DNA of 52,327 nt from Accumulibacter sp. GTDB taxonomy: Bacteria > Pseudomonadota > Gammaproteobacteria > Burkholderiales > Rhodocyclaceae. The notes under the pieces are model-generated. The model ran no database searches. It had not been told where the DNA came from and saw nothing but the letters and a program-made list of their open reading frames with translations. Of this stretch, positions 1 to 52,327 are shown piece by piece. A program made the translations under genes and the position numbers. Every line of letters starts with the position of its first letter. The stretch's first letter is position 1. The stretch covers positions 1 through 52,327 of the forward strand of contig JAISAZ010000053.1 in the NCBI GenBank assembly GCA_031266435.1, read 5' to 3'.

Positions 1-118
1 AAATATTATGGCACTACATTCGACCGGCGTTTCCTCACCCCTTTATTTATCAATCACTTACCTCCCTATTAACCACAAAAAAACCCCTCCTTTAACTTTT
101 GTTGTTAAAGTTGGGCTA

Positions 119-150
119 CAGGTATCAGGAGACGGGAAACAGGAGACAGA
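119..150. repeat. short GGAGACAG-type repeat, left arm
   Basis: Contains the repeated words TATCAGGAGAC and CAGGAGACAG. An inverted counterpart (CTGTCTCCTGAT, TGATACCTGAT) lies at about 541-576. It belongs to the same word family as the longer arrays beyond apaH and pssA. The two arms bracket the gene-free stretch at the left edge. Confidence 0.6.
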
Positions 151-232
151 TGAAAACCGATCGGGAAGAACCGGTATGGGGCGAAACGGATCGGGAGCCA
201 CAGCGATTGCCGGATGCGTTGGGTTCTCGTAG

Positions 233-252
233 GGGCACGGCGCGCCGTGCCC
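233..252. repeat. perfect 20-bp palindrome
   Basis: GGGCACGGCGCGCCGTGCCC is its own reverse complement. It would form a 10-bp cruciform or hairpin arm and looks like a dispersed bacterial palindromic unit. No T-run follows on either strand, so it is not called a terminator. Confidence 0.7.
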
Positions 253-260
253 ATCGGCGT

Positions 261-292
261 ATAGGTTGGTGGTGAGCGTAGCGAACCCCAAC
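261..292 (+). repeat. REP-like GGTTGGGGTGAGCG repeat, copy 1
   Basis: An imperfect copy of the unit GTTGGGGT-(GAGCGCAGCGA)-ACCCCAAC, whose ends are inverted repeats of each other. Here the left arm has one inserted base. A cleaner copy in the opposite orientation lies about 170 bp downstream. Confidence 0.65.
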
Positions 293-465
293 GATTTCGT
301 AAGCGCGGGAATGACGCGGTGAAGGAGGGGCTTGGAAGGTTTGAAAACGCGCCAACGCTTGCCAAAAGCCCGAAACCCCCTTCATTTCCCCCTTGTCAGG
401 GGGAAAGTTGGAAATCCATGCCGCAGTGCTTTGTTCGGGTGGTTTTCACGCGGTTATTTGCCGTA

Positions 466-498
466 TGTTGGGGTTCGCTGCGCTCACCCCAACCTATA
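466..498 (-). repeat. REP-like GGTTGGGGTGAGCG repeat, copy 2 (inverted)
   Basis: Opposite-strand copy of the preceding unit, with intact arms GTTGGGGT and ACCCCAAC (8 bp) around an 11-base loop. I see no coding sequence in positions 1-536. The stretch holds this repeat pair, the 20-bp palindrome and the GGAGACAG-type arms. The short open frames that cross it are not supported. Confidence 0.7.
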
Positions 499-536
499 CC
501 TGATGGGGTTTCGTCACTTCGGCGGCAACGCCGCCG

Positions 537-1034
537 CTAACTGATCTGATCCCTGTCTCCTGATTTCTGATACCTGATCGGCGCGGGAGGGCGGCGCTCC
601 GCCTCGGCGTCTTTTTGTGCTTTCCCGTCGTTCGCGGCGGGAAAACCACTCGCTCGGTCGCTTGTGGAAAGCACGAGGCTCCCGAGCCGCCAGAGCGCGA
701 GCGAAGCGACGATCGAGAGCAGGGAGACCGTCCTGGCGAGTTTTTTCCCTTTCCAAAGCCCCGAAAACCAGCGGTTGACGTCGTCGGCGAAAATTGCCGC
801 CTTCCCGCCAATGCGTTCGAGTTCGAGCCGGTAGCGTTTGGATTCGTGCACCGGAACCGCGTAGACCTTGCCGTCGATGATCTCGTAGCCGATGCCGTCC
901 CACACTTCGGGCGCGGTGAAGTGGATCAGCACGGCGAGCGCCTGACCGAGTAGGAAAACCGCGAGCGCAACGAACGTGAGACGCTTCCCCGCCGAGGGTA
1001 CGCGCCTCTCTGTCGTTCCACTTTCGGGTTCCAT
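537..1034 (-). CDS. hypothetical two-pass membrane protein
   Basis: Encodes 165 residues of unknown function. There are two hydrophobic stretches (about residues 19-38 and 103-122) around a roughly 65-residue soluble loop. The N-terminus is basic, which suggests a small inner-membrane protein. It starts 40 bp after the ppsA stop on the same strand, so it is probably on the ppsA transcript. The last codons (ending GDRDQIS) and the stop lie inside the dispersed GGAGACAG-type repeat. The C-terminal tail is therefore probably repeat-derived and the ancestral end may have been lost. I do not recognise a family. Confidence 0.55.
540..579. repeat. GGAGACAG-type repeat, right arm (inverted)
   Basis: Carries CTGATCTGAT, CCCTGTCTCCTGAT and CTGATACCTGAT, the reverse complement of the words at 119-150. 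It overlaps the 3' end of the small membrane-protein gene and encodes its last residues. Confidence 0.55.
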
Positions 1035-1074
1035 CTGGAAGATCGGGGACGCCCTCTGGAGCGTCCCGCGTCCT

Positions 1075-3459
1075 TTAGAGCGTTTCCCCCTTCTTGTGCG
1101 TACTCAGGCGCAGCCAGGTGTCGATCACGGTGTCCGGGTTCAGCGACATCGAGGCGATCCCTTGGTCCATCAGCCATTCGGCGAGGTCGGGGTGGTCGGA
1201 AGGCCCCTGACCGCAAATGCCGATGTACTTTTCTTTGCGGTTGGCGGTCTCGATGGCCATCGAGAGCAGGATCTTGACCGCCGCGTCGCGCTCGTCGAAG
1301 GACGCGGCGACGAGGCCGGAGTCGCGGTCGAGCCCCAAGGTCATCTGCGTCAGGTCGTTCGAGCCGATCGAGAAGCCGTCGAATACGTCGAGGAAAGCGT
1401 CGGCGAGCAGCGCATTCGAGGGGATTTCGCACATCATGATGACGCGCAGCGCGTTTTCTCCCTGCTTCAGGCCGTTTTCCGCGAGGAGGCGGATGACGCC
1501 CTTGCCTTCTTCGAGCGTTCTTACGAAGGGCACCATGAGTTCGACGTTCGTGAGGCCCATTTCTTCCCGAACTTTCTTCATCGCGCGGCATTCAAGCTCG
1601 AAGCAATCGCGGAAGGTGGGGGCGATGTAGCGCGAGGCGCCGCGAAAACCCAGCATCGGATTTTCTTCTTCGGGTTCGTAAAATTCTCCGCCGAGAAGTT
1701 TGCGGTATTCGTTGGACTTGAAGTCGGAAAGCCGGACGATGACTTTTTTCGGCCAGAAGGCCGACGCGATCATGGCGACGCCCTCGGCGAGCTTGTCGAC
1801 GAAAAAGCTGACCGGGTCGGCGTAGCCGCGCGCGCGGCGCAGGATTTCCTCGCGCTTGGACGGCGGCAGACTGCCGATTTGCAGGATCGCCTTCGGGTGG
1901 ATTCCGATCACGTTGTTGATGATGAATTCGAGCCGCGCGAGGCCGACGCCCGCGTTGGGAATCTGCGAGAGTTCGAACGCGAGTTCGGGGTTGCCGACGT
2001 TCATCATGATCTTGACGCCGATGTCGGGCAGGTTGTCGACGTCGCGTGTGATGACTTCGTAGTCGAGTTTGCCGCGGTATACGTGGCCGGTATCGCCCTC
2101 GGCGCACGAGACGGTCACGGTCTCGCCGTCGAGAAGTTTTTCGGTCGCGTCGCCGCAGCCGACGATCGCGGGAATGCCGAGTTCGCGCGCGATGATCGCC
2201 GCATGACACGTGCGCCCGCCCCGGTTGGTCACGATCGCCGACGCGCGCTTCATCACGGGTTCCCAATTCGGGTCGGTCATGTCGGCGACGAGCACGTCAC
2301 CGGGCTGGACTTTATCCATTTCGGAAGGATTGTGAACGACGCGCACCGGGCCGATGCCGATCTTCTGGCCGATCGAACGTCCCGAAATGAGCGATTTGGA
2401 GTAGACCTTGATCTTGAATTTTTCGACCTTGCCGCGCGTGTCGCGCGACTTCACGGTCTCGGGACGCGCCTGAAGAATGTAGAGCTTGCCGTCGTCGCCG
2501 TCTTTCGCCCATTCGATATCCATCGGGCGCTGGTAGTGATTTTCGATGATCACGGCGTATTTTGCCAATTCTTCTATTTCGGCGTCGCCGAGCGAGAAAC
2601 GGTTTCGTTCCGCCTCGGAGACCTCAACGGTCTCCGTCGACTTTCCCGCGCTTCTGTCTTCGGTGAAAATCATCTTGATGAGTTTCGAACCCAGGTTGCG
2701 CGAAATGACCGCTTTTTTGCCCGCCGCGAGCATCGGCTTGTGGACGTAGAATTCGTCGGGGTTGACGGCGCCCTGGACGACGGCTTCGCCGAGGCCGTAG
2801 GACGACGTGACGAAGACCGCGTCGCGGAAGCCCGATTCGGTGTCGAGCGTAAACAGGACGCCTGCTGCACCGCGGTCGGAACGCACCATGCGCTGGACGC
2901 CGGCAGAGAGCGCGACTTCGGCGTGCCGGAAGCCTTTGTGCACCCGGTACGCGATCGCGCGGTCGTTGTAGAGCGAGGCGAAAACTTCCTTCATCGCGGT
3001 GAGGATGTTGTCGAAGCCGTGGATGTTGAGGAAGGTTTCCTGTTGGCCGGCGAACGAAGCGTCGGGGAGGTCTTCGGCAGTCGCCGACGAGCGCACGGCG
3101 AAGGAGGTCGTCGCCGGCGACGCGGCGGCGAGCGCTTCGTAGTGCTCGTGGATTTCGGCCTTCAGGCGTTCCGGGAACGGCGTTTCAAGAACCCATTGAC
3201 GGATTTTTGCGCCCGAGGCGATGAGATCCGTCACCTTGTCTACGTCGAGCGCGGACAATTCCGCGTCGATGCGTTCCGCGAGCCTTTCGTGTTCGAGAAA
3301 ATCCCGAAAGGCCTTGGCCGTTGTGGCAAAACCCCCCGGCACCCTGACGCCGGCGTTGGTCAGTTGGCTGATCATCTCACCCAGCGAGGCGTTTTTCCCT
3401 CCAACGCTCTCCACATCGGTCATGCGCAGTTGATCAAAACCGATCACGTAATCGCTCAT
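1075..3459 (-). CDS. ppsA: phosphoenolpyruvate synthase
   Basis: Converts pyruvate and ATP to phosphoenolpyruvate, AMP and phosphate, the first gluconeogenic step from pyruvate or lactate; cytoplasmic. The 794 residues match the usual length. The N-terminal nucleotide-binding part shows [10 protein letters not shown] (about 20-29) and [10 protein letters not shown] (about 121-130). The central phosphohistidine site is [18 protein letters not shown], with the catalytic His near residue 419. The C-terminal PEP/pyruvate barrel ends with [20 protein letters not shown]. It starts at an ATG and is divergent from ppsR, an arrangement often found for this enzyme and its regulator. Confidence 0.97.
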
Positions 3460-3543
3460 AATGAAATTCCTGTAAAGTTGTTATCGATGGGACTTATCCA
3501 AGGCGCTCTGTGCGCTTTTTACGACTCGCAACCGGAGAAAATC

Positions 3544-4380
3544 ATGGCGTCACCTTCAGTGCAGACTTCACGCACAATTTTCTACATTTCGGACGGTACC
3601 GGAATTACCGCCGAAACGCTAGGCTTAAGTTTATTGACGCAATTCAACGGCGTCCATTTCAACATGATTCGCCTGCCTTTTGTCGATACCCTTGAAAAAG
3701 CTTACGACTGCCGTGACCGTCTGCAAAGGACATTCGAGCAGGACGGCGCCCGCCCGATCGTTTTTTCCACGCTCGTCAACCAGGAATTCAACCGGATACT
3801 CGGGCAAACGGGAAGCCTCTGCCTGAATTTCTTCGATACTTTCATCGCGCCCCTGGAAGCGGAACTCGGGATAAAACGCAGCGAAACCGTCGGCCGGACG
3901 CACGGCGTGACCAATAACGCCGATTACGAACGCCGCATCAACGCGATCAATTATACCCTCTCGCACGATGACGGTATTACGGACCAGGGACTCGAAGACG
4001 CCGACGTAATCCTCGTCGGCGTCTCGCGCTGCGGAAAGACGCCGACGAGCATTTACCTTGCGATGCAGTTCGGAATCCGCGCGGCCAACTTTCCGCTCAT
4101 CCCGGAAGATTTCGAAAGCCAGTGTTTCCCGAAATCGCTTTCACGCCACAAGGAAAAGCTCTTCGGACTGACGATCCAGGCCGACCGTCTCGCGCGGATA
4201 CGTACCGAGCGCCGCCCGAACAGCCGCTACGCCGACCTTGAAAATTGCCGCTACGAGATCCGCGAGGCGGAAAAGATGATGCGCCAGCAGGGAATCCACT
4301 GGCTCGACTCGTCCCTGAAGTCGATCGAGGAAATCTCGGCGACGATCATGCAGGAGATTCGGCCGAGCGGGAAAAGCTGA
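3544..4380 (+). CDS. ppsR: PEP synthase regulatory protein (kinase/pyrophosphorylase)
   Basis: This family (formerly DUF299) controls PEP synthase by ADP-dependent phosphorylation and phosphate-dependent dephosphorylation of a threonine near its catalytic histidine. The 278 residues match E. coli PpsR (277). Features visible: N-terminal [15 protein letters not shown], central [16 protein letters not shown] with the P-loop-like GVSRCGKT, and [18 protein letters not shown] near the C-terminus. The chosen ATG has GGAGAAAATC upstream. A second in-frame ATG at 3487 gives a poor extension. The open frame continues far upstream antisense to ppsA, but that part is not coding. The partner ppsA is divergent. 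Confidence 0.95.
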
Positions 4381-4422
4381 TGCTCGCCCGCGTCGGTCTT
4401 CCGCGCGGACGACCTGAAAAAG

Positions 4423-4531
4423 GAATCATTCCATTCCCGGTTCATCCCTTCCTTTGTCGACTCGCCTTGCCGTACTACCTGTACTGTCTTCGGCTCGTCT
4501 TCTCGGCATGAATGAACTGGAAAAGGAATTA
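4423..4531. repeat. ~100-bp inverted-end dispersed element, copy 1
   Basis: Left end ATTCCATTCCCGGTTCAT; right end ATGAATGAACTGGAAAAGG followed by AATTA, approximately the reverse complement of the left end. The conserved core is GTCGACTCGCCTTGCCGTAC followed by CTGTACTGTC. Copies lie near 9021 and 47308, with a half copy near 37271. It sits between the convergent ppsR and diguanylate cyclase genes. The terminal TTA is the cyclase stop codon read on the minus strand. Probably a non-autonomous mobile element or REP-type unit. Confidence 0.75.
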
Positions 4532-5500
4532 GAGGAGCGAGCAGACGCGGTTTTTCCCTTTTCTTTTGGCGTCGTACATCGCCAGATCCGCGCGGTTTAT
4601 GAAGTCCTGCGGAGATTCTTCGGGCTTGAAGAGCGTGTAGCCCAGGCTCGCGGTCAGCGGCAACTGCGCGATGTGCGCATCCGCGATGTTTGTGCACAAT
4701 TTTTCAGAGATGCGCGACATCTGCTTTTCGCTCGAACGCGGAACGAGGATGACGAACTCCTCGCCGCCGTAGCGCGCGACGATGTCGTTCCGCCGCAGAC
4801 TGTTGAGCAGCAGTTCTCCGAGCGATTCGAGCACCTTGTCGCCGACGAGGTGGCCGTAGGTATCGTTGACCAGCTTGAAATCGTCGATATCGAGCATGAT
4901 CAGGGCAAGCGAGGCGCCGATCGTCTGCGCTTTCCTGATTTCGTCGAGCAGGATTTCCATGAAGGTCGTCTTGTTCAGGATTTTCGTCAATCCGTCGATC
5001 TTCGATTTTTCCTTGAAGAGTTCGAGGTTCTTGGCCATCTTCCTGTTTTCGAGCAATTGAACGCGCGCCTTGCGCAAAATGTTCGCGCGGTCGATGAATT
5101 CTTCACGCAGCAGCCGGATCAGGATCAACTGGTCGTCGCCGAAACGCACCGCCCGCGCGATCAGCGCCGTCTGTTCTTCGAGTTTTCCCTCCTCCTGCCA
5201 GATGCCCGAAGAAACGCTCCCCGCCGCCCCGCTTTTGAAGAAGGCTTCGGCCTCTTCGATGAAAAATTCCATCATCGACGAATGGTCCCAGGGCGTGGTG
5301 CAGGCGACTTCAAAATAGTCGAGCATCGCCGAGGTGTCCTCCCGCTGCACGGGGGCGTCCGTCGAGGGCGGAAAGAGGTCGTTGTAAAAATCCGGGACGT
5401 CTCCGAAAAGGACGTATTTCTTGTAATCGACGCGGCGCAATATGGCGATGTTGCTCGCGCTCAGAATGTCGTAGGCGAGTTGCTCGTTGCTATTTGGCAC
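4529..5500 (-). CDS. GGDEF diguanylate cyclase
   Basis: Makes cyclic di-GMP from two GTP; cytoplasmic. The C-terminal GGDEF domain (about residues 165-323) has the active GGEEF at 245-249. An RRND inhibitory I-site sits five residues before it, so the enzyme should be catalytic and product-inhibited. The N-terminal ~165 residues have no transmembrane segment and hold a Glu/Leu-rich helical stretch that recalls SiaD-type cyclases; this is a resemblance only. The start is GTG and overlaps the end of the GTPase gene by 11 bp, which implies translational coupling. It is the last gene of the four-gene operon and the likely output. Its stop codon lies in the end of the dispersed element. Confidence 0.9.
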   Translation of the reverse strand: MPNSNEQLAYDILSASNIAILRRVDYKKYVLFGDVPDFYNDLFPPSTDAPVQREDTSAMLDYFEVACTTPWDHSSMMEFFIEEAEAFFKSGAAGSVSSGIWQEEGKLEEQTALIARAVRFGDDQLILIRLLREEFIDRANILRKARVQLLENRKMAKNLELFKEKSKIDGLTKILNKTTFMEILLDEIRKAQTIGASLALIMLDIDDFKLVNDTYGHLVGDKVLESLGELLLNSLRRNDIVARYGGEEFVILVPRSSEKQMSRISEKLCTNIADAHIAQLPLTASLGYTLFKPEESPQDFINRADLAMYDAKRKGKNRVCSLL

Positions 5501-6005
5501 TGTTTTGCTCCCGCAGCATTTCTTCCGCCAGACTTTCGAAGGCTATATTGACGTTTTGCCCGTTTTTCGCGCTGGTACAAAAGAATTCGATATTCTTTTC
5601 GCGCAGGTCCTCAAGCGCCTCCTGCGTGATTTCCCATTCTTCCGTCGCGTCCGCCTTGTTGATGAGAAGCCGGGTCGGAACGCGGACGCCCAGAATGTTG
5701 AAAGCCAGCTCGCGCAGTTCCAGCGCGATGGCGAGCGTCTCCTTGCGGCTTCCGTCCGCGACGACGAAAAAGCCCATCGCGCCGCGCAGATACGACGAGT
5801 TGATGTCGACATAGACGTCTTTACCCTCCATGTCCCAGAGCAGGAGCGTGACTTCCGTTCCGGAAACCACGACTTCCTTTTTGCTGATTTTGACGCCGAC
5901 CGTGGAAAGGTATTTGTCTGAAAAAACGGAGTGTACGAACTGCGAGACGAGCGACGTTTTCCCTACGGAAAAGGCGCCGAGCATGCATATTTTTTTGTTG
6001 ATCAT
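5490..6005 (-). CDS. Ras/Rab-like small GTPase
   Basis: A 171-residue stand-alone GTPase of the prokaryotic Ras-like type. The G motifs are all present: P-loop GAFSVGKT (10-17), switch I Thr in STVG (about 35), WDMEG (57-61), NKAD (116-119) and SAK (145-147). The residue after DxxG is Lys, where Ras has the catalytic Gln61, so intrinsic hydrolysis may be weak and partner-dependent, as in MglA-type GTPases. No membrane anchor is seen. It lies between the OmpA-domain protein (87 bp upstream) and the cyclase (overlapping), so it plausibly relays a state from the membrane protein to c-di-GMP output. The relay is inference. Confidence 0.88.
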   Translation of the reverse strand: MINKKICMLGAFSVGKTSLVSQFVHSVFSDKYLSTVGVKISKKEVVVSGTEVTLLLWDMEGKDVYVDINSSYLRGAMGFFVVADGSRKETLAIALELRELAFNILGVRVPTRLLINKADATEEWEITQEALEDLREKNIEFFCTSAKNGQNVNIAFESLAEEMLREQNSAK

Positions 6006-6092
6006 ATAAAAAACCGGAATGCTGATTGGACGGGACGGCTCACGCGGCGGGTGTCTTGCCGGATCGATGCGGGGCGTGTTCGCGTTCCGCGC

Positions 6093-8045
6093 TTATTGGA
6101 ACAACACACGTTCCGCGTCGAATGCGGGCGGACTCGATAAATGTATACGAAATTCTATGCGTCGGCTAGCCTGATCGTCACGCGGGGCCGCAGTCTGCGG
6201 TGTTTTTTCCGGCTCTTTTCCCTCGGCGCGGTCTTCTCTCGGATGCGCCGCGCCCATGCCGTAGATCGAAATGGGCATGCTCGACCCTCGTGCGTAGAGC
6301 ATCGAGGCGACCGTACGCGCCCTCGATTGGCTGATCTCGTAATTGCGCCGGGGCGAGCCGGGGGGGTCGGCGTGCCCGTAGATCGTCAGCGACACGGCGA
6401 TGCTCATCTTTTTGGCAAGTTCTTCGAGTTCGACGAGCGTGTCGATGACGCGCGCGAACTCCGCCTGATCGGACGCGATCGGCAGGTCGCCTCCGACGGG
6501 GAATTCGATGACGGCGCTTTCGACGAGCTTCACGCGGCGGGTGATCTCTTCGGAGAGCGGGTCGCGCAAGTCGCGCATGTCGACCTGTTTGACTCCCGGC
6601 AGAAGGAGCGCCGCTTCGCGCGTGCGCGCGATCCAGGCCGCCGGCGCCGTACCTTCGAAAATCAGCACGCCGTTCGTGTCGAGACGCATGCGCACGGTCT
6701 CGGGCAAGGAAAAGCTTTGTTCGGCGCGGCGCAGGATGATCGAACGATCGTGCGAAACGAAGGGCACGAGCTTGAACGTGAAAAGCGAAGGGTCGAGGCC
6801 CTTTTCGGACAAAATCTGTTCCGGCGGGTGCGCGAGCTCGTCGCGGAAAGCGATGACCTCCCACGGCGAGCGGTCGAACAGCCCGTTGTTTTCCTGCACG
6901 TGGACGATCATCAGGCCGGGTTCCGCGCGCAGGACGGCAACCGCCTGACGGTGCGCGCGCAGGTTCTTGACATGAGCGTAATACGCGGTGCCGCCGCCCG
7001 CGCCGATACAAAGCGCGATGAAAAGAGGCAGGCACTTGCTCCAGAAGGGATGGGGTTTCGTCTCTTCCTGCACGTAGTGGGCGAGCATGCACGTTTCGAG
7101 CAGACGCGTCGCGCCGGTGAAAGGCGCGTTGTCGCCCGTAAAAGCGCTCAACTCGTCCGAGTATTCGATGAGCAGCATTTCCAGCGTTTCGCGCAATTTC
7201 TTGTGGAAGTCCGTCGGCGGTATGCCGCGCACGACGCAGGCGAGGTAGGCCATCTGCGAGTGCTCGATGTGAATCGTGAATTCGCCCATCTGGAGGGTTT
7301 CGAGGTTGTAGTCTCCTCCCCCCGTAAAACAGTCTTTGACGAAGTCCTGGATCGCGGTCAGCATCGCGGAAACCATGTCCGCGTCCTGCGCGCCGACGCC
7401 TTCATGGACGAGGTTCGACAGGACGAGCCCCGTCTCGCTATGGATGAAGAAGGCTTGCTCGACACGGTAGTCGAGCGTCCGCAAGAGGACGATTTCGCTG
7501 AAGGACTTGCCCGTCCGAAGCCCTTCCAGACGCCAGCGAAGCCCTTTCCAGGAAAAAGCCATTTCCATGCTTTTTCCGAAATCGGCCATCATCGAGCGGA
7601 AGGACTCGGCGATCGATTTGCGTATCGTCGGCCCCATCAGCGGATACAGAACATTGACGAAATCCGCTTTTCGCTTTTGCAACGACGATTGCAAAATCTC
7701 GTCTACGACGGGCTCCAACGCCGTATTCAGGCTGTCGTCGTTTTTTGAGCGCAGGAGGATCGCTTCGGAGAGGACGCCGCCGACCTTCTTCGCGTTATGG
7801 CGCGCGTCTTCGTAATTCGAACGCAACTTCTCGACGATTGCGATTTCACGGCCGAAAAGGAGCGAACGCAGGAGCGTGACTTCCTTATCCTTCGGCGCTT
7901 CGGGCATGCCCGCCCAGAAAGCGTCGTCCACGCTCTTGTCGACCGGCGCGACGGCGTCCGGCGCGGAGGCATCTCCCGCCACGGGCGGGGTCTCCTGATG
8001 GCCTCCCGGCAAGGCCGGGTCGGGCGTAAAAGGCTCGGCAGTCAT
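6093..8045 (-). CDS. inner-membrane protein with cytoplasmic domain and periplasmic OmpA domain
   Basis: Encodes 650 residues. About 335 N-terminal residues have no signal peptide and should be cytoplasmic. One transmembrane helix follows (about 337-356). The periplasmic part has a BON-like stretch (about 440-505) and a C-terminal OmpA/MotB peptidoglycan-binding domain (about 508-636), with YGHADPPGSPRRNYEISQSR and ASRRIEFRI. Within the cytoplasmic part, about 185-300 reads like a Roadblock/longin fold (VEQAFFIHSETGLVLSNLV, LACVVRG), the class that regulates MglA-like GTPases; this is tentative. It lies 22 bp after the coiled-coil gene and upstream of the Ras-like GTPase. It could link the cell wall to the GTPase. 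Confidence 0.82.
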   Translation of the reverse strand: MTAEPFTPDPALPGGHQETPPVAGDASAPDAVAPVDKSVDDAFWAGMPEAPKDKEVTLLRSLLFGREIAIVEKLRSNYEDARHNAKKVGGVLSEAILLRSKNDDSLNTALEPVVDEILQSSLQKRKADFVNVLYPLMGPTIRKSIAESFRSMMADFGKSMEMAFSWKGLRWRLEGLRTGKSFSEIVLLRTLDYRVEQAFFIHSETGLVLSNLVHEGVGAQDADMVSAMLTAIQDFVKDCFTGGGDYNLETLQMGEFTIHIEHSQMAYLACVVRGIPPTDFHKKLRETLEMLLIEYSDELSAFTGDNAPFTGATRLLETCMLAHYVQEETKPHPFWSKCLPLFIALCIGAGGGTAYYAHVKNLRAHRQAVAVLRAEPGLMIVHVQENNGLFDRSPWEVIAFRDELAHPPEQILSEKGLDPSLFTFKLVPFVSHDRSIILRRAEQSFSLPETVRMRLDTNGVLIFEGTAPAAWIARTREAALLLPGVKQVDMRDLRDPLSEEITRRVKLVESAVIEFPVGGDLPIASDQAEFARVIDTLVELEELAKKMSIAVSLTIYGHADPPGSPRRNYEISQSRARTVASMLYARGSSMPISIYGMGAAHPREDRAEGKEPEKTPQTAAPRDDQASRRIEFRIHLSSPPAFDAERVLFQ

Positions 8046-8067
8046 CGCAAAGCCGCGTTACCCGGAC

Positions 8068-8799
8068 TCAGGCGACCGGACTCGCGTCCCCGGACGCGTT
8101 GTCCTGGCCGATCTGGAGCGGCGCGTCCTCGTCGAATTTGACGAGGATGTCGTTGCCCTGCCATTGGGCGAGCTTGATCGCCACTTCGGAGAGGAGGCCG
8201 GACAGGACGGAACGCGTCGTCATGTCGCTGCGAATCTGCGTCGAAATGACCGAAAGCGCGTTGATGGCGTCCTTGTATTTTTCGTCGACCTTGTCCGAAA
8301 GACGGCTGTTTTCCGTCATCAACAACTGCCGCAGGTCGCGCTCGACCGTGTCGAGCGTGCCCGACAGCGCCGTCATCCTGCGCTCGAATGCCTCTTCGCA
8401 GGCCGTGAGATCCTTGGAGATTCGCGTCAGCGCTTCCTCGCGCTCGCGGCCCTCGCGCGTTACCGCTTCTTCGCGTTCGCGCTTTTCATTCCTGAACGCC
8501 TCGTCGCGCTCGCGTTTTTCGTTCTGGAGCGCGTCGGCGTTTTCGCGCTGCGCGTCCTTCATCGCGGCGGCGCGCTCGGTTTTTTCTTCCTGCAGGCGAT
8601 GAATCAGCGTGGAAACTTCGCTCTTCATGAAATTTTCCAGCGATTCAAAGCGGGTCTTCATGCTTTCGCGCAGGTCGGACAATTCGCGCAGGAAACGTTC
8701 TTCCTGCCGAACGAAGCGCTGTTCCATATCTTTGAGCTGCGTGCCCAGCAAGAGGTCGCGCACTTGTTCTATCGAATTCGTTTCGCCTGGATTCACCAT
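8068..8799 (-). CDS. coiled-coil cytoplasmic protein, first gene of GTPase operon
   Basis: Encodes 243 residues, mostly charged helical coiled coil (about 20-200). A heptad-like run of Glu/Arg repeats (about 85-125, units such as NEKRERDEAF and EGREREEAL) is preceded by LLLGTQLKDMEQRFVRQEER. There is no signal peptide or membrane segment, so it is probably a cytoplasmic scaffold or adaptor. Start ATG with GGAGAAAAAAC upstream; it heads the minus-strand operon with the OmpA-domain protein, GTPase and diguanylate cyclase. No family was recognised with certainty. Confidence 0.75.
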   Translation of the reverse strand: MVNPGETNSIEQVRDLLLGTQLKDMEQRFVRQEERFLRELSDLRESMKTRFESLENFMKSEVSTLIHRLQEEKTERAAAMKDAQRENADALQNEKRERDEAFRNEKREREEAVTREGREREEALTRISKDLTACEEAFERRMTALSGTLDTVERDLRQLLMTENSRLSDKVDEKYKDAINALSVISTQIRSDMTTRSVLSGLLSEVAIKLAQWQGNDILVKFDEDAPLQIGQDNASGDASPVA

Positions 8800-9020
8800 G
8801 TTTTTTCTCCAATGACAGGACGCCGTCCGAAAAACGGCGCCCGAATTATCCGTGTTTCGACAGCGGCTGCCGCAATCTCCGCACGCGCCGAACCTTGGCT
8901 TCGCGCCGGTGGGGCTTTGCGAGCGCGCAACTTTCGAATCGTCATGGATTGTACCATTGCATCCGCCCTTGCATCGCTATGTCGTCACAGAATATAGACA
9001 AAAGAATGGCGTCGGGCTTC

Positions 9021-9124
9021 ATTCCATTTCCAGTTCATCCCTTCCTTCGTCGACTCGCCTTGCCGTACACCTTGTACTGTCTACGGCTCGGCATCAAAGC
9101 ATGAATGAACTGGAAAAGGAATCA
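9021..9124. repeat. ~100-bp inverted-end dispersed element, copy 2
   Basis: The best-preserved copy. The left end ATTCCATTTCCAGTTCAT and right end ATGAATGAACTGGAAAAGGA are near-exact inverted repeats, with core CGTCGACTCGCCTTGCCGTA inside. It lies just past the 3' end of tRNA-Arg. The gene-free stretch 8800-9154 otherwise holds a small hairpin (CGCCGT/ACGGCG, about 8821-8839) in the leader of the coiled-coil gene, and nothing else I can name. Confidence 0.78.
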
Positions 9125-9154
9125 GTTGAAGTGAAACCGGTTTTCAAGAGAGGA

Positions 9155-9231
9155 TGGCGCGCCCGAGACGATTCGAACGTCCGACCCCTGCCTTCGGAGG
9201 GCAGTACTCTATCCATCTGAGCTACGGGCGC
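9155..9231 (-). tRNA. tRNA-Arg(CCG)
   Basis: Minus-strand cloverleaf: acceptor GCGCCCG/CGGGCGC, D-arm with GCTCAGATGGATAGAGT, anticodon stem CTGCC/GGCAG around loop CTCCGAA (anticodon CCG, reads codon CGG), and T-arm GGACG-TTCGAAT-CGTCT. Discriminator G and 3' CCA are encoded. Length 77 nt including CCA. Confidence 0.97.
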
Positions 9232-9338
9232 GCAAGCCGTGCGAAGGATAGCCTTTTTACCCGCGTGCGTCCATCCCGGCGGCGCCTTGAAAATAGGCTC
9301 GTCTCGCGTCGACGCTGCGGACGGCTTTTCCAATCGTA

Positions 9339-9344
9339 TATAAT
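9339..9344 (+). promoter_or_regulatory. candidate -10 box of recA
   Basis: TATAAT about 60 bp before the recA ATG. No convincing -35 box and no CTGT-N8-ACAG LexA operator is seen between the tRNA and recA. Confidence 0.35.
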
Positions 9345-9403
9345 TCCCAAGACAATCAGTAGCGATTCTTTGGAAACGACGACTCTAGCGACGGGAAAAC
9401 ACC

Positions 9404-10416
<1,013 letters not shown>

Positions 10417-10417
<1 letters not shown>

Positions 10418-10866
10418 TGCCGGCGAAACCCAGCTTGCGCGAGCGTGCTTTGCGTCTCCTGTCGCTTCGTGAACATTCGCGCGGCGAGTTGTTTCGCAAA
10501 CTCTCCCCGCACGCCGAGTCCCCGGAAGCCCTCGCCGGACTGCTCGACGATCTTTCCGGGCGCGACCTGCTTTCCGACGCGCGCTACGCGCATTCGCGCG
10601 CCGAAAAGCAGTCGGCGCGTTACGGCAACCGCGCCGTGGCGCTTGAGCTGCGCGCGCAGGGAATCGACGGCGAACTCGTCGCCGAAACGCTCGCGGCGCT
10701 CGGTGATGAAGCGCCGAGGGCGCGTTCGATCCTTTGCCGAAAGTTCGGAGATTCACCGCCTTCCGGCGTCGAAGAGCGCGCAAAGCGCGCGCGCTTCCTG
10801 ACGCGGCGCGGCTTCTCCGGCGAGACGGTACGCCAGGCCGTGCGCTACGATTTCGAGGGGGAATGA
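10417..10866 (+). CDS. recX: regulatory protein RecX
   Basis: Inhibits RecA filament extension and ATPase activity. The 149 residues show the three helical repeats of the family: [20 protein letters not shown], then [20 protein letters not shown], then [20 protein letters not shown]. The ATG shares its A with the recA TGA stop (ATGA-type overlap), which fixes the start. Its own stop overlaps the lptB start in the same way, so recA-recX-lptB is a tight transcription unit. Confidence 0.95.
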
Positions 10867-11603
10867 GGGTGTCCGGGACGCGAAGCAGCCTCACGACGCG
10901 CAACCTGCGCAAGCACTACAAAAAGCGTCAGGTCGTCCAGGACGTTTCGATCGAGGTGTCGAGCGGCGAAGTCGTCGGCCTGCTTGGCCCGAACGGCGCC
11001 GGAAAAACGACGTGTTTCTATATGGTCGTGGGGCTGATCGCATGTGACGGTGGCGACGTGTTCATCGACGAGAACCGGATCACCCACCTGCCGATCCACA
11101 GTCGCGCCAAAATGGGGCTCTCGTACCTGCCGCAGGAAGCGTCGGTTTTCCGCAAATTGACCGTCATGGAAAACATCCGCGCCGTCCTCGAGCTTCTTCC
11201 CTATACCCCCGCCGAGATCGAGCGGCGCGCCGAGCTGCTTTTGGAGGAGTTGCACATCACGCATATCCGCAACAGCATCGCGGCCTCGCTCTCCGGCGGC
11301 GAGAGGCGGCGCGTCGAAATCGCGCGCGCGCTCTCGACCGCGCCTTCTTTCATCCTGCTCGACGAGCCTTTCGCCGGAATCGACCCGATCGCCGTCCTGG
11401 ACATCCAGAAGATCATCCACTTCCTCAAGGAACGCCGGATCGGCGTATTGATCACGGACCATAACGTCCGCGAAACCCTGGGCATTTGCGACCATGCGTA
11501 CATTCTCAACGAGGGCCGCATCCTCGCAGCCGGACGCCCCGACGAAATCATCTATAATGAAACGGTCCGCAAAGTCTATCTGGGCGAAAATTTCCGCCTC
11601 TGA
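10863..11603 (+). CDS. lptB: LPS export ABC transporter ATP-binding protein
   Basis: ATPase of the LptB2FG complex that extracts lipopolysaccharide from the inner membrane and drives it across the Lpt bridge. 246 residues. Walker A GPNGAGKT (42-49), Q-loop in [19 protein letters not shown], signature [15 protein letters not shown], Walker [14 protein letters not shown], and switch His in [13 protein letters not shown]. The ATG overlaps the recX stop; the longer upstream frame is recX read out of phase. lptA and lptC, which often precede lptB, are absent here, so they must lie elsewhere. Confidence 0.96.
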
Positions 11604-11642
11604 GCCGATGGCGCCCAAGTTCGGCGCGGAACCAAGATTGAA

Positions 11643-13073
11643 ATGAAACCGCTTTTACAGCTCAACCTTTCTCAACGCCTCGCGTTGACACCTCAATTGC
11701 AACAATCCATCCGGCTTTTGCAATTGTCCACCGTCGAGCTGGAACAGGAAGTGGAGCGGTATTTGCAGGAAAACCCCCTCCTGCAACGCGCCGAAGAAGA
11801 GGATTACGCGGCCCGCCCGTCGCCGTCCGCCGACGGCGCCCCCGCCTCAGGCGACGCTTCGCCGGAAAACGGCGCGGATACCGATATTCCGCTCGCGTCC
11901 GCCGACGACGTCTGGACGGGCGATGAACTTCCCACCCCCGTCGCGTCGCCGGGAACGCCCGACGACGACGATAACGACGACTTCCAGAACGTACAGGCCA
12001 CGACGACCTCGTTGCGCGAGCACCTTTCCTGGCAACTCGGCATGATGTCGCTCCCGGATCGTGACCGCGCCTTGATCCAGTGCCTGATCGACGCACTCGA
12101 CGAAAACGGCTATCTGACGGCCTCGCTCGACGACCTCGTGGAGACTCTCCCGCGCGCGCTTCGCGTCGAACCCAGGGAATTGCAGATCGCGCTGAAGCAT
12201 TTGCAGCACTTCGATCCTCTGGGCGTCGGCGCGCGTTCGCCGCGGGAATGCCTCGTCCTTCAACTCGAAGCCCTGCCGCCCGACGAAACGCGCGAGCTTG
12301 CGCTGCAAATCGTCGAAGACCATCTCTACCTGCTCGCAAACCGGGATTTTTCAAAACTCAAGAAACGCATCGACTGCGACGACGAAGACCTGCGCAAGGC
12401 GCATCTCCTGATCCAGAGCCTCAACCCGCACCCCGGCGCGGAATACGCCGTGCTGAACACGCGCTACATCATACCCGACATCGTCGTGCACAAGCTGCGC
12501 GGCCAATGGACGGCGAGCGTCAATTCCGAAGCCTACCCGCGCCTTCGGGTCAATACGCTTTACGCGCGCATCCTTGCCCGGCATCGCGGGTCGACTCTGG
12601 CAGGGCACTTGCAGGAAGCGCGCTGGCTCGTCAAAAACATCCAGCAGCGCTTTGAAACGATCCTGAAAGTCGCGCAATCGATCGTCGCGGCGCAGCGCCA
12701 GTTTTTCGACTACGGCGAAATCGCCATGCGACCGATGGTGCTGCGCCAGATTTCCGACGCGCTCGACATGCACGAATCGACCGTTTCGCGCGTCACGACG
12801 CAAAAATACATGGCGACGCCGCGCGGCATTTTCGAGATGAAGTACTTTTTCGGCAGCCACGTTGCGACCGAAGCCGGCGGCGCGTGCTCGGCGACGGCGA
12901 TTCGCGCGCTGATGAGGCAGCTCGTCGCCGAAGAAGACCCTGAAACCCCGCTTTCCGATATGCGGATTTCTGAAATCCTCGGCCGTCAGGGGATCGTCGT
13001 CGCGCGCCGTACGGTTGCCAAATACCGCGAGGCGCTCAACATCCCGCCGGTCAAATTTAGAAAGAACCTTTAA
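11643..13073 (+). CDS. rpoN: RNA polymerase sigma-54 factor
   Basis: Directs RNA polymerase to -24/-12 promoters that need AAA+ activators. 476 residues. Region I is Gln/Leu-rich (LTPQLQQSIRLLQLSTVELE). An acidic Pro/Asp-rich linker spans about 55-120. The core-binding region follows, then the helix-turn-helix around MHESTVSRVTTQKYMATPRG. The RpoN box ARRTVAKYRE is at about 454-463, 13 residues from the end. It lies 39 bp after lptB and ahead of hpf, the standard neighbourhood. Confidence 0.98.
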   Translation: MKPLLQLNLSQRLALTPQLQQSIRLLQLSTVELEQEVERYLQENPLLQRAEEEDYAARPSPSADGAPASGDASPENGADTDIPLASADDVWTGDELPTPVASPGTPDDDDNDDFQNVQATTTSLREHLSWQLGMMSLPDRDRALIQCLIDALDENGYLTASLDDLVETLPRALRVEPRELQIALKHLQHFDPLGVGARSPRECLVLQLEALPPDETRELALQIVEDHLYLLANRDFSKLKKRIDCDDEDLRKAHLLIQSLNPHPGAEYAVLNTRYIIPDIVVHKLRGQWTASVNSEAYPRLRVNTLYARILARHRGSTLAGHLQEARWLVKNIQQRFETILKVAQSIVAAQRQFFDYGEIAMRPMVLRQISDALDMHESTVSRVTTQKYMATPRGIFEMKYFFGSHVATEAGGACSATAIRALMRQLVAEEDPETPLSDMRISEILGRQGIVVARRTVAKYREALNIPPVKFRKNL

Positions 13074-13218
13074 GGAGGACCCCAAAGACTGATGAAAATT
13101 CACGCCGCCTTTCCCGCGCCGTTCTTCATTTTCACGAACGGAAAAAATGTCCGTATCCCAAGCGGCGCGGCCCGCCTTGTTTCGTACTGTCCCGCCTATT
13201 CTTATAAGGAGTGAAATC

Positions 13219-13536
13219 ATGAACTTGCAAATCAGTGGGCACCACCTCGACATTACCCCAGCGATTCGCGACTATGTAACCGGGAAGCTCGAACGCATCA
13301 CGCGGCACTCCGATAACCTGATCGATATCAATGTGATTCTGTCCGTCGACAAACTCAAGCAAAAAGCCGAGATCACGGTACACCTTTCCGGAAAGGACAT
13401 TTACGTCGAGTCGGTCGACGAGGACATGTACGCGGCGATCGACATTCTCATCGATAAACTCGACCGCCAGGTCCAGAAGTACAAGCAAAAACTCAAAGAT
13501 CATCACCGAGGGGAAAAAATAGAACACAAAGCCTGA
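13219..13536 (+). CDS. hpf: ribosome hibernation promoting factor (short form)
   Basis: Binds the 30S decoding region and promotes 100S ribosome dimers in stationary phase. 105 residues, the short HPF form without the C-terminal dimerisation domain. It starts [19 protein letters not shown] and includes [20 protein letters not shown], then a conserved basic helix [18 protein letters not shown]. The start is set by AAGGAGTGAAATC just upstream; an earlier in-frame ATG lacks such a site. It follows rpoN, as in most proteobacteria. Confidence 0.96.
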
Positions 13537-13547
13537 TCCGGTTTCAA

Positions 13548-13578
13548 AATCGTCCGCGACGCGAAGCCGCGGACGATT
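13548..13578 (+). other. 11-bp stem-loop between hpf and hprK
   Basis: AATCGTCCGCG and CGCGGACGATT pair perfectly around a 9-base loop. No T-run follows on the plus strand; the minus strand has only TTTT. It may be an attenuating or processing hairpin rather than a true terminator. It sits where ptsN is usually found. Confidence 0.5.
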
Positions 13579-13679
13579 CACGCGCCGAACCGAACGCGCC
13601 CGTGCAAAGCTGGGCGCATACGGCGCCTCCGCAGGTTTCAGGCGACCGGAAAAAGGTTTTCAACCGAAGGAAAGTTTCG

Positions 13680-14627
13680 ATGAGCGATCCACCGACTCTA
13701 AGCCTCGCGCGCTTTTACGAAGACAACGCCGACAGACTCAAGCTCGCCGTGGAGGCCGGCGAAGACCGCTTCGTCGCGCTTGAAAAAGAAGAAGGCTTCG
13801 CCGCGGACATGATCGGCCACCTCAACGCGATCCACAGCCGACGCATCCAGGTCATCGGAAAAACCGAATGCCTTTGGATCGAAAAAGCGGGCGTCGACCC
13901 TTGGCGAGACCTGATCGAAGGAATCGTCGCGCAAAAACCGCCGGCGATCGTCGTTTCCGACGGCGTCGACACGCCGCCCTTCGTCCGTGAGCTTTGCGAA
14001 ACTTCGCGCACACCGCTCTTCACGACGCAAAGGTCGACTTCCGAGACGATCGAAGTCCTGCGCCTTTACCTGTCCCGACATTTCGCGGATACCGCGTCGG
14101 TCCACGGCGTCTTCATGGACGTTTTCGGCATCGGCGTCCTGATCACCGGAGAATCGGGGATCGGAAAAAGCGAACTCGCGCTCGAACTCGTTTCGCGCGG
14201 GCACGGGCTCGTCGCCGACGATGTCGTCAAACTGTCGCGGATTTCACCGATGATCATCGAAGGGCGCTGCCCGGACATGTTGCGCGACTACCTCGAAGTC
14301 CGTGGCCTCGGATTGCTGAACATCCGCACGATCTACGGTGAAACCGCCGCGCGCCGCAAGATGAAACTCCGCCTGATCGTACACCTCGTACACGCGCCGT
14401 CCGACGACGAGGTCTCGCGGCTGCCGTCCGAAATGCAATCGCAGGAAGTGCTCGGCGTTCCGGTACGAAAGCTGTTGCTGCACGTCGCGCCCGGACGCAA
14501 CCTCGCCGTCCTCGTCGAAGCCGCCGTGCGCATCCGCATCCTTCAGCTCCGCGGGATCAACGGCACCGAAGAATTCATCGCGCGCCACCGTCAGGCGATG
14601 CAAGCGCCGCTCGACCCGAATATCTGA
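13680..14627 (+). CDS. hprK: HPr kinase/phosphorylase
   Basis: Phosphorylates and dephosphorylates a serine on the phosphocarrier HPr, tying carbon or nitrogen PTS signals to regulation. 315 residues. The N-terminal HPrK domain covers about 1-130. P-loop GESGIGKS is at 157-164, followed by ELALELVSRGHGLVADD. The family signature EVRGLGLLNI is at 206-215. The ATG has AAGGAAAGTTTCG upstream. In many Betaproteobacteria the order is rpoN-hpf-ptsN-hprK; here ptsN (EIIA-Ntr) is missing between hpf and hprK. Confidence 0.96.
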   Translation: MSDPPTLSLARFYEDNADRLKLAVEAGEDRFVALEKEEGFAADMIGHLNAIHSRRIQVIGKTECLWIEKAGVDPWRDLIEGIVAQKPPAIVVSDGVDTPPFVRELCETSRTPLFTTQRSTSETIEVLRLYLSRHFADTASVHGVFMDVFGIGVLITGESGIGKSELALELVSRGHGLVADDVVKLSRISPMIIEGRCPDMLRDYLEVRGLGLLNIRTIYGETAARRKMKLRLIVHLVHAPSDDEVSRLPSEMQSQEVLGVPVRKLLLHVAPGRNLAVLVEAAVRIRILQLRGINGTEEFIARHRQAMQAPLDPNI

Positions 14628-14634
14628 ATTCGTT

Positions 14635-15516
14635 TCAGCGTAGCGGCTTTGCCGCGCCGATCCCGGCAAATGCAATCGGCGCGACGCGCAGTTGAGACTC
14701 CGTTACGTCGAGCGATTCATCGTCCGGGTCCGCGAGCATCGAATCGAGTCCCCGGAAGTCGAAGAGCGCGTTATCCGCCAGATGCGAAAGGACGACGTTC
14801 TGCATCGCCGAAAAAACCGATTCGGTCCGCCCCGGATAACGCGCGTCCCACTCCGCCATCATCTCGCGGACCTTCTGCCGCTGGAGATTGTTCTGCGAGC
14901 CGCACAGCGTACAGGGGACGATCGGGAAAGCCATTCCGCGCGCGTAGCGCGCGATCTCGTCTTCACCGCAGTACGCGAGCGGACGAATGACGACGTGCCG
15001 CGCGTCGTCGGTCAAGAGTTTGGGCGGCATGCCCTTCAATTTCCCGCCGAAAAAGAGATTCAGGAAAAGCGTGTGCACCATGTCGTCGCGGTGGTGCCCG
15101 AGCGCGACCTTGTTTGCGCCGAGCGCTTTGGCCGTCCGGTAAATCACGCCGCGCCGCAGACGCGAACACAGCGAACACGCGGTTTTGTTTTCGGGAATCT
15201 TTTCCTTGACGATCGAATACGTATCCTGTTCGACGATTCTGTATTCGACGCCGAGCTTCGAGAAGTAATCGGGCAGAAGGTCGGCCGGGAAGCCGGGTTG
15301 CTTCTGGTCGAGGTTCATGGCGATCAGCCGGAAACGTATCGGCGCGCGCTTTTGGAGCGCGATCAGGATCGAGAGCAGGGTATGCGAATCCTTGCCGCCC
15401 GAAACGCAGACCATGACGGTATCGCCGTCTTCGATCATCGCGTAGTCGGCGATCGCTTTGCCGACCGCGCGCGTCAAACGCTTTTCAAGGCGCTGAAGGT
15501 TTTTTGAGTTTTCCAC
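14635..15516 (-). CDS. ttcA: tRNA 2-thiocytidine synthetase TtcA
   Basis: ATP- and iron-sulfur-dependent enzyme that makes 2-thiocytidine at position 32 of certain tRNAs. 293 residues. PP-loop [13 protein letters not shown] lies in the N-terminal third. Two CxxC pairs are present: [13 protein letters not shown], and [13 protein letters not shown] in the C-terminal half. [20 protein letters not shown] is highly characteristic. The start is GTG; a nearby upstream ATG is out of frame. It is convergent with hprK with only 7 bp between stops. Confidence 0.97.
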
Positions 15517-15558
15517 GTTTTTCCATGCCTCGTCGCAATGTCGGTTCCGCGAAAGCGA

Positions 15559-17580
15559 TCACAGCCCTCCGACACTGAACGAAGATCCCCTGTACTTCCC
15601 CTGCAGAATGTCGATGTGGCGCCCAGTCCAGTTGAAAACTTCGTTGTTCAGTTGGCTGTAATCGCTCCCGCTCATGCTATAGGCGTATTTTCTCCCGATG
15701 GTAATCACGCGCGAGTTCCCTTCGCCAGTGACCAAAGAGTCTCCATAACCACTTAACAGGATGACGGCGATGCTCGCGCCGCTCTCGCGCGTCAGCTTCC
15801 ACAGCACCGCTTCGTAAGAACTCAAGACGAGTACGATGGGTTTGTTTGAACGGCGAATCCGCACTTCGACCGTGGGGACGGGCCTTTGCCTGCGGCTTTC
15901 GCGCGCGATGGCTTCCGGAGTGATCGGACGGGCGGAGTTTGGAAGAGGCGGTTGCATGCCCCCGGAGTGCCCAGCGCCAACCGCACGAGGAGCGGACGGA
16001 CGAGCAGGCTCGCGCGTAGCTGTGGCAGGAAGAGACCACTGGCCCCCTCCTTCGTACACGCCGACCGCCTCAATGCGGGCGTTTGCCGCAAGATCGGCCA
16101 GAGGAGGAAGAACGGATTGCCCTCCCGGCGCAAGGCGATACTGAGCGCCGGGGATCGCCATCCGCTCCATCGAAGCCAGCTTGTTTTGAGCGTCGCGCGC
16201 ACGGTTTTGCGCGGCAAATTCTTCGAGGGACATGGGAGGATCGTCGGTCGGCGCCGGACGGTATTGGACCAATCGCCCGTCCGAAACTCCAAAGACTGCT
16301 TTCAGCGACCGCGCCATGACGGCACTATCAGGAATCCTGGGGTTTATCGGGGTGAGGATTTTGTCGGCGATGGAATAAATGTAGTCGCGGTTCTCCCTCT
16401 TGGGGTCAAGACGCACCCCGGCGACAAGGCGCGTACCGATGCGAAGCAGAAACTTTCCAGGCTCGCCCGCACCCAATACCAAGGTCGTTCTGACACCCGG
16501 ACCCAAATCGACGTTTTCGGTTTCAAGGGTCTGGACATCCAGAATGGATAGAAGCGTTGAATCATTCTTGGGAGGAGGAACGGAGATAAAGGCGCCGTCC
16601 GATGTCTGGCGCGTCGTATATTTCGACCACTGTCCGCCCATTTCCACCGTACGCTCATCGAGCACCTCGATTGCTAGCTCGCCGTCCTTGCGGAGCGTCG
16701 TTGCCTTCGCCACATTACGATACGTTCCGATGATGAAACGATTCGGCTCTTCGGGAAGCGGGAATACCTGCGTGACGAAAGGAAAGGGGAAAGGCTCGAC
16801 CTCTTTGCCTTTGGCAAGGTCAATGGCGGCAGTCTTGTTGCCGCTGTCGCCGTAGAGGATGCACTCGTTCCCGAGCCAATACGTTCGGTACGTGGACGCC
16901 GCGTCAATCCTGCCGATTTCTTCGCCGGTTTCGGTGGAATAAAAAGACGTATGCTTGCGGTTCCGCGACTCGAAGCTGATCAATCTTCCGTTTGCTGAAA
17001 GCGTGCCGAGCTTTTCGTCGTTCTGGATCGTACTGCGACGGAGAATCTCGCCGTTCGCAAGGTCGACCAAGAGCGCGTTTTGACCCGTACTCAGCACGGC
17101 GACGCCGGCGGCGTCGGCGAATATCGCCTCGCGGATTTGAGCGTCCGCCGCGATGGTTTTAGGAGCGTTCGCCGGAATCGGCCTGAGCGCGGGCTTTGCC
17201 GCCACCGCGCCGAGGCGCAGATAGCCTATCCATTTCACGGTCTCGGCGTCGTGCTTCTGGAAGCACGCAAGGTCCGTCAGCTTTTCACGGACGGTGGAGA
17301 GAGACGTATACCAGGAAGGCGTGAATCCTTTGGAACAACTCAGCGCGCGCAAAGCCATGCGACGCTTCCATTCTTCTTCATAGAAACGTTTTTGCGTCAA
17401 TTCGCTGGATGCGGCCTTCCTGGCGATCTCCAGTTCGACCGGGATCGGTACGGCTTTATTGATCTTGCTCTCGGCAGTGAGAGGAAATTGCGCGTCGCAT
17501 CCCGCCAGCAGGAGGCACACGAGCGCAAAACACGCGCTTACAAGAGTCCGATGCGATTCAGTCACAGTTTTTCTCCACAA
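15559..17580 (-). CDS. large predicted lipoprotein, unknown function
   Basis: 673 residues. The N-terminal signal ends with lipobox LLAGC (Cys at about 28). The next residue is Asp, which in E. coli would favour inner-membrane retention. Residues about 150-450 form short beta-rich repeats (such as GRLISFESRNRKHTSFYSTE), suggesting a beta-propeller. A Pro/Ala-rich linker follows. The C-terminal ~110 residues contain KPIVLVLSSYEAVLWKL, a motif I associate with a C-terminal domain of secreted proteins. The base mix looks less GC-rich than its neighbours, which would fit gain by transfer. It stands alone between ttcA and ribE. Function unknown. Confidence 0.7.
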   Translation of the reverse strand: MWRKTVTESHRTLVSACFALVCLLLAGCDAQFPLTAESKINKAVPIPVELEIARKAASSELTQKRFYEEEWKRRMALRALSCSKGFTPSWYTSLSTVREKLTDLACFQKHDAETVKWIGYLRLGAVAAKPALRPIPANAPKTIAADAQIREAIFADAAGVAVLSTGQNALLVDLANGEILRRSTIQNDEKLGTLSANGRLISFESRNRKHTSFYSTETGEEIGRIDAASTYRTYWLGNECILYGDSGNKTAAIDLAKGKEVEPFPFPFVTQVFPLPEEPNRFIIGTYRNVAKATTLRKDGELAIEVLDERTVEMGGQWSKYTTRQTSDGAFISVPPPKNDSTLLSILDVQTLETENVDLGPGVRTTLVLGAGEPGKFLLRIGTRLVAGVRLDPKRENRDYIYSIADKILTPINPRIPDSAVMARSLKAVFGVSDGRLVQYRPAPTDDPPMSLEEFAAQNRARDAQNKLASMERMAIPGAQYRLAPGGQSVLPPLADLAANARIEAVGVYEGGGQWSLPATATREPARPSAPRAVGAGHSGGMQPPLPNSARPITPEAIARESRRQRPVPTVEVRIRRSNKPIVLVLSSYEAVLWKLTRESGASIAVILLSGYGDSLVTGEGNSRVITIGRKYAYSMSGSDYSQLNNEVFNWTGRHIDILQGKYRGSSFSVGGL

Positions 17581-17766
17581 AATGCGTCAAGGAAATCTCG
17601 GTCAACAGGTTTTTTCTCAGGAGCGTCGAAATTTGGCAGCATAAACGAGGCAATACTATATACGCTAATCGCGTTCGCGGCACGCGCCGTCGAATCGCCT
17701 GCGCGGAAACCGCGTCAGGCGCAGAGCGCATGATAGAATGCAAGGATATTCCTCCGGAAGCTTTCC

Positions 17767-18375
17767 ATGTTTTCAGGTATCGTCGCCGCCCTTGGCAGCA
17801 TTACGAAGCTGACGCCCCGCAACGACGGCGCGTCGACCGTCCGCCTGACGATAGACGGCGGCGGTCTCGACATGAGCGATGTTTCTCTCGGCGATTCGAT
17901 CGCGTGCGGCGGCGTTTGCCTGACCGTCGTCGAGCACGACGACCGGACCTTCGGCGTCGACGTTTCGCCGGAGACGCTTTCCTGTACGGTCGGCCTCTCA
18001 GTGCCCGGCCCCGTCAACCTCGAAAAGGCGCTGCGCCTCGCCGACCGCCTCGGCGGCCACCTCGTTTCGGGACACGTCGACGGCGTCGGCGAAGTCTTGC
18101 GCTTCGATCCCGTCGGCGACAACCGCTTGCTGAGCGTACGCGCGCCGCAAGAACTCGCGCGCTATATCGCGCGCAAAGGCTCGGTCTGCGTAAACGGCGT
18201 CAGCTTGACGACCAACACCGTCGACGGCGCCGAATTCTCGATCAATCTGATTCCGCATACGCTGGAAAGAACGACGCTCGGCGCCTTGACGCCCGGTGAC
18301 CCGGTCAATCTCGAAATCGACCTGATCGCCCGTTACGTCGAGCGGATGCTGAATGTCCCCGGCGGGGCGGACTGA
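17767..18375 (+). CDS. ribE: riboflavin synthase, alpha chain
   Basis: Dismutates two 6,7-dimethyl-8-ribityllumazine molecules into riboflavin and a pyrimidinedione. 202 residues in two lumazine-binding repeats. The first begins MFSGIVAALGSI; the second (about 95 onward) contains GSVCVNGVSLTTNTV. The Cys-Gly stretch DSIACGGVCLTVVE is typical. First gene of a riboflavin unit; the next gene starts 19 bp on. ribD is not in this window and no FMN riboswitch is seen upstream. Confidence 0.96.
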   Translation: MFSGIVAALGSITKLTPRNDGASTVRLTIDGGGLDMSDVSLGDSIACGGVCLTVVEHDDRTFGVDVSPETLSCTVGLSVPGPVNLEKALRLADRLGGHLVSGHVDGVGEVLRFDPVGDNRLLSVRAPQELARYIARKGSVCVNGVSLTTNTVDGAEFSINLIPHTLERTTLGALTPGDPVNLEIDLIARYVERMLNVPGGAD

Positions 18376-18394
18376 ACGTTTCCGGGACTTCCCA

Positions 18395-19561
18395 ATGACT
18401 GTACATTCCATCGCACAGGCTACGTCTTTCGATGCGTCGGACATCGCGTCGACCGAGGAAATCATCGCCGAGTTTCGCGCCGGTCGCATGGTCATCCTCG
18501 TCGACGAGGAAAACCGGGAGAACGAGGGCGACCTGATCCTCGCGTCCGAGCACGTCAGCCCCGAAGCGATCAATTTCATGGTGACGCACGGACGCGGTCT
18601 CGTCTGCCTGACGATCACCGAGGCGCGCAGCCGCCAGCTCGGTCTCTCTCCGATGGCGCGCGACAACCGAAGCCCTTTCAATACCGCTTTTACGGCGTCG
18701 ATCGAAGCCGCGACCGGCGTTACGACCGGAATCTCGACCCACGACCGCGCGCGGACGATACGCGCCGCGATTGCCAAAGACGCGGGTCCCGACGACATCG
18801 TCCAGCCCGGTCATATTTTTCCGATCACGGCCAGAGCCGGCGGCGTTCTCGTTCGCGCCGGACACACCGAGGCCGGGTGCGACCTCGCGCAGATGGCCGG
18901 CCTCGAGCCGTCGGCGGTGCTCTGCGAAATCCTGAAAGACGACGGGACGATGGCGCGTCTGCCGGACCTCGTCCCATTCGCTCGGCGGCACGCGATGAAA
19001 ATCGGGACGATCGCCGATCTGATCGAGTTCCGCAGTCGCAACGAGACGCTCGTCGAGCGCTCGCTGAGCCGCACGGTCAAGCTCGCGCACGGTGAATTTA
19101 CCCTGCACGCCTACACCGACCGAGTCAGCAGCGAAGTGCACCTGGCGCTCACGCGCGGCGTCATTTCGCCGGAAAAAGAGACGCTCGTCCGCGTCCATGA
19201 AGCGCTCTCGATCCTCGATTTTCTCGGCGCGGTCGACGGGCAATGCACTTTTTCGCTCGAATGCGTCCTGAGTGCCGTCGCGCGCGCCGACGCGGGCGTC
19301 GTCGTCTTGTTGCGCTGCGCTGAATCCGGCGCGGACCTCGTCGACGCGCTCGCCAGAGCCGGAGCGAATCCCGGCGCGGCGTCCGCCGCGAGCCGATGGG
19401 ACCCCAGGCTCCACGGGATCGGCGCGCAGATCCTGCGCGACCTCGGCGTGCGCCGGATGAAGCTGATCGCGAGTCCGCGCCACTTGCCGAGCATGACGGG
19501 CTTCGGTCTGGAAGTCACGCGGCAGATCGCGAATCCTGACGAACTCGGCGGCGTCGTGTAG
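18395..19561 (+). CDS. ribB: 3,4-dihydroxy-2-butanone-4-phosphate synthase with degenerate GTP cyclohydrolase II domain
   Basis: The N-terminal half makes dihydroxybutanone phosphate from ribulose 5-phosphate. It has the metal and active-site motif VDEENRENEGDLILASEHV, plus GRGLVCLTI and RAGHTEAGCDLAQMAGL. The C-terminal half (about 205-388) resembles GTP cyclohydrolase II (HGIGAQILRDLGVRRMKLI). It lacks the zinc Cys cluster (normally GECLTGD..RCDCG), and the matching stretch reads EALSILDFLGAVDG. So the second activity is probably absent, as in RibBX-type proteins. A separate ribA would be needed. The start follows ribE closely; a slightly longer frame overlaps the end of ribE. Confidence 0.94.
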   Translation: MTVHSIAQATSFDASDIASTEEIIAEFRAGRMVILVDEENRENEGDLILASEHVSPEAINFMVTHGRGLVCLTITEARSRQLGLSPMARDNRSPFNTAFTASIEAATGVTTGISTHDRARTIRAAIAKDAGPDDIVQPGHIFPITARAGGVLVRAGHTEAGCDLAQMAGLEPSAVLCEILKDDGTMARLPDLVPFARRHAMKIGTIADLIEFRSRNETLVERSLSRTVKLAHGEFTLHAYTDRVSSEVHLALTRGVISPEKETLVRVHEALSILDFLGAVDGQCTFSLECVLSAVARADAGVVVLLRCAESGADLVDALARAGANPGAASAASRWDPRLHGIGAQILRDLGVRRMKLIASPRHLPSMTGFGLEVTRQIANPDELGGVV

Positions 19562-19610
19562 TAGGCGATGAGGAAAAGAGAGCGTTTTCACTTGAATTGA
19601 CAGGAGTTCC

Positions 19611-20093
19611 ATGCCTCATTACGAGACGATCCGTGAATCCGAAATTTCTCACGCCGGGGAAGGGCTTTTTATCGGCGTCGTTTCGAGCCGCTTCAATCCG
19701 AAGCTTTGCGAAGGGCTGCTCGCCGCGTGCGTCGACGAGTTGAGGTGTCTCGGCGTACGCGACGAGCACGTCGAAATCTTCACGGCGCCCGGTGCGCTCG
19801 AAATCCCTCTCGTGCTTCAGTTTCTTGCGAACAGCAAGCGTTTCGACGCGCTCGTCGCCCTGGGCGCCGTGATTCGCGGCGAAACCTACCATTTCGAGAT
19901 CGTTTCGAACGAATCGTGCCGTGGCGTCATGGAAGTCCAGCTCGATACCGGCGTGCCGATCGCAAACGGCATTCTGACGTGCGAGGACGAAGCGCAGGCA
20001 CAAGCGCGGATGCGCGAAAAAGGCGCCGACTGCGCCCGTACGGCGGTCGAGATGGCGAGGCTCTTCCGCTCGCTGAACGCGAGGGACGCATGA
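19611..20093 (+). CDS. ribH: 6,7-dimethyl-8-ribityllumazine synthase
   Basis: Condenses dihydroxybutanone phosphate with the aminopyrimidine to form lumazine, the substrate of RibE; forms shells or pentamers. 160 residues. [18 protein letters not shown] is the N-terminal binding loop; [14 protein letters not shown] and [18 protein letters not shown] are the active-site segments. It follows ribB(X), and its stop overlaps the nusB start. Confidence 0.97.
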
Positions 20094-20581
20094 ACGGCGC
20101 CGCGCAAGACCGTCCTTCGAGGGCGGCGAAGTCGGCCAACTCGCCGCGCCGCCGCGCGCGTGAATTCGTTCTCCAGGGTCTTTATCAGTGGCAGTTGAGC
20201 GGCTGCGACGAGGCGTTCATCGAAGCGCAGCTCAGCGAAGCGCCGGATTTCGACAAGGCCGACCGAAAGTTTTTCGCCGAGCTCCTGCACGGCGTCCTCG
20301 TACAGCGCGTCGCGCTCCAGGAGGCGTTTCAGGTGTTTCTCGACCGCCCTTGCGCCGAGCTTTCGCCGGTCGAGGCGGGGGTCCTCCTGATCGGCGCTTA
20401 CGAACTCGCCCACTGCCCGCAAACGCCTTACCGCGTCGTCATCAACGAGGCGATCGAGCTTGCCAAGGGTTTCGGCGGCGCGGACGGGCATAAATACGTA
20501 AATGGCGTTCTCGACAAACTCGCGGCGACGCTGCGTACCGCCGAGGTCGATGCCAAGCGCGCGTCTTCTCGAAAACCCTAG
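20090..20581 (+). CDS. nusB: transcription antitermination protein NusB
   Basis: Binds boxA RNA with S10 (NusE) in rRNA antitermination complexes. 163 residues. [20 protein letters not shown] opens the domain, and [20 protein letters not shown] followed by NGVLDKLA closes it. The ATG shares bases with the ribH TGA. The C-terminal tail is short and basic. ribH-nusB linkage is common. Confidence 0.96.
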
Positions 20582-20597
20582 GATTCTTCCGGTCGTC

Positions 20598-21584
20598 ATG
20601 CCTTCCGAATTCGACCTGATCGCACGGCATTTCGTCCGACCGACGCCGCGCACCGTGCTCGGTCCCGGCGACGACGCCGCGCTTCTCGCGCCGTCCCCCG
20701 GAGCGGAAATCGCCGTCACGACCGACGCGCTCGTTTCGGGAATCCATTTCCTTCCGGAAACCGACCCCGAAAGACTCGGCTGGAAGACGCTGGCGGTCAA
20801 TCTTTCCGACCTCGCCGCGATGGGCGCGACGCCGCGATGGGCGCTTCTCGCGTGCGTCCTTCCCGACCCCGACGAAGATTGGCTCGCCGCTTTTTCCAGT
20901 GGCGTATTCGCCTGTGCGCGCCGCTACGGCGTCGACGTTTCGGGCGGCGATACGACGCGCGGCCCGCTGAGCTTGTGCGTCACGGCGCTCGGCGAGGTCC
21001 CGGCGGCGACGGCGCTGCGCCGTGACGCGGCGCGCGCCGGAGACGAGCTGTGGGTTTCGGGCTTTTTGGGCCGCGCGGCGCTTGGACTCGCGCACCGGCG
21101 CGGAGAAATACGGCTTCCGGCGGAAATTCTCGACGCCTGTCTCGACCGGCTCGAAAAACCGTATCCGCGCGTCGAGCTTGGCGTCGCGCTGCGCGAAAAC
21201 GCTCTGGCGCACGCCGCGATCGACGTTTCCGACGGTCTGCTCGCCGACGCCGGGCACCTGGCCGAAGCATCGAGGCTCGATGTCGAGATCGACCTTACGC
21301 GGCTTCCCGAAGGTTTTCCTCAGGGCTTTGCCGCCGCGCCGTCGCTGACGGAAAGATTTCAGAGGGGCCGGCTTTCGGGCGGAGACGACTACGAACTGCT
21401 TTTTTCCGCCGCGCCCGAACGGCGCGACGACATCGACGCGCTCGGCGCGCGCATCAAACTGCCTCTTTCGCGCATCGGTCGCTTCGTCGCGGGGGCGGGG
21501 GGCGTGAGCCTGCGCGACGCGCGCGGTGAAGCGCTGCCGGTTTTTTACAAGGGTTTCGATCACTTTGCTGAAAATATTCAGTAA
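20598..21584 (+). CDS. thiL: thiamine-monophosphate kinase
   Basis: Phosphorylates thiamine monophosphate to the active diphosphate cofactor. 328 residues. N-terminal SEFDLIARHF and GPGDDAALL carry Mg/ATP residues, followed by TTDALVSGIHFLPETDPERL and NLSDLAAMGATPRWALL. GGDTTRGP and AIDVSDGLLADAGHLAEAS complete the pattern. SGGDDYELLFSA is near the end. The chosen ATG starts the conserved MPSEFDLI; the longer frame upstream overlaps nusB out of phase. Confidence 0.96.
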   Translation: MPSEFDLIARHFVRPTPRTVLGPGDDAALLAPSPGAEIAVTTDALVSGIHFLPETDPERLGWKTLAVNLSDLAAMGATPRWALLACVLPDPDEDWLAAFSSGVFACARRYGVDVSGGDTTRGPLSLCVTALGEVPAATALRRDAARAGDELWVSGFLGRAALGLAHRRGEIRLPAEILDACLDRLEKPYPRVELGVALRENALAHAAIDVSDGLLADAGHLAEASRLDVEIDLTRLPEGFPQGFAAAPSLTERFQRGRLSGGDDYELLFSAAPERRDDIDALGARIKLPLSRIGRFVAGAGGVSLRDARGEALPVFYKGFDHFAENIQ

Positions 21585-22059
21585 TCCGCCGCCGCTGCGC
21601 TTTCTGTTCTCGCACCCGGCGCACCTCGTCGCCTGCGGTTTCGGGGCCGGTCTCTCGCCTTTCATGCCCGGAAGTGTCGGCAGTGCCTTGGCTCTTTTGA
21701 GCTATCCCCTGTTGCGCGCTTCGATGGACGACACGACGCTTTTCGCTTTTTTGTTCGCGTGCTTTGTCGCCGGGATTCCCATCGTCCAGAAAACGGCGCG
21801 CGATTACGGAAAAGGCGACCCCGGTTGCATCGTATGGGACGAAATCGTCCCTTTCTGGCTCGTCCTCGTCTTCTGTCCGCCCACCTGGCTCTGGCGCGGC
21901 GCGGCTTTCGTGCTTTTCCGGCTTTTCGATATCTTCAAGCCGCAACCCGCGCGCTTTTTCGACGAGAAGGTCCAAAACGGCTTCGGCGTCATGACCGACG
22001 ACCTCGTCGCGGCGCTTTACACGCTTCTCGTTCTTTACGTTTTTCGTTTTTTCCAATGA
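21526..22059 (+). CDS. pgpA: phosphatidylglycerophosphatase A
   Basis: Removes phosphate from phosphatidylglycerophosphate to give phosphatidylglycerol; inner membrane. 177 residues from the first ATG, which overlaps thiL by 59 bp. TTG at 21565 is a plausible later start. The conserved stretch runs VACGFGAGLSPFMPGSVGSA, GDPGCIVWDEIVPFWL, and FDIFKPQPARFFDEKVQNGF followed by GVMTDDLVA. Several hydrophobic helices are present. Confidence 0.94.
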   Translation: MKRCRFFTRVSITLLKIFSNPPPLRFLFSHPAHLVACGFGAGLSPFMPGSVGSALALLSYPLLRASMDDTTLFAFLFACFVAGIPIVQKTARDYGKGDPGCIVWDEIVPFWLVLVFCPPTWLWRGAAFVLFRLFDIFKPQPARFFDEKVQNGFGVMTDDLVAALYTLLVLYVFRFFQ

Positions 22060-22589
22060 AGTCCGCTGACACTTCCGACGTTCCCGACACTCCCGACGCT
22101 TGCGCGCTCGAAGCGACAGCGTATCGCGTCGTGCATTTGCTCTCCGACAACGCGCAGCGCCTTGCGACCGCCGAGTCCTGTACCGGCGGATGGGTCGCGC
22201 AGGCGCTGACCGCGATTCCCGGAAGTTCGTCGTGCTTCGACCGGGGCTTCGTCTGCTATTCGAACGACGCGAAGCGCGAAATGCTCGGCGTTCCGTCCGA
22301 AACGCTCGACCGCCACGGCGCGGTCAGCGAAGCGACCGCCGTAGCGATGGCGCTCGGCGCGCTGCGCCACGCTCCGGTCGACTGGGCGCTGTCGATCACG
22401 GGCGTCGCCGGCCCCGACGGCGGAACGCCCGCCAAACCGGTCGGCACCGTCTGTTTCGCCTGGGCGGGGCATGACCGCTGCGAAACGCGCACGCGCCATT
22501 TCGAAGGCTCCAGGGAAGCGGTCCGCGCGCAATCGGTTTCTTGCGCGCTCGAAGGTCTTATCGACTTCGTGTCCTTGGCAGTGGCATAA
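22056..22589 (+). CDS. pncC: nicotinamide-nucleotide amidase (CinA C-terminal domain)
   Basis: Deamidates nicotinamide mononucleotide to nicotinate mononucleotide in NAD salvage. 177 residues: a lone CinA C-terminal domain without the N-terminal MoeA-like half. Motifs: LATAESCTGGWVAQALTAIP, GFVCYSNDAKREMLGV and SITGVAGPDGGTPAKPVGTV. The first ~20 residues (TSDVPDTPD) are a 9-bp-periodic low-complexity tail. The ATG overlaps the pgpA stop. Last gene of the ribE-to-pncC run. Confidence 0.95.
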   Translation: MKSADTSDVPDTPDACALEATAYRVVHLLSDNAQRLATAESCTGGWVAQALTAIPGSSSCFDRGFVCYSNDAKREMLGVPSETLDRHGAVSEATAVAMALGALRHAPVDWALSITGVAGPDGGTPAKPVGTVCFAWAGHDRCETRTRHFEGSREAVRAQSVSCALEGLIDFVSLAVA

Positions 22590-22608
22590 ATCCTGCATTC
22601 CTTTGACG

Positions 22609-24111
22609 ATGCCGAACAAAAACGCCCCCCCGCTCACCTCCGTCATCCTGTGCGGCGGTTCGGGGACGCGCCTCTGGCCCTTGTCGCGCAAAAGCTTCCC
22701 CAAGCAATTCGTTCCCTTGCTCGGCCGGAAAAGCCTTCTGGAACTGACGCTCGAACGCGCGGCGTCGGTTTCCCACGGCGCGCCGCCGCTCTTCGTCGCG
22801 GCACAGGAACACCGTTTCATGGTCACCGACATCCTGCAGTCGATGAAGCTGGGCGGCGAAATCATCCTCGAACCCGTCCCACGGAATACGGCCGCCGCGA
22901 TCGCGCTCGCCGCGCTCTACGCGTTCCGGTCGGGAGACGAGATGCTTTTGTTCTGCCCCGCCGACCACCACATCCCCGACGCCGACGCATTTTCGCGCGT
23001 CGTTCATCAGGGTCTCGCTGCGGCTTCTTCGGGCGCCATCGTCACCTTCGGCGTCCGCCCGATCTTTCCGAGCACCGCGTACGGGTATATCCGGCAGGGG
23101 CGCCGTCTCGACGCGCACACCTTCGAGGCGGCGCGCTTCATCGAAAAGCCCGACGCCGAATCGGCGCGGCAACTCGTCCTTTCGGGCGACGCGCTGTGGA
23201 ATTCGGGTATCTTCCTCTCAAGCGCCGGGACGATGCTCGCCGCGCTCGAAAAACACGCGCCGGACATTCTCGGCGTTTGCCGCTCGGCGATGAAGAACGC
23301 GGAGCGCGATGCGTCGCCGAGCGGCCACCTTTTCGTCCGCCCCGACGCGACGCTCTTCGCTTCGTGCCGTTCGCAAAGCATCGACTACGCCGTGATGGAA
23401 GCGTACGACAAGGTCGTGGTCCTGCCCTTCGAGGGGCAGTGGAGCGATGTCGGCAGTTGGAACGCCGTCGCGGCGCTCGCCGAGGCCGACGAGGACGGGA
23501 ACCGCGTGCAAGGCCAGGGCTGGGCGCATCTTTCCCGGAATACTTTCATCCACGCGCCGTGCCGCCCCGTCGTCGCGCTCGGCACGAGCGACCTTTTGCT
23601 CGTCGATACGCCCGATGCCGTTCTCGTGGTCCACCAGGACGCGGTCGAGCGGGTCAAGGATGTCGTGATGCTTCTGGAAAAGGATCGTTGCGCGCAGGCG
23701 CTCACGCACCGCAAGGTCGCGCGTCCCTGGGGATGGTACGACGCGATCGACGCGGGGAAGGGGTTTCAGGTCAAACGGATCGGCGTTAAACCCGGCGCCG
23801 CGCTGAGCCTTCAAAAGCATTTTCACCGCGCCGAACACTGGGTCGTCGTCAAAGGTCGGGCGGAAGTCGTCCGGGGCGAAGAAACCCTGCTGCTCGACGA
23901 AAATCAATCGACCTACATCCCCGTGGGCGTCGTCCATCGCCTGAAAAATCCGACCGACGACGAACTCGAAATCATCGAGATCCAGTCGGGCGACTACCTC
24001 GGCGAAGACGATATCGTCCGAATCGAAGACGTGTATGGAAGGCGGACGCCAAGCCCTGATCCCGGCTCGGCTGGCCCGGACGATGGGCGTTCACGATCGG
24101 AGTCGAGATGA
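22609..24111 (+). CDS. manC: mannose-1-phosphate guanylyltransferase / mannose-6-phosphate isomerase
   Basis: Makes GDP-mannose for surface polysaccharide. 500 residues, the long bifunctional form. N-terminal nucleotidyltransferase signature [20 protein letters not shown], then PADHHIPD and [14 protein letters not shown]. The C-terminal cupin isomerase domain (about 365-480) has [37 protein letters not shown] and [15 protein letters not shown]. The ATG at MPNKNAPP is chosen because the conserved fold starts just after; the earlier frame overlaps pncC. First gene of the polysaccharide locus; overlaps fcl at the stop. Confidence 0.95.
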
Positions 24112-25079
24112 GACCCACGCAAAAAATCTACGTCGCGGGACACCGGGGAATGGCCGGTTCGGCGATCGTCCGGGAATTGTCGAGAATCGGGCATCCGGAA
24201 AGCGGTCTTCTTGCGCGCACGCACGCCGAACTCGACCTCACCGACCAAGCCGCCGTCCGCGCGTTTTTCGAAATCGAGCGTCCCGACCAGGTCTATCTGG
24301 CCGCGGCAAAGGTCGGCGGAATTCACGCGAACGACACTTATCCCGCCGACTTCATTTACCGGAACCTTGTCATTCAGTCCAACGTCGTCGATTCGGCTTT
24401 CCGCGTCGGTGTGAAAAAGCTGCTTTTTCTCGGTTCGAGCTGCATCTACCCCCGGCTCGCCCCTCAGCCGATGCGCGAAGACGCGCTGCTGACCGGGACG
24501 CTCGAACCGACGAACGAAGCGTACGCGATCGCCAAGATCGCCGGGATCAAGCTGTGCGAAAGCTATAATCGCCAGTACGGCGTCGACTACCGGAGCGTGA
24601 TGCCGACCAATCTGTACGGCCCCGGCGACAACTACCATCCGCTCGATTCACACGTCATCCCCGCGCTGCTCCGGCGCTTCCACGAGGCCAAGACCGCCGG
24701 CGCGCCCGAAGTGACGATCTGGGGAACGGGGAAGCCGAAGCGCGAATTTCTTTACGTCGACGACATGGCGCGCGCCTGCGTCTACCTCATGAACCTCGAC
24801 AAGTCCTTCTACGACAGCCAGACGAGTCCAAGGCTCAGCCACATCAACATCGGTTGCGGCGAAGAGGTTTCGATCGCCGAACTTGCTCTCGTCGTTCGGG
24901 AAACGGTCGATTACCGGGGAGAAATCCGCTTCGACCCGTCGCAACCCGACGGCACGCCGCGCAAACTGATGGATAGCGCCCGCCTCACCCGCCTCGGCTG
25001 GCGTCCGGTCGTTCCGCTGATCGAGGGTTTGAAGCTGGCTTACGAAGACTTCGTCAAGAATCCGGGCAAGCGTGCCTGA
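24108..25079 (+). CDS. fcl: GDP-L-fucose synthase
   Basis: NADPH-dependent epimerase-reductase that turns GDP-4-keto-6-deoxymannose into GDP-L-fucose. 323 residues, SDR fold. [14 protein letters not shown] is the nucleotide loop; [20 protein letters not shown] gives the catalytic Ser and [11 protein letters not shown] the Tyr/Lys pair. [20 protein letters not shown] is typical of the family. Pairs with gmd, which follows. ATG overlaps the manC TGA. Confidence 0.95.
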
Positions 25080-25089
25080 AGGAAAAAAC

Positions 25090-26184
25090 ATGTCCGAAAC
25101 CAAAAAAAGCGCTCTCATCACCGGAGTCACGGGCCAGGACGGCGCTTACCTCGCCGAATTCCTCCTCGACCAGAGCTATGTCGTCCACGGCGTCAAGCGC
25201 CGGACTTCGCTGTTCAACACCGACCGCATCGACCATCTCTACCACGACCGCCACGAAAAAGACGTTCGTTTCTTCCTGCACCACGGAGACCTGACCGACA
25301 GTTCGAGCCTGATCCGCATCATCCAGCAGACGCAGCCCGATGAAATCTACAACCTCGCGGCGCAGAGCCACGTCGCCGTCAGTTTTGAGGAGCCCGAATA
25401 CACAGCCAATTCGGACGCGCTCGGCGCGCTCCGAATCCTCGAAGCCATCCGCATCCTCGGCCTTGAAAAAAAGACGCGCTTTTATCAGGCGAGCACTTCC
25501 GAGCTTTACGGACTCGTCCGCGAAACGCCGCAAAGCGAAACGACGCCTTTTTATCCGCGCAGCCCCTACGCCGTGGCGAAACTGTACGCGTACTGGATCA
25601 CGGTCAATTACCGCGAGGCCTACGGCCTCTACGCGTGCAACGGCATCCTGTTCAACCATGAGAGTCCGTCTCGCGGCGAGACCTTCGTCACGCGAAAAAT
25701 CACGCGCGCGCTCGCGCGCATCAAGCTCGGCCTTCAGGATCGCCTGTATCTCGGCAACCTCGACGCGCGGCGCGACTGGGGGCACGCAAAAGATTATGTA
25801 AGAATGCAGTGGCTGATGCTGCAACAGGAAAAACCCGAAGATTTCGTCATCGCGACCGGCGTCCAGTACAGCGTGCGCGACTTCGTCGACGCCGCCGCCA
25901 AAGAACTCGAAATGGAGATTTTCTGGCACGGCCAAGGCGTCGATGAAAAAGGCCGCCTCGCTTCGGGGAAGTGCGTCGTCGCCGTCGACCCCCGCTACTT
26001 CCGCCCGACCGAGGTCGAGACCTTGCTCGGCGACGCGGGCAAGGCGCGGGAAAAGCTCGGCTGGACGCCCCGGATTTCGTTTTCCGAACTCGTCGCCGAG
26101 ATGGTTCGGGAAGACCTGAAGTCGGCGCGGCGCGACGAACTCGTCAAAAACCACGGCTATAAGGCGCTCGAGCGCAATGAGTAG
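25090..26184 (+). CDS. gmd: GDP-mannose 4,6-dehydratase
   Basis: Converts GDP-mannose to GDP-4-keto-6-deoxymannose, the substrate of Fcl. 364 residues. N-terminal [17 protein letters not shown], then [19 protein letters not shown], catalytic STSELYG and [12 protein letters not shown], and [16 protein letters not shown]. The ATG with AAGGAAAAAAC upstream is preferred to an in-frame GTG at 25072 that overlaps fcl. The manC-fcl-gmd block supplies GDP-mannose and GDP-fucose. Confidence 0.95.
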
Positions 26185-26255
26185 CCTGCTACAGGCGTTC
26201 CGCGTGAAAGCGCGGCGCCGGATGATGAATTGGATATTCGGAGGAGCAATCGTGC

Positions 26256-27200
26256 ATGGATAAGGTTCTGGTGACGGGGGGCGCGGGCTTTTTGGGTTCG
26301 CATCTCTGCGAGCGGCTCGTTTCGGAAGGCGCGGATGTCCTCTGCGTCGACAACTTTTTCACAGGGAGCAAACGCAACGTTCATGCCCTGATCGAGGAGA
26401 CGCGCTTCGAACTCCTGCGCCACGACGTGACCTTCCCGCTCTACGTCGAGGTCGACCGCATTTTCAACCTGGCGTGCCCCGCGAGCCCCGTGCATTACCA
26501 GTTCGACCCGGTGCAGACGACGAAGACGAGCGTCCACGGGGCGATCAATATGCTCGGCCTCGCCAAGAGGACGCGCGCGCGCATCCTCCAGGCTTCGACG
26601 AGCGAAGTCTATGGCGACCCCGACGTCCACCCTCAGCCCGAAACCTATCTTGGCCGCGTCAACCCCATCGGGATAAGAAGCTGTTACGACGAGGGAAAAC
26701 GCTGCGCGGAGACGCTGTTCTTCGACTACCACCGCCAGCACCGCATGGAGATCAAGGTCGTGCGCATCTTCAATACCTACGGCCCGCGCATGCACCCGAA
26801 CGACGGCCGCGTCGTCAGCAATTTCATCGTCCAGGCGCTCAGGAACGAGGCGCTCACGATCTACGGCGACGGGCGCCAGACGCGGAGCTTCTGCTACGTG
26901 GACGACTTGATCGACGGCATGCTGCGGATGATGGAAAGTCCCGCCGAGTTCGTCGGCCCGGTCAATCTTGGGAACCCGGTCGAATTCACGATGATCGAAC
27001 TCGCCGAGACGGTCCTGCGCCTCGTCGGCGGCAAGTCGAAGCTCGTTTTTCTCCCGCTCCCGCAGGACGACCCCCGGCAGCGCAAACCCGACATCGCGCT
27101 GGCAAAATCCGAACTGCGATGGACGCCCAAAGTGGCGCTCGAAGACGGTCTGAAAGAAACCATTGCGTATTTTCGAAAAACATTGAATGTGGCGGCTTAA
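26256..27200 (+). CDS. UDP-glucuronate decarboxylase-type SDR epimerase
   Basis: Probably turns UDP-glucuronate into UDP-xylose. 314 residues. Nucleotide loop [36 protein letters not shown] is highly typical of UXS. Catalytic Ser in STSEVYGDP and Tyr/Lys in [31 protein letters not shown] is also typical. Soluble form without a membrane anchor. No UDP-glucose dehydrogenase is seen in this window. The next gene overlaps by 14 bp. Confidence 0.9.
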
Positions 27201-28101
27201 GACTCCGGTTGCTTTTTTCATCTTCAACCGTCCTGAAACGACGGCGCGCGTTTTTGCCGAAATCGCGCGCGCGAAGCCGTCCCGGCTGCTCGTCGTCGCC
27301 GACGGCCCGCGCAGCGACCGTCCCGGCGAGGCCGAACGCTGCGCCGAGGCCAGAGCCGTCGTCGAAAAACTCGACTGGGAATGCGAGGTTTCGACGAATT
27401 ATTCCGAGAGCAACCTGGGCTGCAAGGAGCGCGTCTCGAGCGGGATCGACTGGGTCTTCGAACACGCGCCCGAGGCGATCATCCTCGAAGACGACTGTCT
27501 GCCGCATCCGGGTTTTTTCCGTTTTTGCGACGAAATGCTCGAACGCTACCGCGACGACGCGCGCGTCGGAATGATCGGCGGCTGCAATTTCCAGTTTGAC
27601 CGCGCGCGCGGGGACGCGAGCTATCATTTCTCGCGCTGCGTCCATGTCTGGGGGTGGGCCACGTGGCGCAGGGCGTGGCGCTTCTACGACAAAAACGCGG
27701 TCGCGTGGCCCTTGCTGCGCCAGAACGACCGTCTCGCGCACGTTTTTCCCAGCGCGTCCGACTACCGGCACTGGAAAAATGTATTCGACCGTGTCCATCG
27801 CGGCGAAATCGATACCTGGGATTACCAGTGGAATTTGAGCTTGTGGAGCCAGAGCCTGCTGTGCGTCGCGCCGAACGTGAATCTCGTTTCGAACATCGGG
27901 TTCGGGAAAGACGCGACGCACACGAAAATCGGAGGAATCATCTCCGGCATGGCGGTCGAGGCGATGCGCTTTCCGCTTGAACACCCCGCTTTTGTCCTGA
28001 CCGACGCCGACGCCGAGCTTTTTGAAATGCGTCACATTTCTCCAAGCTCAGCGGTGCGCCGCACTCTGCGCAAGCTGCGCGGCCTGATCGCTCGAGGATA
28101 A
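27187..28101 (+). CDS. glycosyltransferase, HlpA-like GT2-fold
   Basis: 304 residues. The GT-A fold shows an N-terminal [39 protein letters not shown] with the metal-binding DD, and [20 protein letters not shown]. This pattern belongs to proteins annotated hemolytic protein HlpA-like or glycosyltransferase in polysaccharide loci. Acceptor and donor unknown. Overlaps the upstream epimerase gene; no transmembrane helix, so it is probably peripheral on the inner membrane. Confidence 0.8.
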
Positions 28102-28110
28102 GCGCTTCGA

Positions 28111-28923
28111 ATGCCGAAATGCCCGATCTGCTCCAGCGAGACGCACGCGAGTTTCTCCGCGCGCCTGCTGAAAAAATACACGGTCGCCTACCGCCATTGC
28201 CCCGTGTGCGGTTTATTGCGGACCGAGACGCCTTTCTGGCTCGACGAGGCGTATCGAAGCGCGATCGATATTTCCGACACCGGAATCGTCCTGCGCAATC
28301 TGGCGCTCGCTTCCAGGCTCGCGGTACTTCTTGCCCTGAATTTCGACCCCAAGGGCGCGTATCTCGACGTGGCGGGCGGCTACGGAATGCTGACGCGCTT
28401 GATGCGCGACTGCGGGTTCGATTATTACTGGGACGACAGGTATTGCGAGAACCTTTTCGCGCGCGGCTTCGAGGCGAGCGCGAAAAGCGCGCCTTTTTCG
28501 GCTTTGTCGGCGTTTGAAGTCCTCGAGCACCTTCACGACCCGCTCGCTTTCATTTCGGAGAATTTCCGCGAGCACGGATGCCGTACGCTGGTATTCACCA
28601 CCGAATTGTATCGAGGCGAAAAACCTCCGAGCGCCGATTGGTGGTATTACGCTTTCGATTCGGGCCAGCACATTTCCTTTTACAAGAGGGAGACGCTCGA
28701 AAAACTCGCCGAGCGCCTGGGTTTGCATTTTTATTCGCTCCGGGGTCTTCACGTTCTGAGCGACCGGAAACCGCGTTTTCGGCGGCTGTCGCATTGCGCG
28801 ATGGGATGCCTTGCGCCGGCCTTCCTGATGCTGATCCGCAAAAAACTGGGGTCGCTGACGCAAGCCGACCGGCTGAAAGTGATCGGGCGCGCCGAATCCG
28901 AAGGCGCGCCGACGTCGCCATGA
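28111..28923 (+). CDS. class I SAM-dependent methyltransferase with zinc ribbon
   Basis: 270 residues. The N-terminal CxxC pairs CPICSS and CPVCG form a zinc ribbon. The SAM-binding stretch is AYLDVAGGYGMLTRLMRD, and ALSAFEVLEHLHDPLAFIS is the usual post-motif. Likely methylates a sugar of the growing polysaccharide. It follows the HlpA-like gene by 9 bp and overlaps the next gene by 4 bp (ATGA). Confidence 0.78.
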   Translation: MPKCPICSSETHASFSARLLKKYTVAYRHCPVCGLLRTETPFWLDEAYRSAIDISDTGIVLRNLALASRLAVLLALNFDPKGAYLDVAGGYGMLTRLMRDCGFDYYWDDRYCENLFARGFEASAKSAPFSALSAFEVLEHLHDPLAFISENFREHGCRTLVFTTELYRGEKPPSADWWYYAFDSGQHISFYKRETLEKLAERLGLHFYSLRGLHVLSDRKPRFRRLSHCAMGCLAPAFLMLIRKKLGSLTQADRLKVIGRAESEGAPTSP

Positions 28924-30110
28924 TCCCTCGACTGAGAAACCGGCTCAAACAGGCGTTCAAGCTGCTTTTCTGCCTCGTTTGCGGACTCTTCGATTCCCTA
29001 GCCTTGATCGAGCGTCCCGCGCGGGGGAAGAGCGCCGTCGTCGTCCGAACCGACGCGATCGGCGATTTCATCCTCTGGCTTCCCTACGCGAAAAGGCTTT
29101 GCGCCGAATTGCGCCGCCGCCACGAAAAGCTCGTTCTCGTGTGCAACGCCGCGGTGAGCGAACTCGCGCGCAAAGAACTGCCCGTGGAAATCTTTCCGAT
29201 CGAGCGAAAACGCTTTCAGTTCGACCCGGCGTACCGTTTTCGTACGCTGCGCGCGCTGCGCCTTCTCGGCGCCGCGCTGACCTACCATCCGGTCGTCTCG
29301 CGGGATTCGATCGTCGGCGACCCAATCGTCCGCGCGTGCGGCGCGTACGCCTACGGTTTTACTGGAGGCGCCAAAAACCAGACTTTCCTCGAACGCCGCC
29401 TCGGAGATCGCTTTTACGGCGCGCTTCTTCCGGTGGGTGACGGCGCCCTCCACGAAACGGCTTGCCACGAGGCCTTTCTCGCGTGGGCATTGAAGGACGC
29501 GCGCGCGCCGACGGAAAAATTCGTTTTTCACCTTCCGAAAAAGGCGAAGGCGGCGCCTCCATACTGGGTACTCGCCCCCGGTGCGGGGAAAAATGAGCGC
29601 GTCTGGTCCGCAAACGGTTTTTCGCTCGTGATCAAAAAAATCGCGCTGGATTTCCCCGGCCTGCGCGTCAAGCTTCTCGGTTCGGCGTCGGAATGGACGC
29701 TCTGCCAGGAGATTCTCGACGCGTCGGGCGCCCTTGGAGAAAACCTCGCGGGGCAGACAGGCGTGATGCAAATGATGGAAATCGTCGGCGGCGCGTGTTT
29801 TCTCGTCGGGAACGAATCCGCGGCGATCCACGCGGCGGCGCTGCTTCGGGTTCCGTCGGTCTGCATCGCCGGCGGCGGTCATTTCGGTCGCTTCGTTCCT
29901 TACGCGCCCGAACCGAACGTGGAACGCAAGGCGCCGGAGATGGTGTTCAGGGAAATGGAATGCACCGGGTGCGGCTGGCAGTGCCGCTTCCCCCGCGACG
30001 CGTCGGGCGCGGTGCGCTGCGTCGCGCTGATCAGCGTCGAGGAAGTCTGGTCGGCCATCGCGCAGATGCTTGACGAGTTCTGGCGCAAACGGGATGCGCA
30101 CCGTGCCTAA
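28920..30110 (+). CDS. glycosyltransferase family 9 (heptosyltransferase-like)
   Basis: 396 residues. GT-B fold typical of LPS heptosyltransferases: VVVRTDAIGDFILWLPYAKR at the N-terminus, WVLAPGAGKNERVWSANGFS, LVGNESAAIHAAALLRVPS, and a C-terminal cysteine motif CTGCGWQCRFP. The start overlaps the methyltransferase stop; the longer frame upstream is out-of-phase methyltransferase. Sugar specificity unknown. Confidence 0.88.
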   Translation: MIPRLRNRLKQAFKLLFCLVCGLFDSLALIERPARGKSAVVVRTDAIGDFILWLPYAKRLCAELRRRHEKLVLVCNAAVSELARKELPVEIFPIERKRFQFDPAYRFRTLRALRLLGAALTYHPVVSRDSIVGDPIVRACGAYAYGFTGGAKNQTFLERRLGDRFYGALLPVGDGALHETACHEAFLAWALKDARAPTEKFVFHLPKKAKAAPPYWVLAPGAGKNERVWSANGFSLVIKKIALDFPGLRVKLLGSASEWTLCQEILDASGALGENLAGQTGVMQMMEIVGGACFLVGNESAAIHAAALLRVPSVCIAGGGHFGRFVPYAPEPNVERKAPEMVFREMECTGCGWQCRFPRDASGAVRCVALISVEEVWSAIAQMLDEFWRKRDAHRA

Positions 30111-30906
30111 AGCGCGTACCGACTGTCCACGGATCAGCGTCGTCACGCCGAGTTTCAATCAGGGCGCCTTCCTGGAGCGGACGATCGATTCCGTCCTCTC
30201 CCAGAATTACCCGAATCTCGAATACATCGTCATCGACGGAGGCTCGGCCGACGGCAGCGTCGAAATCCTCCGAAAGTACGCCGCGCATCTCGCGTACTGG
30301 GTCAGCGAGCCCGACCGCGGACAGGCGCACGCGATCAACAAGGGTTTACAGCGCGCGACCGGGGATTGGGTCGCGTGGCAGAACTCCGACGACGTTTTTT
30401 ACCCCGGCGCGTTCGAAAGCCTCGCGCGAGCGGCGAGGAAGCACACGGACGCCGCGCTGATCATCGGCAACATGAATCTCATCGACGCCGACGACCGCCT
30501 GATCCGTGACATGAAATACGTGACGCCGACCTGCGACGCGCTGCGCGCCGAGGGGATGGTGCTGACGAATCAAGCGGCGTTCTGGCGGCGAAGTCTCCAC
30601 GCCGAATTGGGATTTCTCGACGAAGAACTCGATTACGGCTTCGATTACGACTGGTTTCTCCGCGTGCTGAGCCAGGGGAAAGGCGCGCACGTCGACCGCA
30701 CATGGGGGGGCTTGCGACTCCACGACGCGACGAAAACGCATCGCCACCAAGCCGAATTCGACGAAGAATACCGCCGGGTGCTCGCCGGACGCGAGGTTTC
30801 CGCCGCGTGTCGGCGTTATCATCAAGCGCGCCGTCTCGTCCTGATGATTGCTCAGGGGAATATCGGCTACGTTCTGCGCGGCCTCGCGCGTCGAATGAAC
30901 TCGTAA
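30094..30906 (+). CDS. glycosyltransferase family 2
   Basis: 270 residues. GT-A signature ISVVTPSFNQGAFLERTIDS, YIVIDGGSADGSVEIL, then AINKGLQRATGDWVAWQNSD with the metal-binding NSDD. Domain end near DYGFDYDWFLRVL. The chosen ATG (MRTVPKART) overlaps the GT9 gene by 17 bp; an earlier ATG at 30070 extends the overlap. The next gene encodes a related enzyme. Confidence 0.9.
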   Translation: MRTVPKARTDCPRISVVTPSFNQGAFLERTIDSVLSQNYPNLEYIVIDGGSADGSVEILRKYAAHLAYWVSEPDRGQAHAINKGLQRATGDWVAWQNSDDVFYPGAFESLARAARKHTDAALIIGNMNLIDADDRLIRDMKYVTPTCDALRAEGMVLTNQAAFWRRSLHAELGFLDEELDYGFDYDWFLRVLSQGKGAHVDRTWGGLRLHDATKTHRHQAEFDEEYRRVLAGREVSAACRRYHQARRLVLMIAQGNIGYVLRGLARRMNS

Positions 30907-30908
30907 AC

Positions 30909-31661
30909 ATGCTGAAAATCACCGTCGTCACCGTCTCGTTCAACGCCGTTCGCACGATCGGGCGGACGCTCGACTCGGTCGCCGCGCAGGATCACCCGGC
31001 AATAGAGCATCTCGTCATCGACGGCGCTTCGAGCGACGGAACGCTCGGCGTCATCGAGAGCCGCGGAAAAAATCTCGCGCGCTTCGTGTCCGAACCCGAC
31101 AAGGGAATCTACGACGCGATGAACAAGGGCTTGGACCTGGCGACCGGAGACGTCGTCTGTTTTTTGAACGCCGACGATTTTTACGCGACGCCGCAAGTCC
31201 TCGGACGCGTCGCGGACAAGCTCGAAAGCCTCGGCGTGGACGCGCTCGTCGGCGATCTGGCTTATTTTTCTCCCGACGACCCCGATCGCGTCGTTCGCCG
31301 CTTCAATTCGGGGCGTTTCAGCCCGAAACGTCTGGCTTACGGCTGGATGCCCGCGCACGCGGCTTTTTTTATGAAACGCGAGATTTACGAGCGCGTCGGG
31401 CGCTTCAAGATCGACTATCGAATCGCGGGCGACTTCGAATTCATTGCGCGCGCGTTTTCGAAAGAAAGCATTCGCTATTGCTATTTTCCCGAAATACTCG
31501 TCAAAATGCAGTTGGGCGGAATCAGCAACGTCGGGCTTGGCGCGAGGCTTTTATCGAACCGCGAGATTCTGCGCGCGTGCCGCGAAAACGGGCTGGAAAC
31601 CGGCGTATGGAAGCTGTCCCTGCGCTATCCCCTAAAACTGCTCGAGTTGCTCAAGCGATGA
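30909..31661 (+). CDS. glycosyltransferase family 2
   Basis: 250 residues. ITVVTVSFNAVRTIGRTLDS, HLVIDGASSDGTLGVIE, then YDAMNKGLDLATGDVVCFLN followed by ADD. GWMPAHAAFFMKREIYERVG is typical of WcaA/WbbD-like members. It shares the layout of the preceding GT2 and may descend from duplication. Start 2 bp after the previous stop; ATGA overlap with the next gene. Confidence 0.9.
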   Translation: MLKITVVTVSFNAVRTIGRTLDSVAAQDHPAIEHLVIDGASSDGTLGVIESRGKNLARFVSEPDKGIYDAMNKGLDLATGDVVCFLNADDFYATPQVLGRVADKLESLGVDALVGDLAYFSPDDPDRVVRRFNSGRFSPKRLAYGWMPAHAAFFMKREIYERVGRFKIDYRIAGDFEFIARAFSKESIRYCYFPEILVKMQLGGISNVGLGARLLSNREILRACRENGLETGVWKLSLRYPLKLLELLKR

Positions 31662-32614
31662 CGACTTTGATCACAGGCTCAACCGGCTTCATCGGCCGCC
31701 GCTTGGCGCGCGCCGGCGACCGGCGTTTGGTGAGGCGCCGAGCTGGGAGTGTCGTGGATTCCGGAGAGGTCGTCGGCGACTTGCTTGACCTGGATTCGCT
31801 CGAAGCGGCGTGCGACGGCGTCGAGACGGTTTTTCACTGCGCCGCTTACGTGCACGTTCTTCTGTCCGCAGACGCCGACCTCCAGTGGAAGGTCAACTAC
31901 GAGGGGACGCGCAAGCTCGTTGACGCCGCCGGAAGGGCGGGCGTTGCGCGCTTCGTCTTTCTTTCCAGCGTCGCCGCGATGGCGCGTCCCGGGGACGCCT
32001 GCGTCGATGAGGACCACCCCGGCGAACCCGCTTCGCCCTACGGCAAAGCCAAGCGCGCGGCCGAAGACGCCGTCCTGGAGGCCGGCGCGAAATACGCGAT
32101 GCACGTCGTCAACCTGCGCCTGACCCTGGTCTACGGAAAGGGCGCGCCGGGAAACATGGCGCACATGGTACGGGGAATCCGCGCGGGATGGCTCCCACCC
32201 CTGCCCGAAACGAAGAACCGGCGTTCGCTCGTCCACGTCTCCGATGTCGTCTCGGCGATGCGCTTCGTTTCCGAAGACGCGCGCGCGAACGGCAGGACCT
32301 ATATCGTCGCGGACCCGCGACCGTATTCCGGGCGCGAAATTTACGACGCGCTGCGGAACGCACTGCGGATGCCTCCGGCGCGCTGGCGTATCCCGGCGGG
32401 ACTCTTCCGCGCGTGCGGGCGCCTCGGTGACGCGCTCGCCGCCGTATCGGGGAGAAGCTTGCCCAAGCCGTCCACACTCGTTTCGCGCTTTCTCGACTCG
32501 GCGTGCTATTCGCCCGAACGCATCAAAAGAGAACTTGGCTGGTCCGCGCAAACCACGCTTGAAGACGGCGTGCGCGAGATGCTGTCGGAGGGGGCGCGCG
32601 CTGCGCTGCGATGA
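31658..32614 (+). CDS. NAD-dependent epimerase/dehydratase, WbpV-like
   Basis: 318 residues, SDR family. Nucleotide loop ITGSTGFIGRRLAR; FHCAAYVHVLLSADADLQWK; catalytic Ser in FLSSVAAMARPG and Tyr/Lys in SPYGKAKRAAED. Next to a priming transferase and a WbpM-like dehydratase this resembles the wbpV-wbpL-wbpM trio. There WbpV reduces the 4-keto sugar made by WbpM to give UDP-N-acetylquinovosamine. Specificity here is inference from context. Confidence 0.82.
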   Translation: MTTLITGSTGFIGRRLARAGDRRLVRRRAGSVVDSGEVVGDLLDLDSLEAACDGVETVFHCAAYVHVLLSADADLQWKVNYEGTRKLVDAAGRAGVARFVFLSSVAAMARPGDACVDEDHPGEPASPYGKAKRAAEDAVLEAGAKYAMHVVNLRLTLVYGKGAPGNMAHMVRGIRAGWLPPLPETKNRRSLVHVSDVVSAMRFVSEDARANGRTYIVADPRPYSGREIYDALRNALRMPPARWRIPAGLFRACGRLGDALAAVSGRSLPKPSTLVSRFLDSACYSPERIKRELGWSAQTTLEDGVREMLSEGARAALR

Positions 32615-33171
32615 AACGAGTGTTCGACATTCTCCTCGCGTTCACGGCGAGCCTGATTCTTGCCGTTCCGCTCCTTTTCATCGCGCTTTTGATCCGCCTG
32701 ACTTCCGAAGGCCCCGTCCTTTACTGGTCCGACCGGGTCGGAAAAGACAACCGGATTTTTCGGATGCCGAAGTTCCGCAGCATGCGCGTCGGCACACCGG
32801 CCGTCGCGACGCACCTTCTGACCGACGCCGAGGCGCGCTTGACGCGCATTGGTTCTTTCCTCAGGAGGACGAGCCTCGACGAGCTTCCGCAGCTCTGGAG
32901 CATCCTGAAGGGCGACATGAGTTTCGTCGGCCCGCGTCCCGCGCTCTTCAACCAGGACGACCTCATCGCGCTTCGCACCGAGCGCGGCATCGACCGATTG
33001 CTCCCCGGCCTGACGGGGTACGCGCAGATCAACGGACGCGATGAACTGCCGATCCCGCAAAAGGTCGAACTCGACGCCGAATACACGCGCCGCCGCTCGT
33101 TCCGCTTCGATTTGCTGATCCTCTGGCTGACTTTCCTGAAAGTCCTCCGCCAGGACGACGTAAGGCATTAG
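32611..33171 (+). CDS. polyprenol-phosphate sugar-1-phosphate transferase (initiating enzyme)
   Basis: 186 residues, monotopic phosphoglycosyl transferase fold. A single N-terminal membrane helix (about 8-30) is followed by [20 protein letters not shown], then KFRSMRV. Catalytic Asp-Glu in [20 protein letters not shown], then FVGPRP, then [14 protein letters not shown]. It would load the first sugar phosphate onto undecaprenyl phosphate. Start overlaps the preceding stop (ATGA). The N-terminal part is short compared with WcaJ, like WbaP/PglC minimal cores. Confidence 0.9.
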
Positions 33172-33180
33172 CGGGCGGCC

Positions 33181-35136
33181 ATGTTCCTGAATTCTCTCAT
33201 CGACCTCGTCCTCGCGCTGCCGCGCTTCGTCAAACGCCTCGTCGTCCTCGCCGTCGATACGGGTCTGTGCGTCTTCTGCGTCTGGCTCGCGTTCTATTTG
33301 CGCGTCGGCGAGTTCGTTTTCCTCTCGGGCGGCGCGCTGCGCGCCGCGCTCGTTTCGGTCGCGTTCGCGCTCCCCGTTTTTGCCGCCTCCGGGCTCTACC
33401 GCGCGATCTTCCGTTATTCGGGCTGGCCCGCGCTGATGAGCGTGACGAAGGCGACGCTCGTGTACGGCCTCGCCTACGCTTTTGTGATGACCGTCTTCGG
33501 GATTCCCGAAGTACCGCGTACGATCGGCTTGATCCAGCCGATTCTGCTCCTCCTGTTCGTCGGCGCGTCGCGCGCGTTCGCGCGATTCTGGCTCGGAGGT
33601 TCTTATCGGAGCCGCGTCGCGGGCGCGGCCCTCCCCAAGGCGCTGATCTACGGCGCCGGCGCGGCGGGACGCCAGCTCGCGCTGGCGATGGCGAACGTCC
33701 ACGAAATGCGCGTCGTCGGCTTCCTCGACGACGACGAACGCCTCCACGCGCACACGCTGAACGGCCTGCCGATCTATGACCCGGCCAAACTCGACGCGCT
33801 GGTGTCCGCATTGCAAATCAGCGACATTCTCCTCGCGATGCCTTCGGAAAGCCGCCACCGGAGGCGCGAAATCCTTTCGAGGATACGGAACGTCAAGGTC
33901 TCGGTCCGCACGCTTCCGAGCGTGACGGAACTCGCGCAGGGAAAAATCAGCGTCTCGGACATTCGGGAACTCGATACTGACGACCTGCTCGGCCGCGAGC
34001 CGGTTACGCCGAACCAAGGGCTGCTGGAAAAAAATTCGACCGGGAAGGTCATCGTCGTCACCGGCGCGGGAGGGTCGATCGGAAGCGAATTATGCCGGCA
34101 GATCCTCGCGCTCTCGCCCGCGCGTCTGCTTCTCGTCGACCAGAGCGAATTCGCGCTCTACGAAATCCATCGGGAACTCGAAAAGAAACGCGAATCCGTA
34201 TCCGGCGGCGAGATGAAAGAGATCGTTCCGCTTCTGGCGTCGGTCGGCGACGCTACGCGCATGCGCGAAATATTTTCGACCTGGAAGCCCGACATCGTCT
34301 ACCACGCGGCCGCGTACAAACACGTCCCGCTCGTCGAACACAACCCGTCCGAAGGCATCTGGAACAACGTCTTCGGCACGCTGACCGCGGCGCGCGCCGC
34401 GTGCGAACAGAAAGTTCCCGACTTCGTGCTGATCAGCACCGACAAGGCGGTACGTCCGACCAACGTCATGGGCGCGAGCAAGCGCCTCGCCGAGATGATC
34501 CTGCAGGCGCTCGCGGCGCGGATGCCTCAAACCCGCTTGTCGATGGTGCGCTTCGGCAACGTACTCGGCTCGTCGGGTTCCGTTGTCCCGCATTTCCGCC
34601 GGCAAATCCGCGAAGGCGGGCCGATTACGCTGACGCACACGGAAATCACGCGATTTTTCATGACGATTCCCGAAGCGGCGCAGTTGGTCATTCAGGCGGG
34701 CGCGATGGCCAAAGGCGGCGATGTCTTTGTGCTCGACATGGGAAAACCCGTGAAGATCTTCGACCTCGCGCGCCATATGATCGGACTTTCGGGACTGACG
34801 GTGCGCGACGCGGACAATCCCGACGGCGACATCGCGATCGAAATCACCGGGCTTCGCCCCGGCGAAAAGCTTTACGAAGAGTTGCTGATCGGCGACAATC
34901 CCGAAGCGACGGCGCATCCGATGATCATGAAGGCGCGCGAGGAATTCCTGCCTTGGCCCGTCCTGGAGAAAAAACTCGAGATGCTCGAACGCGCCGCTGC
35001 GGCAAACGACGCAACCGCCATACGCCGTATGCTCGAAGACATCGTTTCCGGCTACGTGCCAGACGGTGCGATCGTCGATTGGGCCTTCCTGAAGAAAAAT
35101 CAGGAAACCGAAGAAACGGGGGGCGGTCGCGGCTGA
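33181..35136 (+). CDS. nucleoside-diphosphate sugar 4,6-dehydratase, WbpM/CapD-like
   Basis: 651 residues. N-terminal part has four hydrophobic helices (to about residue 125), then a CoA-binding-like Rossmann domain (LIYGAGAAGRQLALAMANVH). The C-terminal catalytic Rossmann domain has VTGAGGSIGSELCRQIL, AAAYKHVPLVEHNP, STDKAVRPTNVMGASKRLAE (Met in place of the SDR Tyr, as in WbpM), and MVRFGNVLGSSGSVVPHFRR. Converts UDP-GlcNAc to the 4-keto-6-deoxy sugar. The preceding reductase and transferase fit. Last gene of the locus. Confidence 0.93.
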   Translation: MFLNSLIDLVLALPRFVKRLVVLAVDTGLCVFCVWLAFYLRVGEFVFLSGGALRAALVSVAFALPVFAASGLYRAIFRYSGWPALMSVTKATLVYGLAYAFVMTVFGIPEVPRTIGLIQPILLLLFVGASRAFARFWLGGSYRSRVAGAALPKALIYGAGAAGRQLALAMANVHEMRVVGFLDDDERLHAHTLNGLPIYDPAKLDALVSALQISDILLAMPSESRHRRREILSRIRNVKVSVRTLPSVTELAQGKISVSDIRELDTDDLLGREPVTPNQGLLEKNSTGKVIVVTGAGGSIGSELCRQILALSPARLLLVDQSEFALYEIHRELEKKRESVSGGEMKEIVPLLASVGDATRMREIFSTWKPDIVYHAAAYKHVPLVEHNPSEGIWNNVFGTLTAARAACEQKVPDFVLISTDKAVRPTNVMGASKRLAEMILQALAARMPQTRLSMVRFGNVLGSSGSVVPHFRRQIREGGPITLTHTEITRFFMTIPEAAQLVIQAGAMAKGGDVFVLDMGKPVKIFDLARHMIGLSGLTVRDADNPDGDIAIEITGLRPGEKLYEELLIGDNPEATAHPMIMKAREEFLPWPVLEKKLEMLERAAAANDATAIRRMLEDIVSGYVPDGAIVDWAFLKKNQETEETGGGRG

Positions 35137-35154
35137 ATCTGCCGCGCGAGAACG

Positions 35155-35979
35155 ATGGCCACGTACGCGATCGGAGACATTCATGGCTGTTTCGACGCCT
35201 TCATGCGCCTACTCGAGCGCTGCGCGTTCGACCCGGCGAAGGACAGGCTCTTCTTGACGGGCGACCTCGTCAACCGGGGTCCGCGCTCGCTGGAAACCCT
35301 GCGCTTCGTCCGTTCTCTGGGCGAAGCGGCGGTCACGGTCCTCGGCAACCACGATTTTTTTCTGCTGATGGTCGCCGAGGGTTTCGGCAAACGCTCGCGC
35401 GACGACACCTTCGACGAAATACTCGTCGCTCCTGATCGCGGCGAATTGCTGACCTGGCTTCGCCATCGCCCCCTGTGCTATCTGGAAGGCGATTACTGCC
35501 TCGTCCATGCGGGGCTTCTGCCGCAATGGACGACCGCGCGCGCGCGCGAACTCGCCGCCGAGGTCGAAGCGGCGCTGACGTGCCCTCGCTGGCGCGAGTT
35601 CATGGAAGGGCACATCTGGGGCAATCTGCCCAATGTCTGGAGCGACTCGCTCGAAGGCTGGCCTCGTCTGCGCACGATCGTCAACGTCATGGCGCGCATG
35701 CGTTATTGTTCGCCCGAAGGCGTGATGGACTTCAGCGCGAAAGGCGAGCTTTCGCAGGCGCCCGAGGGATTTTTCCCGTGGTTCGAGCTACCGGGGCGGA
35801 GCGACGCCGACGCGACGCTCATCGTCGGGCATTGGTCGGCGCTCGGCCTGAAGATCACCCCGAAGCTCCTCGCGATCGATACGGGCTGCCTGTGGGGCGG
35901 CGAACTGACGGCGGTTCGCCTCGAAGACCGCGCGATATTTCAGGTCAAGGGAACCAAAGAAGAAACGCGGGCGCTTTAG
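35155..35979 (+). CDS. apaH: symmetrical bis(5'-nucleosyl)-tetraphosphatase
   Basis: Hydrolyses Ap4A to two ADP and also decaps Np4-capped RNA. 274 residues. PPP-family metallophosphatase motifs: YAIGDIHGCFDAF, FLTGDLVNRGPRSLETLRFV, VLGNHDFFLLMV, LVHAGLLPQW and VGHWSALGLK. Its TAG stop is followed at once by the GGAGACAG repeat array, which fills the gap to the convergent kinase gene. Confidence 0.96.
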   Translation: MATYAIGDIHGCFDAFMRLLERCAFDPAKDRLFLTGDLVNRGPRSLETLRFVRSLGEAAVTVLGNHDFFLLMVAEGFGKRSRDDTFDEILVAPDRGELLTWLRHRPLCYLEGDYCLVHAGLLPQWTTARARELAAEVEAALTCPRWREFMEGHIWGNLPNVWSDSLEGWPRLRTIVNVMARMRYCSPEGVMDFSAKGELSQAPEGFFPWFELPGRSDADATLIVGHWSALGLKITPKLLAIDTGCLWGGELTAVRLEDRAIFQVKGTKEETRAL

Positions 35980-35980
35980 T

Positions 35981-36246
35981 CAGGAGACAGGAGACAGGAG
36001 ACAGAGGACAGAGGACAGAAGACAGAAGACAGAAGACAGAATGGTATTCAGTAATCTGTAGTCGGTTGGAGGAAGTCCTGCGACAACAGAGGACTGACAA
36101 CTGGTCACAAAGCAAGCGCAGCTTGCGCTCAGTCTTCTGTCCTCTGTCTTCAGTCCTCTGATGCGACATCTGACGACTGAACACAGATCACGAAGCGAAC
36201 GCAGTGAGCGCTCAGTCTTCTGTCCTCTGTCTTCAGTCTTCAGTAC
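35981..36246. repeat. GGAGACAG/AGAAGACAG inverted repeat array between convergent genes
   Basis: Left part is a run of CAGGAGACAG, then CAGAGGACAG, then CAGAAGACAG units. The right part carries the reverse complement (TCTTCTGTCCTCTGTCTTCAG) twice. Between them are CACAAAGCAAGCGCAGCTTG and a diverged copy, CACGAAGCGAACGCAGTGAG, each followed by CGCTCAGTCTTCTG. The same modules occur beyond pssA. The array fills the whole space from the apaH stop to the kinase stop, and the kinase stop codon lies within a repeat unit. Not a CRISPR: no unique spacers. Confidence 0.8.
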
Positions 36247-37180
36247 CCCACGGCGCTTCGCCGAAGGTCGCGGCGTAGCGCCGCGCGATTTCGTCACGGC
36301 TCACGCGATGGCTCTGCCCGCCGCGATGCGCGATCTTGATCGCGCCCATGACCGACGCGAGCCTTGCGCTTTTCTCGGCGTCCCAGCCGCTGGAGATTCC
36401 GTAAAGGAGACCGGCGCGGTAGGCGTCGCCGCAGCCGGTCGGGTCGACGACGGCGTCGGGCGTCGCGCAGGGAATATCACAGATGACACCGCTGGAATAA
36501 ACGACCGATCCCTCGCCGCCGAGCGTGATGAACAGGGCTTCGAGCCGGTCGCTCAAAGCTTCGGTCGTCATCCCCGTCCGGTCGCAAGCGAGCCTGAGCT
36601 CGTAATCGTTGAAGCACGCGTAGTCGGCGAGGTCCAGAAAGTTCAGGATGTCGTCGCCGGAAAACATCGGGAGTCCCTGCCCCGGGTCGAAGATGAACGG
36701 AATTCCGAGCGAATTCATTTCGCGCGCGTGTTCGATCATTCCGTCGCGCCCGTCGGGAGCGACGATGCCGAGCGTAACGCCTTGGGCGTCGGAGACGCGG
36801 TTGAGGTGCGAAAAGTTCATCGCGCCGGGATGGAAGGCCGTGATCTGATTGTCGTCCATATCAGTCGTGATGAAGGCTTGCGCGGTCAGTTGGTCGTCGA
36901 GCGTGAGGACGTGCGTCCGATCGAGACCCGTCGCGTCGAGGTAGCGCAGGTAATCGCCGCCGTCGCTGCCGACCGTGGCCATGATCGTCGCCTCGCCGCC
37001 GATGAGATTCAGGTTGTACGCGATGTTGCCGGCGCAGCCGCCGTATCCGCGCCGCATTTCGGGAACCAGAAAACACACGTTCAGAATGTGAATCTGCTCC
37101 GGCAGAATGTGATTCCGGAAGCGATCCTGAAAGATCATGATGTTATCGTAAGCGAGCGAACCGCAGATCAGCGTGGTCAT
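36233..37180 (-). CDS. PfkB-family carbohydrate/nucleoside kinase
   Basis: 315 residues. N-terminal TLICGSLAYDNIMIFQDRF, then GYGGCAGNIAYNLNLIGGEA and TVGSDGGDYLRYLDATGLD. The C-terminal catalytic segment DPTGCGDAYRAGLLYG carries the anion hole and catalytic Asp, with Cys and Tyr varying the usual GAGDAF. Such proteins are often called adenosine kinase. Substrate not decided by sequence. The start ATG gives a normal N-terminus; the upstream frame is not supported. The last codons lie in the repeat array. Confidence 0.9.
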   Translation of the reverse strand: MTTLICGSLAYDNIMIFQDRFRNHILPEQIHILNVCFLVPEMRRGYGGCAGNIAYNLNLIGGEATIMATVGSDGGDYLRYLDATGLDRTHVLTLDDQLTAQAFITTDMDDNQITAFHPGAMNFSHLNRVSDAQGVTLGIVAPDGRDGMIEHAREMNSLGIPFIFDPGQGLPMFSGDDILNFLDLADYACFNDYELRLACDRTGMTTEALSDRLEALFITLGGEGSVVYSSGVICDIPCATPDAVVDPTGCGDAYRAGLLYGISSGWDAEKSARLASVMGAIKIAHRGGQSHRVSRDEIARRYAATFGEAPWGTED

Positions 37181-37270
37181 TTTCCGGTGTCCGGGGAAGA
37201 GTCTGGCGGCATTATAGTGCAGACACGTCCGGCGGGAGCAGCTTTTACCGCGCCGCGCAAGCACCACGCG

Positions 37271-37289
37271 TGAACCGGAAAAGGAATCA
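37271..37289. repeat. half copy of the ~100-bp element (one end only)
   Basis: TGAACCGGAAAAGGAATCA matches the right end seen near 9105-9124. No left end or core is present. The TCA is the stop codon (TGA on the minus strand) of the zinc-ribbon gene. Confidence 0.65.
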
Positions 37290-38606
37290 GGGGTAGGCGA
37301 CGTAAAGCCTGTAGCCAACAGCTTTCACGTCGCGCGCCTCGACCCAGAGCCGGATGCTGATGTCGGAATTCGCGGCGAAAGCCTGGTGCGGCGAAATTTT
37401 CAGCGGAAGATACTCGCTCGGGTCGAAAACGCGCCGGACGACGACTTTGTCGTGCGCGTCGGTCAGCAGAAATTCAAGCGCGGGGTAGGCTTGCCCGTAG
37501 TTGGCCCGGTTGCGCAGGAGCGCGTTCAAGACCAGGAGATCGCGTTCGGGGTCGCTCTGAAGGTCGGAGGCTTCGAGGTTGATCATCTCGATATGGCGCG
37601 GCAGCGGGACGCGCGCGCCGAACGCGCGGCTCACGAGTTCGAGCGGCGGCTTCAAAAGCGGCGCGGCCAGCGCGATCTCGCCGCGAAAACGGCCAAGGAC
37701 CTGAAAAAGCAGCACGACGCCGAGAAGGATGGCGGCAACTTTGAAGCGGCGTTCCATTCCGTCCGAATGCCCAAAGGAGCCGGAAAGGAAGGATTCAGCC
37801 CATTTGACGTCGGCGAGGACTCCGGCGATTTCACGCGGCGAGGCGATTTCAGCGGCGTGGTCGGCGTCCCGCGCTTTCCGCATGGGTCGCGCCGAGGTCG
37901 GCGCATCCGGCGCGACCGTCTCCGCGCGCGCAAGCGAGTTCGTCTCTGTTTCAGGCCTTGGCTCCGGTTCGGGTTCCGGTTCCATGGCGAAGCTCGCCAA
38001 ATCGGGCGCTCCGACGGTTTCGACCTGAATTTCCGCCTCGGGCACGTGCGTCGGGAGAGGCGGCAAAAGCTCTTCGGGTACGGCGATTTCCGGGATTTCT
38101 TCGGGTTCGGGACTTTTCAGGATTTCCGGCGCTTCCAGGAGTTCCAGGCGACCCTTGGTCTCGTCGGGAACGTTGGGGAGATCGGGAATGTCTGGAATGT
38201 CGGGAAGATTGGGAACGTGGAGAACATCGGAATCTTCGGAAACAGCCACCGCATCGAGCGCTGCGAGTTCGTCGAGTCCTTCGAGCGGCGAAAAGTCGAG
38301 CGGCTCGTCCGGCGCGGTTTCCGGAAGCGGTTCGGTCCGCGTTTTTTCCGGCGCCCCGGCTTCGGGCGTTTTCAATGCGTCGGGGCGCCCGTCTTCCGGC
38401 AGGGGGAATTCCTGCAGGCTTTCGAGACCTTCCAACTCTTTCGGGTCGAGCAGGACGGGAAAACCAGCCGCGCCTTCATCGAGCAGGTTGCCGAGCGCGT
38501 TGAAGATCTCCTGGCATTGCCCGCAACGAACCTTGCCGCCGCGCGCCGATAAGTGTTCCCGCGTCACGCGAAAAACGGTCCAGCAATTCGGACAGCGCGC
38601 CTTCAT
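37287..38606 (-). CDS. zinc-ribbon and DUF3426 membrane protein
   Basis: 439 residues. Zinc ribbon at the N-terminus (CPNC at about 5-8, CGQC at about 27-30, separated by WTVFRVTREHLSARGGKVR). Then about 250 residues of Pro/Glu/Asp-rich linker with VPNLPDIPDIPDLPNVPD repeats. One membrane helix follows (about 310-330), then a C-terminal ~110-residue DUF3426 domain in the periplasm. The family usually follows prmA; function unknown. Start codon overlaps the prmA stop. The stop lies in a half copy of the dispersed element. Confidence 0.88.
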   Translation of the reverse strand: MKARCPNCWTVFRVTREHLSARGGKVRCGQCQEIFNALGNLLDEGAAGFPVLLDPKELEGLESLQEFPLPEDGRPDALKTPEAGAPEKTRTEPLPETAPDEPLDFSPLEGLDELAALDAVAVSEDSDVLHVPNLPDIPDIPDLPNVPDETKGRLELLEAPEILKSPEPEEIPEIAVPEELLPPLPTHVPEAEIQVETVGAPDLASFAMEPEPEPEPRPETETNSLARAETVAPDAPTSARPMRKARDADHAAEIASPREIAGVLADVKWAESFLSGSFGHSDGMERRFKVAAILLGVVLLFQVLGRFRGEIALAAPLLKPPLELVSRAFGARVPLPRHIEMINLEASDLQSDPERDLLVLNALLRNRANYGQAYPALEFLLTDAHDKVVVRRVFDPSEYLPLKISPHQAFAANSDISIRLWVEARDVKAVGYRLYVAYP

Positions 38607-39502
38607 GCCCCGGCCTTCATTCCGGCGAGGCAGACCCAGCCCTCGGATGCGGCGGCTCTCGTCAGCGACACGCCGTTCGGGGCGTACGACGAAACCACGT
38701 CGTCGGTCTGCGTTTCCAGGATGCCCGACAGAAGCAAGCGCCCGCCGGGACGGACGCGCGCGCAAATCTCCGGTGCGAGCGCTTTCAGCGTATTGGTCAG
38801 GATATTGGCGAGCACGATGTCGAAACGGCGCTCGATTTTCACCGACGTGTCTTCAAAGCGCACGTCGACCCGATTGCGTTCGGCGTTGTATCGCGCGGCT
38901 GCGACGGCCTGCGGGTCGATGTCGACGCCGAGCAGCGCATTTCCGCCGAGTTTCGCCGCGGCGATCGCCAGAATGCCCGAACCGCAGCCGTAATCGAGGA
39001 CCGAATCGCCGGGTTCGACGTGTCGTTCGAGCCATTCGAGGCACAGGCGCGTCGTCGGGTGCGACCCGGTGCCGAAAGCCATTCCGGGGTCGAGCCGCAG
39101 AACGAGCACGCCGGGGTCGGGCGCTTCGTGCCACGACGGGACGACCCAGAGGCGGTCGGAGATGCGTATCGGGTCGAATTGCGATTGCGTCAGCCGCACC
39201 CAGTCCTGCTCGGAGACTTCTTCCTCGATGAGGGCGGGCTTTCCACCGATTCTGGCGCGCGCGGCGCATTCGGCGGCCACGTCCGCAAGCTTCTGTCCCG
39301 GTTCGAACAGCGCGGTCACGCGCGAATTCTCCCATGCGAGGACGGTGGGCGCGCCGGGTTCGTCGAATTGCGGCGCCTCCTTTTCGGTTCCCGCGTCGGC
39401 GTCGTCGATTTGTACCGAGAGCGCGCCCGCTTCGAGCAGGGCGTCCGCCAGGGCTTCCGCGTGTGCGGAGTCGGTTGTGAGGGTCAGGGAGTGCCAGGCC
39501 AC
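38603..39502 (-). CDS. prmA: ribosomal protein L11 methyltransferase
   Basis: Trimethylates lysines and the N-terminus of L11. 299 residues. N-terminal substrate-binding domain, then SAM loop LDYGCGSGILAIAAAKLGG preceded by GMAFGTGSHPTTRLCLEWLE, then ANILTNTLKALAPEI and RLLLSGILETQ. Start ATG sits 106 bp downstream of the aroQ stop on the same strand. Overlaps the zinc-ribbon gene by four bases, so they are coupled. Confidence 0.96.
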   Translation of the reverse strand: MAWHSLTLTTDSAHAEALADALLEAGALSVQIDDADAGTEKEAPQFDEPGAPTVLAWENSRVTALFEPGQKLADVAAECAARARIGGKPALIEEEVSEQDWVRLTQSQFDPIRISDRLWVVPSWHEAPDPGVLVLRLDPGMAFGTGSHPTTRLCLEWLERHVEPGDSVLDYGCGSGILAIAAAKLGGNALLGVDIDPQAVAAARYNAERNRVDVRFEDTSVKIERRFDIVLANILTNTLKALAPEICARVRPGGRLLLSGILETQTDDVVSSYAPNGVSLTRAAASEGWVCLAGMKAGA

Positions 39503-39608
39503 GGACGGTTTCTAGGTTTAGGAAATGGTGATTTCGACCTTTGTCAGGACGAGAGTGTACGTCAAAACCCGGAGGCGCGGAAACGCTTCCGACGAAGCGG
39601 GTGGTAGG

Positions 39609-40106
39609 TCAGTGCGCTTCGGGAGCTTCGGCGGCGGCCAGACTCAGAAAATACTCGAGCGCCAAAAGGTAGCCCTGGCTGCCGAGACCGCTGATGACAC
39701 CGACGGCGAGGTCGGAAAAATACGAACGCCGCCGGAAAGCCTCGCGGGAATGGATATTCGACAGGTGAACCTCGATGAAGGGAATCTCGGTCGCCGCGAG
39801 CGCGTCGCGCAGCGCCACGCTCGTATGCGTGAAACCCGCGGGGTTGATGATGATGTAGCCCACGCCCTGCTCGCGCGCCGTATGGACGCGCTCGATCAGC
39901 GCGCCCTCGTGATTGCTTTGAAAGGCTTCGAGCGCGGCGCCCGCCAGATTCGCGCGATGCGCGAGCGCCAGATTGATTTCGGCGAGCGTCGTCCTGCCGT
40001 AGTATTCGGGTTCGCGCGCACCCAAGAGGTTCAAATTGGGTCCGTGCAGAACGAGCAGACGCGCGAGCGCCGGACGCGGATTTTCAGTCGAGGCGGATTT
40101 TTTCAT
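39609..40106 (-). CDS. aroQ: 3-dehydroquinate dehydratase, type II
   Basis: Third shikimate-pathway step, converting 3-dehydroquinate to 3-dehydroshikimate. 165 residues. [20 protein letters not shown] with the catalytic Tyr, then [39 protein letters not shown], and [20 protein letters not shown]. The internal ATG (MKKSAS) is chosen; the preceding frame runs into a promoter-like dyad region. AccB/AccC, often downstream, are not here. Confidence 0.96.
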
Positions 40107-40126
40107 GGAAGAGAGTTTGCCGCATT

Positions 40127-40183
40127 CGACACACTTTTGTCCAGTGTCGACAAAGTCACACGTCGACGTAATCACGTGTGTCG
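40127..40183. promoter_or_regulatory. nested dyads between divergent aroQ and yqgE
   Basis: CGACACAC (40127-40134) pairs with GTGTGTCG (40176-40183). Inside, CACACGT pairs with ACGTGTG around a 10-base loop, and TGTCGACA is a self-palindrome. The divergent promoter region may hold operator sites. No regulator is known for these and none is inferred. Confidence 0.4.
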
Positions 40184-40233
40184 CAAAAGCCGAATTACGG
40201 CACAATTCATGTTTTCCCCGTTAAAATAACAAT

Positions 40234-40803
40234 ATGAGTAGCATAAACCTCACCGACCACTTCCTGATCGCGATGCCCGCGATGGAAGACCTCTTTTTTG
40301 CGCGCTCGCTCATCTACGTCGCCGAGCACAACGACCAGGGCGCGCTCGGCGTCATCGTCAACCGTCCGACCGACATGAATCTGGCTTCGCTTCTGGAAAA
40401 GATCAACGCCGGAATCGAAACCTCGGAGACCGTCGACCTGTCTTCGTGTCCCGTCCTTTTCGGCGGTCCGGTTCAAACCGACCGTGGCTTCGTTCTCCAC
40501 CGTCCGCTCGGCCGCTGGCAGGCGACGCTCATCGTAAACGACGACGTCGGACTCACGAGTTCGCGTGACGTGCTCCAGGCCTTCGCGCGCGACGGCACGC
40601 CGCACGAAATGATGCTCACGCTCGGCTACTCCGGCTGGGGCGCCGGTCAGCTCGAACACGAACTCTCGCAGAACGCGTGGCTCACGGTTCCGGCGGATCA
40701 ACACATCCTCTTCGAAATGCCTTTTGAAGAAAGGCTGCCGTCCGCGATGGAAAGGCTCGGAATCGACTTCGCAAACTTTTCCGGAAAAGCCGGGCATGCC
40801 TGA
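40234..40803 (+). CDS. yqgE: YqgE/AlgH family protein
   Basis: 189 residues of a widespread family of unclear role (AlgH was linked to alginate regulation). N-terminal [20 protein letters not shown], then [18 protein letters not shown] and [34 protein letters not shown] is typical. Together with ruvX and pyrR-pyrB-pyrC it forms the conserved yqgE-yqgF-pyrR order of Beta- and Gammaproteobacteria. The next gene overlaps by 8 bp. Confidence 0.95.
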
Positions 40804-41266
40804 TTCGGAAAGTCCGCCGCGCGGGACGGTGCTTGCTTTCGATTTCGGCGAAAAACGGATCGGCGTCGCCGTCGGTGAAACCGCGCTCGGGCAGGCGCAT
40901 CCCCTGACGACGCTCAGGAACCAGGTCCAGGGCGGGCCCTTCGCGGCGGTCGCTGCATTGATCCGCGAATGGAAGCCGGTCGCGCTCGTCGTCGGCCGTC
41001 CCGTTTCGCTCGACGGCGCGCCCCACGCGATGACGGCGCGCTGCGTGCGTTTTGCCGCCGACCTGCGCCGCCGATTCGCGCTTCCGGTCGATTTTGCCGA
41101 GGAACGCCTAAGCTCGGTCGAGGCCGAAGAACGCCTGCGCGCCGGTGGTCATTCGGCCAAAAGTGCGAAAGAACACGTCGACGCGCTCGCCGCGCAGGTC
41201 ATCCTCGAATACTATTTCGAAAGCCGCGCCGCTTTGTGCGCTCCGGAACCCGAATATGCCCATTGA
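40796..41266 (+). CDS. ruvX: putative pre-16S rRNA nuclease / Holliday junction resolvase YqgF
   Basis: 156 residues, RNase H-like fold. [20 protein letters not shown] has the first catalytic Asp, [11 protein letters not shown] the second segment, and [15 protein letters not shown] the Glu-rich helix, with [13 protein letters not shown] at the end. Processes the 5' end of 16S rRNA. ATG overlaps the yqgE stop. Confidence 0.94.
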
Positions 41267-41762
41267 ACGCTTTCCCGACGCCGAGGCGCAATGCGCCGAA
41301 CTCGCCGAACTCATACGCCCGCGCCTCACCCCCGGAACGATGCTCGTCGGCATCCATTCGGGCGGCGCGTGGATCGCCCGACGCTTGAGCGAACTTCTCG
41401 GTCTGCCGGGTGAAATCGGGCTGATCGACGTTTCCTTCTACCGCGACGACTACGGCGAAAAGGGTCTGCATCCGCAGGTCAGGCCCACGTCGATTCCCTT
41501 CGACGTCGAAAACCGTCCGCTGATCCTCGTCGACGACGTTCTCTATACGGGGCGCACGACGCGCGCGGCGATCAACGAGCTTTTCGACTACGGTCGTCCG
41601 GCGAGCGTCCGGCTCGCCGTCCTCGCGGACCGCGGCGGACGCGAACTCCCGGTCGCCGCCGAATTCTGCACTTGGCAGGTCGAACTCGACCCCAGGGAAG
41701 AACTGATTCTCGAACCCGACGACCGCGGCAAACTGCGCTGGCGGCTCGAAAAACATGCGTAA
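41256..41762 (+). CDS. pyrR: bifunctional PyrR family protein (uracil phosphoribosyltransferase)
   Basis: 168 residues. PRPP-binding signature [20 protein letters not shown], and [20 protein letters not shown] upstream. Family members bind UMP or attenuate pyr mRNA, or act as uracil phosphoribosyltransferase. It overlaps ruvX by 11 bp and pyrB by 8 bp. No attenuator hairpin could be decided in front of it. Confidence 0.94.
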
Positions 41763-42729
41763 TCCGCCGCTCTCCAACCCTCAGATCGGCGCCGACGGCG
41801 CCCTGACGCACCTTTTGTCGACGGAAGGCTTGCCGCGCGAAATCCTGCTGAACATCCTCGATACCGCGTCGAGTTTTCTTGAAGTTTCCGACCGCGACGT
41901 CAAAAAAGTCCCTTTGCTGCGCGGAAAGAGCGTCTTCAACCTGTTCTTCGAAAATTCGACGCGGACGCGGACGACGTTCGAGATCGCCGCGAAACGCCTT
42001 TCCGCCGACGTCATCAATCTCGACGTCGCGCGCTCTTCGACATCGAAGGGCGAGACCCTGCTCGATACGGTCGACAACCTCGTTTCGATGCACGCCGACA
42101 TGTTCGTCGTCCGTCACATTTCGTCCGGCGCGCCGCATCTGATCGCCGAACACCTGAACCGGCTCGGCCGCTCCGACATCCACGTGATCAACGCGGGCGA
42201 CGGTCGCCACGCGCATCCGACGCAGGGACTGCTCGACATATTCACGATACGTCATTACAAAAAGGACTTTTCCGGGCTGAAAGTCGCCATCGTCGGCGAC
42301 ATCCTGCATTCGCGCGTCGCGCGTTCCAATATCCACGCGCTGAGCACGCTCGGCGTCGCGGAAATCCGCGTGATCGGCCCGCAGACGCTGCTCCCCGCCG
42401 CGATGGAAACGATGGGTGTTAGCGTTTTCCTCGACTTGCGTGCAGGTGTTAGCGATTGCGACGTGATCATCATGCTCCGTTTGCAAAGCGAACGCATGAA
42501 CGGCGCTTTTCTGCCTTCGGCGCGGGAATATTTCAAGTGCTACGGCCTGACGCCCGAAGTCCTCGCCTTTGCCCGTCCCGACGCGATCGTGATGCACCCG
42601 GGACCGATGAACCGGGGCACCGAAATCGATTCCGAGGTCGCCGACGGTCCCCAGTCCGTCATCCTGAAACAGGTCACTTTCGGCATCGCGGTTCGCATGG
42701 CCGTCATGAGCCTCCTGGCCGGGAACTGA
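41755..42729 (+). CDS. pyrB: aspartate carbamoyltransferase catalytic subunit
   Basis: Second step of pyrimidine synthesis, carbamoyl phosphate plus aspartate to carbamoyl aspartate. 324 residues. Carbamoyl-phosphate loop [19 protein letters not shown], then [15 protein letters not shown] and [18 protein letters not shown]. The adjoining pyrC-like gene suggests the Pseudomonas-type ATCase-pseudoDHOase assembly. No pyrI is seen. Confidence 0.97.
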
Positions 42730-42733
42730 AAAC

Positions 42734-44017
42734 ATGCTGAATGCCGCCGTTCTGATCAAAAATGGCCGCGTCGTCGACCCGAAAAACCGCGTCGACCGCG
42801 TCGCCGACGTTTTCATCGACGGCGGTCGCATCGCCGCCGTCGGCTCACCGCCGCAGGGTTTTGTCCCGAACACCGTCATCGACGCGCGCGACCGGATCGT
42901 CTGCCCCGGCCTCGTCGACCTCTCGGCGCGCCTCGGCGCGCTCGAACCCGAACTTTCGGCAGCCGTCGGCGGCGGGATCACCGTGACCGCGTGCCCGCCC
43001 GATACGCAGCCGCCGCTCGACGAACCCGGCCTCGTCGAACGGCTCGTCCGCCGCAGCGCGGCGCTCGGGCTCGCGCGCGTCGTCCCGGTCGGCGCGCTGA
43101 CGCAGCAACTCGCCGGAGAACGGCTCGCGGAAATGTTCAGTCTGCACGAAGCCGGTTGCGCCGCCTTTTCGCAGGTGCAGTACCCCATTTTCGACACGCA
43201 GGTTCTGTTCCGCGCGATGCAGTACGCCGCGACCTTCGGGTTCGCCATCCATCTGCAAGCGCAAGACCCCTACCTCTCGCGCGACGGCGTCGCGCACGAC
43301 GGAGAATTTGCCAGCCGGCGCGGCTTGCCCGGGATCCCCGTCTGCGCCGAAACCGTCGCGATCGCAACGGCGCTCGTCCTCGCCGAAACGACGGGTGCCA
43401 GACTGCACTTCGGCCGTCTTTCATCGGCTGCGGGCGTCGCGCTCGTCCGCAAGGCCAAAAGCGCCGGACTGAACGTCAGTTGCGATGTCGCGATCCACCA
43501 CCTTCACCTCTCGGAAGACGACATCGGGTATTTCGACAGCCACGCGCGCTTCGTTCCGCCGCTCCGCTCCGCCGAAGACCGGAGCGCCCTGCGCGACGCT
43601 GCCGCCGACGGAACGGCCGCCCTGTGTTCCGACCACACGCCGCTCGACGAAGACGCCAAACTGCTTCCCTTCCCCGACGCGTCCCCCGGCGCGAGCGCGC
43701 TGGAACTCTTCCTGCCGCTGACGCTCAAATGGGCCGAGGAATCGGCGCTTCCGCTGGAAACGGCGCTCGCCCGCGTCACCTGCGACCCCGCGCGCATCCT
43801 CGGAATCGACGCCGGCGAACTGACGGTCGGGCGCGCGGCCGACCTCTGTATTTTCGACCCCGCCGAAACCTGGCGCGTCTCCGCGGAAACGCTGTGCAGC
43901 GACGGCAAAAACACGCCTTTCCTCGGCGTCGAACTGACGGGCCGCGTCAAGGCGACGCTGATCGAAGGCCGCGTCGTTTTCGGCGACGACTTGGCCTTCG
44001 ACCCGAACGTTCTATAG
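42734..44017 (+). CDS. pyrC: dihydroorotase-like protein lacking the metal HxH motif
   Basis: 427 residues, length normal for the long (type I) dihydroorotase. The position of the usual HxH, after CPGLVDLSARLG, has SAR and no His. SDHTPLDEDAKLLPF replaces the catalytic SDHAPH. HLQAQDPYLSRDG has His where expected. It is therefore likely a non-catalytic PyrC' partner that scaffolds PyrB, as known in Pseudomonas; a separate active pyrC is implied. Full-length and not a pseudogene. Its stop (TAG) and the dacB stop share the palindrome CTATAG. Confidence 0.9.
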   Translation: MLNAAVLIKNGRVVDPKNRVDRVADVFIDGGRIAAVGSPPQGFVPNTVIDARDRIVCPGLVDLSARLGALEPELSAAVGGGITVTACPPDTQPPLDEPGLVERLVRRSAALGLARVVPVGALTQQLAGERLAEMFSLHEAGCAAFSQVQYPIFDTQVLFRAMQYAATFGFAIHLQAQDPYLSRDGVAHDGEFASRRGLPGIPVCAETVAIATALVLAETTGARLHFGRLSSAAGVALVRKAKSAGLNVSCDVAIHHLHLSEDDIGYFDSHARFVPPLRSAEDRSALRDAAADGTAALCSDHTPLDEDAKLLPFPDASPGASALELFLPLTLKWAEESALPLETALARVTCDPARILGIDAGELTVGRAADLCIFDPAETWRVSAETLCSDGKNTPFLGVELTGRVKATLIEGRVVFGDDLAFDPNVL

Positions 44018-45532
44018 CGCGGCGCCCACTCCGCCCACTCCGCCCGCTTCGCCGCCTCCGCCGCTCGGGGCGCTTTGTGTCGGCGCCGCCAAGGCATCCC
44101 CAGCGCGCTCCGTGACCCACTCGACGAGCGCGTCGATCACCGCCCCGCCCGCGCCCGACCGGGGGTCGTTGATGATGCAGACGAGCACCCAGCGCTTGCC
44201 GCGCGCATCCAGAACGTAGCCGGCGACGCTGCGCACGCCTTCGAGCGAACCCGTCTTCAGGTGCGCGCGCCCGTAGGCGGGCGAATCGCGCAGGCGCCTG
44301 CGCAGCGTCCCGTCGACGCCCGCGATCGGCAGCGACGAGACGAGTTCCGGCATCACGGGGCTCTTCCAGGCGTCGAGCAGGAGCCGCCGCAATTCGTCGG
44401 CGGAAACCCTTTCGTCGCGCGAAAGCCCCGACCCGTTTTCGATGACGAGCGCGGGCATCGCGATTTTTTTCCGTTCCAGCCATTCGCGCACGCGCTTTAC
44501 TGCGCCCGAAGTCGTCGCGGGACTCGGCGAGAGCGTCAGAAAAACCTGGCGCGCCATCACGTTATTACTGTATTTGTTGAGATCGTGGAGGACATCGGCA
44601 AGCGGCGGAGACAGGTGAACGGCGATTTGTTTCGCGTCGGCAGGCGGCGTGCCCACGCGCATTGCGCCCCGCCATTTCCCGCCGAGTTCCTGCCACAGGG
44701 CGCGAAAGAGACGCATGAACTGCTCGTTCGCCTGCCAGGGGGCGAGGTAGAGGAGCTTGTCGCCGCAACTCGTCGGATAGTTCCCGTCGAGTGTGACCTT
44801 GCCCCCCTTGGCGCTGACCTTGAACTTCTCGCGCCAGTCGCCGCAAGCGCCCCGGACGGCTTTCAACCGGTTGTCGATCGCAAGGTCGTGGTAAGGCGTT
44901 TCGACGAAAACCTGGACGCCCTCTTCTTCCTCGTCGTAATGCAGCGTGAGCGTCAAGCTCTGGAAATTGACGAGCAAGGCGTTCGGCCCGACGTTGTAGG
45001 TTCGCAGCGGCCTGTGGTCGAATGAAGACGGATTATGCGGCGGGAGTCCGTACGCGCTGCGGTCGAGGACGATGTTGCCGCGAATCTCCTTCAACCCGCG
45101 CGAGCGAAGCTGACGAAGCAGGAGCCAGAACTGTTCGAGCGCGAGTCTGGGGTCGCCGCTTCCGCGAAAGTAAAGATTCCCGGAAAGGACGCCGTCAACG
45201 ATGGGCGCGTCGGAAAGCACCGCCGTCTTCCACACAAAGGCGGGTCCGAGCAACTCGAGCGCCGCGTAGGAAGTCACGAGCTTCATCACCGACGCCGGAT
45301 TCATCGCGCGCGTGGCGTTGTGAAATACCACCGGTACCGCGTCGTCGACCCCCTGGACGACGATGGAAACGTTGTCGGCGGAAATCCCCGCCGCGTTCAG
45401 CGCGGCGCCGACCGCGACGGGCGGCGCCGCGTCGGCGCGCGCGCACGGGGAAAGCGTCAAAAGAAGAACGGCGAGTGCGGCGAGGCGCAGAGTGCCCGAT
45501 ACTTTCAATGAAATGATATTGTCACTTTTCAT
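44012..45532 (-). CDS. dacB: D-alanyl-D-alanine carboxypeptidase / endopeptidase (PBP4 type)
   Basis: Trims peptidoglycan side chains in the periplasm. 506 residues. Signal peptide at about 1-32 (LAALAVLLLTLSPCARA). Catalytic SVMK at 81-84 (NPASVMKLVTSYAALELLGP), SxN as YSNN, and KTG as LKTGSLEGV. The C-terminal tail is Gly-rich (GGGGEAGGVGGVGA), in a 9-bp-periodic DNA stretch. The start is the ATG before MKSDNIISLK; the longer frame lacks support. Overlaps the pyrC end by 6 bp. Confidence 0.93.
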   Translation of the reverse strand: MKSDNIISLKVSGTLRLAALAVLLLTLSPCARADAAPPVAVGAALNAAGISADNVSIVVQGVDDAVPVVFHNATRAMNPASVMKLVTSYAALELLGPAFVWKTAVLSDAPIVDGVLSGNLYFRGSGDPRLALEQFWLLLRQLRSRGLKEIRGNIVLDRSAYGLPPHNPSSFDHRPLRTYNVGPNALLVNFQSLTLTLHYDEEEEGVQVFVETPYHDLAIDNRLKAVRGACGDWREKFKVSAKGGKVTLDGNYPTSCGDKLLYLAPWQANEQFMRLFRALWQELGGKWRGAMRVGTPPADAKQIAVHLSPPLADVLHDLNKYSNNVMARQVFLTLSPSPATTSGAVKRVREWLERKKIAMPALVIENGSGLSRDERVSADELRRLLLDAWKSPVMPELVSSLPIAGVDGTLRRRLRDSPAYGRAHLKTGSLEGVRSVAGYVLDARGKRWVLVCIINDPRSGAGGAVIDALVEWVTERAGDALAAPTQSAPSGGGGEAGGVGGVGAAL

Positions 45533-45669
45533 GGAATAATTCGGCTTGCCGCCGGGAAATCCCTTCTTTTCGGAAAATCTTTCAAAGAATTCGGCGGTCA
45601 AACGCGGTTGTAAGTTAAAGTGGAAATATAATACCCCGGAAGCTCCACTGAAAATTCCCTGGAGGGGAA

Positions 45670-47310
45670 ATGACCGATCGCGGAATAAGGCTCAAAACGA
45701 AAATCACTTTTCTGATGCTGATCGTTTCGGTAGCGCTGGCGGCCTTGGTTTTTTTCCTGGCCGCCGGGTTCAGCCAGCACCGGATCGACGAGCGCAGGGA
45801 AATCGCCAGCGCGGCCATCGAGAGTATTTATTCCACGATGATGACTTATCAGGCGCGCGTGAACGCGTCCGAACTGACGCTCGAACAGGCGCAGAGGGCC
45901 GTCGTCGAATTGCTCCAGGAATTTCGCTACGCGAGCGGCGGCACTTCGCAGTCCGTGTATTCGCTGACGCTCGACGGCGTCGGCGTCTATTACTCGTCGG
46001 GCGACTACGCCGGACAGGACGTGCAGGAAAAATTCAAGGACGCGCAGGGAAATTCGCTTGCCGCCGCCTATATCGGCGCGGCGCGGGATAATCCGGCCGG
46101 CGCCTACGTGAACAGTGAGATCGCGCCTTCCGGCGGGTCGCGCACGGTCGAGCAGACCAACTACGTCAGGCTTTTCAGGCCGTGGGCCTGGGTGATCGGG
46201 ACGCGTGTGCATGCCGAGGACGTCGACGTGGACTTCCGCGTTCATCTGACCTACGGCTTGAGCGCGGTCGCCGTCTTCGGCGTTCTGTTGCTGCTTTTCG
46301 GTTTCGCCCTGTCGAACAGCGTGACGCGCCAGATCGGCAGCGACCCCGCCGAAGCGCTCGACCAGCTCTCGCGCGTCGCGTCGGGCGACCTGACGGGCGA
46401 AATTCCCGCGGAATCGAAAGGGAGCCTGCTCGCGCTGGCGAGCGAGATGGTCCTCTCGCAAAGGAAGCTTCTGGAACACCTCGGTCGAAGCGCAACGATG
46501 CTGACGCAGGCCGCCGCTTACATCAACACGGTTTCGCGCGAGATCACCGTCGTCAACGAGCGCCAGTCGAACGTTACCTCGACGACGTCGGCGACGGTCG
46601 ACAAGATGATGGGCAACATCAACCATCTTTCCGACAGCATCCGCGACATTCAGAAAAACACCCTGGCGTCGATCAAGCTCACCGACGACAATTCCGGGCA
46701 GATCCAGGCCGCCAACCGCGAGATCGACGAAATCACCTCAAGCGTCCAGAAGGTCTCGGCGCGCATACGCAACCTCGGCGACTCGGCGGCGCAGATCGCG
46801 CGCCTCGTCGACGTCATCAAGGATATCGCGGGGCAGACGAGTCTGCTCGCGCTGAACGCGTCGATCGAAGCCGCGCGCGCCGGCGAGCAGGGACGAGGTT
46901 TCGCCGTCGTCGCCGGCGAAGTCAGGAAGTTATCGGACCGCGCGTCTCAGACTTCGGACGAAATCGATAAAATGATCGGTTCGATCCGGATGAATTCCGG
47001 TCAGGTCGTCGAAATCATCGACGGAACGCTCCCGCAACTTTTGACGGGAACGCAGGTCGCGCGGATCGCGTTTGAAACGCTGAACCGGGTCAGGGAAAAC
47101 GCGCAGACGACGCTCGAACGCATGCTCGGCATCGCCGACTCGACGCGCGAGCAAAACCTTGCGAGCGACAGCGCGAGCCATATGCTCGGCGAGATCAACA
47201 TGCTCGTCAGTCAAGCGGGTTCCGTGATCAAGTCGGCGGAGGAAACGGCGGCGGAATTCGAAAAAGCCTCGGTCGACGTCAACGCCTTGCTCGGGCGCTT
47301 CCGACTCTGA
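45670..47310 (+). CDS. methyl-accepting chemotaxis protein
   Basis: 546 residues. TM1 at about 11-33, periplasmic single-Cache domain (about 40-190, with [20 protein letters not shown] and [14 protein letters not shown]), TM2 at about 194-215, HAMP-like linker, and the signalling hairpin [40 protein letters not shown] (about 387-425). Ligand unknown; sCache domains often bind small organic acids. No che genes nearby. GGAGGGGAA before the ATG. Its TGA is the first three bases of a dispersed-element end. Confidence 0.93.
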
Positions 47311-47390
47311 TTCCATATCCAGTTCATCCCACCCTTTGTCGACTCGCCTTGCCGTACACCCTGTACTGTGAAGCGGCTCGTCTTCTCAGG
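47308..47390. repeat. ~100-bp element, copy 3 (right end lost)
   Basis: Left end TGATTCCATATCCAGTTCAT, then core GTCGACTCGCCTTGCCGTAC and CTGTACTGT. The right end is replaced by sequence next to the esterase stop. It lies between the convergent MCP and esterase genes. Confidence 0.7.
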
Positions 47391-47399
47391 TACGAACGG

Positions 47400-48050
47400 T
47401 CAGGAAGCGATGAATCCGAATTTCCGCAAAGCGTCCCCGATGCGGTCGGCCATCTGCCGATACCCCCGCGCGTTCGGATGGACTTGGTCGGAGCGTAGCT
47501 CCTTGTCGGAGAGTACGTCCGAAAAAACGCTGTCGATCAGCCAGAGCTTCGATTCCTTGGCAAGCTCTGCGTAGATCGGCGAGTCCGACAAGCGCTGTAC
47601 CAGCGCGTTGAGCAGGGACAATTCGGGGACGGCGACGAGGACGACCGGCGTTGCGGCGTTATGCCGGCGGACACGCAAAACGATCTGGCGCAGATTCTCC
47701 TTGACGGTTTTCGGCGGTCGCCGGTTCAGAAAATCGTTTCCGCCAATCTCGATGATGACGAGTTCCGGTTCGTACTGATCCAGCAAGGGCGCGATGCGCT
47801 GGAGCGCCGTTTCGGTCGTGTCGCCCGAAATGCCGGCGTTGACGATATTCCACCGGGCGCGCCGCGCAAGCAGGCTCGGCCAGTCCTCGCCGCTCCCCGC
47901 GCCCACGCCGTAAGTGACGCTGTCGCCGAAGGCGAGCACGGTCGCCCCCTGCGAAAGCGGCGCGTGCAGCTTCTTGCGACCGCAGGCGCCCATCAGGGCG
48001 GCGAGTACTATGAATTGGATGAAATTTCGACGTTGCATAGGGTATGGCAC
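47400..48050 (-). CDS. SGNH-family lipoprotein esterase
   Basis: 216 residues. N-terminal twin-Arg-like RRNFIQFIVLAALMGAC ends in lipobox LMGAC, so a lipoprotein. Esterase blocks: LAFGDSVTYGVGAGSG (nucleophile Ser), NAGISGDTT (oxyanion Gly), GGNDFLN (Asn) and SDQVHPNARGYRQMA (Asp-His). Similar to TesA/arylesterase; substrate unknown. An ATG four codons downstream is a possible alternative start. Confidence 0.88.
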   Translation of the reverse strand: MPYPMQRRNFIQFIVLAALMGACGRKKLHAPLSQGATVLAFGDSVTYGVGAGSGEDWPSLLARRARWNIVNAGISGDTTETALQRIAPLLDQYEPELVIIEIGGNDFLNRRPPKTVKENLRQIVLRVRRHNAATPVVLVAVPELSLLNALVQRLSDSPIYAELAKESKLWLIDSVFSDVLSDKELRSDQVHPNARGYRQMADRIGDALRKFGFIAS

Positions 48051-48249
48051 TCAAGAAAACGGTCTTGTTATTTTGAAAGGCGCCGTGAGTAAGGTATCGC
48101 GGCGCGAACGATTTACCGGTGAGAATACACAGCTTTGGGGGCCTGTGCAATCGTCGCGCGCGGTCGACCGGAAATGAAGTCGAACGGCGGAACTGACTTG
48201 AAGCAGGCGCAGAAAAGTTTCGGTGTCGGTCACGTCGGTCCGCTTCAAC

Positions 48250-48268
48250 TGGTTACAATTTGTAACCA
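48250..48268. promoter_or_regulatory. perfect 19-bp palindrome, operator-like
   Basis: TGGTTACAA-T-TTGTAACCA, symmetric around one base. It lies in the 290-bp gap between the esterase start and purT stop, on the upstream side of the esterase, and a short T-run follows some bases later on the plus strand. It could bind a dimeric regulator or form a weak hairpin. Confidence 0.4.
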
Positions 48269-48340
48269 CTTCGCTACCTTCTTTTTTCAGGCGGTTTTTC
48301 AATATCCTCTTCAAAAAATAGCAATTTCAGTTTTCATCGC

Positions 48341-49588
48341 TTATCCCGCTTTCGGCGTGATTCGACGCGCCGCGCGTTTGGCAAGCTCGCGCGCCTCTTC
48401 GACGTTTGCGCCCGTCGAGACGACGACACCCATGCGGCGCTTCACAAAGCTTTCGGGTTTACCGAAAAGGCGCAGGTCGGTTCCGGGAACGGCGAGCGCT
48501 TCGGCGACGCCCTCGAAGACGATTCCCTTCGCCGCAACGCCTCCGTAAATGACCGCCGAAGCGCCCGGCACCCGTAGCGAAACGTCGACGGGCAGCCCCA
48601 GAATCGCGCGGGCGTGAAGCTCGAATTCCGAAAGCCGCTGCGAAGCGAGCGTTACGAGCCCGGTGTCGTGCGGCCGGGGGCTGACTTCCGAAAACCAGAC
48701 CCGGTCGCCCTTCACAAAAAGTTCGACGCCGAAAATGCCGCGACCGCCGAGGTTTCCGGTAATCGCGCGCGCGATCGACCGCGCCTTTGCGAGCGCGGCT
48801 TCGCTCATCTTCTGCGGCTGCCACGATTCGACGTAATCTCCGTTGATTTGCACGTGGCCGACCGGTTCGCAGAAAAAAGTCTCGACCTCGCCGCTCGCGC
48901 CGAGCGCGCGCACCGTCAACAAAGTGATCTCATAATCGAAATCGACGAAACCCTCGACGATGACGCGGTTTTTGTTGACGCGCCCGCCCTCGATCGCGTA
49001 ATCCCACGCGCGCGCGATATCCTCCGGTCCGCGCAGCACCGACTGACCCTTCCCGGACGACGACATCGTCGGCTTGACGAGGCAGGGGTAGCCGATTCCG
49101 CCGTCGATCGCGGCGCGCACTTCTTCGAGCGAAGCCGCGAAAGCGTAGGGCGAAGTCGGCAGTCCGAGTTCCTCCGAAGCCAGACGGCGGATGCTTTCAC
49201 GATTCATCGTCAAACGCGTCGCGCGCGCGGTCGGAATGACTTCGGAAATCCCTTCATCCTCGATTTCCTGCAAAATCTCGGTCGCGATCGCCTCGATTTC
49301 GGGAACGACGAGGCGCGGCCTTTCCTTTTCGATCAGCGCGCGCAACGCGGGGCCGTCGGTCATCGTGACGACGTGCGCGCGGTGCGCCGTCTGCATTCCG
49401 GGGGCATTCGCGTAACGGTCGACGGCGATCGTTTCGACGCCGAGGCGTTGCAGCGCAATGACAACTTCCTTGCCGAGTTCACCCGCGCCGAGGAGCATCA
49501 CACGCACCGCAGACGGGGTAAGCGGCGTTCCAAGGGCGGCGGCGGGCAGGCGGGTGGGACGATTCGTTCGGTCGGGCGTGGCGTTCAT
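48341..49588 (-). CDS. purT: formate-dependent phosphoribosylglycinamide formyltransferase
   Basis: ATP-grasp enzyme making N-formyl-GAR from formate, ATP and GAR, a folate-independent alternative to PurN. 415 residues, slightly longer than E. coli (392) at the N-terminus. [20 protein letters not shown], then [13 protein letters not shown] for ATP and [14 protein letters not shown] with [13 protein letters not shown]. Start chosen at MNATPDRTN; an upstream frame gives no family match. Divergent from pssA. Confidence 0.96.
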
Positions 49589-49842
49589 CGAAAACTTTCC
49601 TCGGGTTGGAAAACTCCCCTTGCCTCCCCGCGCCCTGAGCGCAAGGCGGGGCATCCTTGGGGATGCGGGACGTGGATTGCAAGAACTCCGGGAGACGGAC
49701 TCATTGAATTTTACCAGCGACCCCGCTCCAAAGACATGCGCGCGCGTCGGCAAGTCGCCGAAAATGCCTGGGAAACACGCGGAAAACATGCGCTCAGCGC
49801 ATTTGCGCGGCCAAGCCTTTTACGAAGCTCCCCGCTTGCCGA

Positions 49843-49848
49843 TATAAT
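49843..49848 (+). promoter_or_regulatory. TATAAT box directly before pssA
   Basis: A perfect -10 hexamer whose last base is 7 nt before the chosen GTG. If used, transcription would begin about at the start codon. The -35 region is weak. Confidence 0.35.
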
Positions 49849-49855
49849 CCTATCC

Positions 49856-51253
49856 GTGCAACTCAAATCCTCCTCCGGGCCTTCCACGCTTCTTTCCGTC
49901 TGGCAGCGTCTTGCCGGACGCACGCCGCCTTTGTCCGACCGGCTCTGCGGGATTCCGGTGAGGGCGACCCACGTCAGGACGCTTCGCGGCCCGGCTGAAT
50001 TCGCAAAAACGCTGATCGAGCGCATTTTGAGCGCGCAGCGCCGCATCTTCGTCTCGGCGCTTTACCTGGAGAACGACGAGGCGGGCAGAGAGGTGCTCGA
50101 CGCGATTTACGCGGCACGGGACGCGCGACCGGAGATCGAAATCGCCGTCTTCGTCGACTGGCACCGCGCGCAGCGCGGCCTGATCGGCAAAGCGCCCTCG
50201 CAAGGGAACGCCGCGCTCTACAAAGCCAAGGCGCTCGAACGCGGACCGGGCGCCCCGATCTACGGCGTCCCCGTCCAAAAAAGCGAACTGATGGGCATTT
50301 TGCACCTCAAGGGCATTGTCATAGACGACGACGTGTTCTACAGCGGCGCGAGCCTCAACAATGTCTATCTGCACTGGAAAGAAAACTACCGGCTCGACCG
50401 CTACCACCTGATCCGCAGTCCGGCGCTCGCCGACGCGATGGCGGGCCTGATGAGCAGCGTCCTGCGCGCCAATTCCGCCGTACATCCGCTCGACACGCCG
50501 AAAACACCCGTCACGGTCGAGATTCGCCGAAAGATCGTCCGCTTCCGCCGCCTTCTCGGAGCGGAGCGCTACGCCTTCGAAAAAGCGGGTTTCCGGCCCG
50601 GACACGTCTATATCACCCCGCTACTCGGCATCGGCATCCGCCGCAACGAACTCAACGCGACGATCCTCAACCTGATCCGTCAGGCGGAACGACATTTGGT
50701 CCTTTTCACCCCCTACTTCAACCTGCCGGGGCCGGTACGCCGCGCGATCTCCCGAAAAATTCAGGACGGTTGCCATGTCACGATCGTTCTCGGCGACAAA
50801 ACCGCCAACGACTTCTACATTCCCCCGGACCAGCCCTTCAAGGCAATCGGCGCGATCCCCTACCTTTACGAAGCCAACCTGCGCCGCTTTTGCAAAACCT
50901 ACCAGAAGGTCATGGACTCCGGGCAGTTGAACATCCACGTATGGCGGCACGGCGAAAACACTTTTCACGTCAAGGGAATGCTCGTCGACGAAAACTTCAT
51001 GCTGCTCACGGGGCACAACCTCAACCCCCGCGCGTGGCGACTCGACCTGGAAAACGCCCTCCTGATCCACGACCCGCAGCAACTGCTCACCGCGCAGAAC
51101 CGCGCCGAACTCAGGCAGATCACAACGCACGCGAAACGCGTCGACCATTACAAGGAAATCGAAACGACCGACGCCTACCCGCCGCCGGTCCAGCGCCTGA
51201 TCCGTCGGCTCGCGCGCGTCCGGATCGACCGCTTGTTGAACCAGATACTCTGA
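49856..51253 (+). CDS. pssA: CDP-diacylglycerol-serine O-phosphatidyltransferase, E. coli type
   Basis: Makes phosphatidylserine, precursor of phosphatidylethanolamine. PLD-superfamily (HKD) enzyme. 465 residues from GTG; E. coli PssA has 451. First HKD: HLKGIVIDD (His about 150), second: HVKGMLVDEN (His about 371). VFVDWHRAQRGLIG, YSGASLNNVYLHWKENYRLD and TGHNLNPRAWRLDLENALLI match PssA closely. An in-frame ATG at 49736 would add 40 residues with poor conservation. The frame continues upstream antisense to purT but is not coding there. Confidence 0.95.
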   Translation: MQLKSSSGPSTLLSVWQRLAGRTPPLSDRLCGIPVRATHVRTLRGPAEFAKTLIERILSAQRRIFVSALYLENDEAGREVLDAIYAARDARPEIEIAVFVDWHRAQRGLIGKAPSQGNAALYKAKALERGPGAPIYGVPVQKSELMGILHLKGIVIDDDVFYSGASLNNVYLHWKENYRLDRYHLIRSPALADAMAGLMSSVLRANSAVHPLDTPKTPVTVEIRRKIVRFRRLLGAERYAFEKAGFRPGHVYITPLLGIGIRRNELNATILNLIRQAERHLVLFTPYFNLPGPVRRAISRKIQDGCHVTIVLGDKTANDFYIPPDQPFKAIGAIPYLYEANLRRFCKTYQKVMDSGQLNIHVWRHGENTFHVKGMLVDENFMLLTGHNLNPRAWRLDLENALLIHDPQQLLTAQNRAELRQITTHAKRVDHYKEIETTDAYPPPVQRLIRRLARVRIDRLLNQIL

Positions 51254-51256
51254 GTG

Positions 51257-51426
51257 TCAGAGGACAGAGGACAGAGGACTGAAGACAGAGCGCAAGCTGC
51301 GCTTGCTTTGTGATCTGTGTTCAGTTGTCAGATGTCGCGTGGCTTGCTCTTTTCAGATTACAGGCTACTGACTACTTAAGGCCGAAGGCCGTTCAGTCCT
51401 CTGTCTTCTGTCCTCTGTCTTCTGTC
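51257..51426. repeat. CAGAGGACAG inverted array between pssA and the GDT1 gene
   Basis: Left arm CAGAGGACAGAGGACAGAGG, right arm CAGTCCTCTGTCTTCTGTCC (repeated). The internal module AGCGCAAGCTGCGCTTGCTT is inverted relative to the apaH array. It fills the whole stop-to-stop gap. Confidence 0.78.
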
Positions 51427-51427
51427 G

Positions 51428-52003
51428 CTAAAACCCGAAACGCTCCCCGACGCCGGCGAGCGTCAACACACCGAGCACCGCGAAAATCCCGGCGGCGACG
51501 GCGTGAACGACGCGCGTCGGAATCCGGTGCGCGAGCCGGTCGCCGAGAAGTACCGCGGGAACGTTGGCGATCATCATCCCCAGCGTCGTCCCCGCGACGA
51601 CCGCCACGAGCGCGTGATACTGCGCCGCGAGCGCGACGGTGGCGATCTGCGTCTTGTCGCCGATCTCGGCGATGAAGAACGCGACCAGCGTCGTCGTGAA
51701 AACGCCGTACCCGGCGATCTTCGCTTCGCCCTCTTCGAATTTATCGGGGACCAGCGTCCAGGCGGCCATCCCGATGAAAGAGACACCGAGCACCCAGCGC
51801 ATCGTTTCCGGCGGCGCGACCGAAGTGATCCACGCGCCGACCGCCCCGGCGAACGCGTGATTCGCCAGCGTCGCGACGAGGATACCGAGGACGATCGGCA
51901 CGGGTTTACGAAATTTTGCGGCGAGGATAAACGCGAGGAGTTGGGTTTTGTCGCCGATTTCGGCGAGCGTCACGATCCCTGCGGAGATCAAAAAAGCTTC
52001 CAT
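51428..52003 (-). CDS. TMEM165/GDT1 family manganese exporter
   Basis: 191 residues, all membrane. Two halves each carry the family motif: LAEIGDKTQLLAF and IAEIGDKTQIATV. Such UPF0016 proteins export Mn2+ (MneA/MntX type) or Ca2+. A start at METAFL-like ATG is favoured because the longer frame reads into the riboswitch. The manganese riboswitch upstream supports an Mn2+ role. Confidence 0.93.
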   Translation of the reverse strand: MEAFLISAGIVTLAEIGDKTQLLAFILAAKFRKPVPIVLGILVATLANHAFAGAVGAWITSVAPPETMRWVLGVSFIGMAAWTLVPDKFEEGEAKIAGYGVFTTTLVAFFIAEIGDKTQIATVALAAQYHALVAVVAGTTLGMMIANVPAVLLGDRLAHRIPTRVVHAVAAGIFAVLGVLTLAGVGERFGF

Positions 52004-52019
52004 ATCATTCCCTGTGCCG

Positions 52020-52170
52020 GACGAAGACGAATGACCTCGCATCCCCTCCGGCGAAAGGGATGCGAGGTCAAAGGTCTTGCCAGGCACGGGAACCGCCTGC
52101 GCCATGACCCTCGGGCCAAGTATGTTGACGCAAGCCTTCTCTTTGCGAGGAGCGGCTACTCCCCAGTGAC
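52020..52170 (-). promoter_or_regulatory. yybP-ykoY manganese riboswitch with expression-platform hairpin
   Basis: On the minus strand GGGGAGTAG (52164-52156), then GTCAACATACT (52129-52119) and GGTTCCCG (52094-52087), in the order and spacing of the yybP-ykoY aptamer. Downstream is a perfect 13-bp hairpin, GACCTCGCATCCC/GGGATGCGAGGTC (52033-52069), about 30 nt before the ATG and without a T-run. It probably raises expression when Mn2+ is bound. Confidence 0.82.
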
Positions 52171-52178
52171 GGACGCGG

Positions 52179-52206
52179 ATTATACCGAAGCGCGGATTTT
52201 TTGCAA
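52179..52206 (-). promoter_or_regulatory. sigma-70 promoter of the riboswitch leader
   Basis: TTGCAA (52206-52201), 16-bp spacer, TATAAT (52184-52179); transcription would start just before the aptamer. Confidence 0.65.
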
Positions 52207-52225
52207 TGGCCAGTCTAGTCCAATA

Positions 52226-52279
52226 TGAGGTGAGTCTGAAGGAATTGACTGATTCCGACGTGAGGGGAGTCTGAAAGAA
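52226..52279. repeat. imperfect 19-bp direct repeat at right edge
   Basis: TGAGGTGAGTCTGAAGGAA and TGAGGGGAGTCTGAAAGAA, 35 bp apart with two mismatches. May be transposase-binding repeats of an element that begins here, or operators for the gene that starts at 52312. Confidence 0.45.
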
Positions 52280-52311
52280 GAGCTGTAAGGCGGGATCATT
52301 AGGAGATGATC

Positions 52312-52327
52312 ATGACCTTGCAAGAAG
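52312..52327 (+). CDS. partial start of an unidentified gene
   Basis: ATG with AGGAGA five bases upstream, reading MTLQE before the window ends. Too short to identify; antitoxin or transposase are guesses only. Confidence 0.35.

What the first reader, a model, noticed from the sequence alone, without database searches (positions are those of the whole stretch)
4529..8799. Four-gene cassette: coiled-coil, OmpA-anchored membrane protein, Ras-like GTPase, diguanylate cyclase
Seen: four adjacent minus-strand genes with gaps of 22 and 87 bp and an 11-bp overlap. They encode a Glu/Arg-rich coiled coil, an inner-membrane protein with a periplasmic OmpA domain, a complete small GTPase and an active-site-intact GGDEF cyclase with I-site. 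Known: prokaryotic Ras-like GTPases such as MglA act with Roadblock regulators, and OmpA domains bind peptidoglycan. Inferred: wall contact or envelope state is sensed by the OmpA protein, switches the GTPase and tunes c-di-GMP. I know no described pathway with this four-part order. A Ras-type switch wired to c-di-GMP would be new to me.
Basis: partly seen in the sequence, partly recalled or inferred. Interest (0 to 1): 0.82.

Follow-up and report, generated by a model that had tools for sequence, protein, structure and literature searches.

The report
Bacterial Ras-like switch with longin partner
A gut bacterium carries a four-gene signalling module, already noticed in 2014 but apparently never tested, in which a Rab-like molecular switch sits beside a membrane protein with a wall-binding domain, whose inner part is predicted to have the longin fold that eukaryotic cells use to control Rab switches, and beside an enzyme predicted to make the bacterial messenger c-di-GMP.

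The parts
8068..8799 (-). Cytoplasmic coiled-coil protein, first gene of the module (243 aa)
   Evidence: ORF; no Pfam family reaches its cut-off; a profile of this family finds it upstream of the OmpA protein in 111 of 126 loci with enough flank.
8737..8772 (-). N-terminal motif IEQVRDLLLGTQ, conserved as QvRdiLFGaQ; a weak echo (LRSLLFGRE) lies in the OmpA protein
   Evidence: Consensus of 88 coiled-coil proteins; profile comparison with the OmpA protein is weak (hhalign probability 28, E 6e-4).
6093..8045 (-). Longin-TM-OmpA protein (650 aa), putative wall-anchored regulator of the GTPase
   Evidence: ORF; domains below.
7503..7886 (-). Cytoplasmic helical region before the longin domain
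   Evidence: Helices in the AlphaFold model, pLDDT about 48-73.
7071..7502 (-). Longin domain (residues 182-325), the 2014 'domain of unknown function'
6978..7034 (-). Single transmembrane segment, about residues 338-356
   Evidence: Highest Kyte-Doolittle 19-residue window.
6213..6422 (-). Periplasmic OmpA (peptidoglycan-binding) domain
   Evidence: PF00691 E 3e-8; Asp and Arg of GHADPPG...SQSRA from residue 557; that these bind peptidoglycan is recalled family knowledge.
5490..6005 (-). Rup (Rab-like) small GTPase, 171 aa
   Evidence: PF00071 E 3.6e-29; best solved sequence relatives are Rabs (Rab25 E 1.4e-20); the only match at E 0.001 in this genome.
5820..5822 (-). Codon of Lys62, the place of the catalytic Gln of Ras/Rab (DMEGKD)
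   Evidence: Alignment A3 and table.
4529..5500 (-). Diguanylate cyclase, output protein (323 aa)
   Evidence: PF00990 E 5.5e-42; one of 4 GGDEF matches in this genome.
5105..5500 (-). N-terminal PAS-like domain of the cyclase, shared with the HD-GYP, GGDEF-EAL and a few kinase outputs (clade A); candidate GTPase receiver
5195..5197 (-). Codon of Gln102 (SGIWQE), candidate replacement for the missing trans Gln
   Evidence: Tables; functional role is inference.
5072..5074 (-). Codon of Arg143, where 26 of 67 clade A outputs carry Gln (LQ..RE)
4754..4795 (-). I-site RRND (236-239) and active-site GGEEF (245-249)

Best explanation
It is a Group 1 Rup-type module: a membrane-and-wall-anchored G-protein circuit with a c-di-GMP output. 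The OmpA domain most likely holds the protein to peptidoglycan in the periplasm; one transmembrane helix links it to a cytoplasmic helical stalk and a longin domain. The longin domain, probably dimerised and assisted by the coiled-coil protein, most likely binds the Rab-like GTPase and controls its nucleotide state (exchange factor or platform). GTP-bound GTPase then most likely docks on the PAS-like N-terminal domain of the cyclase and, through the signalling helix, changes its activity, so envelope state sets local c-di-GMP. Because the GTPase lacks its own catalytic Gln (Lys62), hydrolysis should need help in trans, for which the output protein is the best candidate, in line with the 2014 proposal. 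Shown: gene anatomy, domain identities, conserved order, differing outputs, grouping across phyla; the longin and PAS-like folds are predictions. Inferred: every protein-protein contact, sensing of the wall, the direction of control and the source of the catalytic residue.
For: Order coiled coil - longin/OmpA - GTPase - output on one strand in most of the surveyed loci of several groups. The longin fold is supported by Foldseek and VIA on the same model and by weak sequence hits to longin families: Fuz_longin_1 in 11 of 99 and Intu_longin_1 in 2 of 99 members, TRAPP subunit BET5 at E 0.14. The matches include GTPase regulators or platforms: Mon1-Ccz1 with Ypt7, TRAPP with Rabs, Fuzzy-Inturned with Rab23, MglB with MglA, Ragulator. 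An iterated profile finds the domain in 142 of 168 loci, duplicates included. No Robl_LC7 match elsewhere in this genome, which is about 96 percent complete. Clade A outputs share one N-terminal domain while the catalytic part differs. PMC4316618 proposed a trans Gln from the output protein.
Against: No interaction is measured. The longin call rests on one model from 38 sequences (mean pLDDT 71.5, pTM 0.50 for the whole stretch); the window copy itself has no significant sequence hit to longin families, and two designed proteins outrank BET5 in the PDB sequence search. The three best VIA matches are SNARE longins (Sec22b, Ykt6, Vamp7), and coat adaptors also match, so the fold alone does not say GEF. 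In 12 of 126 loci with enough flank no same-strand upstream longin gene was found. A residue-coupling analysis had no phylogeny-aware null and is not evidence. The trans-Gln idea: the window output has Arg at the usual position, and some cyanobacterial systems appear to have Gln both in the GTPase and in the output.
Confidence: 0.5

Rival explanations
1. The longin domain is only a docking or dimerisation platform, or part of a GAP, and not an exchange factor: it holds the GTPase at the membrane while the output's PAS-like domain or an unknown protein controls the nucleotide. (This overlaps with the best explanation, so the odds do not add to one.)
For: Roadblock MglB is a GAP for MglA, and roadblock/longin proteins are described as platforms (passages of PMC3521125 and PMC10933270); the GTPase lacks its own catalytic Gln; the best fold matches are SNARE longins.
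Against: Mon1-Ccz1, TRAPP and Fuzzy-Inturned, all parts of Rab GEFs, are among the matches; I see no other GEF candidate in the module.
Confidence: 0.3
2. The control runs the other way or sideways: c-di-GMP or a ligand of the PAS-like domain sets the GTPase state (by I-site binding or trans catalysis), and the GTPase or wall protein is the true output, for instance in polarity or envelope positioning.
For: The I-site is kept in 30 of 31 outputs with an intact GG(D/E)EF motif; the relative L009 keeps its I-site but has a degenerate catalytic motif, SDEEF.
Against: Outputs differ among cyclases, hydrolases, kinases and one transcription activator, which fits effectors better than sensors.
Confidence: 0.15
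3. The fold match is generic (profilin-like core) and the OmpA protein does not bind the GTPase; the four genes are co-inherited for another reason.
For: Sequence similarity to longins is not significant for the window copy; the residue coupling test is uninformative.
Confidence: 0.1

Closest known systems
Group 1 Rup GTPase gene neighbourhood (Wuichet and Sogaard-Andersen 2014, PMC4316618)
   Same: Rab/Ras-like GTPase without the G3 Gln; coiled-coil gene; gene for unknown domain - TM - OmpA; signalling output gene; not coupled to MglB.
   Different: Window output is a stand-alone GGDEF protein, not GGDEF-EAL or kinase; where other output types of the same N-terminal family have Gln it has Arg; the unknown domain is here predicted to be a longin; the 2014 section read names c-di-GMP enzymes and kinases as typical outputs, whereas HD-GYP, class III cyclase, SpoIIE and sigma-54 outputs occur too.
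MglA-MglB (Ras-like GTPase with Roadblock GAP)
   Same: Bacterial small GTPase beside a protein of the roadblock/longin group of folds.
   Different: MglA lacks the G3 Asp (2014 paper); here the partner has longin order and is fused to a transmembrane OmpA protein; no Robl_LC7 match in this genome.
Mon1-Ccz1, TRAPP, Fuzzy-Inturned (longin-containing Rab GEFs of eukaryotes)
   Same: Longin domains working with Rab GTPases; fold matches; weak Pfam hits to FUZ/MON1 and INTU/CCZ1 longin families.
   Different: Eukaryotic multi-subunit complexes; that none has an OmpA domain or second-messenger enzyme is recalled, not searched.
Actinobacterial conservons (CvnA-D)
   Same: Four-gene operon with a GTPase, a roadblock protein and a signalling enzyme (PMC4316618).
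   Different: MglA-type GTPase, separate MglB-type protein, histidine kinase; no OmpA anchor or cyclase in the description read.

Membership tests
Group 1 Rup system | Single-domain GTPase under 240 aa with Ras-type G1-G5 motifs and G3 Asp | tested here: met
   171 aa; Ras E 3.6e-29; GAFSVGKT, TVGVKI, WDMEG, NKAD, TSAK.
Group 1 Rup system | G3 Gln absent | tested here: met
   Lys62 in the window; among relatives K, R, E, H, S, A, N and others, but Gln in the large termite-MAG deltaproteobacterial clade and some cyanobacterial loci.
Group 1 Rup system | Neighbouring genes for coiled coil, unknown domain-TM-OmpA, and signalling output | tested here: met
Group 1 Rup system | Invariant Gln in the output's N-terminal region | tested here: inconclusive
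   The position is not given in the text read (figures are not held). At the position I take it to be, the window has Arg143; a Gln is at 102.
Group 1 Rup system | Falls in the Group 1 clade of the 2014 tree | not tested
   No named 2014 member was put on my tree.
Longin domain family | Longin fold order (two strands, helix, three strands, two helices) | tested here: met
   Predicted model only.
Longin domain family | Significant sequence match to a longin family | tested here: inconclusive
   Window copy: none. Relatives: Fuz_longin_1 11 of 99, best E 0.0047, Intu_longin_1 2 of 99; BET5 E 0.14.
Rab GEF | Accelerates nucleotide exchange of its GTPase | not testable with these tools
   Needs biochemistry.
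MglA-MglB system | Roadblock (Robl_LC7) gene with the GTPase | tested here: not met
   No PF03259 match in this genome at E 0.001; the search rang in 3 of 14 control genomes.
Diguanylate cyclase (GGDEF) | GG(D/E)EF active site, GGDEF profile, I-site | tested here: met
   E 5.5e-42, GGEEF at 245, RRND at 236.
OmpA-like peptidoglycan-binding domain | Profile match over cut-off and the conserved Asp and Arg | tested here: met
   34.3 bits against cut-off 27.2; motif at 557.

The most novel reading that the evidence does not exclude
Group 1 Rup modules are bacterial Rab-longin pairs: a Rab-like GTPase operated by its own transmembrane longin exchange factor, which is coupled to the cell wall by an OmpA domain, and wired to interchangeable outputs (c-di-GMP synthesis or breakdown, cAMP/cGMP, kinases). 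Rab-longin GEF coupling would then exist widely in bacteria as an envelope-sensing device, outside the eukaryotic and Asgard setting in which it is known, and would have spread by transfer between phyla in termite guts.
Probability: 0.35. Interest if true: 0.86.

Novelty: new variant of a known kind. Interest (0 to 1): 0.66.

Why it matters
The 2014 module had an unexplained central protein. Reading its cytoplasmic part as a longin domain gives the GTPase a concrete candidate regulator and turns a neighbourhood into a testable circuit: wall anchor, longin, GTPase, PAS-like receiver, enzyme. The 2014 authors found Group 1 Rup GTPases very similar to Rab/Ran/Ras/Rho, and PMC3521125 argued that longins arose from roadblock domains around the origin of eukaryotes, so a Rab-like GTPase with a longin partner in many bacteria bears directly on where Rab-GEF pairs came from. 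It would also be a Ras-type input into c-di-GMP and, by the differing outputs, into several other bacterial signalling currencies.

Tried and rejected
Glutamine relay. In 67 clade A systems exactly one Gln stands among GTPase 62 and output 102 and 143 in 64 (two have none: L018, L204; one has two: L052), against a shuffle mean of 30.2 and maximum of 46 in 2000 shuffles. The three positions were picked after seeing the first loci, the traits change only two or three times on the tree, and the independent-pair tests cannot reach significance. Fresh loci gave 5 of 5, but L247 repeats L026, and the remaining 4 are all of the ordinary Q143 type, so this was no risky test. Some clade B cyanobacterial systems (L175 and L185, for example) seem to have Gln in both places. 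Kept as a lead only.

Residue coupling between GTPase and longin (116 pairs, effective number 68.5): stronger than in 60 shuffled pairings and richer in switch residues (0.40 of the top 30 against 0.25 background), but my clusters merged 113 of 116 rows, so the null does not remove shared descent. Not used.

Full report
OBSERVATION. Pfam and NCBIfam give OmpA for the second protein, Ras/small_GTP for the third, and GGDEF for the fourth; the first reaches no curated cut-off. The cyclase has GGEEF at 245 and the I-site RRND at 236. The GTPase has all five G motifs but Lys62 in place of the catalytic Gln. The window lies in a 2.66-Mb genome in 121 contigs. The nearest named relatives are 'Accumulibacter sp.' MAGs Gx485_bin129 and Pc512_bin132 (GTPase 91 and 78 percent identical). 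Passages of PMC11707648 tie Gx485 to the termite Glyptotermes, Pc512 to Prorhinotermes canalifrons, Roe453 to Roisinitermes and Kf353 to Kalotermes; that other bins with these and similar prefixes are termite-gut MAGs is my inference.

ALREADY DESCRIBED. PMC4316618 (passages; [quoted passage not shown] No member had been characterised. My searches (Rup and GTPase wording; longin with bacteria) listed no experimental study of such a module that I could recognise from title and abstract; the library lacks most subscription papers.

HOW CONSERVED. A scan of public genomes with the GTPase gave 47 loci. With the GTPase profile, matches were found in 34 of 369 genomes of the window's class at E 1e-20 or better, 31 of 244 in the phylum of the Gastranaerophilales genome, 9 of 247 in that of Desulfovibrio, 4 of 200 in that of a Helicobacteraceae genome and 42 of 299 in the window's phylum, the last four at 1e-30; centre genomes are counted. 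In the window's genus, 7 of 28 genomes have it, the window's own included. I pooled 168 loci: the window, the 47, and 120. After dropping five repeats (L169, L201, L202, L213, L247), 163 remain: 126 have at least 4.5 kb upstream of the GTPase, 114 of these have the OmpA-protein cytoplasmic domain upstream on the same strand (limit 7 kb), 111 also the coiled coil beyond it; the 12 without are L012, L051, L054, L134, L147, L176, L179, L195, L200, L206 (longin gene on the other strand), L207 and L255. Of the 37 with less flank, 23 still show it. All were found through the GTPase, so this measures how often it keeps its neighbours, not how often the neighbours occur alone.

CATALYTIC GLN. Of 67 clade A systems 26 have Gln at output position 143, 15 at output 102 and 25 at GTPase 62; the window has Arg143, Gln102 and Lys62. 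Exactly one Gln at these three places holds in 64 of 67, but the pattern rests on two or three evolutionary changes and was noticed after the fact. I report it as a lead that biochemistry can settle.

TRANSFER. On a tree of 87 systems from GTPase plus OmpA-protein cytoplasmic part (residue 62 masked; quick method, SH-aLRT only, simple model), the window and L009 sit, with 98 starred support, inside a set of 12 with two Desulfovibrio, two Desulfobulbus, four Helicobacteraceae, one Gastranaerophilales and one further deltaproteobacterial MAG, while four other copies from the window's own genus form a separate clade (100) outside it. Transfer between phyla is the simplest reading; wrong binning could explain single short MAG contigs, but the window's contig also carries recA close to that of the genus. 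The inner order of the 12 is not well supported. In the window, L008 and L009 the cassette lies beside ppsR and ppsA, and in the window and G024 beside recA, so one acquisition at one place in this sub-lineage is likely.

MECHANISM AND LIMITS. The genome has one such GTPase, no Robl_LC7 match and four GGDEF matches, so the module's parts are probably each other's partners. My reading is a wall-anchored longin protein that sets the GTPase, and a GTPase that sets the cyclase. The folds are predictions; contacts, direction and sensing are not shown. The fold is compatible with GEF, platform or GAP action.

VERDICT. What stands as new here, as far as my searches go, is the longin reading, the breadth of outputs and the transfer between phyla. 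Novelty: new variant of a known kind.

Noticed in passing
L009:3734-4705: The cyclase of the next-nearest complete cassette (Accumulibacter MAG Pc512_bin132) has a degenerate active site (SDEEF) but keeps the RRND I-site, as some c-di-GMP receptors do (the comparison is recalled).
   Followed up: partly
L018:6053-9470: The Gastranaerophilales copy has a single in-frame stop in the OmpA-protein gene and one in the cyclase gene; pseudogenes or MAG errors cannot be told apart.
   Followed up: no
L033, L045, L046, L047 (between the longin/OmpA gene and the GTPase): These termite-MAG deltaproteobacterial clusters carry a second stretch resembling only the TM/periplasmic part of the OmpA protein (query residues about 353-583); many related clusters have longer spacers between coiled coil and OmpA gene.
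   Followed up: no
L206: Arrangement inverted: GTPase on one strand, coiled coil, longin/OmpA and output domain on the other.
   Followed up: no
L250-L283 (family f222 of the window's phylum): 30 of the 42 matching genomes belong to one family with small genomes (1.2-3.1 Mb), three of them with two matches; the class III nucleotide cyclase outputs may mostly belong to it, but the tally does not name members.
   Followed up: partly
5490-6005: The GTPase gene has G+C 53.5 percent against 61.5 for the window and 61.1 for the OmpA gene, in keeping with foreign origin but no proof.
   Followed up: no
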